A DNA stretch of 40,400 nt from contig CACOFQ010000013.1 of assembly GCA_902626505.1 (NCBI GenBank), positions 1 to 40,400 of the forward strand. The letters run 5' to 3'. The notes under the pieces were generated by a model. That model searched no databases. It was not told the origin of the DNA and worked only from the letters and a program-made list of their open reading frames with translations. The position numbers were made by a program, and so were the translations under genes. Positions within the stretch are counted from its first letter, which is position 1, and each line of letters begins with the position of its first letter. Shown here piece after piece: positions 1 through 40,400 of the stretch. Origin of the DNA: an uncultured Marinoscillum sp. Its GTDB lineage: Bacteria; Bacteroidota; Bacteroidia; Cytophagales; MED-G16.

Positions 1-511
1 TTGCTTCTTCTTCTGCTGGAGCTTCTTCTTTAGCTTCTTCTGCTTTAGCTGCTTCTTCTAATTTTTTCTTTAAATCTTCTTCTCTTTTCTTATTGTATGC
101 TTTTTCCTCTTCAATTTTTTTCTTCTTCTCTTTTTCTTGAGTTTCCGATACTGAATCTATTTTCTTAGTAATCTTAGCTTCTTTTTCTTTTAGCCAAGCT
201 TCTAATTTTTTATCTGCATCCTCTTGTTTTAGTGCTCCTTTTAATACACCAACTTGAAGGTGTTTTTTCATCATTACACCTTTATATGATAATATTGCTC
301 TTGCTGTTTCACTTGGTTGAGCACCTTTCATTACCCACTCTAGAGCTTTATCGAGATCTAAATTTATTGTTGCTGGATTTGAATTTGGGTTATAGTTACC
401 TATTTTCTCTATAATTTTTCCGTCTCTTGGAGATCTTGCGTCTGCAACTACTATATCATAGATTGCTAACTTTTTTCTTCCTCTTCTTGATAATCTAATT
501 TTTACTGCCAT
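1..511 (-). CDS. rpsP: 30S ribosomal protein S16, partial (3' end off window)
   Basis: Structural protein of the small ribosomal subunit. Reading the minus strand from the ATG at 511-509 gives MAVKIRLSRRGRKK, the conserved S16 N-terminus. It continues with an S16 core of about 80 residues that includes YDIVVADARSPRDG, IGNYNPN and GAQPSETARAIL. After about residue 105 the sequence becomes a Lys/Glu/Ala-rich tail (for example EKEKKKKIEEEKA and KKKLEEAAKAEEAKEEA) that stays open to base 1. The stop codon is therefore outside the window, with 170 codons visible. Typical S16 is 80-90 residues; Bacteroidota members commonly carry such an extension, so this is expected for the lineage. The repetitive GCTTCTTC-type DNA at 1-60 is simply this coding tail. 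The gene is divergent from sucA and has a convincing promoter at 563-592. Confidence 0.95.
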   Translation of the reverse strand, partial: MAVKIRLSRRGRKKLAIYDIVVADARSPRDGKIIEKIGNYNPNSNPATINLDLDKALEWVMKGAQPSETARAILSYKGVMMKKHLQVGVLKGALKQEDADKKLEAWLKEKEAKITKKIDSVSETQEKEKKKKIEEEKAYNKKREEDLKKKLEEAAKAEEAKEEAPAEEEA

Positions 512-562
512 AATATTTTGTTTAGATGGAACACGTCCATTAACGTTAAAAAAAATTGTGCG

Positions 563-592
563 CAAATATATACATATTAATAATATTTTCAA
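563..592 (-). promoter_or_regulatory. Bacteroidota-type promoter of rpsP
   Basis: On the minus strand, TTG at 592-590 is followed after 19 bases by TATATTTG at 570-563. This fits the Bacteroidota -33/-7 pattern (TTG, then TAnnTTTG). It lies 51 bases upstream of the rpsP ATG and is the most complete promoter in the window. Confidence 0.7.
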
Positions 593-692
593 CCATATGA
601 AATTATATTCCTTTTTTGGCTAATTTTTTGAGAATAAAGACTATTTATTTGTATAATCGTGTAAACGGTTTTCATATTATAATTTATATAAC

Positions 693-700
693 TATTTTTG
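693..700 (+). promoter_or_regulatory. -7 promoter element of sucA-odhB
   Basis: TATTTTTG matches TAnnTTTG and lies 33 bases upstream of the sucA ATG at 734. No clear TTG is visible at the expected -33 position. The last three bases form an in-frame TTG that an ORF caller could take as a start codon. Confidence 0.5.
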
Positions 701-733
701 TTAAAATTTGTAATAGTGACCAAGTATAACTAC

Positions 734-3412
734 ATGTCTGGATCTGATATCAACTATATGGACAATTTATATTCTAAATATAAATCTGACCCACATTCTG
801 TTGACATGTCATGGCAAAAATTTTTTGAAGGCTTTGATTACTCTATAACTAATTCTCTTGGATCTGTTAAATTCACTGAATCTTCAGTTTCTCAATTAAT
901 CGAAGCTTATAGAAGATATGGACATTTAAAGTCACTCACTAATCCAGTCAGAACACGAAGAGATCATAATGTTGATTTTTCAATTGAGAAATTTGGATTA
1001 TCTGATACGGATTTATCTCAAACATTTTCTGCAGGCTCTGAAATTGGAATTGAAAATGGTACTCTTAAAGAAATTCTAGAAAAATTAAATAAAATTTATT
1101 TAGGTCCTATTGGTTTTGAATATGTTAATATTAGAAATATAGAGGAGGTAAATTGGATAAAAGAATGGGTAGAAAATAAATGGTATTCTCAAAACATAAA
1201 CATTGATAAAAAGAAGAGTATTTTAACTAAGTTAAATGAGGCAGTAGTCTTTGAGAATTTTCTTCATACAAAATATATAGGTCAAAAGCGTTTCTCTCTT
1301 GAGGGTGGGGAAAATACCATAACCTTTTTAAATGAGATTGTAAACTCAGCATGCGATAATAATGTGAAAGAAGTTGTAATAGGCATGGCACACAGAGGCA
1401 GATTAAATGTTTTAACTAGTATACTTAAAAAAACTTATGATGAGGTTTTTAATGAGTTTGAAGGAAATATGGACCCTGACAAGATCTTTGGAGATGGAGA
1501 TGTTAAATACCATCTTGGATATAATAGTTATATAAATAGAGATAAAAATAATATTTATGTTAAGCTTATACCTAACCCTAGTCATTTAGAATCTGTTAAT
1601 CCTGTAGTTATGGGATATGTAAGAGCTCAAATTGATGAGGAGTATAAAGGTAATTTTAATTCTGCGATACCTATTCTTATTCATGGAGATGCTGCCATTG
1701 CCGGACAAGGAATCGTTTATGAAACTGTTCAAATGGCAAAGTTGAAAGGGTATCAAGTTGGAGGTGTTATCCATTTTGTTATTAATAATCAGATTGGTTT
1801 TACAACAGATTATGATGATGCTAGATCTAGTATTTATTGTACTGATTTAGCAAAAATTATTGATTCTCCTGTTTTACATGTAAATGGTGATGATCCAGAG
1901 GCTGTTTATTATGCTTCTCAGTTTGCTTTGGAATATAGGCAAAAGTTTAAAAAAGATGTATTCATAGATCTTCTTTGCTACAGAAGACATGGACATAATG
2001 AAAGTGATGAACCAAAATTTACACAACCTAATTTGTATAATTTAATTTCTAAGCATCCAAGCCCAAGAGATGTTTACTTTAAAAAGATTATTGAAAAAGA
2101 TAGTAAAATTGATAAAGGTCTGGCCGATAAATTAAACAAAGAATTTAAATCATTACTTCAAGAAAGACTTAATGAAGTTAAGCAGAAACCACTTCCTTAT
2201 AAGCCTCAAAAAAAAGATGAGGAATGGAATTTTTTAAGAAACTCAAACAAAAAAGATTTTATTAGTTCACCAAATACATCTATTAGTGAGAAAACAATTA
2301 ATAAAATTGGTAAATCGTTAATTACTATTCCAGAAGGATTTAAGCCTCTTAAGCAAATAATAAGATTATTAAAGGATAGAGAATCTAATTTTTTTGATAA
2401 AAAATTATTGAACTGGGCTGATGCTGAACTATTAGCATATGGTTCTTTATTACTTGATAACAAAAATGTCAGGATTTCTGGACAAGATGTAATTAGAGGA
2501 ACATTCTCACACAGGCACGCTAAGTTATTTGATGCTAATACAAATCAGCCATTTTCTCCTCTAAATAATCTTTCAGAACAGCAAGCTAATTTCAATATTT
2601 ATAATTCTCTTTTATCTGAATTTGGAGTATTAGGTTTTGAGTATGGTTATTCAATGGCAAGCCCAAATACTCTTGTAGTATGGGAGGCACAATTTGGTGA
2701 CTTTTCAAATGGTGCTCAAGTTATAATTGATCAGTTTATATCTTCAGCAGAAACAAAATGGGAGAAAATGAATGGACTTTTAGTATTACTGCCTCATGGT
2801 TATGAAGGTCAAGGACCTGAACATTCAAGTGCAAGACCACAGAGGCTATTAAGCTTATGCTCTGAGGATAATATGGTAGTTGCTAACTTAACTACACCTG
2901 CAAATTTATTTCATCTAATTAGAAGGCAATTGGCTTGGGAGTTTAGAAAGCCTTGTTTTCTGCTTAGTCCAAAAAGTTTACTAAGACATCCTTCTGTTAT
3001 TTCTAATTTTGATGATTTTACAAACTCTCAATTCCAAGAGATAATAGATGATAATGTAAAAAGTAAAAAATTAATTAAGAGAGTAATACTTTGTACAGGA
3101 AAGTTTTATTATGATTTAGACGAATATAGGCAGGGTAACAATATAAAAGATGTTGCTATTGTAAGAATTGAGCAATTAAGCCCTTTCCCAAAATCAAAAA
3201 TCGAAAAAATCTTAAATACTTACTCAAATGCTAAAAAGATAATTTGGGCACAAGAAGAAAACCAAAATATGGGTTATTGGTCTTACATATCTTCATTCAA
3301 TTTAAAAAATATTGAACTGTTTTCAAGAAAAAGAAGTTCATCTCCGTCAACTGGGTTTCTTAAAGTACACTTGAAAGAACAAGACGAATTAATTAAAAAA
3401 ATATTTAACTGA
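734..3412 (+). CDS. sucA: 2-oxoglutarate dehydrogenase E1 component
   Basis: Thiamine-diphosphate-dependent E1 of the 2-oxoglutarate dehydrogenase complex. It decarboxylates 2-oxoglutarate and passes the succinyl group to the E2 lipoyl arm (cytoplasm, TCA cycle). The N-terminus has the E1o signature NLYSKYKSDPHSVDMSWQ. Then come GMAHRGRLNVL (about residue 217), YHLGYN, NPSHLESVNPVVMG, IHGDAAIAGQG (about 316), VNGDDPEAV (about 383), RRHGHNESDEP (about 416) and FSHRHAKL in the pyrimidine-binding half (about 591). I chose the ATG at 734 (892 aa, normal for the family). The upstream in-frame TTG at 698 lies inside the likely -7 element and would add residues not seen in E1. odhB follows after 6 bases, so the two are co-transcribed; the E3 gene is not in the window. 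Confidence 0.96.
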   Translation: MSGSDINYMDNLYSKYKSDPHSVDMSWQKFFEGFDYSITNSLGSVKFTESSVSQLIEAYRRYGHLKSLTNPVRTRRDHNVDFSIEKFGLSDTDLSQTFSAGSEIGIENGTLKEILEKLNKIYLGPIGFEYVNIRNIEEVNWIKEWVENKWYSQNINIDKKKSILTKLNEAVVFENFLHTKYIGQKRFSLEGGENTITFLNEIVNSACDNNVKEVVIGMAHRGRLNVLTSILKKTYDEVFNEFEGNMDPDKIFGDGDVKYHLGYNSYINRDKNNIYVKLIPNPSHLESVNPVVMGYVRAQIDEEYKGNFNSAIPILIHGDAAIAGQGIVYETVQMAKLKGYQVGGVIHFVINNQIGFTTDYDDARSSIYCTDLAKIIDSPVLHVNGDDPEAVYYASQFALEYRQKFKKDVFIDLLCYRRHGHNESDEPKFTQPNLYNLISKHPSPRDVYFKKIIEKDSKIDKGLADKLNKEFKSLLQERLNEVKQKPLPYKPQKKDEEWNFLRNSNKKDFISSPNTSISEKTINKIGKSLITIPEGFKPLKQIIRLLKDRESNFFDKKLLNWADAELLAYGSLLLDNKNVRISGQDVIRGTFSHRHAKLFDANTNQPFSPLNNLSEQQANFNIYNSLLSEFGVLGFEYGYSMASPNTLVVWEAQFGDFSNGAQVIIDQFISSAETKWEKMNGLLVLLPHGYEGQGPEHSSARPQRLLSLCSEDNMVVANLTTPANLFHLIRRQLAWEFRKPCFLLSPKSLLRHPSVISNFDDFTNSQFQEIIDDNVKSKKLIKRVILCTGKFYYDLDEYRQGNNIKDVAIVRIEQLSPFPKSKIEKILNTYSNAKKIIWAQEENQNMGYWSYISSFNLKNIELFSRKRSSSPSTGFLKVHLKEQDELIKKIFN

Positions 3413-3418
3413 TTTAAT

Positions 3419-4621
3419 ATGAAAAATGAAATAATTAAAATGATGGTACCAGCTGTTGGGGAATCTATAAATGAGGTAACCATATCTTCTTGGTTAAAAA
3501 AAGACGGTGATGCTGTTGAACTTGACGAAGTCATTGCTGAAATAGATTCTGATAAAGCAACTTTTGATTTAACTGCTGAATCTTCAGGTATATTAAAAAT
3601 TGAAGCACAAGAGGGAGATACTTTAGAAATAGGTGCACCTATATGTTCAATAGAACAGGGTGATTTTAAAGCTCAAGAATCAGCTAAATCTATAAAATCT
3701 GAAGATGAAACTGAAGAACAACCTAAAGACGCCGACATCAAAGAGATAGAAGAAAAAAGAGAAGATTCAACAAGTAATGTAACACCTGTTGCTCAAAAAA
3801 TAATTGATGATAAAGGTATTGACATAAATAATATTAGTGGTTCAGGTGCTGGTGGAAAAATTACTAAAGAAGATGTATTAAATGTTACTAGCAGTAATAC
3901 TGAAGAAAAATTAGAAATAACTGAGAGTCAGAATAGAGTAAAGATGACTCAGCTTAGAAAAACAATTGCTAAAAGATTGGTCAGTGTTAAAAACGAGACA
4001 GCTATGTTAACAACATTTAATGAAGTTGACATGTCATCAATTATGGATTTAAGATCAAAATATAAAGAATCTTTCAAAGAGAAATATGGCGTTAATTTAG
4101 GTTTTATGTCATTTTTTACGAAAGCTTGTTGTGTTGCTTTGAAGGAGTGGCCTGCAGTTAATGCTATGATTGAAGGTGATGAAATTGTATATAATGATAA
4201 TTGTCATATCTCTATCGCAGTTTCAACTCCAAAAGGACTTGTAGTTCCGGTAATTAGAAAAGCAGATGAATTAGGATTTGATGATATTGAAAATGAAGTT
4301 ATAAGGTTAGCTACAAAGGCTAGAGATGGTAAACTTTCTATAGATGAAATGCAAGGAGGAACTTTTACAATAACTAATGGTGGAATTTTTGGTTCTATGT
4401 TATCAACACCAATTATAAATGCTCCTCAGTCAGCTATTTTAGGAATGCATAATATTGTTAAAAGAGGTGTAGTAGTTAATGATGAATTGGTAATAAAACC
4501 AATGATGTATTTAGCATTATCTTATGACCACAGAATAATAGATGGAAGAGAGTCTGTTAGTTTTCTCGTTAGGATTAAAGAATTATTAGAGGACCCATCA
4601 AGACTTATGCTTGAAATATAA
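3419..4621 (+). CDS. odhB: Dihydrolipoyllysine-residue succinyltransferase (E2 of 2-oxoglutarate dehydrogenase)
   Basis: Core E2 of the 2-oxoglutarate dehydrogenase complex; transfers the succinyl group from lipoamide to CoA. Domains in order: one lipoyl domain (residues about 3-78) with the lipoylated lysine in DSDKATFD (about K46); an acidic Glu/Lys-rich linker (about 80-118); a peripheral subunit-binding domain (about 120-156, [15 protein letters not shown] with [13 protein letters not shown]); and the acyltransferase domain with the active-site HxxxDG in [10 protein letters not shown] (about 368-377). The 400 residues match the usual one-lipoyl-domain E2o. The gene starts 6 bases after sucA, so translation and supply of E1 and E2 are probably coupled. 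I also considered E2p or branched-chain E2, but the 2-oxoglutarate-specific E1 upstream settles the substrate. Confidence 0.96.
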
Positions 4622-4750
4622 TTAGGTTGTTAAAACTATATCGATTTCATTAATTGGTAGAACTAACTAAACATTCATTAATTCAGTTAAATTTTTCTTT
4701 TTTTTATAAAGATTTTGAGAATTACAATTTATATTGCAAAATAAATTTCC

Positions 4751-7564
4751 ATGCCTCGAGACAAGAGCATCAAGTCAATTTTAATCATCGGTTCAGGTCC
4801 TATTGTTATTGGTCAAGCATGTGAATTCGACTATTCAGGATCGCAAGCATCTAGGTCACTTAGAGAAGAGGGAATCGAGGTAACTCTGATAAATTCTAAT
4901 CCAGCCACGATAATGACAGATTCTGTTACAGCTGATAATATTTATTTAAAACCTCTAACAAAAAAATCTATAATAAAGATTTTAGAAAAACATAAAATTG
5001 ATGCTGTTCTACCTACAATGGGGGGACAAACTGCACTGAATTTAGCAATTGATTGTGATAAAGCCGGTATTTGGGAAAAGTATAAGGTAAGGATGATTGG
5101 TGTAAATGTTGATGCAATCAATACAACTGAAGATAGAGAGCTTTTTAGATTAAAAATGAAAGAGCTTAATGTCAATGTGTGTAAGGGTGAGATTGCTAAA
5201 TCCTATTTGAGAGGAAAAGAAATTGCACAAGAAATTGGATTTCCTCTAGTCATTAGACCATCATTTACTTTAGGTGGGTCTGGTGGAGGGTTTGTTGAAG
5301 AAGAAAAAGATTTTGACAATGCCCTAAATCACGGATTAAATAAATCTCCTGTTCATGAGGTTCTTGTCGAACAAAGTGTTCTGGGGTGGAAAGAGTATGA
5401 GCTGGAGTTATTAAGAGATAATATTGGTAATGTAATTATCATCTGTTCTATAGAAAATTTTGACGCTATGGGAATTCATACCGGTGACTCAATTACAGTT
5501 GCGCCTGCTATGACTCTCCCTGATACTGTTTACCAAGAAATGAGAAACTTGGCAATTAAAATGATGAATGGTATTGGTGATTTTGCTGGTGGATGTAATG
5601 TTCAATTTGCAGTAAATCCTGAGACTGATGATATTATAGGAATTGAAATAAACCCTAGAGTATCTCGATCTTCTGCCTTAGCCTCAAAAGCCACAGGTTA
5701 TCCTATTGCTAAAGTTGCTGCAAAGTTAGCTATAGGCTATAATCTTGATGAACTTAAAAATCAAATAACGGGCACTACTTCTGCGTTTTTTGAGCCTTCT
5801 TTAGACTATGTAATTGTAAAAATTCCAAGATGGAATTTCGATAAATTTAAGGGATCTGACAGGAGACTAGGTCTTCAAATGAAGTCTGTGGGAGAAGCCA
5901 TGGGAATTGGTAATAATTTCCAAGAAGCACTTCAGAAAGCTTGTCAATCACTAGAGATAAAAAGAAATGGATTAGGTGCTGATGGTAGGGAGTTAAAAGA
6001 TCAGAATAAATTATTAGAAAGCCTCAAAAATCCAAGTTGGAATAGATTATTTCATATTTATGATGCTTTAAAATTAGGATTACCTTTTAATACTATTCAG
6101 CAGCTAACTAAAATAGATAAATGGTTCCTTAATCAAATTAATGAGTTAGTGCTTTTAGAAAGAGAAGCTCAAAATTATGAGTTAGATACTTTACCAAAAA
6201 ATATTCTAAAACTAATGAAAGAGAAGGGGTACGCAGACAGACAGATTGCCCATCTTCTAGGATGTTTAGAAAGTGAAATATTCAATAAAAGGATGGAGCT
6301 AAATATTAAAAGAAACTATAAGTTAGTTGATACTTGTGCTGCCGAGTTTGAAGCTGCTACTCCTTATTATTATTCTACTTTTGGCGATGAAAATGAGTCG
6401 GTATCTTCTGACAGAGAAAAGGTTATTGTGATTGGTTCTGGTCCAAATAGAATAGGTCAAGGAATTGAGTTTGATTATTGTTGTGTCCATGGTATCCTTG
6501 CAGCAAAAGAATGTGGTTATGAGACTATAATGATAAATTGTAACCCTGAAACAGTTTCAACAGATTTTGATGTTGCTGATAAACTATATTTTGAACCTGT
6601 TTTTTGGGAGCATCTATATGAAATTATATTACACGAAAAACCTATCGGTGTAATAGTACAGCTTGGTGGACAAACAGCATTAAAATTATCTGAAAAATTA
6701 CATAATTATGGCATTAAGATTTTAGGAACTTCCTTTGATGCATTGGATTTAGCAGAAGATAGAGGAAGGTTTTCTGATTTATTGAAAGAGAATAAAATTC
6801 CTTACCCAGAATATGGGACAATTGAAACAGCTACTGATGCAATTGAATTATCAAGGGAAATAGGGTTTCCACTTCTTGTAAGACCTTCGTATGTTTTAGG
6901 TGGTCAGTCTATGAAAATAGTAATTAATGAAAAGGAGCTTGAAGAACATGTTGTTGATTTGATTAAAGATAAACCAGAGGGAAAGATTTTATTAGATCAC
7001 TTTCTAGAGGGAGCAATAGAAGCAGAGGCTGATGCCATATGCGATGGAAAAAATGTATATATAATTGGGATTATGGAACATGTTGAGCCAGCAGGTATTC
7101 ACTCTGGTGATTCAAATGCTGTACTGCCACCTTATAGTTTAGGAGATTTTGTTATTAATCAAATTAAGAAGTTCACACAAAAAATTGCTGTTGCTCTAAA
7201 AACTGTTGGGCTCATCAATATTCAGTTTGCTATAAAAGATGATAAAGTATATATAATAGAAGCAAATCCTAGATCTTCAAGAACAGTTCCTTTCATATCA
7301 AAAGCATACAGAGAACCATATGTGAATTATGCTGTAAAAATAATTCTTGGAAAAAATAAAGTAACAGACTTTAAAATGAATCCACATAAAAATGGGTACT
7401 CTATTAAAGAACCAGTATTTTCTTTTGATAAATTTCCTAATGTGAATAAAGAACTTGGGCCTGAAATGAAATCAACGGGAGAATCTATTTATTTTATTGA
7501 TGATTTAATGGATGATTATTTTCTTGATATTTATTCAAAAAGAAATCTCTACCTTAGTAAATAA
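4751..7564 (+). CDS. carB: Carbamoyl-phosphate synthase large subunit, without the MGS-like domain
   Basis: Synthetase subunit that makes carbamoyl phosphate from bicarbonate, ammonia (delivered by CarA) and two ATP, for pyrimidines and arginine. Two homologous ATP-grasp halves are visible. The first starts with SILIIGSGPIVIGQACEFDYSG and contains EINPRVSRSSALASKATGYP. The second starts near residue 557 with VIVIGSGPNRIGQGIEFDY and contains EANPRSSRTVPFISKA. The protein stops at 937 residues, soon after ELGPEMKSTGES. The roughly 130-residue MGS-like allosteric domain, which binds UMP and ornithine in the E. coli enzyme (about 1070 aa), is therefore missing. From memory, flavobacterial CarB proteins are about 950 aa, so this is probably the lineage form and not a local truncation. 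The stop codon overlaps the ATG of the next small gene by one base (TAATG). carA is not in the window. Confidence 0.96.
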   Translation: MPRDKSIKSILIIGSGPIVIGQACEFDYSGSQASRSLREEGIEVTLINSNPATIMTDSVTADNIYLKPLTKKSIIKILEKHKIDAVLPTMGGQTALNLAIDCDKAGIWEKYKVRMIGVNVDAINTTEDRELFRLKMKELNVNVCKGEIAKSYLRGKEIAQEIGFPLVIRPSFTLGGSGGGFVEEEKDFDNALNHGLNKSPVHEVLVEQSVLGWKEYELELLRDNIGNVIIICSIENFDAMGIHTGDSITVAPAMTLPDTVYQEMRNLAIKMMNGIGDFAGGCNVQFAVNPETDDIIGIEINPRVSRSSALASKATGYPIAKVAAKLAIGYNLDELKNQITGTTSAFFEPSLDYVIVKIPRWNFDKFKGSDRRLGLQMKSVGEAMGIGNNFQEALQKACQSLEIKRNGLGADGRELKDQNKLLESLKNPSWNRLFHIYDALKLGLPFNTIQQLTKIDKWFLNQINELVLLEREAQNYELDTLPKNILKLMKEKGYADRQIAHLLGCLESEIFNKRMELNIKRNYKLVDTCAAEFEAATPYYYSTFGDENESVSSDREKVIVIGSGPNRIGQGIEFDYCCVHGILAAKECGYETIMINCNPETVSTDFDVADKLYFEPVFWEHLYEIILHEKPIGVIVQLGGQTALKLSEKLHNYGIKILGTSFDALDLAEDRGRFSDLLKENKIPYPEYGTIETATDAIELSREIGFPLLVRPSYVLGGQSMKIVINEKELEEHVVDLIKDKPEGKILLDHFLEGAIEAEADAICDGKNVYIIGIMEHVEPAGIHSGDSNAVLPPYSLGDFVINQIKKFTQKIAVALKTVGLINIQFAIKDDKVYIIEANPRSSRTVPFISKAYREPYVNYAVKIILGKNKVTDFKMNPHKNGYSIKEPVFSFDKFPNVNKELGPEMKSTGESIYFIDDLMDDYFLDIYSKRNLYLSK

Positions 7565-7743
7565 TGCTTAAGTTTTTATTATTTATATTCATACTTATCT
7601 ATGTTATTTATAAAATTTCAACATTTTATGTAAAAACATTTATAGGTAAATCAGTTAATAATTTTAAAAAATCTAAGAATGTTAAAAAGAATGGAATTCT
7701 AGATGAAGAGGGAGACTTTATCGATTATGAAGAAGTAGATTAA
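7564..7743 (+). CDS. Small single-pass membrane protein, DUF4834-like
   Basis: A 59-residue protein. Its ATG shares one base with the carB stop codon (TAATG). Residues 3-17 (KFLLFIFILIYVIYK) form one hydrophobic helix. They are followed by a basic linker rich in Lys and Asn and an acidic tail ending EGDFIDYEEVD. The order of N-terminal helix, basic linker and conserved-looking acidic end resembles the DUF4834 family of small Bacteroidota membrane proteins. The family match is from memory and the function is unknown. The tight junction with carB and the 17-base gap to accD suggest that all three are on one transcript. Codon use looks like the neighbours, and the frame is closed by stops just outside, so I regard it as a real gene despite its length. 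Confidence 0.72.
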   Translation: MLKFLLFIFILIYVIYKISTFYVKTFIGKSVNNFKKSKNVKKNGILDEEGDFIDYEEVD

Positions 7744-7760
7744 ATTTCTAACTTTACAAC

Positions 7761-8603
7761 ATGAATTGGTTTAGTAGAAAACAAAAAAATATTAATACAC
7801 CAACCTCGCAGAAGAAAGAATTGCCTGATGGTATGTGGTATAAAACCCCAGGTGGTTCAATAGTTCATATAAGAGAATTAAAAAACAATTCCTTTGTTTG
7901 CCCTGAAGATGACTACCATGTTAGAATTGGATCTAAAGAATACTTCGAAATTCTTTTTGACAATAAATCATTTACAGAATTAGATAAAGATCTTATGTCA
8001 TCGGATCCCTTAAAGTTTTCAGATACTAAATCCTATAAAGATAGAGTTTCAAAATCTGTAAAATCTACAGGTCTAAATGATGCTATTAGAACTGCCCATG
8101 GAAAATTAGATGGTCATAAAATAGTGATTTCTTGTATGGATTTTTCTTTTATTGGAGGATCAATGGGTTCTGTTGTAGGAGAGAAAATTTCTAGAGCTAT
8201 AGATTTTTCTTTAAAAAATAAAACACCTTTAATGATAATTTCTAAATCGGGAGGAGCAAGAATGATGGAATCAACATATTCATTGATGCAAATGGCTAAA
8301 ACCTCCGCTAAATTATCTCTTTTGTCAAAAAATAAAATACCATATATTTCTCTGATGACTGACCCAACAACAGGTGGGGTATCTGCCTCTTATGCCATGC
8401 TAGGAGATTTTAATATTGCAGAGCCTGGAGCATTAATTGGATTTGCTGGTCCTCGAGTTATCAAGGAGACAATAGGATCAAATCTTCCAAAAGGTTTTCA
8501 AAGATCTGAGTTTTTAGTTGACCATGGTTTTCTTGATTTTATAGTGGATAGAAGAGACTTGAAAAACAAAATTTCAAAATTATTAAAGATGTTAAAAAAC
8601 TAA
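7761..8603 (+). CDS. accD: Acetyl-CoA carboxylase carboxyltransferase subunit beta
   Basis: Beta half of the carboxyltransferase that moves the carboxyl group from biotin to acetyl-CoA, forming malonyl-CoA for fatty-acid synthesis. The crotonase-like core is clear: [75 protein letters not shown], and the end motif FLVDHGFLD. The length (280 aa) is normal. The odd part is the N-terminal zinc ribbon. E. coli AccD has four cysteines there; here the equivalent segment reads MWYKTPGGS then [11 protein letters not shown], so only one cysteine (residue 47) remains and zinc cannot be held in the usual way. accA and biotin-carrier genes are not in the window. The gene lies 17 bases after the small membrane protein gene. 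Confidence 0.95.
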
Positions 8604-8648
8604 TTTTTATTTTTTTTTAAAATATAATATATCAAATTTTTTCTGATT

Positions 8649-8656
8649 TATATTTG
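8649..8656 (+). promoter_or_regulatory. -7 promoter element of nqrF
   Basis: TATATTTG is a perfect TAnnTTTG match ending 22 bases before the nqrF GTG start. No TTG is visible at the -33 position; the upstream stretch is almost pure A/T. It implies that nqrF is transcribed separately from accD. Confidence 0.5.
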
Positions 8657-8678
8657 TCAAAAATTTTAAGAAAAAACA

Positions 8679-9980
8679 GTGTCTTTAACAATTGCAACAT
8701 CCGTAGTAGCCTTTTCAATAGTAATACTATTACTAGTTTTTATCTTGTTATTTGCTCAGTCAAAACTTGTTCAATCTGGAGATGTAAATATTATAGTAAA
8801 TGGAGATACTGAGAATCCTATAATTACTTCTGCAGGATCAACATTACTTTCTACTCTATCTGCCCAAAAAATGTTTTTACCTTCTGCATGCGGAGGAGGA
8901 GGGACATGTGCAATGTGTAAATGTACAGTTTCAGAAGGTGGAGGAGATGTATTGCCAACTGAGGTAGGACATCTATCAAGGACCGAAAAGGCCGATAATG
9001 TTAGATTATCATGTCAGGTTAAGGTAAAACAAGACATGAAAATTGAGATTCCTGAAGAAATTTTTGGAATAAAAAAATGGGAATGTGAAGTTGTATCAAA
9101 TTATAATGTATCAACCTTTATCAAAGAGTTTGTTGTTAAGCTCCCTCCTGGTGAAACTTTAAACTTCGAATCAGGAGGCTATATTCAAATTGATGTCCCT
9201 GAAACTGAAATTGATTTTAATGATATGGATATAACTCCTCATCCTGAACTTGGTCATAAAAAGGATGTGTTCAAAGGGGATTGGGATAAGTTTAATTTGT
9301 GGCCTTTAAAAATGAAAAATGATGAGCCAATATTTAGGGCTTATTCTATGGCTAATCATCCTGCTGAGGGAAATATAATAATGTTAAATATTAGGATAGC
9401 AACTCCACCTTGGGATAGAATTAAAAATGATTGGATGGAAGTCAATCCGGGTATTTGTTCTTCTTATGTTTTCTCAAGAAAACCTGGAGATAAAATTACC
9501 ATATCAGGACCTTATGGTGAATTTCATATTAATGAGACAGAAAGAGAAATGATTTATATAGGTGGCGGTGCAGGAATGGCTCCTTTAAGATCTCATATTT
9601 TTCATCTATTTCATACTCAAAAAACAAAAAGAAAAGTATCATACTGGTATGGTGGTAGATCTAAAAAAGAATTATTCTATATGGATCATTTTAGGAAAAT
9701 AGAAAAAGATTTTAAAAATTTTAACTTTTATGTTGGTTTATCAGAACCTCTTCCGGAAGATAATTGGTCTATAAAGGAAAATTTAGAAGATAAAAAGGAT
9801 GGATATGAAGGATTCATTCATCAAGTCTTGTACGATAATTATTTAGGAAAACATAAAGAACCAGAGGATGTTGAATATTACTTATGTGGTCCACCATTAA
9901 TGAATCAGGCTGTTTTAAAGATGTTAGAAGATATGGGTGTTCCTGATGAAAATATCAGATTTGATGATTTTGGAGGTTAG
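8679..9980 (+). CDS. nqrF: Na(+)-translocating NADH:quinone reductase subunit F
   Basis: NADH-oxidising subunit of the sodium-pumping NADH:quinone reductase; feeds electrons from NADH through FAD to a 2Fe-2S centre. Residues about 5-27 form the membrane anchor. The 2Fe-2S domain has cysteines at 71, 77, 80 and 112 ([11 protein letters not shown] and LSCQVKV), spaced as in the Vibrio protein. The FAD motif RAYSMAN, the nucleotide motif [13 protein letters not shown] and the C-terminal [13 protein letters not shown] and FDDFGG are all present, and 433 aa is the family length. The start is GTG at 8679, chosen because the resulting N-terminus aligns with the known NqrF start and because it sits 22 bases after a -7 element. 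No nqrA-E genes flank it, although these six genes normally form one operon. The 3' end overlaps the convergent dipeptidase gene by 26 bases. Confidence 0.96.
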
Positions 9981-11088
9981 CATTCCATACTCTAAAAAAA
10001 TTTTTATAACATATTTTTTCAATACTCTGACTAGAATAACCTCTCTCAATTAGACCCTCAATTAAATTTACATAAGCTGACACATCTTTTAAATTTTTGG
10101 GTAAAGAATTTCCTAATCCTTCGTAATCTGATCCAAAACCAATAAAATTATCACCAACTAAATTATAAACATGATCTATTGCGTCTAAAACATCTTCTAA
10201 ATCTGCGAATGGATTTAATTTATTTATTAATGAATCTTTATATTTTTCTACTTCTTCAGAATCTTTTTTTAATTGTTTTTGAACTCTCCACTTTTCTGTC
10301 ATTTTATTTATTTCACTGAATAATTTATTTGATTTAGAGTTAACAAAACTTGAACCAAAATTGATTAAAATAACTCCTTTATTTTTTGAAATTAATTCAA
10401 TCATTTTATCACTTAAATTTCTTTCAAAACCAGGTGTAAAGACTCTAGGTGATGAATGAGATGCAATTACTGGTTTATTTGTAATCATCATAATATCTAA
10501 GAATGCGTCATCAGAAACATGAGAAACATCTATCATCATCCCAACTTCATTCATTTTTCTTACAAGAGATTTTCCGAAATCACTTAATCCATTCCATTTT
10601 TTTTCATTATCATATGAAGAGTCACAAATTTGATTATTTTTTGCATGAGTGAGGGTTATGTATCTTATTCCACGATTAAAAAAATAAGTTAAATTATCGA
10701 TATTAGTTCCTATTGCAGAACCATTTTCAATTCCCATTGGTAAAGAAATTAGATTTTTTTTAAAATTTTTGATTACATCTTCTGGTGAATAGGCAGAATT
10801 AAATTTATCGTTATAATTTATCAAGTTTCTAACTAAATCAATTAAATCATTTGCAAAGGAAAATGCTTCATCCTCTAATTTTTCAGATGGAATATAAATT
10901 GCCATAAATGGACAATTTAACCCCCCTTTTTCTGCTTTAGGTATATCAAAATTTCCTATAGTTTCGCGGTTTAGATTAATATTTTTTTCATAAAGTAAAT
11001 CTTCTTTGTATAATCTATAAGGAAGATCTATATGGCCGTCAGCTATTATAAATTCTTTTGAATATTTATCTGCTTTTTTTTTATTCAT
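9955..11088 (-). CDS. Membrane dipeptidase, peptidase family M19
   Basis: Zinc metallopeptidase of the renal dipeptidase family, which hydrolyses dipeptides, in some members including D-amino-acid dipeptides. Visible family motifs: [11 protein letters not shown] with the metal-binding HxD (H19, D21); the metal-bridging glutamate in [22 protein letters not shown] and ASHSSPR with the two histidines; and [11 protein letters not shown] near the C-terminus. The length (377 aa) is normal. No signal peptide is visible, so it is probably cytoplasmic. It lies 26 bases downstream of the SDR gene on the same strand and is likely co-transcribed. Its last 26 bases overlap the end of nqrF on the other strand. 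The substrate cannot be told from sequence. Confidence 0.9.
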
Positions 11089-11114
11089 TTGATGTAAGAA
11101 TCAGTAAGGTGATT

Positions 11115-11903
11115 TTATAGACTTTTTGAAAATCCTCCGTCTATTGGTAAATTAATACCATTTATATAACTAGCAGATTTACTACATAAAAAAGATACTG
11201 CGTCAGCAATTTCTTCTGGTTTTCCAAATCTATTTGCAGGAATATTTGATATGGTATTATCTGTTATTTTTTTAACTGTGGTTTTTGATGATAATGCTCT
11301 ATTTTTCAGAAGACTTTGAAGTCTCTCTGTATCAGTGAATCCTGGTAAAATATTATTTACAGTTATTCCATATTTTGCAACCTCATTAGATAATGTTTTT
11401 GACCAACTTGCCATTGCCCATCTCACGGTATTAGAAACTCCTAAATTATCAATAGGTGCTTTGACAGAGATAGAAATTATATTAATTACTCTACCAAATT
11501 TACTTTCTTTCATTAAAGGAATTAAAGACTTTGATAAGAAGTGACTACAATGAAGATGCATTTTCATATATTTATCTAAATCATCTAAACTTGCTTCTGA
11601 TATTGGTCCAGGTGGTGGGCCTCCTGTATTATTTATAAGAATTGTGGGTTTAAAATTTAGATCTAGATATTCTTTAAATTTTATTTTTAATGATTTAAGA
11701 TCATTAAAGTCACATACAATAAAATTATGATCATTCTTTTCAATAAGATTTAGTTCTTTTTGAGTTTCTTTCAATTTTTTCTCATCCCTAGATATTAGTG
11801 TTATAGATACTCCTAGATCAGCTAACTTTAAAGCAATGGATTTTCCTATTCCCTGAGTACTTCCACAGACAATTGCTCTTTTACCTTTTAATGAAAGATT
11901 CAT
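11115..11903 (-). CDS. SDR-family protein with non-canonical active site (BKR-like)
   Basis: Rossmann-fold short-chain dehydrogenase/reductase relative, 262 aa. The nucleotide-binding loop reads CGSTQGIGKSIA, the structural motif is LINNTGGPPPGP, and the C-terminal PILPG-like segment is NNILPGFTDTERL. It ends with the usual SKSASYINGINLPIDGGF. The catalytic Ser-Tyr-Lys set is not present in its normal form: after ISISVKAPIDNLGVSN the position of YxxxK is occupied by SNTVR. This is the pattern of the BKR-like subgroup that departs from the SDR tetrad, so it may be a reductase with a different mechanism or a binding protein. It is divergent from kynU with only 31 bases between them. From memory, BKR-like SDRs occur near kynurenine-pathway genes in Flavobacteriia; a role there is inference. 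Confidence 0.85.
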   Translation of the reverse strand: MNLSLKGKRAIVCGSTQGIGKSIALKLADLGVSITLISRDEKKLKETQKELNLIEKNDHNFIVCDFNDLKSLKIKFKEYLDLNFKPTILINNTGGPPPGPISEASLDDLDKYMKMHLHCSHFLSKSLIPLMKESKFGRVINIISISVKAPIDNLGVSNTVRWAMASWSKTLSNEVAKYGITVNNILPGFTDTERLQSLLKNRALSSKTTVKKITDNTISNIPANRFGKPEEIADAVSFLCSKSASYINGINLPIDGGFSKSL

Positions 11904-11934
11904 AATTTCTTTTTTATTTATTTATATTCAATAT

Positions 11935-13179
11935 ATGAAAAAACAGGATGCTTTAAAAATGGATTCTCAAGATCAAATCTCTTGGGTAAAAAATGAATTT
12001 GAGTACGGAGAGGGGATTGAAGATGATAAAATCTATTTTTGCGGAAATTCTCTTGGATTGCAACATAAATCAGTTAAAGATAAAATTAATCGACATTTAA
12101 CTCAGTGGAAAAATTATGCTGTTGAATCTCACTTTTCTGGAGATTATCCTTGGATCGAAATTCAAGATAAAATAAAGTTTATTCTAAAAGATTTTTTGGG
12201 GTGCAGATCATCTGAAATTGCTATAATGAATGCTTTGACAGTAAATCTTCATCTTCTTATGGTCTCATTTTTTAATCCTACTAAGTCAAGAAATAAAATC
12301 CTTATAGAGGATAATGCTTTTTCATCGGACAGATATGTAGTTAACTCACACCTAAAACTTAATGAACTAGATAATTCATCACTGATATTAATCAAGTCAG
12401 AAAATAAAATTATAGATGAGAATAAAATAATTGAGGTTATTGAAAAAAATAAGGATAGTTTAGAGCTTGTCTTATTACCTGGAATTCAATATTACACAGG
12501 TCAGCAGTTAGATTTAAAAAAAATATCAGAAAAATGTAAAGCTTACAATATAACTCTAGGTATAGATTTTGCTCATGCAATTGGAAATGTTGAAATTAAT
12601 CTTAGAGATCTTAGTGTTGATTTTGCGTCTTGGTGTAGTTATAAATATTTGAATTCAGGTCCTGGAGGAATTTCTGGAGTTTATATAAACTCTAAACATT
12701 TAAATAAAAACATTTTAAGATTAGAGGGGTGGTGGGGAAATAAATTGTCTACAAGATTTGAAATGAAAAAAGAGTATGATCCAGATAATACTGCTGAGGG
12801 TTGGGTAATAAGTAACCCTCCGGTTATTTTAATGGATATCCATCTTGCATCGATAGAAGTTTTTAGAAAAGTTGGTATTGAAAAGGTTTTTAACAAATCA
12901 AAATCATTAACTCAGTTTTTATATGATGGATTAATTAGTATCAATAATTATTCTAATTTTTTTAAAATTATCACACCTAAAGAACCTTCTAAAAGAGGAG
13001 CTCAGTTATCCCTATACTTTCATAATAACTCAGAAGAGATATTTAGAGAACTTAATAAAAGGTTTGTGATTGACTTTAGAAAACCTAATGTTTTAAGGGT
13101 TGCACCTGTTCCTCTTTATAACTCTTATCAAGAGGTTTATGAATTTGTAAATGAACTTGATTTATTATTAAATACTTAA
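11935..13179 (+). CDS. kynU: Kynureninase
   Basis: PLP enzyme that cleaves kynurenine to anthranilate and alanine, or 3-hydroxykynurenine to 3-hydroxyanthranilate, in tryptophan catabolism or de novo NAD synthesis. Family motifs in order: IYFCGNSLGLQ (about residue 30), VESHFSGDYPWIEIQ, IAIMNALTVNLHLLM, GIDFAHAIGNVEINL with the PLP-binding Asp, and SWCSYKYLNSGPGGISG with the Schiff-base lysine (about K236). Later come EGWWGN, GWVISNPPVI and RVAPVPLYNSYQEV. At 414 aa it has the usual length. The last four bases overlap the end of dxs on the opposite strand. Partner genes such as kynurenine 3-monooxygenase or 3-hydroxyanthranilate dioxygenase are not in the window, so the pathway direction is undecided. 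Confidence 0.95.
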   Translation: MKKQDALKMDSQDQISWVKNEFEYGEGIEDDKIYFCGNSLGLQHKSVKDKINRHLTQWKNYAVESHFSGDYPWIEIQDKIKFILKDFLGCRSSEIAIMNALTVNLHLLMVSFFNPTKSRNKILIEDNAFSSDRYVVNSHLKLNELDNSSLILIKSENKIIDENKIIEVIEKNKDSLELVLLPGIQYYTGQQLDLKKISEKCKAYNITLGIDFAHAIGNVEINLRDLSVDFASWCSYKYLNSGPGGISGVYINSKHLNKNILRLEGWWGNKLSTRFEMKKEYDPDNTAEGWVISNPPVILMDIHLASIEVFRKVGIEKVFNKSKSLTQFLYDGLISINNYSNFFKIITPKEPSKRGAQLSLYFHNNSEEIFRELNKRFVIDFRKPNVLRVAPVPLYNSYQEVYEFVNELDLLLNT

Positions 13180-15110
13180 ATAGTAACTTCTTCGTATATG
13201 CTACCTTGATGATCTAGCATTTTTCTGCAGAAATCGTAAATAGCCTTATCATCATAATAACATTCATTATAAAGTTCATCTTGGGAACCATGCTCTATAA
13301 TTCTATCGGGTATTCCTAGTCTTTGAATAGAGTTTTTATAATTGTTATCTGCCATAAATTCGATAATTGCAGAGCCAAAACCACCGATTATACATCCATC
13401 TTCTACTGTCAAGATATACTTATGATTTTTAAGAATTTGATGTAATAAATCTTCATCCAAAGGCTTTACGAATCTCATGTCATAATGAGAAGGAAAAATA
13501 TCATTTTCATTTAATTTATGTATTGCCTTTGAGGCATAGTTTCCAATATGACCAATCGATAGAATAGCTATATCTTCACCCTCACAAACTGTTCTTCCTT
13601 TGCCTATTTCAATGAGCTCCATTTCTGTTTTCCAGTCAATTTGTACTCCTTTTCCTCTTGGATATCTTATTGTAAATGGGTTTTTGTTTGTGTGTTGAGC
13701 AGTGTACATTAAATTTCTAAGTTCAGATTCATTCATTGGTGCAGATACTATCATATTAGGAATACATCTCATATATGCTATATCATAAGCACCATGATGG
13801 GTTGGTCCATCGGACCCAGCTACTCCCGCTCTATCTAAACAAAAAATTACAGGTAAATTCTGAATACATACATCATGAATAACTTGATCGTAAGCTCTCT
13901 GCATAAAAGTACTGTAAATATTACAAAAAGGTATAATACCCTGTGTAGCTAGCCCTGCACTAAATGTAACAGCATGTTGTTCAGCAATTCCTACGTCGAA
14001 GGCTCTCTCTGGAAGTTTTTCCATCATAATATTCAACGAGGAACCAGAAGGCATAGCCGGAGTAACACCAACAATTTTTTTATTTTTTTCAGCTAATTCT
14101 ACGATCGTGTTACCAAAAACATCTTGATATTTCGGTGGCGTTTTCTTGTCACTTTTTAAAGCTAGACTTTTTCCTGATTTAATATCAAACTTACCAGTAG
14201 CATGCCATTTTGTTTGATGTTTTTCAGCCAAAGAATAACCTTTACCTTTTTTTGTTATACAATGAAGAAGCTTAGGTCCAGGAATTTTCTTTAAGTCGTT
14301 TAATGTTTTTACGAGATGATTTACGTCATGTCCGTCAATTGGCCCAAAATACCTGAGGTTTAAAGCTTCAAATAAATTAGAATTATCTAATACAAAAGAT
14401 TTTAAACTTTTTTCAACAGTCTTTGCTACTCCTCTAGCACTTTCACCGATTGTTTTTAATTTTCCAAGAACCTTCCATATATCATCTCTAATATTATTAA
14501 AAGCTTGTGATGTTGATATATCTGTTAAATATTTCTTTAAAGCACCAACGTTTGGATCAATTGACATACAATTGTCATTTAAAATTATTGTGAGATTTGC
14601 ATCAGTATCACCGGCATGGTTCATTCCCTCAAATGATATTCCCCCAGTCATACCACCATCTCCAATGACAGCAACATGTTGTCTATTTATATCTCCATCT
14701 ATTTTTGCTGCAATTGCCATCCCTAATGCTGCTGAAATAGATGTAGAGGAATGACCTACTCCAAAAGTATCGTATTCACTTTCTGAAATTTTAGGGAATC
14801 CTGACAACCCTTTATAAACTCTATTGGTATGGAATGTTTCCTTTCTTCCTGTAAGTATTTTGTGACCATATGCTTGGTGACCTACATCCCAAACTAATTT
14901 ATCTGTAGGGGTATTGTAAACATAGTGGATTGCAACTGTAAGCTCAACCACGCCTAAGCTTGCACCAAAATGACCGCCATTCTCAGAGATTGAGTTAATG
15001 ATAAAATTCCTTAAATCATCGCATACATTATCTAGATCTTTTTTATCTAGTTTTCTCAAATCTTTAGGAAGATTTATCTTATCTAGGATCTTGTATGTTG
15101 TTTTATTCAT
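13176..15110 (-). CDS. dxs: 1-deoxy-D-xylulose-5-phosphate synthase
   Basis: Thiamine-diphosphate enzyme that condenses pyruvate and glyceraldehyde-3-phosphate. It is the first step of the MEP isoprenoid pathway and also supplies precursors for thiamine and pyridoxal. Motifs: GGHFGASLGVVELTVAIH (about 45-62), WDVGHQAYGHKILTGR, FGVGHSSTSISAALG, the TPP/metal site GDGGMTGG (150-157) with NDN (178-180), YFGPIDGHD, GIAEQHAVTFSAGLA, YSTFMQRAYDQVIHDV, DRAGVAGSDGPTHHGAYDIAY, and the transketolase C-terminal domain. The length of 644 aa is normal. It stands alone on the minus strand with scpA divergent from it; I found no convincing -7 element in the 111-base gap. The stop region overlaps kynU by four bases. 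Confidence 0.97.
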   Translation of the reverse strand: MNKTTYKILDKINLPKDLRKLDKKDLDNVCDDLRNFIINSISENGGHFGASLGVVELTVAIHYVYNTPTDKLVWDVGHQAYGHKILTGRKETFHTNRVYKGLSGFPKISESEYDTFGVGHSSTSISAALGMAIAAKIDGDINRQHVAVIGDGGMTGGISFEGMNHAGDTDANLTIILNDNCMSIDPNVGALKKYLTDISTSQAFNNIRDDIWKVLGKLKTIGESARGVAKTVEKSLKSFVLDNSNLFEALNLRYFGPIDGHDVNHLVKTLNDLKKIPGPKLLHCITKKGKGYSLAEKHQTKWHATGKFDIKSGKSLALKSDKKTPPKYQDVFGNTIVELAEKNKKIVGVTPAMPSGSSLNIMMEKLPERAFDVGIAEQHAVTFSAGLATQGIIPFCNIYSTFMQRAYDQVIHDVCIQNLPVIFCLDRAGVAGSDGPTHHGAYDIAYMRCIPNMIVSAPMNESELRNLMYTAQHTNKNPFTIRYPRGKGVQIDWKTEMELIEIGKGRTVCEGEDIAILSIGHIGNYASKAIHKLNENDIFPSHYDMRFVKPLDEDLLHQILKNHKYILTVEDGCIIGGFGSAIIEFMADNNYKNSIQRLGIPDRIIEHGSQDELYNECYYDDKAIYDFCRKMLDHQGSIYEEVTI

Positions 15111-15221
15111 AAATGATACGCAATACTTATACTCTTTTTTTCATTTATTGGTTTATAAATCTATTAATTTTATTATAAAGTATTAATTTTATTTTAATTC
15201 AATAATATTTATCATTTTTTA

Positions 15222-15953
15222 ATGAGTTATGAAATAAAACTACCCCTTTTTGAAGGTCCATTTGATTTACTTCTTTTTTTTATTGAAAGAGATGAGTTAG
15301 ATATTATGGATATTCCAATATCTGAAATCACAAATGATTTTTTTGAATATATATCTGAACTTGAAAAAATGAATATTGAAGTTGCTAGCGAATTTATTGT
15401 CGTTGCAGCAACATTAATGCGTATAAAATCTAGAATGCTTCTACCTAGACTTTCTGTAGATGAAGAAGGTAATGAGATTGATCCTAGAGATGAATTAGTT
15501 GAGCATTTAATTGAATACAAGAAATATAAATCTGTTATAGATGATTTGTCATTAATGGAAAGAAACAGACAAGAAAAAGTTTCAAGAGGAAATTTATTGT
15601 CTGAAATAAATGTGATTAGCGAAAGAGCAAAAGTAGAGACAGAACTTCAGGATATAGATCTATATAAATTATTAGTGGTTTTTAAGAACGCACTTGATAA
15701 ATACAAACAAGAAAAAAATAGACCTAATCATGAAATATATAGATATCCATATTCAATTTCTGAGCAAAAAAAATTTTTAATAAATATGTTGAATTCTAAA
15801 TCAAAGATTTCTTTTTCTAATTTGATTAAAGAAAACCCATTAAAAATTTTAGTGATTTATAATTTTTTAGCTATTCTAGAATTAATTCAAGATTCAAAAA
15901 TCAAACTTTCTATGGGAAATGGATTAAATAATTTTTGGATTTTAAAAAATTAA
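15222..15953 (+). CDS. scpA: Segregation and condensation protein A
   Basis: Kleisin subunit of the bacterial SMC condensin complex, which bridges SMC heads and organises the chromosome. The N-terminus has the family hallmark LPLFEGPFDLLLFFIERDELDIMDIPISEIT (described here by its key parts FEGPFDLLL and DIPISEIT). This is followed by the helical VASEFIVVAATLMRIKSRMLLP. The C-terminal winged-helix part is weaker: residues 180-243 with KFLINMLNS and FLAILELIQDSKIKL. The 243 aa are within the family range. No scpB or smc gene is in the window. The last four bases overlap the end of ndk on the opposite strand. Confidence 0.93.
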   Translation: MSYEIKLPLFEGPFDLLLFFIERDELDIMDIPISEITNDFFEYISELEKMNIEVASEFIVVAATLMRIKSRMLLPRLSVDEEGNEIDPRDELVEHLIEYKKYKSVIDDLSLMERNRQEKVSRGNLLSEINVISERAKVETELQDIDLYKLLVVFKNALDKYKQEKNRPNHEIYRYPYSISEQKKFLINMLNSKSKISFSNLIKENPLKILVIYNFLAILELIQDSKIKLSMGNGLNNFWILKN

Positions 15954-16354
15954 GTAAAAAAGAAATTAATTTCCTTCAAAGCATTTTCATCAGAATCTGA
16001 CCCATGAATTGCATTAGCTTCTATTGAGGTGGCATACAATTTTCTTATTGTTCCTTCTTCAGCATTTTCTGGATTTGTTGCGCCAATTAATTTTCTAAAG
16101 TCTTCTACGGCATTACTTTTTTCAAGTTCCATAACAACAATTGGACCTGAACACATGTAATTACATAATCTTTCAAAGAACGGTTTATCGTTATGTACTT
16201 CATAAAATTTTCCAGCTCTATTCTGATCTAATCTTTCAAGTCTCATATTCAGGATTTTAAATCCCGCCTCTTCAATTTTTTCAATAATTGGTCCTGTGTA
16301 AGATGCTTCAAAAGCATCAGGTTTTATGATAGTAAATGTTCTAATTCCACTCAT
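15950..16354 (-). CDS. ndk: Nucleoside-diphosphate kinase
   Basis: Transfers the gamma-phosphate from ATP to nucleoside diphosphates through a phosphohistidine, balancing NTP and dNTP pools. Clear motifs: RTFTIIKPDA with the ATP-contacting lysine (K11), FYEVHNDKPFFERL, MCSGPIVVMELE, RKLIGATNPENAEEGTIR, and the active-site histidine H117 in NAIHGSDSDENA. It has 134 residues, slightly shorter than the roughly 140-residue norm because the C-terminus is brief. The ATG is at 16354-16352, only 10 bases after a likely -7 element at 16372-16365, so the transcript may have a very short leader. It overlaps scpA by four bases tail to tail. Confidence 0.96.
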   Translation of the reverse strand: MSGIRTFTIIKPDAFEASYTGPIIEKIEEAGFKILNMRLERLDQNRAGKFYEVHNDKPFFERLCNYMCSGPIVVMELEKSNAVEDFRKLIGATNPENAEEGTIRKLYATSIEANAIHGSDSDENALKEINFFFT

Positions 16355-16364
16355 ATTTTTTTTG

Positions 16365-16372
16365 CAAACATA
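16365..16372 (-). promoter_or_regulatory. -7 promoter element of ndk
   Basis: On the minus strand this reads TATGTTTG, a TAnnTTTG match ending 10 bases before the ndk ATG. No TTG is seen at the -33 distance. If it is used, the 5' leader would be only a few bases long. Confidence 0.4.
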
Positions 16373-16468
16373 TAATATTGTTTTAAAAAAAATAAAAAGA
16401 GCTCTTAATTTCTTAATTAATTTTTGTTTTCAATAAAAATATGGAGTTTTGCAAGCCAATAAATTGAA

Positions 16469-17461
16469 ATGAAAGAACTCAAAAATTTAATAAGTAATAA
16501 ACATAAGATTGTAATAACAACTCACGTAAATCCTGATGGAGATGCGATTGGATCTTCATTAGCGCTTTATAATTACTTGATAAATATGGGGCATGAGGTG
16601 AATGTGATCGTGCCAAACGATTTTCCAGATTTTTTAAAGTGGATGCACAATGTAGATGAAATTCTAAATTTTTCTAATTCAAAAGAGGAGTCCGCAGACC
16701 TCATAAGTGAAGCCTCAATTATTTTTTGCTTGGATTTTAATAATCTAGAAAGAATTAATTCACTAGGAGACTTAATCTCTGACTCAAGTGCAAAAAAAGT
16801 TCTTATAGATCATCATCTAGAACCTGATGAGTTTTATGATTTCAAGATTCATGACATTAACGTCTCTGCAACAGCTGAGCTAGTTTATGATTTTTTATTT
16901 TATATCGACCCTAAACTAATTGACAAAAAAATAGCCGAAGCCTTATATACCGGAATTCTTACCGACACCGGATCATTTAAATTTTCAATTACACCTAAAG
17001 TCCATACAGTTATTGCAAGTCTTTTAGATAAAGGTGTTGACACAAATTATATAAACAAAAAAATATATGACTCTAATTCTTTTGATAAATTAAAACTACT
17101 GGGATATGCATTATCTGAAAAATTAGAGTTAACCTCTAATGGTAATGTAGCTTATATTGCACTTTCAAGACAAGAATTGTTAGATCATAATTTTAAAAAA
17201 GGAGATACTGAGGGTTTAGTTAATTATGCTCTTTCAATAGAAAATGTTAATATGGCAGTTTTAATTATTGAGACCAAGGAAAGAATAAAGTTCTCATTTA
17301 GATCATCAGGTAAATTTTCAGTTAATCAGTTTGCAAGAAAATATTTTAATGGAGGAGGACATAAAAATGCTGCTGGTGGAAGTTTAGAAGATAAACTTTC
17401 AGTAGCTTTGAAGAAATTTTTGGAAAATATTTCAAATTATTCTAAAGAATTAAATTATTAA
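16469..17461 (+). CDS. nrnA: DHH-family phosphoesterase, NrnA-like (oligoribonuclease/PAP phosphatase)
   Basis: DHH/DHHA1 phosphoesterase expected to degrade very short RNAs and to dephosphorylate 3'-phosphoadenosine 5'-phosphate. N-terminal DHH domain: THVNPDGDAIGSSLALYNYL with the metal-binding HxNPDGD (about 19-26), FCLDFNNLERI, and the DHH motif LIDHHLEPD (about 113-121). Then comes YTGILTDTGSFKFS. The C-terminal DHHA1 domain contains NGGGHKNAAGG (about 290-300). The 330 aa are typical. It heads a tight gene string: the first FKBP lipoprotein starts 4 bases after its stop codon. The pairing of this phosphoesterase with FKBP-type lipoproteins recalls the region around gldI in gliding flavobacteria (from memory). 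Confidence 0.92.
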   Translation: MKELKNLISNKHKIVITTHVNPDGDAIGSSLALYNYLINMGHEVNVIVPNDFPDFLKWMHNVDEILNFSNSKEESADLISEASIIFCLDFNNLERINSLGDLISDSSAKKVLIDHHLEPDEFYDFKIHDINVSATAELVYDFLFYIDPKLIDKKIAEALYTGILTDTGSFKFSITPKVHTVIASLLDKGVDTNYINKKIYDSNSFDKLKLLGYALSEKLELTSNGNVAYIALSRQELLDHNFKKGDTEGLVNYALSIENVNMAVLIIETKERIKFSFRSSGKFSVNQFARKYFNGGGHKNAAGGSLEDKLSVALKKFLENISNYSKELNY

Positions 17462-17464
17462 ATT

Positions 17465-18340
17465 ATGAAAAATATTAATTATCTAATTTCTCTAATATTT
17501 ATCCTAATTTCCTGTGTTGATAAAGAGAAAGTTTTGGATAATGGGATTGAGCTTAAGTATTTTAAAAATGGGAATGGAGAAGAGATTAAAGATGGGCAGA
17601 TAGTAATGATCAATCTTCAATATTTTGACTATGATGGGAATGAATTATTGAATAAAGTTGGAAATGATCCAGTAGTTCTTCAAAAAGATTCATCTTGGGA
17701 AAATAATGGTATAATTTATGAAGTTATTGATAATTTAGTTAAAGGAGATAGTGTCTTCTTTCAATTAACTACTGAACAATTTTTTAAAAATGCACCACAA
17801 TCTGTGGAAGTACCTGATTCAGTTAAAAATAAATTAATTAGCTTTTATACAGGTGTACAAGATGTCATGTCTCAAAGTGAGTTTGAAGATTATCAAAGAG
17901 TTCAATATGAAAAAATGCAACAAGAAATGGAACAACAAAATGAAAACCAATTATCAATTGATTTAGAATTAATTGAGAATTACTTAAAAGAGAATAATAT
18001 AGACGCCATGAAATCAGAAAGTGGCTTACATTATGTAATTACTGAAAAAGGAAATGGTGATAATGCAGCAGCTGGTGATAATGTAACTGTACATTATACT
18101 GGAATGCTTCTAAATGGTGAGAAATTTGACTCATCATTAGACAGAAATCAACCATTTTCATTTCAATTAGGACAAGGTATGGTAATTCGTGGATGGGACG
18201 AAGGAATAACATATTTTAATAAAGGAGCATCGGGAACTCTTTATATCCCAAGCACTTTAGGGTATGGATCTTCAGGAGCTGGAGGAGCCATTCCCCCTAA
18301 CGCAATTTTAATTTTTGAAATTCAAGTTTTAGATTATTAA
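17465..18340 (+). CDS. FKBP-type peptidyl-prolyl isomerase lipoprotein (two FKBP-like domains)
   Basis: Probable periplasmic or outer-membrane PPIase. A lipoprotein signal runs to ILISC (Cys about residue 17). Residues about 25-110 look like a degenerate FKBP fold (GQIVMINLQYFDYDGNEL). A Gln/Glu-rich helical stretch follows (about 145-165). A full FKBP domain fills the C-terminus (about 185-291): VTVHYTGMLLNGEKFDSS, FQLGQGMVIRGWDEGI, TLGYGSSGAGGAIPPNA and LIFEIQVLDY, keeping the Tyr, Phe-Asp, Val-Ile, Trp and Tyr positions of the active pocket. It is the first of three consecutive FKBP-type lipoproteins. GldI, needed for gliding in Flavobacterium, belongs to this type; which, if any, of the three is its counterpart cannot be settled here. 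Confidence 0.9.
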   Translation: MKNINYLISLIFILISCVDKEKVLDNGIELKYFKNGNGEEIKDGQIVMINLQYFDYDGNELLNKVGNDPVVLQKDSSWENNGIIYEVIDNLVKGDSVFFQLTTEQFFKNAPQSVEVPDSVKNKLISFYTGVQDVMSQSEFEDYQRVQYEKMQQEMEQQNENQLSIDLELIENYLKENNIDAMKSESGLHYVITEKGNGDNAAAGDNVTVHYTGMLLNGEKFDSSLDRNQPFSFQLGQGMVIRGWDEGITYFNKGASGTLYIPSTLGYGSSGAGGAIPPNAILIFEIQVLDY

Positions 18341-18346
18341 ACTTTT

Positions 18347-18823
18347 ATGCGTTTTTTAATTTTCTTAGTTATCATATCAATTTTTTCTTGTACGGATGAA
18401 AATATTGTTGTAACAAGAACAAAACAAGAACAATTTAATTTAGATTTAGAAAGGATTCAGGGATATCTAAATGAAAATAATTTAGAAGGTTTTGAATCTT
18501 TAGATAATGGGCTACATTACAAAATTTTAGAGGAAGGTAATTCAAGTTTTCCTAAGAATGGTGATACGTTAGATGTAGAATATGTTGGTCAACTTTTAAA
18601 TGGTTTAGAATTTGATAGAAGTTACACAAATCAACCTTTCGAATTTATTCTAGGCTCAAATGAAGTTATTCAAGGATGGGAGTTGGGAGTCCCATTAATT
18701 GATGAAGAAGGTACTATTCTATTAATAATTCCTTCTGGTTTAGCTTATGGAACTACGACTAGTGGTTCAATTCCTGAAAATTCGGTTCTTATTTTTAGAA
18801 TAAAATTGTTAGATATAAGATAG
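18347..18823 (+). CDS. FKBP-type peptidyl-prolyl isomerase lipoprotein (single domain, possible GldI-like)
   Basis: Short 158-residue lipoprotein with signal and lipobox SIFSC (Cys 15) followed by TDEN. Residues 30-50 (LDLERIQGYLNENNLEGFES) repeat the pre-domain helix of the previous protein (LDLELIENYLKENNIDAMKS). The FKBP domain keeps key pocket residues: VEYVGQLLNGLEFDRSY, NEVIQGWELGV, PSGLAYGTTTSGSIPEN and LIFRIKLLD. Size and layout (lipoprotein signal, one helix, one FKBP domain) are close to GldI of gliding flavobacteria, but the gene symbol is not secured. It starts 6 bases after the previous stop, and the next ATG follows its TAG with no gap. It probably arose by tandem duplication with its neighbours. 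Confidence 0.88.
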   Translation: MRFLIFLVIISIFSCTDENIVVTRTKQEQFNLDLERIQGYLNENNLEGFESLDNGLHYKILEEGNSSFPKNGDTLDVEYVGQLLNGLEFDRSYTNQPFEFILGSNEVIQGWELGVPLIDEEGTILLIIPSGLAYGTTTSGSIPENSVLIFRIKLLDIR

Positions 18824-19465
18824 ATGAGAATTTTTATTTTTTTTTTATTACTTATTATTTTATCGTGTTCAACAGAAGAAATATATATTGATGTATATGA
18901 CCCTGTTCAAGAGGAAATTGATTCCTTAAACCAAAGAGATACTGATGTTTCACTTATCTATTCTTATTTGGAGTCTGAAGGAATAAATTATGTTGATACA
19001 ACAAAATCTGGTGTTTTTTATTCAATATTAGATAATGGAAAAAATATTCTATTTCCCGAGACAAGTGATTTAGTTAGTATTCATATTGCAGGATATTATA
19101 CTAATGACTCCATTTTCTTCTCAAATGATTCTATAGATTTAGTCATTTTTGATACAAATATTCAATCTCTAGCAGAAAATATTGGTTATTATGACGAGAC
19201 AAAATATTATGCGCCTATTGTATATACTTTCAATGGAATTGGTAGCTTTTTCCCTGTAGTTTCAGATCATGGCTACCTTGCTCAATTATCTGATTTTAAA
19301 AGTACTTTAGGGGTGTCATTGAGTAGGATAAGTGAAGGAGGCTCAGTTAAAATATTAATGCCTTCAGGAAATGCATATGGGAAATCAGGTAATACTAACA
19401 CTCCAGAGATCCCTGAAAATTCAATTCTAATATTTGATATAAATCTGATTAAAATTAGAAAATGA
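18824..19465 (+). CDS. Degenerate FKBP-like lipoprotein
   Basis: A 213-residue lipoprotein with signal and lipobox ILSCS (Cys 15) followed by TEE. It copies the layout of the two genes before it: a helix (TDVSLIYSYLESEGINYVDT), then KSGVFYSILDNG aligned with GLHYKILEEG, and an FKBP-like C-terminal part ending PSGNAYGKSG, IPENSILIFDINLIKI. The middle is different. The Phe-Asp and Gly-Trp pocket residues are replaced, and there is an insertion (about residues 90-150, containing IFDTNIQSLAENIGYYDETKYY). PPIase activity is therefore doubtful; a binding or chaperone role is more likely. Its ATG directly follows the previous TAG, and its TGA overlaps the rdgB ATG (ATGA). Confidence 0.82.
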   Translation: MRIFIFFLLLIILSCSTEEIYIDVYDPVQEEIDSLNQRDTDVSLIYSYLESEGINYVDTTKSGVFYSILDNGKNILFPETSDLVSIHIAGYYTNDSIFFSNDSIDLVIFDTNIQSLAENIGYYDETKYYAPIVYTFNGIGSFFPVVSDHGYLAQLSDFKSTLGVSLSRISEGGSVKILMPSGNAYGKSGNTNTPEIPENSILIFDINLIKIRK

Positions 19466-20043
19466 AACAAATCTGTTTTGTAACAGGAAATAAAAATAAA
19501 CTACAGGAGATTCAGCAATTACTATTTTCATTTAAGATAATTTCTCTTCACGATCTTAATTTTTTTGATGATATACCTGAGACTGAGAATACAATAGAAG
19601 GAAATGCTTTTTTGAAAGCAAACTTTATTAATAATAAGTTTAACATTGACTGTTTTTCTGATGATACTGGATTATTTATTGATTCCCTTGACGGCTTACC
19701 AGGAGTAAAATCTGCTAGATTTGCTGGCGAAAATAGTAACTCTGAAGAAAATATTAGTTTAGTATTAAAAAGTTTAGAAAATAAAAAAAGTAGATCTGCG
19801 ACTTTTAAAACGGTAATTTGTTTGATAATCAATAATAGAAAACATTTTTTTGAAGGATCAATACCAGGAACAATAACTGAACAAAAATCTGGTGAAAAAG
19901 GTTTTGGTTATGACCCAATATTTATTCCATTTGGATATAATAAAACATTTTCCGAGATGACAATTGAAGAAAAAAATTTAATTTCACATAGATCAAAAGC
20001 AGTTCAAAAACTGATTAAATTTTTAAATTCTTATGAAAAGTAA
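19462..20043 (+). CDS. rdgB: Non-canonical purine NTP pyrophosphatase (RdgB/HAM1 family)
   Basis: Hydrolyses ITP, dITP and XTP to monophosphates, keeping deaminated purines out of nucleic acids. Family motifs: FVTGNKNKLQEIQ at the N-terminus, IPETENTIEGNAFLKA, the metal-binding FSDDTGLFIDSLDGLPGVKSARFAGE, GFGYDPIFIP, and the end segment KTFSEMTIEEKNLISHRSKA. At 193 aa it has the standard length. It overlaps the preceding lipoprotein gene by four bases (ATGA) and the following udk by 11 bases, so it is in the middle of a translationally coupled string. No anomaly was seen. Confidence 0.95.
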   Translation: MKQICFVTGNKNKLQEIQQLLFSFKIISLHDLNFFDDIPETENTIEGNAFLKANFINNKFNIDCFSDDTGLFIDSLDGLPGVKSARFAGENSNSEENISLVLKSLENKKSRSATFKTVICLIINNRKHFFEGSIPGTITEQKSGEKGFGYDPIFIPFGYNKTFSEMTIEEKNLISHRSKAVQKLIKFLNSYEK

Positions 20044-20659
20044 GTTATTTGGAATATGTGGATCAAGCGGATCAGGAAAATCATTTATCGTTAAATTTTT
20101 AAAAAAAAATTTAGGGTCAGAAATTCTATCAGTTATTTATCAGGACAATTATTATAAATTAAGAGAACACCAAGAGAAAGATAAACTTGGAAATTACAAT
20201 TTTGATCTACCTTCTTCTTTCCACCAAAATGAGTTAATTGCTGACATAATTAAAATTAAATCAGGAAAGTCAATTTTAAGAAAAGAATATACTTTTAACA
20301 ATCCTTCTATTAAACCGAATTTAATTAAGGTTGAGCCAAATTCAGTAATAATTGTTGAAGGCTTATTTCTATTTAATGATCCAAATATTTCTAAATTTTT
20401 TGACAAAAAAATATTTATTGATTGTGATATGAGTATTATGATTGATAGAAGAATAAAAAGAGATCATGAAAAAAGGGGTTATGATAAATCTGATGTGTTA
20501 TACAAATATAATAATCATGTAATTCCAGCTTATAATAAATTTATTCTCCCATTTAAAGAAAAAGCTGATTTAATCATAAAAAATGATAAAAATGATTTAT
20601 CTGCTGCTGAGGCTATTCTTGAATATATTAAAAAAGAAAGTGGTATTATTAATAATTAA
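20033..20659 (+). CDS. udk: Uridine kinase
   Basis: P-loop kinase that phosphorylates uridine or cytidine with ATP or GTP in pyrimidine salvage. The Walker A motif GICGSSGSGKSFIVKFL lies at residues 6-22. The family motif YQDNYYKLREHQEKD follows, then NFDLPSSFHQ and VIIVEGLFLFNDPNISKFFDKKIFI (Walker B region). RIKRDHEKRGYDKSDVLYKY forms the lid. The 208 aa are usual. The start ATG at 20033 lies inside the rdgB coding sequence, an 11-base overlap, and is the only start that keeps the P-loop at its normal distance from the N-terminus. It appears to be the last gene of the nrnA operon. Confidence 0.93.
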   Translation: MKSKLFGICGSSGSGKSFIVKFLKKNLGSEILSVIYQDNYYKLREHQEKDKLGNYNFDLPSSFHQNELIADIIKIKSGKSILRKEYTFNNPSIKPNLIKVEPNSVIIVEGLFLFNDPNISKFFDKKIFIDCDMSIMIDRRIKRDHEKRGYDKSDVLYKYNNHVIPAYNKFILPFKEKADLIIKNDKNDLSAAEAILEYIKKESGIINN

Positions 20660-20691
20660 TTTACCTCTTAGTTAATTTCCATTAATTTCAA

Positions 20692-20699
20692 TACTTTTG
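20692..20699 (+). promoter_or_regulatory. -7 promoter element of secDF
   Basis: TACTTTTG matches TAnnTTTG and ends 23 bases before the secDF ATG, nearly the same spacing as for nqrF (22) and the giant surface protein (21). The -33 region shows only a weak TTAG. Confidence 0.45.
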
Positions 20700-20722
20700 T
20701 CAACTGATTTTTTAAAATATAT

Positions 20723-23689
20723 ATGAAAAATAAAGGTCTAATTTATTTCTTAACGATAGTAATATCATTTCTTTCCATATACTATCTGCAGTTTACATTT
20801 GTGTCTCAACAGATTCAAGATGATGCCACTGAAATATCTAGAGATGAAAATGGTAATATAGATTTCAAGAAAAAACAAAAATATTTAGACTCTATTTGGA
20901 ATAAGCCAGTTTATAATCTTGTATCTGATTTTACATTTAAAGAAATAAAAGAGTCTGAGTTAAACCTTGGCTTGGATCTTCAAGGTGGTATGCACGTAAC
21001 ATTAGAAGTATCTCCTGTTGATATTCTCATAGGACTCTCGTCAAATAGTCAGGACCCAGATTTTTTAAATGCTATTAAAAATGCTAAAGAAAATATTAAA
21101 GGAACTCAATTAAATTTTATCTCTGAATTTTATAGTGAATTTCAAAACTTAGCTCCACAAAAGAATCTTTCTCAAATTTTTGCTACTGTTTCAAACAGAG
21201 GTAGAATTGGATTTGATTCATCAGATTCAGAAATATTAGATATTATTGATGAAGAGGTCGAAAGAGCAATTGATAGGTCCTTTAATATTTTAAGAACAAG
21301 AATTGATAGATTTGGTACATCACAACCTAATATTCAGAGGCTGCAAGGAACAGGTAGAATTCAAATTGAATTACCTGGTGTTGATAACCCTGAAAGGGTT
21401 AGGAAATTGTTACAAGGTGTAGCAAAGCTTGAATTTTGGGAAGTTGCTGAAGCTAGTGAAAATGAAGTTATTCAAACTTTACAAATAATTGATCAATTTG
21501 CAGTGACCCAAAATATACTTAATGTTCCTACTGATAGTAATTCAGATGAGGAACAAAGCACATCACAATCTGAAGATTTAGAGTCACTACTCTCAGGTAA
21601 TTCTAGTGATATATCAGAATCAAATGAGATCTCGGAAGATGAAAATGATGTTTCAGAAACTATTTCTTCATCACCATTATTATCGAATGTTAGATCTGAG
21701 TTTGGAGGATTATTTTATAACCTTGAAGACACAATGTCCATTAATTCTATATTAAATGATCAAAACGTAAAACAATTAATACCAAATTCAATCAAATTTT
21801 TATGGGCAGTAAAACCTACTGAAGATACTGCAGATCCAAGTGATCAGGTTCTTGAATTATTTGTAATTAAAACATCAAGAGGTGGTAAAGCACCATTAAC
21901 TGGTGAAGTTATAACTGATGCTAGACAGGATTTAGATCAAAGTGCTAGACCATCTATTTCAATGCAAATGAATTCTTCTGGTGCAAAAAACTGGAGAAGG
22001 TTAACTTCAACTAATATTGGTAGAAGAGTTGCAATTGTGCTTGATAACTATGTATACTCTGCTCCTTTTGTTCAAAATGAAATTCCAAATGGAAACTCAC
22101 AAATTACAGGTGATTTTACAATTGAAGAGGCTCAAGATTTAGCTAATATCTTAAAAGCAGGTACTTTGCCTGCACCAACAACAATTGTTGAGGATGTAGT
22201 TATAGGGCCTACACTTGGAAAAGTTGCTCAAAATCAAGGATTTCAATCAATAATGTCTGGTCTAGTAATTGTCTTGGTATTTATGGTGTTTTACTATTCG
22301 GGTGGTGGTTTAATTGCTAATCTTGCTTTATTCTTTAACATATTTTTTATTCTCGGGATATTAGCTCAATTATCTGCCTCTTTAACTCTACCTGGTATAG
22401 CGGGGATTGTACTTACTATTGGTATGTCTATTGACGCTAATGTGTTAATTTTCGAGAGAATTAAGGAAGAGCTAAGAAATGGAGCAAACTTAAAGCAAGC
22501 TATTTCTAATGGATACAATAAGGCATTTACTTCAATTATAGATGCCAATTTCACCACTTTATTAGTAGGGCTAATACTATACAATTTAGGTCAAGGTCCC
22601 GTAAAGGGTTTTGCAATTACCTTAATTATAGGAATTATATGTTCATTCTTCTCTGCAGTTTATATTACTAGAGTAGTTGTAGAAAGATTTAGCCGTAAGG
22701 GAGATAAAAGTTCATTGAAATTTTCTTTTCCATTCTCTAGAAATCTCCTTACATCATTAAAAATTGATTTTCTTGGTAGAAGAAAACTTGCATATTATTT
22801 CTCTATTACTTTTATTTCAATTGGACTAGTATCACTTATAATTAAAGGCTTAACTCTAGGTGTTGATTTTAAAGGGGGTAGATCATATGTAGTAACCTTT
22901 AACAATGCTCAGGTTCCATCTGAAATTGAATCTGGATTACAACAATCGTTTGATAATGAGGGAGTTGAGGTAAAAACATTTGGTGCAGATAACATCTTAA
23001 AAATAACTACATCTTATTTAATTAATGATGATTCAGATAATGCGGATATTAATGTCAAAGATAAGTTGGTTAGTGGTTTAGAGAATATAACCTCTCTAAG
23101 CTTTATAGAAGATGATACTATGGTTGGGGAAAATAACTTTACAATATCTAGCTCATCTAAAGTTGGCGCAACAATTGCCGATGATATTAAAAATTCTTCA
23201 TTTTATTCTGGTTTAATAGCTCTTATAGCAATCTTTATCTATATCCTAATAAGATTTAGAAGATGGCAATTTTCAACTGGTGCCGTTTTTGCTCTATTTC
23301 ATGATACATTATTTGTAATTTCTGCTTTTTCAATTGCAAATTTATTTGGAGTCTCATACGAAATAGACCAAGTTTTTATAGCAGCCCTTCTTACCATTAT
23401 AGGTTATTCAATTAATGATACTGTAGTAGTTTTTGATAGAATCAGAGAGAATCTAGGTATAAAAGCGGGTAGTGAAATTATACCAGTTGTTAATGAGTCC
23501 ATAAATAAAACAATAAGTAGAACTTTAATTACTTCAATGACCACATTTATTGTTGTATTAGTCCTGTTTCTTTTTGGGGGTCCATCTCTAAGTGGGTTTT
23601 CATTTGCATTACTTATTGGAATAATAGTTGGAACTTATTCTTCCATTTTTGTTGCAACTCCTGTCTTTGTTGATCTTTTCAAAAAATAA
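20723..23689 (+). CDS. secDF: Protein translocase SecDF (fused SecD and SecF)
   Basis: Membrane RND-type partner of SecYEG that uses the proton (or sodium) gradient to pull exported proteins across the inner membrane. The SecD half starts with a helix (about 5-27). It is followed by LNLGLDLQGGMHVTLEV, the periplasmic P1 domain with RNILRTRIDRFGTSQPNI-like sequence (about 190-210), and the helices with LTIGMSIDANVLIFERIKEEL (about 560-580). The SecF half starts near residue 675 with FDFLGRRKLAYYFS-like sequence. It contains GVDFKGGRSYVV and LLTIIGYSINDTVVVFDRIREN (about 890-912). Fusion into one 988-residue chain is usual in Bacteroidota. A Ser/Glu/Asp-rich low-complexity insert (about residues 268-315) interrupts P1. 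It is transcribed from its own likely promoter. Confidence 0.96.
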   Translation: MKNKGLIYFLTIVISFLSIYYLQFTFVSQQIQDDATEISRDENGNIDFKKKQKYLDSIWNKPVYNLVSDFTFKEIKESELNLGLDLQGGMHVTLEVSPVDILIGLSSNSQDPDFLNAIKNAKENIKGTQLNFISEFYSEFQNLAPQKNLSQIFATVSNRGRIGFDSSDSEILDIIDEEVERAIDRSFNILRTRIDRFGTSQPNIQRLQGTGRIQIELPGVDNPERVRKLLQGVAKLEFWEVAEASENEVIQTLQIIDQFAVTQNILNVPTDSNSDEEQSTSQSEDLESLLSGNSSDISESNEISEDENDVSETISSSPLLSNVRSEFGGLFYNLEDTMSINSILNDQNVKQLIPNSIKFLWAVKPTEDTADPSDQVLELFVIKTSRGGKAPLTGEVITDARQDLDQSARPSISMQMNSSGAKNWRRLTSTNIGRRVAIVLDNYVYSAPFVQNEIPNGNSQITGDFTIEEAQDLANILKAGTLPAPTTIVEDVVIGPTLGKVAQNQGFQSIMSGLVIVLVFMVFYYSGGGLIANLALFFNIFFILGILAQLSASLTLPGIAGIVLTIGMSIDANVLIFERIKEELRNGANLKQAISNGYNKAFTSIIDANFTTLLVGLILYNLGQGPVKGFAITLIIGIICSFFSAVYITRVVVERFSRKGDKSSLKFSFPFSRNLLTSLKIDFLGRRKLAYYFSITFISIGLVSLIIKGLTLGVDFKGGRSYVVTFNNAQVPSEIESGLQQSFDNEGVEVKTFGADNILKITTSYLINDDSDNADINVKDKLVSGLENITSLSFIEDDTMVGENNFTISSSSKVGATIADDIKNSSFYSGLIALIAIFIYILIRFRRWQFSTGAVFALFHDTLFVISAFSIANLFGVSYEIDQVFIAALLTIIGYSINDTVVVFDRIRENLGIKAGSEIIPVVNESINKTISRTLITSMTTFIVVLVLFLFGGPSLSGFSFALLIGIIVGTYSSIFVATPVFVDLFKK

Positions 23690-23742
23690 TATCTAAGAAA
23701 GATTTATTAACTACAAGCATCTAAATACGTAAGCTATAAAAT

Positions 23743-25992
23743 ATGTTATATAGATTACTTTTACTTATTTCATTTTATTTCCTAAACTTCAACCTATTTT
23801 CAAATTCTGAAAAAAGAAAAATATTTGCTAAAAAGGTTAATAAAGAAATAGTATTAGATGGTGAAATGAATGAGTCATTTTGGTCCGAAGCAATCCCTTC
23901 TTCTGATTTTGTTCAGTATTTCCCTAGAGATACAGTATCAGCTGAACTCGAGACTGAATTTAGAGTGGCCTACGATAATAAATTTCTTTACATTTTCGCA
24001 AAAATGGAAGATGTCTCTAATAAGAAATTTATATTAGGAGATCTTAAAAGAGATTTTTTTGGAGGCTCTACAGATTATATATCTTTCACCTTTGATACAT
24101 TCCAAGATGAAACCAATGGTTACAATTTTGGATTATCTCCTTACAATATACAAAGAGAGGCTCTTCTCTCAAATGGTGGAGAGGGTAATTTTAGTTCTGG
24201 AGGTGGTAGCAGAGGGGGATTAGGATCTTTTAATATTAACTGGAATACAAAGTGGTATTCTGGTGCTAAGATAATCGATGGATATTGGACTGGAGAATTT
24301 AAAATCCCTTTTAATTCAATCCGGTATAAAACAGGATCAAAAACATGGAATTTTAATTCTCATAGAGGTAATAGTAAAGTTGATGAAGGATCTATATGGG
24401 CACCAATACAGTTAGGCTTTTCTCCTGTTAATTTATCAACTACTGGAATTTTGGAATTCGAGTTTCCGCTTGAGAAATCTTCACAAAGTATTGTTTTAAT
24501 TCCATATTTATCTGGTTCTGGAATTAGAAGTAAAATTTCTGAACCAAAAAAAGATTCAGATTTTGATGCTGGACTAGATATGAAGCTAGCTCTTAGTTCT
24601 TCTTTAAATCTAGATTTAACAATTAACCCAGATTTTTCTCAAGTTGAAGTTGATGAACAGAGAACTAACCTCACAAGATTTGAACTTTTTTTACCTGAAA
24701 AAAGAGAGTTTTTTACAGATAATGGTGATCTTTTTTCAAATTTAGGTTCTAGAGAAGCTAGACCAATGTTCACAAGAAGAATTGGTATTGCTAGAGATAC
24801 TACAACAAGCCAATATGTCCAGAATCCAATACTTTTTGGTGCAAAACTATCTGGAAAAATCAATGATGGACTGAGGATAGGGGTTTTAAATATGCAGACA
24901 GCCAAACTTTCATCTAGTGGTATTCCTTCATATAATTATGGAATGGCTGTTCTAGAAAAAAATATTCTACAAAACTCAAAAGTTTCTGCATTTTTAATAA
25001 ATAAACAATCACTCTTCAATGATAAGTCTAATGAGTATGCTCATGATTTGGATAATTTTAATAGAGTTTTTGGATTTGAGTCTAAGCTTCAAACTAATAA
25101 CACCAAATTTAAATCTGAATTATATTATCATCAGTCCTTAGAAAATGAATCATTATCAGAATCTAACTCTTATGGTATAAATGCAGCTTATGAAGAAAGA
25201 AATTTTGAGACAAATATTTATTTTTATGGGGTGGGAGAAAATTTTAATCCCGAGGTAGGCTTCGTCCCACGTAAAGATTATGTTTTTTTAAGCCCTTCTT
25301 TTCAATATAAATTTCTTCCAGAAAATAACTCGTTAAATTCTCATGGTCCTGGTATTGATTATGAATTTTATCGAAATAAAATTAATGGACTTACGGATTA
25401 TGATATAGACATAGACTATAATCTAAGATTTAGATCATCAGCTTATTTAGTATTAAAAACTAACATACTTTATACAAAACTTTTATATGACTTTGACCCA
25501 TCTAGATCCGATGGAGTTCCACTAGCTGCATTATCTGATTACAATTATATAAATCACACATTTTATTATAGATCATCTGAAAGAAAAGTTTTTTCTGTTA
25601 GGCTAAATGGAAAGATTGGTCAGTTTTTTAATGGTAATATTAAAAATATTGGAGGAACCTTGACATACAAGTTCCCACCATTTTTAAACATTTCACTTGG
25701 ATCTCAGTTTAATGATTTAGACTTCCCTTTACCATATTCTAATGCAAATTTCTTTTCTCTTAATTCAAAAATTAATGTTAGCTTCTCTAAAGATTTATTT
25801 TTTAGTACATACCTACAGTACAATAATCAAATTGATAATATAAACCTTAACGCAAGATTTCAGTGGAGATTCCAGCCATTATCTGATATATTCATAGTTT
25901 ATACTGATAACTACTATGCAGAAAACCCTTTATTCCTTGATCTAAAGAATAGATCATTTGCATTCAAAATAAATTACTGGATCAATATTTAA
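23743..25992 (+). CDS. DUF5916-domain outer-membrane-type protein with N-terminal CBM9-like domain
   Basis: Exported protein of unknown function, 749 aa. Residues 1-21 (LYRLLLLISFYFLNFNLFSNS) form a signal peptide. Residues about 30-215 resemble a family 9 carbohydrate-binding-type fold as found at the start of DUF5916 proteins: KEIVLDGEMNESFWSEA, FRVAYDNKFLYIFAKMED, DYISFTFDTFQD, GYNFGLSPYNIQRE and WTGEFKIPFNSIRY. The DUF5916 part follows with LTINPDFSQVEVDEQ, LPEKREFFTDNGDLF and GAKLSGKINDGLRIGVLNMQ. Alternating hydrophobic and polar strands and a terminal aromatic-rich strand (SFAFKINYWINI) suggest an outer-membrane beta-barrel. Family assignment is by motif recognition; the function is not known. 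The last 11 bases overlap the convergent MFS gene. Confidence 0.88.
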   Translation: MLYRLLLLISFYFLNFNLFSNSEKRKIFAKKVNKEIVLDGEMNESFWSEAIPSSDFVQYFPRDTVSAELETEFRVAYDNKFLYIFAKMEDVSNKKFILGDLKRDFFGGSTDYISFTFDTFQDETNGYNFGLSPYNIQREALLSNGGEGNFSSGGGSRGGLGSFNINWNTKWYSGAKIIDGYWTGEFKIPFNSIRYKTGSKTWNFNSHRGNSKVDEGSIWAPIQLGFSPVNLSTTGILEFEFPLEKSSQSIVLIPYLSGSGIRSKISEPKKDSDFDAGLDMKLALSSSLNLDLTINPDFSQVEVDEQRTNLTRFELFLPEKREFFTDNGDLFSNLGSREARPMFTRRIGIARDTTTSQYVQNPILFGAKLSGKINDGLRIGVLNMQTAKLSSSGIPSYNYGMAVLEKNILQNSKVSAFLINKQSLFNDKSNEYAHDLDNFNRVFGFESKLQTNNTKFKSELYYHQSLENESLSESNSYGINAAYEERNFETNIYFYGVGENFNPEVGFVPRKDYVFLSPSFQYKFLPENNSLNSHGPGIDYEFYRNKINGLTDYDIDIDYNLRFRSSAYLVLKTNILYTKLLYDFDPSRSDGVPLAALSDYNYINHTFYYRSSERKVFSVRLNGKIGQFFNGNIKNIGGTLTYKFPPFLNISLGSQFNDLDFPLPYSNANFFSLNSKINVSFSKDLFFSTYLQYNNQIDNINLNARFQWRFQPLSDIFIVYTDNYYAENPLFLDLKNRSFAFKINYWINI

Positions 25993-27199
25993 TTTTAGTT
26001 TTCGATAAAAACTTAATTGCAATTATTAATCCAAATAATGATAATATTGCCGCAAGAATAAATGGTGCACCAGGAAAATAATATAAAGTATTTTCTCCTG
26101 TAAAGAATGAAAATAAGTTAGTCATAAGAAGTGGACCAACAATTGCAGTTAAGCTAATTAGGCTAGTCATACCCCCTTGAAATTCTCCTTGCTCATCATC
26201 AGGGATATTATTTGTCATAATACCTTGTAATGCTGGTCCTGATATACCACCTAAGGAAAGAGGTATGGCAAAAACAAAAATCATCCATCCTTCTCCTGCA
26301 AATGATATCAAGGTCAAACCTATGATATAAAATATCATACCAAAATACACACTATTAATATTCCCTAATTTTGGGATTATTATTCTTATTAGCCCACCTT
26401 GTACAATTGCTGCAAGAAGCCCAATAAAACCAAGTGAGTATCCGACTATGTCTTCTCCCCAATTAAATTTTTCGATGGTAAAAAAAGTCCACGTGCTATG
26501 TGTAGCATGTTGAGCAACATTAAATAATACAATACAAATTAATAGACCAGAGATTATCGGGTATCTTCTAAGAGATGATAACGTTCCAACAGGGTTTGCT
26601 CTTTTAATATCAAATTTTCTTCTATTATTTTTTTTCAGAGATTCTGGCAAAATAAAATATCCATAAATCAAATTAAAAAGTGTAAAAATAGCAGCGGCTA
26701 TAAATGGAATTCTTGATCCAAATTGACCTAAATACCCTCCAATAACTGGGCCTAATATAAACCCAAGTCCAAATGCGGCCCCAATCAACCCAAAATTCTG
26801 TGCTTTTTTCTCTGGAGAACTTATATCTGCAATATATGCAGATGCTGTGGTTAAGCTTGCTCCCATTATACCTTGAAAAATTCTACCAAGAAACAGCCAG
26901 GTAATAGTTGGAGCAAATGCAAGAACAAGATAGTTAACTCCAAAACCAAAGAGAGATAATAAGATAATAGGTCTTCTACCATACTGATCACTTAACCCCC
27001 CTAAAATCGGGGCAAAAAGAAATTGTAGAGACGCATAAGAGAACATAAGCCAGCCACTATATTTTGCTGCTTCACTGATTGTGCCATCTATTAGTTCAGA
27101 AATAAGGGCTGGGATAACAGGAATAATTATTCCTAACCCAGTAATATCAATAAAAATCGTAATGAAAATAAATAATAAGCTATGGTCTTTTTTTTTCAT
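25982..27199 (-). CDS. MFS transporter, TetA-like 12-helix exporter
   Basis: Inner-membrane major facilitator antiporter, 405 aa from the ATG. Twelve hydrophobic helices are evident. The TCR/Tet-type signatures are IFIDITGLGIIIPVIPAL in helix 1, motif A GGLSDQYGRRPIILLSL after helix 2 (about 62-78), and RIFQGIMGASLTTASAYIADIS in helix 4. GAAFGLGFILGPVIGGYL follows in helix 5 (motif C-like). I placed the start at ATG 27199-27197; the in-frame TTG at 27205 adds only two residues and has no support. Members of this family are often annotated as tetracycline resistance proteins. The substrate cannot be deduced, and nothing here (no mobile element, no regulator) suggests an acquired resistance gene. 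The 3' end overlaps the DUF5916 gene by 11 bases. Confidence 0.9.
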   Translation of the reverse strand: MKKKDHSLLFIFITIFIDITGLGIIIPVIPALISELIDGTISEAAKYSGWLMFSYASLQFLFAPILGGLSDQYGRRPIILLSLFGFGVNYLVLAFAPTITWLFLGRIFQGIMGASLTTASAYIADISSPEKKAQNFGLIGAAFGLGFILGPVIGGYLGQFGSRIPFIAAAIFTLFNLIYGYFILPESLKKNNRRKFDIKRANPVGTLSSLRRYPIISGLLICIVLFNVAQHATHSTWTFFTIEKFNWGEDIVGYSLGFIGLLAAIVQGGLIRIIIPKLGNINSVYFGMIFYIIGLTLISFAGEGWMIFVFAIPLSLGGISGPALQGIMTNNIPDDEQGEFQGGMTSLISLTAIVGPLLMTNLFSFFTGENTLYYFPGAPFILAAILSLFGLIIAIKFLSKTKIKY

Positions 27200-27280
27200 C
27201 AGCAAAACGGCAATTTAGCTCTAAATTTTTTCAAATAAATATTTTTCTTAATTTACCTTAAATTAAAAAAATGATTAACC

Positions 27281-28396
27281 ATGGCTAAGAAATCTAATAG
27301 AAGAAAATTTATTGAAAAGTCACTTGTTTCAATTGCTGGAGTCTCAGGTATTTCATCTTGTATTTCTGATAATAAAGAAATTAAAGAAAGTTCTGTAAAC
27401 ATAAATTTCAATAATAAATATAAATGGAAAATGGTTACTACATGGTCTCCTAATATGCCTGTACTTGGTGAAGGGTGTAATATGTTCTCAGACTGGGTTA
27501 ATAAAATGTCTGGAGGAAGACTAGAAATTAAAGTTTATGGTGGTGGTGAATTAATTCCAAGTCTTGAGTCTTTTGATGCTGTAAGTAATGGGGCAATTGA
27601 AATGGGAAGTGGGGCATCTTATTACTGGGCAGGTAAAATACCTTCGGGACAATTTTTTTCATCGGTACCTTTTGGTATGAACTCAAAACAAATGAATTCT
27701 TGGATCATTTCGGGAGGTGGGTACAAATTGTATAGAGAAATTTATGAACCATTTAATTTAATTCCTTTTGTTGGTGGTAACACTAGTATGCAAATGGGAG
27801 GTTGGTTTAATAAAGAAATTAATTCTTTCAATGACCTAAAAGGACTAAAGATGAGAATCCCCGGTTTTGGGGGAAAGGTATTATCTAAGGCAGGAGGAAC
27901 AGCTGTAACTGTTGCGGGAGGAGAAATTTATACAAACCTGGAAAGAGGTGTTATAGATGCTACTGAATGGATTGGTCCATATCATGATTATCTTATGGGA
28001 TTTTATCAAGTTGCAAAATATTATTATTATCCTGGATGGCATGAACCTGGTGGCGTATTAGAAATGATCGTTAATAAAGATAAATTTTATGAACTTCCAA
28101 ATGATCTTCAGGAAATAATAAAGAAAGGAATAGAATCATTAAATATCTGGATGCAGTGTGAATTTGATTCTAAAAATAGTATTTATTTAAAAAAATTAAT
28201 TGAGGAGGAAAAAGTTCAACTTAGAAAATTCCCTAGAGATGTCTTAGAAACATTTAAATTAAAGACTGATGAAGTTTTAAGTGAAATGATTGAGAAAGAC
28301 CCAAAAAGCAAAAAGATTTTTGAAGCATACAAAAAATTCAAAACTTCATTTGATGATTGGTCAACAGTTAGTGATAAAATATATTATGAACTATAG
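27281..28396 (+). CDS. dctP: TRAP transporter substrate-binding protein (DctP family, TakP/FcbT1-like)
   Basis: Extracytoplasmic solute receptor of a TRAP transporter, 371 aa. The N-terminus SNRRKFIEKSLVSIAGVSG has a twin-arginine pattern and ends in a lipobox-like SSC (Cys about 26), suggesting a Tat-exported lipoprotein. The mature part follows the DctP fold: WKMVTTWSPNMPVLGEG, SGGRLEIKVYGGGELIP, SFDAVSNGAIEMGSG, GLKMRIPGFGG with the conserved ligand-binding arginine, GGEIYTNLERGVIDATEWIGPYHDY (about 210-234) and YYYPGWHEPGGVLE (about 248-261). The EWxGPY and GWHEPG motifs resemble receptors for alpha-keto acids such as TakP (inference; substrate not proven). The gene points towards dctM and overlaps it by 13 bases. 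Such genes usually lie in the same direction as the permeases. Confidence 0.92.
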   Translation: MAKKSNRRKFIEKSLVSIAGVSGISSCISDNKEIKESSVNINFNNKYKWKMVTTWSPNMPVLGEGCNMFSDWVNKMSGGRLEIKVYGGGELIPSLESFDAVSNGAIEMGSGASYYWAGKIPSGQFFSSVPFGMNSKQMNSWIISGGGYKLYREIYEPFNLIPFVGGNTSMQMGGWFNKEINSFNDLKGLKMRIPGFGGKVLSKAGGTAVTVAGGEIYTNLERGVIDATEWIGPYHDYLMGFYQVAKYYYYPGWHEPGGVLEMIVNKDKFYELPNDLQEIIKKGIESLNIWMQCEFDSKNSIYLKKLIEEEKVQLRKFPRDVLETFKLKTDEVLSEMIEKDPKSKKIFEAYKKFKTSFDDWSTVSDKIYYEL

Positions 28397-29709
28397 CTGT
28401 CTAAAAATTTCGGGATTATATATACAAATTCTGGATTGAAGAAAAGATAAACTAAAAATAATATCTGAATCAAGACAAACGGAATTACCCCTTTATATAT
28501 ATCTGTAGTTTTTATATTTTTTGGTGAAACGCTTTTTAGATAAAATAATGAAAACCCAAAGGGAGGGGTTAGGAAAGATGTCTGAAGATTAATTGCTAAC
28601 ATTATACCCACCCAAATTAAATCTATATTTAGAGCAATAAGTATTGGTGCAATAACTGGGACAACTATAAAAATAATTTCTATAAAATCAATAAAGAATC
28701 CTGCAATAAAGACAGTAATTAGTATATAAACTAAAAATAGTTCAGGACTTAAATTTGAAGATGTTATTAAATCAACTATAATTTTATCACCTTCTAGCCC
28801 TCTAAATACTAAAGAAAAAGAAGTAGCTCCAAGTAATATCATAAATACTATTGATGTAAGTTTGGTTGTCTCTGTTGAAATTTCTTTTATTTTTTTAATA
28901 TTTAAACCTCCTTGTATAAAACTTAGAATAAGTGCCCCCGAAGCTCCAATTCCTGCTGCCTCTGTGGGAGAAGCAATCCCTAAAAAAATTGACCCTAAAA
29001 CTGCAAAAATTAAAATAAATGGAAGTAAAAAAGCACTTATAATACTAACGAAATTTGTTTTTTCTCCAAATTCTTTGATAATTTTTTCTGGCATTGATGG
29101 AGCGTGAGATGGATTTATAAATGTTATCAACATAACATATAGAAGGTAAAGGAAAACGAGTGTTATTCCTGGTAATAGTGCTGAGATGAATAAATTTCCA
29201 ACAGATATATTTAAAACACTACCCAAAAGAACAAGCACAACAGATGGAGGAATAATTTGACCCAGAGTTCCGGATGATGCAATTACTCCAGTTGCAAGTT
29301 TGGGGTCATATCCTCTTTTTATCATAGTTGGTAAACTAATTAAACCCATTGTTACCACTGTGGCACCCACAATTCCTGTTGATGCTGCGAGCATACCTCC
29401 AACAATTATAACAGAATAAGCTAGTCCTCCTTTGATCTTTCCAAATAGAATGGCCATAGTCTCAAGAAGTCTTTCTGCAATACCTGATTTTTCTAGAGTT
29501 AGTCCCATAAATACAAATAGGGGGACAGCTAGTAAAACAAAGTTGTTCATTATGCCATATATCCTAAGCGATACCAAATAAAAAAAATCAATATCGAAAA
29601 AAATCAAACCAGCAATAATTGATATTCCTCCAAGAGTTAGAGCAACAGGATAGCCAAACAGAATTAAAATAAAAACTAAGAGAAAAAGAATAATTGGTAA
29701 ACTATCCAT
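28384..29709 (-). CDS. dctM: TRAP transporter large permease subunit
   Basis: Sodium-coupled membrane subunit of the TRAP transporter, 441 aa and almost wholly hydrophobic with about 12-13 helices. Family features: FGYPVALTLGGIS near the N-terminus, FVLLAVPLFVFMGLTLEKSGIAERLLE (about 52-78), GGMLAASTGIVGATVVTMGLISLPTMIKRGYDPKLATGVIASSGTLGQIIPPSVVLV (about 103-158, described by its key parts GIVGAT and QIIPPS), SPTEAAGIGASGAL, and the C-terminal NLQTSFLTPPFGFSLFYLK. It overlaps dctQ by 8 bases, so Q and M are translated together. Its last 13 bases overlap the end of the convergent receptor gene dctP. Confidence 0.94.
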   Translation of the reverse strand: MDSLPIILFLLVFILILFGYPVALTLGGISIIAGLIFFDIDFFYLVSLRIYGIMNNFVLLAVPLFVFMGLTLEKSGIAERLLETMAILFGKIKGGLAYSVIIVGGMLAASTGIVGATVVTMGLISLPTMIKRGYDPKLATGVIASSGTLGQIIPPSVVLVLLGSVLNISVGNLFISALLPGITLVFLYLLYVMLITFINPSHAPSMPEKIIKEFGEKTNFVSIISAFLLPFILIFAVLGSIFLGIASPTEAAGIGASGALILSFIQGGLNIKKIKEISTETTKLTSIVFMILLGATSFSLVFRGLEGDKIIVDLITSSNLSPELFLVYILITVFIAGFFIDFIEIIFIVVPVIAPILIALNIDLIWVGIMLAINLQTSFLTPPFGFSLFYLKSVSPKNIKTTDIYKGVIPFVLIQILFLVYLFFNPEFVYIIPKFLDSYSS

Positions 29710-30181
29710 TTGCTATATTTTTAAAGTTTTTAATAATATTAACTATACCCTGGGCAGCCAATAAGAAAAATGATATTGGAATTATTGATTTAATTATAAA
29801 CCTGAATGGTAATCCACCTGGATCTGGACTAGACTCAAGTATCATTAATGAATCTTCAACAAATGGGATTGAAGTATAAAAAATAATTATGGAGAAAGGT
29901 AGGAGAAAAAAAAGATTTCCTATCAGATTTACTACATCCTTTTTTTTATTTGAAAATTTATTATAAAAAACATCTACTCTAACATGTTCATCTTTTTGAA
30001 GTGTTATTGATGAACCGAGAAGAAAAATTATTGCAAAAAAATGCCATTCTAATTCATAAAGAGAGGCACTGGAAAAATTAAAAATATACCTTAGAAATAC
30101 ATCGATAGTAATTAAGATAACTAGGGCAAATGATAGCCAAGAACATACACTACCTATTTTTTGTATTATTTTTTCTATCAT
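29702..30181 (-). CDS. dctQ: TRAP transporter small permease subunit
   Basis: Four-helix small membrane subunit that pairs with DctM; 159 aa. Features typical of DctQ: the first helix with WLSFALVILITIDVFLRYIFNFS (about 14-36, including the conserved DVFLRY), then ELEWHFFAIIFLLGSSITLQKDEHVRVDVFYNKF (key elements E-W and DEHVRVD, about 43-76), and two further helices. It starts at 30181-30179, is divergent from rlmN with a 33-base gap, and overlaps dctM by 8 bases. A TATTTTCG sequence on the minus strand at 30198-30191 is one base away from a -7 element and might drive the pair. Confidence 0.92.
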   Translation of the reverse strand: MIEKIIQKIGSVCSWLSFALVILITIDVFLRYIFNFSSASLYELEWHFFAIIFLLGSSITLQKDEHVRVDVFYNKFSNKKKDVVNLIGNLFFLLPFSIIIFYTSIPFVEDSLMILESSPDPGGLPFRFIIKSIIPISFFLLAAQGIVNIIKNFKNIANG

Positions 30182-30214
30182 GATATTTAACGAAAATACT
30201 TAATTTATAAATAT

Positions 30215-31285
30215 ATGCTTTTAATATCTTTGCTTTTTAGAAAAAGAAAAGAATTGAAAACAGATATAAGATCCCTTGATTTAGTTGATATTAAAAAATT
30301 TTGTCAAGAAAATAATATGAAGCCTTATGTTTCTAATCAAGTTTACTCTTGGCTTTGGAATAATTTCTCTTCATCTTTTTCTCAAATGAGTAACCTATCT
30401 AAGAGTAATAGAGAAATTTTTAATGAGAATTTCAGTATTAATAAAATAACTGAAGACTTTGAAGAAAGAAGTGATGATGGTACGATTAAAATGAGATTCA
30501 AATTATATGATGGAAATTTTGTGGAAGGTGTTTTAATTCCTCAAAATACTAGAATGACTGCATGTATCTCCTCTCAAGTCGGTTGTTCGCTGAGCTGTAA
30601 ATTCTGTGCTACTGGGACGATGGGAAGAACAAGAAATTTATCTACAGGAGAAATCTATGATCAGGTGGTGGCAATTGCCAATAAATGTAAAGAAGTTTAT
30701 AATTTACCTCTCACAAATATCGTGTACATGGGAATGGGAGAGCCACTTCTAAATTATAGAAATGTTATAAAATCTATTCATTTTATCACCTCAAGTGAGG
30801 GTCTCGAGATGTCTTATAAAAGGGTAACACTTTCTACTTCTGGTATTGCAAAAATGATTAAAAGATTAGCAGACGATAATGTCAAAGTCAATTTAGCGTT
30901 ATCTTTGCACGCAGCTTCAGAAGAACTAAGGAATAGTATAATGCCAATAGGAGGATCAAACTCTCTAGATGATATAAGGGACGCATTAAAATATTATTTT
31001 TCTAAAACTAAGAGAAAGGTTACATACGAATATGTCCTACTGAACGAAGTAAATGACAGCATAAAGGACGCTGAAAATCTTTATAAGTTCACAAAACATA
31101 TTCCATCAAAAGTTAATTTAATAGAATATAATACTGTAGATGGTCTTGGGTTTGACAGATCTTCAGATAAAAATACAGATCTCTTCATGAATTATTTAGA
31201 TGCTAAAAGAGTTAACGTAGGATTAAGAAGAAGTAGAGGTAAGGATATTAACGCTGCTTGTGGTCAGTTAGCTAATAAAAAATGA
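30215..31285 (+). CDS. rlmN: Dual-specificity RNA methyltransferase RlmN
   Basis: Radical-SAM enzyme that methylates C2 of adenine 2503 in 23S rRNA (and adenine 37 in some tRNAs). The cluster motif CSLSCKFC has cysteines at 124, 128 and 131. The resolving cysteine is in TACISSQVG (117) and the methyl-carrying cysteine is in NAACGQLANK at the C-terminus. IVYMGMGEPLLNY, RVTLSTSGI, NLALSLHAA and VTYEYVLLNEVND are all present. The start is uncertain. The ATG at 30215 gives 356 aa but adds a hydrophobic leader (LLISLLFRKRK) not usual for RlmN. An in-frame TTG at 30254 gives the expected KTDIRSL start and lies 21 bases after a TATCTTTG -7 element at 30225-30232. I list the longer form but consider the TTG at least as likely. 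Confidence 0.94.
   Translation: MLLISLLFRKRKELKTDIRSLDLVDIKKFCQENNMKPYVSNQVYSWLWNNFSSSFSQMSNLSKSNREIFNENFSINKITEDFEERSDDGTIKMRFKLYDGNFVEGVLIPQNTRMTACISSQVGCSLSCKFCATGTMGRTRNLSTGEIYDQVVAIANKCKEVYNLPLTNIVYMGMGEPLLNYRNVIKSIHFITSSEGLEMSYKRVTLSTSGIAKMIKRLADDNVKVNLALSLHAASEELRNSIMPIGGSNSLDDIRDALKYYFSKTKRKVTYEYVLLNEVNDSIKDAENLYKFTKHIPSKVNLIEYNTVDGLGFDRSSDKNTDLFMNYLDAKRVNVGLRRSRGKDINAACGQLANKK
30225..30232 (+). promoter_or_regulatory. Candidate -7 promoter element of rlmN
   Basis: TATCTTTG matches TAnnTTTG. It lies inside the longest rlmN reading frame but 21 bases before an in-frame TTG at 30254, the same distance seen for nqrF, secDF and the giant surface protein. If real, translation must start at 30254. 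Confidence 0.4.
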
Positions 31286-31317
31286 AATTTTTACCATTTT
31301 CATTCGTTTTTTAAAAA
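31281..31317 (+). terminator. Possible weak terminator after rlmN
   Basis: AATGAAA (31281-31287) and TTTCATT (31298-31304) can pair as a 7-base stem with a 10-base loop, followed by CG and a run of T (31307-31312). The stem is AT-rich and begins on the rlmN stop codon, so support is modest. Confidence 0.3.
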
Positions 31318-31350
31318 AGAGTTTTTCTTTTACTACAACTAAATCTTTTA

Positions 31351-31358
31351 TATTTTTG
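31351..31358 (+). promoter_or_regulatory. -7 promoter element of the giant surface protein gene
   Basis: TATTTTTG matches TAnnTTTG and ends 21 bases before the ATG at 31380. Its last three bases are an in-frame TTG at 31356 that can be misread as the start codon. Confidence 0.5.
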
Positions 31359-31379
31359 GAAGATCTCTACAAATTAACG

Positions 31380-34300
31380 ATGAAAAAAAATTTTACCGCC
31401 TTATTTTTTCTCCTTTTTTCACTAGTTTTTTCTCCTTTTTCACAAACATCAGATCCTGAGGCTTCTATATCTAGAGATATTCCGGTTATAGCTGAAAATG
31501 GTGGTTCAGCCGAAATTAAGGTTTCATTATCCACGGCAGCTACTGCTGATATTGATGTGACTATTACCTTTACAGGAACTGCAGATATTAATGATGATTA
31601 TACCATCACAAATAATACATCTAGTGCAACACCTAATATCATAAGAATAAAAGCAGGAGATTCTGAGGGAACGATAACAATTAATACTGTTAATGACTCT
31701 GACGTTGAACTAGATGAACAAATTATAGCAGAAATTACTGCTATCTCTTCTGGTACTGTTGTTGCTCCAAGTACAGCGAAAGTTAAGATTAAAGATGATG
31801 ACTTATTTCTAAGCTTTGTAAAAGTTGATGCTCCTTTTGATGTTGATACGCTATATGAAGAAACACAAAATGAACTTGCATTTAGGATAGAACTTAATGA
31901 GCCTGCTCCAGAAGATATATCTGTTACCATTTCTGGAAGTGGTGATGGTTTTCAAAGTAGTGATGTTTCGTTAAATTCAACTCGTGTAATTAGACAGGGA
32001 ACCGATTTTGAAGCATTCAAAATAAAGGCTAGTGATGACGCTTATTTTGAGGATTTAGCTGAAAGCTTTTATTTAAAAATATCTTCCATAACTTCAGGCA
32101 CTGGAAAAATTGTTGAGGAAGATTCAATTAATCTTATCATTAAGGATAACGATCCTTCATATGTAGATTTTCATGTTGTCAAGAATACAGATACTGATGC
32201 AGATGGTATACCAGACAGAGCTGTTATTCCGGAAAAAAATGGGGAGACTATTTTAACTGCTTATTTACAGAGGCCTTTTGATAAAGAAATAAAATTAGGA
32301 ATAGATTATAAAAGACCTCAATCAACTGCAACATTTGAAGTAGATTGGGAATCTGATAAGGGTGATCTTGTCACAATTCCAGTTGGTGACACACTAGTTC
32401 AAATTAAAATATCTTCTATAGATGATCCTGATGAGGATCCAAATGAATCGCTCTACATATACTTAAATAATACTGATGGGAGTGATACTCCACCATCCGT
32501 AAATATAACCTTTGGAGCTCCCGTCCTTGTAAGAATTGATATAGAAGATGATGAAATTGGTCCTGTAGCTGGTGATGACGATTATACTTCTCAGTGTGTT
32601 ACAGAAGGTAATACTAATAAATCTAATCCAGGAAACAGAGATGTTCCGGATGCTGAAAAAACCTTAGATATAAATGCATCTGACGGCCTCCTTAAAAATG
32701 ATACAGAAGCCCAAGGTGAAGATTTAAGAGTAAACCCAATTCCAGTATCATACCCATCTCACGGTAGGGTATTTTGTGGAACTATTGAAAATCAAATCTG
32801 TCCAGATGGTTCATTTAGGTATGTCCATAATGGTAGTGAAACACCAACTAATGAAGATAAATTTTCATATGAAGTGCTTGATGAGCAAGATTTTTCAGAT
32901 GTGGGTATTGTTACGATATGTGTTACACCAGATAATGACTGCCCACAATTCAGAGGATTTTTACAAAAAGTTAATGAGTTTGATGTAGAAGATATTGATT
33001 TATATGGTTATACTACTGACTTAGAAGAAAGAGCAGGTATAGATCCTATCTTAAAATATAGAATTATTAGTCAAACAAAAGATGACGGGACAACACCGCC
33101 CTATGGTGTAGCTACAGTTACTGAACAGGGAAAATTAACATATACCGCGGCAGGATTTTTATCTGGGATTCAACCTAAAACTGATATTATTGAAATTGAA
33201 GTTGAGGATGGTGCGGGTTGTACGGCTAGAGACATAATGGAATTTCAGATAAATAATACTGCTCCTCAAGCAATTAATGACACTTTTGTTGTTTCTGTTG
33301 GGCAGAGAATTGATATTTCAGATGTAATGGGTCTATTGGCTAATGATCCAACATTTGCCGGTGCAACTATAAGAGCTAGCAAAGTTGATGATCCTATTCA
33401 CGCAATCGCCTCAGGACCAAATGGTTTTAAACTTAATTCAGATGGAAGTTTCCAGTATAAACATAATGGTGATCCAGTTGCAAAAGAAGATGGGTTTACC
33501 TATAAAATGACAATAATCTATGATAATGGTCAAATCGATGAAACAGAGGCTAGAGTCGTAATATTAATTAATGACTGTCCTGTCATTGAGAAAGATTTAT
33601 ACAGAATATGGGAGAATACTGACAGATTTACCGACACAGTTAGAATTCCTATAAATGGAATAAATTCTATTGATGGTCAACCATGGATTGGTGATAATGA
33701 TTATGATATTAATCTTGATGAGATAAAATATTTTATTGAGGATGATCCTCATGATTCACTAGGAAGTTACGCTGAAATTGATTCTGCGGGTAATTTGTTA
33801 TATGTTCAGGGTGGAGGAGAGTATACTCAAGAATTTTTTGTTTATAGGGGTACAGATCCTTATTGTGAATCAAACGCAGATACAATCTTTTTTGATATTA
33901 TGCCAAGAAATGACTGCCCAGAGACATTACTCAACGGATATAACAGTCTCGGTCTTACTGCTGGAGCTTCAATTAAAGACTATATTGACAGGCTACCCAA
34001 TGATAAAAATGGTAATCCTATATCGATTGATAGTGTTGATACAGATGCTACATCTGGTGATACTTTATTCGTATATGCTTCGGATGGTATTGTTTGGGTT
34101 CTAAATATGGATGAGGGGGGAACTTTAGCAATAGGCGCTCCGGGAATATTGAATAATGATACTGACGCTGAGAATGACTCGTTGTATACAAAAATTCTAC
34201 TTGAGGCTGATCACCCTATTTCTTTATATCCTCATTACTATAATGATGACGGTAGTTTTAAGTATCCTTATCCTCCTCACGCGGTTGATGTCGATGTGAA

Positions 34301-37300
34301 TAAAGATGGGTCTTTTTCCTATGAGCACGATGGCTCGAATGGATTAAGAGATGTTATTTATACATTAACTTGTGACTATCCAACATTGTCCATTATGGAT
34401 CCCACAAATAAAGAATGCTGTTCTGTTGATTCAATTATGTTAATATTTGGTCCTGATAATGCTTGTGGAGAGGGTTTGCCAGATTACTATACTCTGAATG
34501 AAGATGGTACTTTCACGGCTGATAAAACAACGACTGGAATAAATGAGTATATGTTAAATAAAACAGGCACTGAATATACGGGGGTATTTTCTAATGATTT
34601 TGATGAGGAAGGTGATTCGTTAGTTTTCTTGGGTATTTCATCCCCACCTGCCCATGGAATTATTGTTGGAGATACTATTTACCCTGATGGATCATTTACT
34701 TATATCCATGATGGGTTCCGTGAGACAACTGCAGATCAATTTACTTATGACATGACGGATTTGCCTCATTCTCCAAATGCCTGCGCTACAGTTACGGTAT
34801 ACTTAAATATAATTGAAGCTGAAGATTGTCCAGAGCCAATTAATCATATTTACGAAGTCGATGAAGGAGACACCTTAATAGTTAGAGGCCTTGCAAACGG
34901 CTCTGAAGGATCTTATTTAAAATTACCCGGAATAATGGGTCGTGGATTAGATGCGGCTAACATTGATGTAGACTTGGGTACATACCCAACAATTAGTGAG
35001 GATCTTATTGCTTATTATCCATTTAACGAGTATTACGACTCCATTCCTGGAATTCCTGCAGATGATGGTGATGGAGGTACAATACCAACTATTTGGGCTG
35101 TAAAGAAAGCAAAAGATTTAGGCCCTAATAATTTTGATGGGTTTTTAAAGGGAGGAACTCTTGATACCATTTCTGCTCCACAACCTACTGTACCAGATCC
35201 AAAGGGTGTATCGCCTCTTATTGCTCTCGAATGGAGTAATCCGCCACAGTACCAAAGAGATAGATTTAGAAGGCAGCTTAATTCATATCAATACGATGGA
35301 TCAGAATCATATGTTGAAGTTGAAGATGATATCTTAAACCTCAAAAGAGATTATTATTCTATATCTGGATGGTTTTATGTTTTTGATCCTGCAATTGATG
35401 GCAATTTTTTAAACTTTACAATAGATGACAAAGAGAAGGGATTGATATTAGGAATTAAAGGAGGAAAATTAGCATTAGGAATTGGTAATGGAGATGCATA
35501 TAGCGTAAGATTATTATCTGCTGTCAGTAGTGATGATATAATTGCAAGGGAATGGTACCACTTTGCTTTGATTAAAAATGAAAATAACTATAAGATTTTT
35601 CTAAATAGAGAAGAAATCTATTCTGATGACCTCGATAATTCATCTCTTCCTAATAAATCCTCAAAAATGTTTATTGGGAAATCTCTAGCTGGAAATAACT
35701 TCTTTGGTCGCTTTGACGATTTGCATATTATAGGAGATACAATATCACAAGACGATGTGTTAAAACTTTATTATAGCTTATCTACAAGTCTTGCAGGACA
35801 GGCTACATGGGGTGATGTGGATGTTGGAGTAGATGGGTCCTTTACTTATATCCATAATGGTGTAGGAGGCCAGCCAGAGGATCAATTTGTTTATGGTTTA
35901 TCAGATGGGCCTTGTGAGAAATTAAATATAGTTAAAATTATTGTAAAGCAAGTTAATGATTGTCCTATCGCTGACGATGACTACTATTCTGTAGATGAGG
36001 GTGACACATTAAAAATTAATGCTGCTAATGGAATACTTATCAATGATACTGACGAAGAAAATGACCCTTTAAATGCTGCTGTAGTTGATACAGCATTAAC
36101 TGGTTTGCCAGTAAACGGTACCATTAAAATAAATACTGACGGTTCTTTTGAATATATTCATGATGGTAGTGAAACATTAGAGGACTCAATAAGATATGTT
36201 GCTTATGATAATGATATAAACTGTACAGATACAGCTACCATCTTTATTACAATTAATCCTGTAGCAGATTGTCCAATACCAGAAGATGATATTTATGTTG
36301 TCAAAGAAGGAGGAGAGCTCGTAATAGGGGATGAATGCATTACAGTATATGACGAAAATGGTACTGGATACGAAAATTGGGATAATGATGAACCAAATGA
36401 CCTACCTCTTGAAGATTATGGAGAAATGTATGCATCAGGTACATGGAATGATATTACTAATACTCCAAAACAAAGGTATTTACTTGAAATGGAAAGTGGA
36501 GTAAATTCAGTTACAGATCACCAACCTTTGTCTTCTGGCTTCTCTTATAATGGGCATACATATTTTATTTCTAATCGAGAATTTGATTGGGAAACTGCAA
36601 GAACTGAGGCAGAGGATGCCGGTGGATACCTAGCAATCATTACTAGCCAAGCAGAAAATGATGCTATTTCTAGTTTATTAACCGAAACAGTATTTATTGG
36701 ACTATACCAAGACCCAGCTGATCAATATTTTAAGCCTAAGTTTGGAGGATGGAAATGGGTAGATGGTACGTACTTGTATGATGAAGGAAACTCATATCAG
36801 TTTTGTGGAGTACTTAGTAATGATGATAGAGGAGGTGGAGATTCTATATATGTTAGCTACCATGGATCTCCTTCACATGGAACTCTAGATGGAGGAATTG
36901 TGGAACGTGAGGGTACTTTTACGTATACCCACGATGGAAGTCAAAACTCAGATACAATCCTCTATAGGATTAGAAACTTATTTATTGACGTAACAGATAA
37001 TGCTGATGGAACTAAAAATTATAATATTCTTGATTCCTGTGAAAGTGATTACGGTAGGATAATTATTAATATTGAGAATGTAAATGATTGCCCAGTAGCA
37101 GTGAGAGATACTTTTTATGTTGACGAGGGTGGATCTCTTGACACAACAGGGGTTCTATTGAATGATTATGATGACGACGGAGACTTATTAAGAGCTGTGA
37201 AAGAGCCTTCTTCAAATTTTGAAAATGGAGATGGAAATGTTTTTGCCGATGGTAGATTAGTATATACTCATAGGGGAGAAGAGGTTTTTACGGATAGTAT

Positions 37301-39527
37301 TCAGTACAGAGTTTTAGATCTAGATAACTGTGATAGTTTAGGAACAGCAATAATTATCATAAATCCTGTCAATGATTTACCTGTTGCTGAGAAGGATAGC
37401 TTTGAAGTTAATGAGGGAGGAACTCTTGTTGTCGACGTCGCAAATGGGTTATTATCTAATGATACGGACGCTGAAAATGATAAATTAACGACCTTCATCA
37501 CAAAACTACCTACGGTAGGAAATTTAACATGCCCTTCTACAAATGCTAGTGGCATATGTACGGATGGTTCATTCACATATGAGCATGATGGATCGGATGA
37601 CCCTAACGAGGTGTGTTTTACATATGTAACCTATGATGGAGTTGGATTTTCTCAACCAACTGAAGTTTGTATAAAAATATTAAATAGAGTTCCTGATTGT
37701 CCTGATATTATTGAATATTCAGTTAATGAAGATGAAGTATTAACTACTGATCTTTCAAATGGTATTCTTGAGAATTATTGTCAAGATCCAGATCCCCAGG
37801 ATGTGATGAGAGTTATTCCTGATTCGTTGCATGCTTCTTTAACTGGTGCATTTGTTTTAAATGATGATGGAACTTTTGTATATGATCATGACTGCTCAGA
37901 TGATCCTAATGAAACATGGTTTACTTATTTTGTAACAGATGGAGAGGATACTACTCAGGTTGCTGATACAGTAAAAATTAATATTTTAAATGAATGTCCT
38001 ATAGGTAATGATGACTTGTATAGCGGTGTTAGCGAAGGAGATGTATTAACTATAGATCCTTCTAATGGTGTTGCCTCAAATGATGAAGAAAAAAACCAAT
38101 GTGATATATTAGAAATTACACTCCTGCAAAATTCAGGACCTTTATTTGGAGATTTGGATCTTAAATCTGATGGGTCTTTTACTTATGAACATGATGACAG
38201 TGAAAACTTTACGGACGAATTTAAATATTTATTGAATGATGGAGAATGTCTTGTTCCTGATACTGTCACTGTAACAATAAGAATTGAACCAGTTCCAGAT
38301 ACTCCTCCGGTAGCGGTTGAAGATTCTTTTGATTGTATAGATGAAGGAGATTCACTTATAATCGCTTTCCGTGATGATGGTATTTTATATAATGACTATG
38401 ATGATGACCCTGGACAAACTCAAACTTTAAGAACATTTGTTGTAGATAAACCACTCCATGCTAAGCAGTTTATACTAAATACTGATGGCACTTTCATTTA
38501 TAAACATGATGGTGGTGAGTCAACCACAGATTCTTTTACTTATTTTGTTACAGATGACAATAATCTAAATAGTGACACAGTTACTGTAAAATTATGTATC
38601 AATCCTGTTAACGACTGTCCTGTTCCTATCGATGATATATTTAACATTAATGAAAGTGATGTAATTGACTCAACCCTTATATTTAATGATTTTGATGTTG
38701 AAGGAAATGAACTTCTTGTTAATGTAATAAATAATCCTTCGATAGGTGGATTTAATTGGAATCAAGACGGAACATTTATTTATACTGCACCAGATGATAT
38801 TCAAGCTCCTGGGCCTGAAATTATTACTTTTGAGTATACTCTGTCTGACATTGATGACGCTTTTCTTAATTGTAATGACACAGCAACAGTCACTATTATA
38901 ATAAATTATGAAAATGATTGTCCAATTACAGAAGATGATTCAATAATTGTAGATGGAACTGTTGCCAGCTCTAGAATTATAAATATTTTAGATAACGACT
39001 CTGACCCTGATTCGGATATTGATACTACAAGTGTAAAAATCATTTCTGGTCCAACTTTTGGAAATGCCATATCAAATATTGATGGAACTATAACTTATAA
39101 TTTTGATGAGTCTCCTATACCTTTCGATACAATTACATATAGTGTAAGTGACTACGAAGGGTGTGAAGTTTTAGGAAAAGTTTATATCTATGTAGATAAT
39201 CTTAGAAATCCAATATATAACCTACCAAATTATTTTACTCCAAATGGTGATGACTTTAACGACTTCTTCTTGATAAAATATGAGAATATCTTAAGAGAAG
39301 ATTTAAGTTTTGAGGTGAAAATTTTTGATAGATATCAAAGAATGGTTTATGAAGGAGTAGTAGAGTCCTCCGATAAAATTTGGAATGGAATGAGCTCATT
39401 TACCTCTGAAATTGTTAAGACAGATTTCTATTTCTATGAGATAACTCCAGTTGAATATTATAATACTCCTTATGTGAGGAGAAGGGATAAAATATTAGGA
39501 ACTGTATACCTAGAGAAAGAAAGATAA
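31380..39527 (+). CDS. Giant T9SS cargo surface protein with Calx-beta, cadherin-like, LamG and C-type lectin domains
   Basis: Secreted modular protein of 2715 aa, probably a cell-surface adhesin or polysaccharide-binding protein. Order: Sec signal peptide (MKKNFTALFFLLFSLVFSPFS); three Calx-beta-like domains (31452-32558); about sixteen cadherin-like repeats of about 100 aa (32560-39200), each with a DEGxTL-like strand, LLNDTDxExD, DGSFxYxHDG and a closing NDCP; and a type B T9SS sorting domain (39201-39524) with FTPNGDDFNDFF and KIFDRYQRMVYEG. A LamG-like domain is inserted in repeat 7 and a C-type lectin domain, with its halves swapped, in repeat 9. I start at the ATG 31380, because the TTG at 31356 lies inside the -7 element and would put residues before the signal peptide. 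The protein is very acidic and Asp-rich, consistent with calcium binding. No SprF/PorP-like partner gene is adjacent. The ligand is unknown. Confidence 0.93.
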   Translation: MKKNFTALFFLLFSLVFSPFSQTSDPEASISRDIPVIAENGGSAEIKVSLSTAATADIDVTITFTGTADINDDYTITNNTSSATPNIIRIKAGDSEGTITINTVNDSDVELDEQIIAEITAISSGTVVAPSTAKVKIKDDDLFLSFVKVDAPFDVDTLYEETQNELAFRIELNEPAPEDISVTISGSGDGFQSSDVSLNSTRVIRQGTDFEAFKIKASDDAYFEDLAESFYLKISSITSGTGKIVEEDSINLIIKDNDPSYVDFHVVKNTDTDADGIPDRAVIPEKNGETILTAYLQRPFDKEIKLGIDYKRPQSTATFEVDWESDKGDLVTIPVGDTLVQIKISSIDDPDEDPNESLYIYLNNTDGSDTPPSVNITFGAPVLVRIDIEDDEIGPVAGDDDYTSQCVTEGNTNKSNPGNRDVPDAEKTLDINASDGLLKNDTEAQGEDLRVNPIPVSYPSHGRVFCGTIENQICPDGSFRYVHNGSETPTNEDKFSYEVLDEQDFSDVGIVTICVTPDNDCPQFRGFLQKVNEFDVEDIDLYGYTTDLEERAGIDPILKYRIISQTKDDGTTPPYGVATVTEQGKLTYTAAGFLSGIQPKTDIIEIEVEDGAGCTARDIMEFQINNTAPQAINDTFVVSVGQRIDISDVMGLLANDPTFAGATIRASKVDDPIHAIASGPNGFKLNSDGSFQYKHNGDPVAKEDGFTYKMTIIYDNGQIDETEARVVILINDCPVIEKDLYRIWENTDRFTDTVRIPINGINSIDGQPWIGDNDYDINLDEIKYFIEDDPHDSLGSYAEIDSAGNLLYVQGGGEYTQEFFVYRGTDPYCESNADTIFFDIMPRNDCPETLLNGYNSLGLTAGASIKDYIDRLPNDKNGNPISIDSVDTDATSGDTLFVYASDGIVWVLNMDEGGTLAIGAPGILNNDTDAENDSLYTKILLEADHPISLYPHYYNDDGSFKYPYPPHAVDVDVNKDGSFSYEHDGSNGLRDVIYTLTCDYPTLSIMDPTNKECCSVDSIMLIFGPDNACGEGLPDYYTLNEDGTFTADKTTTGINEYMLNKTGTEYTGVFSNDFDEEGDSLVFLGISSPPAHGIIVGDTIYPDGSFTYIHDGFRETTADQFTYDMTDLPHSPNACATVTVYLNIIEAEDCPEPINHIYEVDEGDTLIVRGLANGSEGSYLKLPGIMGRGLDAANIDVDLGTYPTISEDLIAYYPFNEYYDSIPGIPADDGDGGTIPTIWAVKKAKDLGPNNFDGFLKGGTLDTISAPQPTVPDPKGVSPLIALEWSNPPQYQRDRFRRQLNSYQYDGSESYVEVEDDILNLKRDYYSISGWFYVFDPAIDGNFLNFTIDDKEKGLILGIKGGKLALGIGNGDAYSVRLLSAVSSDDIIAREWYHFALIKNENNYKIFLNREEIYSDDLDNSSLPNKSSKMFIGKSLAGNNFFGRFDDLHIIGDTISQDDVLKLYYSLSTSLAGQATWGDVDVGVDGSFTYIHNGVGGQPEDQFVYGLSDGPCEKLNIVKIIVKQVNDCPIADDDYYSVDEGDTLKINAANGILINDTDEENDPLNAAVVDTALTGLPVNGTIKINTDGSFEYIHDGSETLEDSIRYVAYDNDINCTDTATIFITINPVADCPIPEDDIYVVKEGGELVIGDECITVYDENGTGYENWDNDEPNDLPLEDYGEMYASGTWNDITNTPKQRYLLEMESGVNSVTDHQPLSSGFSYNGHTYFISNREFDWETARTEAEDAGGYLAIITSQAENDAISSLLTETVFIGLYQDPADQYFKPKFGGWKWVDGTYLYDEGNSYQFCGVLSNDDRGGGDSIYVSYHGSPSHGTLDGGIVEREGTFTYTHDGSQNSDTILYRIRNLFIDVTDNADGTKNYNILDSCESDYGRIIINIENVNDCPVAVRDTFYVDEGGSLDTTGVLLNDYDDDGDLLRAVKEPSSNFENGDGNVFADGRLVYTHRGEEVFTDSIQYRVLDLDNCDSLGTAIIIINPVNDLPVAEKDSFEVNEGGTLVVDVANGLLSNDTDAENDKLTTFITKLPTVGNLTCPSTNASGICTDGSFTYEHDGSDDPNEVCFTYVTYDGVGFSQPTEVCIKILNRVPDCPDIIEYSVNEDEVLTTDLSNGILENYCQDPDPQDVMRVIPDSLHASLTGAFVLNDDGTFVYDHDCSDDPNETWFTYFVTDGEDTTQVADTVKINILNECPIGNDDLYSGVSEGDVLTIDPSNGVASNDEEKNQCDILEITLLQNSGPLFGDLDLKSDGSFTYEHDDSENFTDEFKYLLNDGECLVPDTVTVTIRIEPVPDTPPVAVEDSFDCIDEGDSLIIAFRDDGILYNDYDDDPGQTQTLRTFVVDKPLHAKQFILNTDGTFIYKHDGGESTTDSFTYFVTDDNNLNSDTVTVKLCINPVNDCPVPIDDIFNINESDVIDSTLIFNDFDVEGNELLVNVINNPSIGGFNWNQDGTFIYTAPDDIQAPGPEIITFEYTLSDIDDAFLNCNDTATVTIIINYENDCPITEDDSIIVDGTVASSRIINILDNDSDPDSDIDTTSVKIISGPTFGNAISNIDGTITYNFDESPIPFDTITYSVSDYEGCEVLGKVYIYVDNLRNPIYNLPNYFTPNGDDFNDFFLIKYENILREDLSFEVKIFDRYQRMVYEGVVESSDKIWNGMSSFTSEIVKTDFYFYEITPVEYYNTPYVRRRDKILGTVYLEKER
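31452..32558 (+). other. Three Calx-beta-like domains of the giant protein
   Basis: Three stretches of about 115-135 residues end in IKDDD (about 31803), IKDND (about 32152) and IEDDE (about 32553). They contain Calx-beta features such as VIAENGGSAEIKVSLS, an ITINTVNDSDVELDE-type strand, and DPDEDPNESLYIYL. Calx-beta folds bind calcium in other proteins. The third is longer and starts with an unusual DTDADGIPDRAV segment resembling a calcium loop. Confidence 0.7.
34992..35774 (+). other. LamG/concanavalin-like domain inserted in cadherin-like repeat 7
   Basis: A canonical LamG-type order is visible: LIAYYPFNEYYDS, DLGPNNFDGFLKGGTL, YQYDGSESYVEVEDD, YYSISGWFYVF, EWYHFALIKNENNYKIFLNREEI, KMFIGKSLAGNNFFGRFDDLHII and DDVLKLYY. 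The host repeat resumes right after with GQATWGDVDVGVDGSFTYIHNG. Such domains commonly bind sugars. Confidence 0.75.
36348..36800 (+). other. C-type lectin domain with swapped halves inserted in cadherin-like repeat 9
   Basis: The C-terminal half of a C-type lectin domain comes first (36348-36500): YENWDNDEPND with an EPN sugar/calcium motif, EDYGEMYASGTWND with WND, then QRYLLEME. After a short linker the N-terminal half follows (36538-36800): FSYNGHTYFISN, FDWETARTEAEDAGGYLAIITS, AEND, VFIGLYQD and GGWKWVDGTYLYDEGNSY. The usual order is the reverse. Both outer edges carry a similar segment (YDENGTGY and YDEGNSY). Confidence 0.7.
39201..39524 (+). other. T9SS type B C-terminal sorting domain
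   Basis: The last 108 residues carry the gliding-motility-associated type B sorting pattern: NLPNYFTPNGDDFNDFFLI, FEVKIFDRYQRMVYEG, IWNGMSS, VKTDFYFYEIT and ILGTVYLEKER at the end. This directs the protein through the type IX secretion system to the cell surface or medium. Confidence 0.88.
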
Positions 39528-39530
39528 TTT

Positions 39531-40400
39531 TTATTTTGAAAAATTATATATGGCAAAAGTTGCTAACCAATGCTCACCGCCATAACCACTTTTAAACATT
39601 ATATTATAACCACTTTCTGAGTGATTTTTTGCAATTGTTTTTAACAGCTTTTTATCGGAATTATTATTAAGCTTTTCAGCTATATCTTTTAATGTCCATG
39701 CCCTATGAAACATAAGTCCTATTAGATGGCCAATTCCAGGATCTTCAGGGTCAAGAACTTCTGGGGGATTTATAATATTACCAAAGCTTTCTTTTTTAAA
39801 AGAAGGAATGAATTTATAGAGCCAATCATTAAATTGTTGTTTATTCAGTATTGATGACATAAGGCTTGCTTCTGCCAGGCAAGGAGATAAAAAATCTGTT
39901 CCAGATGGCTCGTAATTTATAGGGCAATTTTTATCTTTTAAAAAATTATTTATGCTGAACTCTTTAATTTTACTCATTAACTCTTCATCCTCTGCAATTG
40001 TGGCATATTCAATCATTAGAGAAAATGAAAAAGCTGTATTTGCATGAGTTCCCGGTCTTAAAGGCGTTGATAGTTTGTCTAAAAACTCTATTGTTCTATC
40101 ACTTAATAGATTGACTAAAGGCTTCATATTTAAAGCCCATTTCTGTGCATTTTCATTTTCCCATGATATTAGCTCAGAATATAATTTCATAAGCCATGCC
40201 CATCCGTAAGTTCTTTCAAATCCTTTTGCAAAGTCTTGACTAAAAAATTCAAACTCTTTATTCAAATTCATTTCACTTAAATTATTATCAAGTTTTTCAA
40301 TAATTATATCCCTATCTGAAATTTCAGGAAAATCTTTTAAAATTTTCACCATAGCCCAGTGCCCATGGACTGCAGAGTGCCAATCCCAGCATCCATAAAA
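39531..40400 (-). CDS. DUF2891-domain protein, partial (5' end off window)
   Basis: The frame is open from 40400 down to the stop at 39531 (289 codons plus stop). Before the first ATG inside the window (40352) the in-frame residues are FYGCWDWHSAVHGHWA. They match the N-terminal hallmark of DUF2891 proteins (FYGxxDWHSxVHGHW), so the true start lies beyond the window and the internal ATG is not the start. Further family-like segments: FERTYGWAWLMKLYSEL, YPIRPGTHANTAFS-like (LRPGTHANTAFSFSL), DFLSPCLAEASLMSSIL, PPEVLDPEDPGIGHLIGLMFHRAWTLKDIA and a C-terminal GEHWLATFAIY. The helical, aromatic-rich pattern suggests an alpha/alpha-barrel-like fold. The function of the family is unknown. It is convergent with the giant surface protein gene, 3 bases apart. 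Confidence 0.88.
   Translation of the reverse strand, partial: FYGCWDWHSAVHGHWAMVKILKDFPEISDRDIIIEKLDNNLSEMNLNKEFEFFSQDFAKGFERTYGWAWLMKLYSELISWENENAQKWALNMKPLVNLLSDRTIEFLDKLSTPLRPGTHANTAFSFSLMIEYATIAEDEELMSKIKEFSINNFLKDKNCPINYEPSGTDFLSPCLAEASLMSSILNKQQFNDWLYKFIPSFKKESFGNIINPPEVLDPEDPGIGHLIGLMFHRAWTLKDIAEKLNNNSDKKLLKTIAKNHSESGYNIMFKSGYGGEHWLATFAIYNFSK

Follow-up and report, generated by a model that had tools for sequence, protein, structure and literature searches.

The window, by which we mean the whole 40,400-nucleotide stretch of DNA that was analyzed, comes from an uncultured Marinoscillum sp. (Cytophagales according to NCBI), and at its end it contains a large open reading frame on the plus strand (31356-39527) that encodes a protein of 2,723 amino acids. 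The frame as listed starts with the TTG codon at position 31356, and the first ATG is located at position 31380. According to Pfam, this host protein contains Cadherin_4 in 15 stretches, together with one Laminin_G_3 and a CHU_C domain. Its C-terminus matches the NCBIfam model of the T9SS type B sorting domain (TIGR04131) with 40.2 bits, the cut-off being 35. The first-pass annotation had taken the protein to be T9SS cargo, a view with which the TIGR04131 and CHU_C matches agree.

One of the cadherin-like repeats, at protein residues ~1650-1830, is interrupted by two stretches that resemble the halves of a C-type lectin domain (CTLD), a sugar-binding module familiar above all from animal immune receptors (Table 1). 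Read from the host repeat into the insert, the order is VVKEGGELVIGDEC, a short edge, YENWDNDEPNDLPLEDYGEMYASGTWNDITNTPKQRYLLEME, a linker and YNGHTYFISNREFDWETARTEAEDAGGYLAIITSQAEN...VFIGLYQD...GGWKWVDG, after which the repeat resumes at CGVLSNDD; within the insert, ...ITVYDENGTGYENWDNDEPNDLPLEDYGEMYASGTWNDITNTPKQRYLLEMESG is followed by the linker, which is ~17 residues long in the window unit, and then by YNGHTYFIS...GGYLAIITSQAEN...VFIGLYQD...GGWKWVDG. Sequence, Pfam and phmmer agree that the half carrying EPN and WND lies ahead of the half carrying GGYLA, IGL and WKWVDG, as the first-pass annotation had read it. In the copies that were read, the new ends flank the gap between WVDG and YxNW, and the old termini are joined by the linker. 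The earlier placement of the lectin halves inside a cadherin-like repeat also stands, because the repeat is continuous once the insert is removed: the Cadherin_4 match rises from 14.6 bits (profile positions 18-71) with the insert to 31.4 bits (14-71 of 71) after excision. The window unit has just two cysteines, one at each border, which may form a disulfide clamp; no cysteine for an intradomain CTLD disulfide was found inside the unit. The similarity between the outer edges (YDENGTGY and YDEGNSY), previously read as the trace of a duplication, fared less well: it has a shuffle p of ~0.05 in the window and is absent in six orthologues (p 0.57-1.0), and for lack of conservation in these six it was dropped as a duplication fossil.

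Table 1. Features of the host gene and of the interrupted cadherin-like repeat (window positions).
Feature	Position	Strand	Evidence or remark
Host gene, giant secreted cadherin-repeat protein	31380..39527	+	Open reading frame; signal-like N-terminus; T9SS type B C-terminal sorting domain
First part of host cadherin-like repeat (CPIPEDDIYVVKEGGELVIGDE)	36270..36335	+	Cadherin_4 match after in silico excision
Cys codon, left insert border	36336..36338	+	Cys at both borders in cadherin-type orthologues
CTLD C-terminal half (YENW..EPN..ED..WND..YLLEME), placed first	36369..36494	+	phmmer, hhalign, AlphaFold2 pLDDT 92-98
EPN codons, calcium/sugar-site motif	36390..36398	+	Sequence
WND codons, calcium-site motif	36444..36452	+	Sequence
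Linker, original C-terminus to original N-terminus	36495..36545	+	Alignments A1 and A3; contiguous in all orthologues
CTLD N-terminal half (YNGHTYF..GGYLA..IGLYQD..GGWKWVDG), placed second	36546..36767	+	Pfam Lectin_C, hhalign, AlphaFold2
Cys codon, right insert border	36804..36806	+	Conserved in cadherin-type orthologues
Second part of host cadherin-like repeat (GVLSNDD...INIENVNDCPVAVRD)	36807..37109	+	Cadherin_4/Big_9 match back on excision

Several comparisons relate the two stretches to canonical CTLDs. Pfam Lectin_C (PF00059) matches only the second stretch of the host protein (residues 1745-1824, profile positions 5-76 of 107), this N-terminal half scoring 27.8 bits against a cut-off of 22.6; in canonical CTLD controls, the match extends to profile position 96-104. 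When the PDB was searched with phmmer, both stretches matched the same lectin chains in opposite order. In the case of SP-A (4wrc), query positions 21-52 align with chain positions 104-135 and positions 87-143 with 37-96, and in that of DC-SIGN (2xr6) positions 84-161 align with 29-102 and positions 26-73 with 107-152. Furthermore, we carried out a doubling test with hhalign, in which a profile of 36 permuted units was compared with a profile of 109 canonical bacterial CTLDs. Columns 59-148 of the single permuted profile align with canonical positions 3-86, and columns 9-57 with positions 84-132 of 133 (scores 160 and 92; E 4e-28 and 8e-16). The doubled profile gives one match that spans the junction (columns 59-209 to canonical positions 3-132 of 133, 128 columns) with a score of 242 and an E-value of 9e-39. 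Between them, the two reversed pieces cover canonical positions 3-132 of 133 completely, and no part of the canonical core is lost or doubled. The doubling test, together with the 35-39 copies at other loci, rules out chance. Two partial lectin matches in reversed order, which the first-pass annotation had proposed to look for, are what phmmer and hhalign returned, Lectin_C matching the N-terminal half only, and Pfam gave no full-length lectin match in normal order for the host protein, the result that had been named as evidence to the contrary. The reversal of order is confirmed, and the window segment is a naturally circularly permuted CTLD inside one cadherin-like repeat.

The permuted unit is conserved in the family of the window genome. 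Among 98 related genomes searched, eight besides the window genome, all from its family, contain the whole unit, C-terminal half before N-terminal half (C-N), as single matches (47-51% identity). A profile search yielded full-length permuted matches in 13 of the 15 family genomes (~35 copies), the two genomes without one being 54% and 79% complete. All 24 Lectin_C matches across these 15 genomes end at or before profile position 85 of 107, and no normal-order CTLD was detected in them with Lectin_C. The contig search that found the named orthologues used a close alignment (A2) as query; with the single window protein as query, no match was obtained. These orthologues come from marine metagenome-assembled genomes (MAGs) and single-cell genomes (MED-G19, Marinoscillum MED1001, AG-895-E03, AG-426-P19 and an uncultured Flammeovirgaceae). 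No relatives were found in IMG/VR, on which ground viral spread was rejected. In three genomes of only ~1.2-1.6 Mb we also observed frames of ~7,600-8,600 residues that contain several permuted CTLDs (G000:C11, G009:C23 and G010:C3).

The apparent reversal could be due to an assembly or binning artefact, or to a one-off rearrangement of the window gene, and it is true that the window genome is fragmented (1.55 Mb in 60 contigs). However, the eight further family genomes that keep the C-N order include independent MAGs as well as single-cell genomes, generated in different projects. These orthologues in independent assemblies refute the artefact reading, to which we give practically no chance, and exclude the assembly error against which the first-pass annotation had cautioned. 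Alternatively, the C-terminal half of one canonical CTLD and the N-terminal half of the next in a tandem array might have been mistaken for a permuted domain. Such read-through is real at six other loci (L162, L139, L158, L111, L115 and L118), but the flanks in the window family consist of host domain on both sides, with no N-terminal half before and no C-terminal half after the unit, and the genomes of this family gave no canonical CTLD with Lectin_C. The host-domain flanks refute this reading for the window and its orthologues, leaving it a negligible likelihood.

Every permuted copy with readable flanks is bordered on both sides by one and the same host domain. In Sediminibacterium the host is a HYR repeat, whose match increases from 42.3 bits (profile positions 40-81) with the insert to 52.8 bits (8-81 of 81) after excision. 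By their flanks, other hosts look like Ig-like domains, Calx-beta repeats (two different loops) and an EAGF-type calcium-binding repeat, and further ones like an IgGFc-binding-like N-terminal domain, a DUF11-like and a SwmB-like domain; these non-cadherin, non-HYR names were given by reading the flanks, for which Pfam matches are weak or lacking. The permuted CTLD in a T9SS cargo protein is borne out, but it is not the single oddity that it had seemed to be, as it belongs to a family of nested copies in several host domains. At three loci (L033, L034 and L037), canonical CTLDs are apparently nested in Ig/PKD-like domains that resume at LWSTGDTT, and their insert position is similar to that of the permuted copies in Ig-like hosts. 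The Laminin_G_3 domain of the host protein (residues 1314-1468, window ~35295-35760) lies inside another of its cadherin-like repeats, and a LamG-like domain was observed within a Calx-beta-like repeat elsewhere (L019, frame 0, residues 500-740). The loop nesting of binding domains seems to be a general habit of these adhesins.

Beyond the family, we searched samples of 395 genomes of the class, 291 of the order and 395 of the phylum, in which the matches were partial; wherever the two halves turned up together, they stood in normal order. When the retrieved loci were scanned for half-domains, permuted single units came to light in five Chitinophagaceae (L096-L100), including Sediminibacterium roseum SYL130; in the sampled genomes of the Chitinophagaceae group, the permuted form is present in only 3 of 246, and the remaining matches either cover the domain only in part or show the normal order. 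The marine single-cell genome AG-453-G16 contains several permuted copies, four according to one scan, two of which are in a C-N-C-N run of halves. This run (L102, frame 1, residues 3330-3640) occupies one host loop and could be either two tandem permuted units or a duplication intermediate. In a 4,005-residue frame of Gammaproteobacteria MED690, a CTLD C-terminal half is followed by a degenerate stretch resembling an N-terminal half (L110, frame 1, residues 3330-3440), possibly a further permuted copy outside the Bacteroidota.

How the permuted unit may have arisen can be approached through the HYR repeats. HYR repeats of other Bacteroidota hold nested canonical CTLDs (L133, L129, L144 and L048), mostly in the loop after the ATDN motif, and in Saprospiraceae two or three canonical CTLDs are present in tandem in the HYR loop (L109, L111 and L139). 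The HYR loop that holds canonical CTLDs elsewhere carries the permuted unit in Chitinophagaceae, and in one Chitinophagaceae genome (G1008) a canonical (L208) and a permuted CTLD (L099/L201) are found in the same HYR loop. This series of canonical, tandem canonical and permuted forms in one loop fits a history of tandem duplication in which the outer halves later disappeared. Judged from these sequences, the most likely starting point is a CTLD that a host domain already carried in one of its loops. Tandem duplication and subsequent loss of the outer halves would have left a C-terminal and an N-terminal half, flanked by the two pieces of that host domain, and the permuted module would later have entered loops in other host domains. 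The breakpoint that the permuted copies have in common, between WxWVDG and YxNW..EPN in the long-loop region of the CTLD, suggests that they share one origin. In the tree, the permuted copies are on one side of a branch with a support of 29/0, which is too low to decide between one and several origins.

The window unit was modelled together with its host repeat by AlphaFold2, using 15 aligned sequences from the retrieved loci. The unit, residues 31-170 of the modelled piece, has block means of pLDDT of ~89-98, and its strands and helices follow one another as would be predicted for a rotated CTLD; the host cadherin-like repeat has low confidence, and the pTM is 0.59. With a poorly modelled host, this pTM would be about that of one rigid body comprising approximately half of the residues, which speaks for packing of both halves together. 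The Sediminibacterium unit modelled with its HYR host has a mean pLDDT of 82.6. When the models were compared with the PDB by Foldseek, no lectin was among the matches listed, and BFVD gave one lectin match only, which was insignificant. Foldseek aligns in sequence order, and a permuted domain can match by half at best; the N-terminal half alone, on the other hand, might have been expected to match, which counts against a single fold. The first-pass annotation had named, as evidence to the contrary, a structure model in which the halves do not form one lectin fold; this point is answered in part, as AlphaFold2 is confident over the unit but the order-dependent Foldseek searches found no lectin. 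The permuted unit is predicted to adopt one compact CTLD fold.

Alternatively, each half might pair with the complementary half of a different unit or chain to make up a CTLD (domain swapping), in which case there would be no permuted fold. This would suit the giant paralogues that hold several units per chain and the C-N-C-N run of AG-453-G16, whose middle N-C pair is in normal order. It is improbable for the window protein, however, since that protein has a single unit, C-terminal half then N-terminal half, between the halves of the host; the linker is short and conserved, and AlphaFold2 has high confidence for the single unit, with a pTM that would correspond to one rigid body. Even less probable, in our opinion, is that the insert consists of two vestigial half-domains that are decaying or serve only as structural spacers. 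Although Ig-nested paralogues have lost the calcium motif, the EPN..E..WND and core residues are kept in cadherin- and HYR-type orthologues at ~50% identity.

The window unit has the EPN..ED..WND pattern. Compared with mannose-binding protein, it keeps the Glu and Asn of EPN, the Glu that follows, and the Asn and Asp of WND, which we take to be the calcium/sugar site. Of 39 permuted copies, 20 keep the EPN..E..WND pattern, including cadherin-type and HYR-type ones (L067 has EPS and WDD), and it is degraded in most Ig-nested copies; sugar binding can therefore not be general to permuted units. We propose that the permuted unit folds as one CTLD whose retained EPN..E..WND residues would bind calcium and a glycan, which would give an adhesive rod on the cell surface one binding site on its side. 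From its motifs, the window unit most likely serves a secreted adhesin of this rod-like kind as a site of calcium-dependent glycan binding. Taking everything together, we estimate at about 0.86 the probability of our overall reading, namely a natural circularly permuted CTLD inserted in a cadherin loop of a T9SS protein, which probably arose by duplication and then spread, and would bind calcium and glycan.

It is tempting to speculate, though we consider it rather unlikely, that the permutation is an adaptation that flips the nested lectin on the rod and yields a mobile recognition cassette of giant adhesins. In a canonical nested CTLD, the host would hold the base and the calcium/sugar site would point outward, whereas in a permuted CTLD the host would hold the long loop and the site would abut host loops, giving a composite binding site shaped by the host. 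If true, the permuted form would have been fixed and have spread into many host domains as such a cassette. The CTLD is among the most used recognition folds, and its natural permuted form is here conserved across a bacterial family. Canonical and permuted forms in the same loop of one genome make the permutation route (nested, tandem, outer halves lost) directly comparable, and the system lends itself to the question of how binding depends on whether a lectin is mounted by its loop or its base. Standard Pfam scans catch half of the unit or none, so that current annotation overlooks modules of this kind.

Among sugar-binding folds, natural circular permutation is known from concanavalin A and was reportedly described for carbohydrate-binding modules by Montanier and colleagues in 2010 (cited in PMC4444583). 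Our unit resembles these cases in this respect, but their folds are beta-sandwiches, with no relation to the C-type lectin fold. The NC1 domain of collagen IV is given in PMC3779223 as an outlier of the C-type lectin-like superfamily with swapped segments. It shares with our unit a rearranged connectivity and the structural superfamily of the CTLD; unlike it, this domain of an animal extracellular matrix protein shows segment swapping between subdomains and no circular permutation. No described circularly permuted CTLD was found in the freely accessible journal literature that was searched. Our unit can also be compared with the HYR-nested canonical CTLDs (L133, L129, L144, L048 and L208) and the Saprospiraceae tandems (L109, L111 and L139), which likewise sit in the loop of a beta-sandwich repeat, the HYR loop being that of the permuted Chitinophagaceae copies. 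However, their order is N-then-C, which places the attachment to the host at the lectin base and not at the long loop. With canonical CTLDs (PF00059), such as those of DC-SIGN, SP-A and mannose-binding protein, the window unit shares homology of both halves, the EPN/E/WND pattern of the calcium site and, by prediction, the succession of strands and helices inside each half. It differs from them in that its halves are reversed, with new ends in the long-loop region, in that it has no internal disulfide cysteines, and in that it is nested in another domain via its loop side. The rotated CTLD is a real and stable form of a known domain and is unusual in its habit of nesting.
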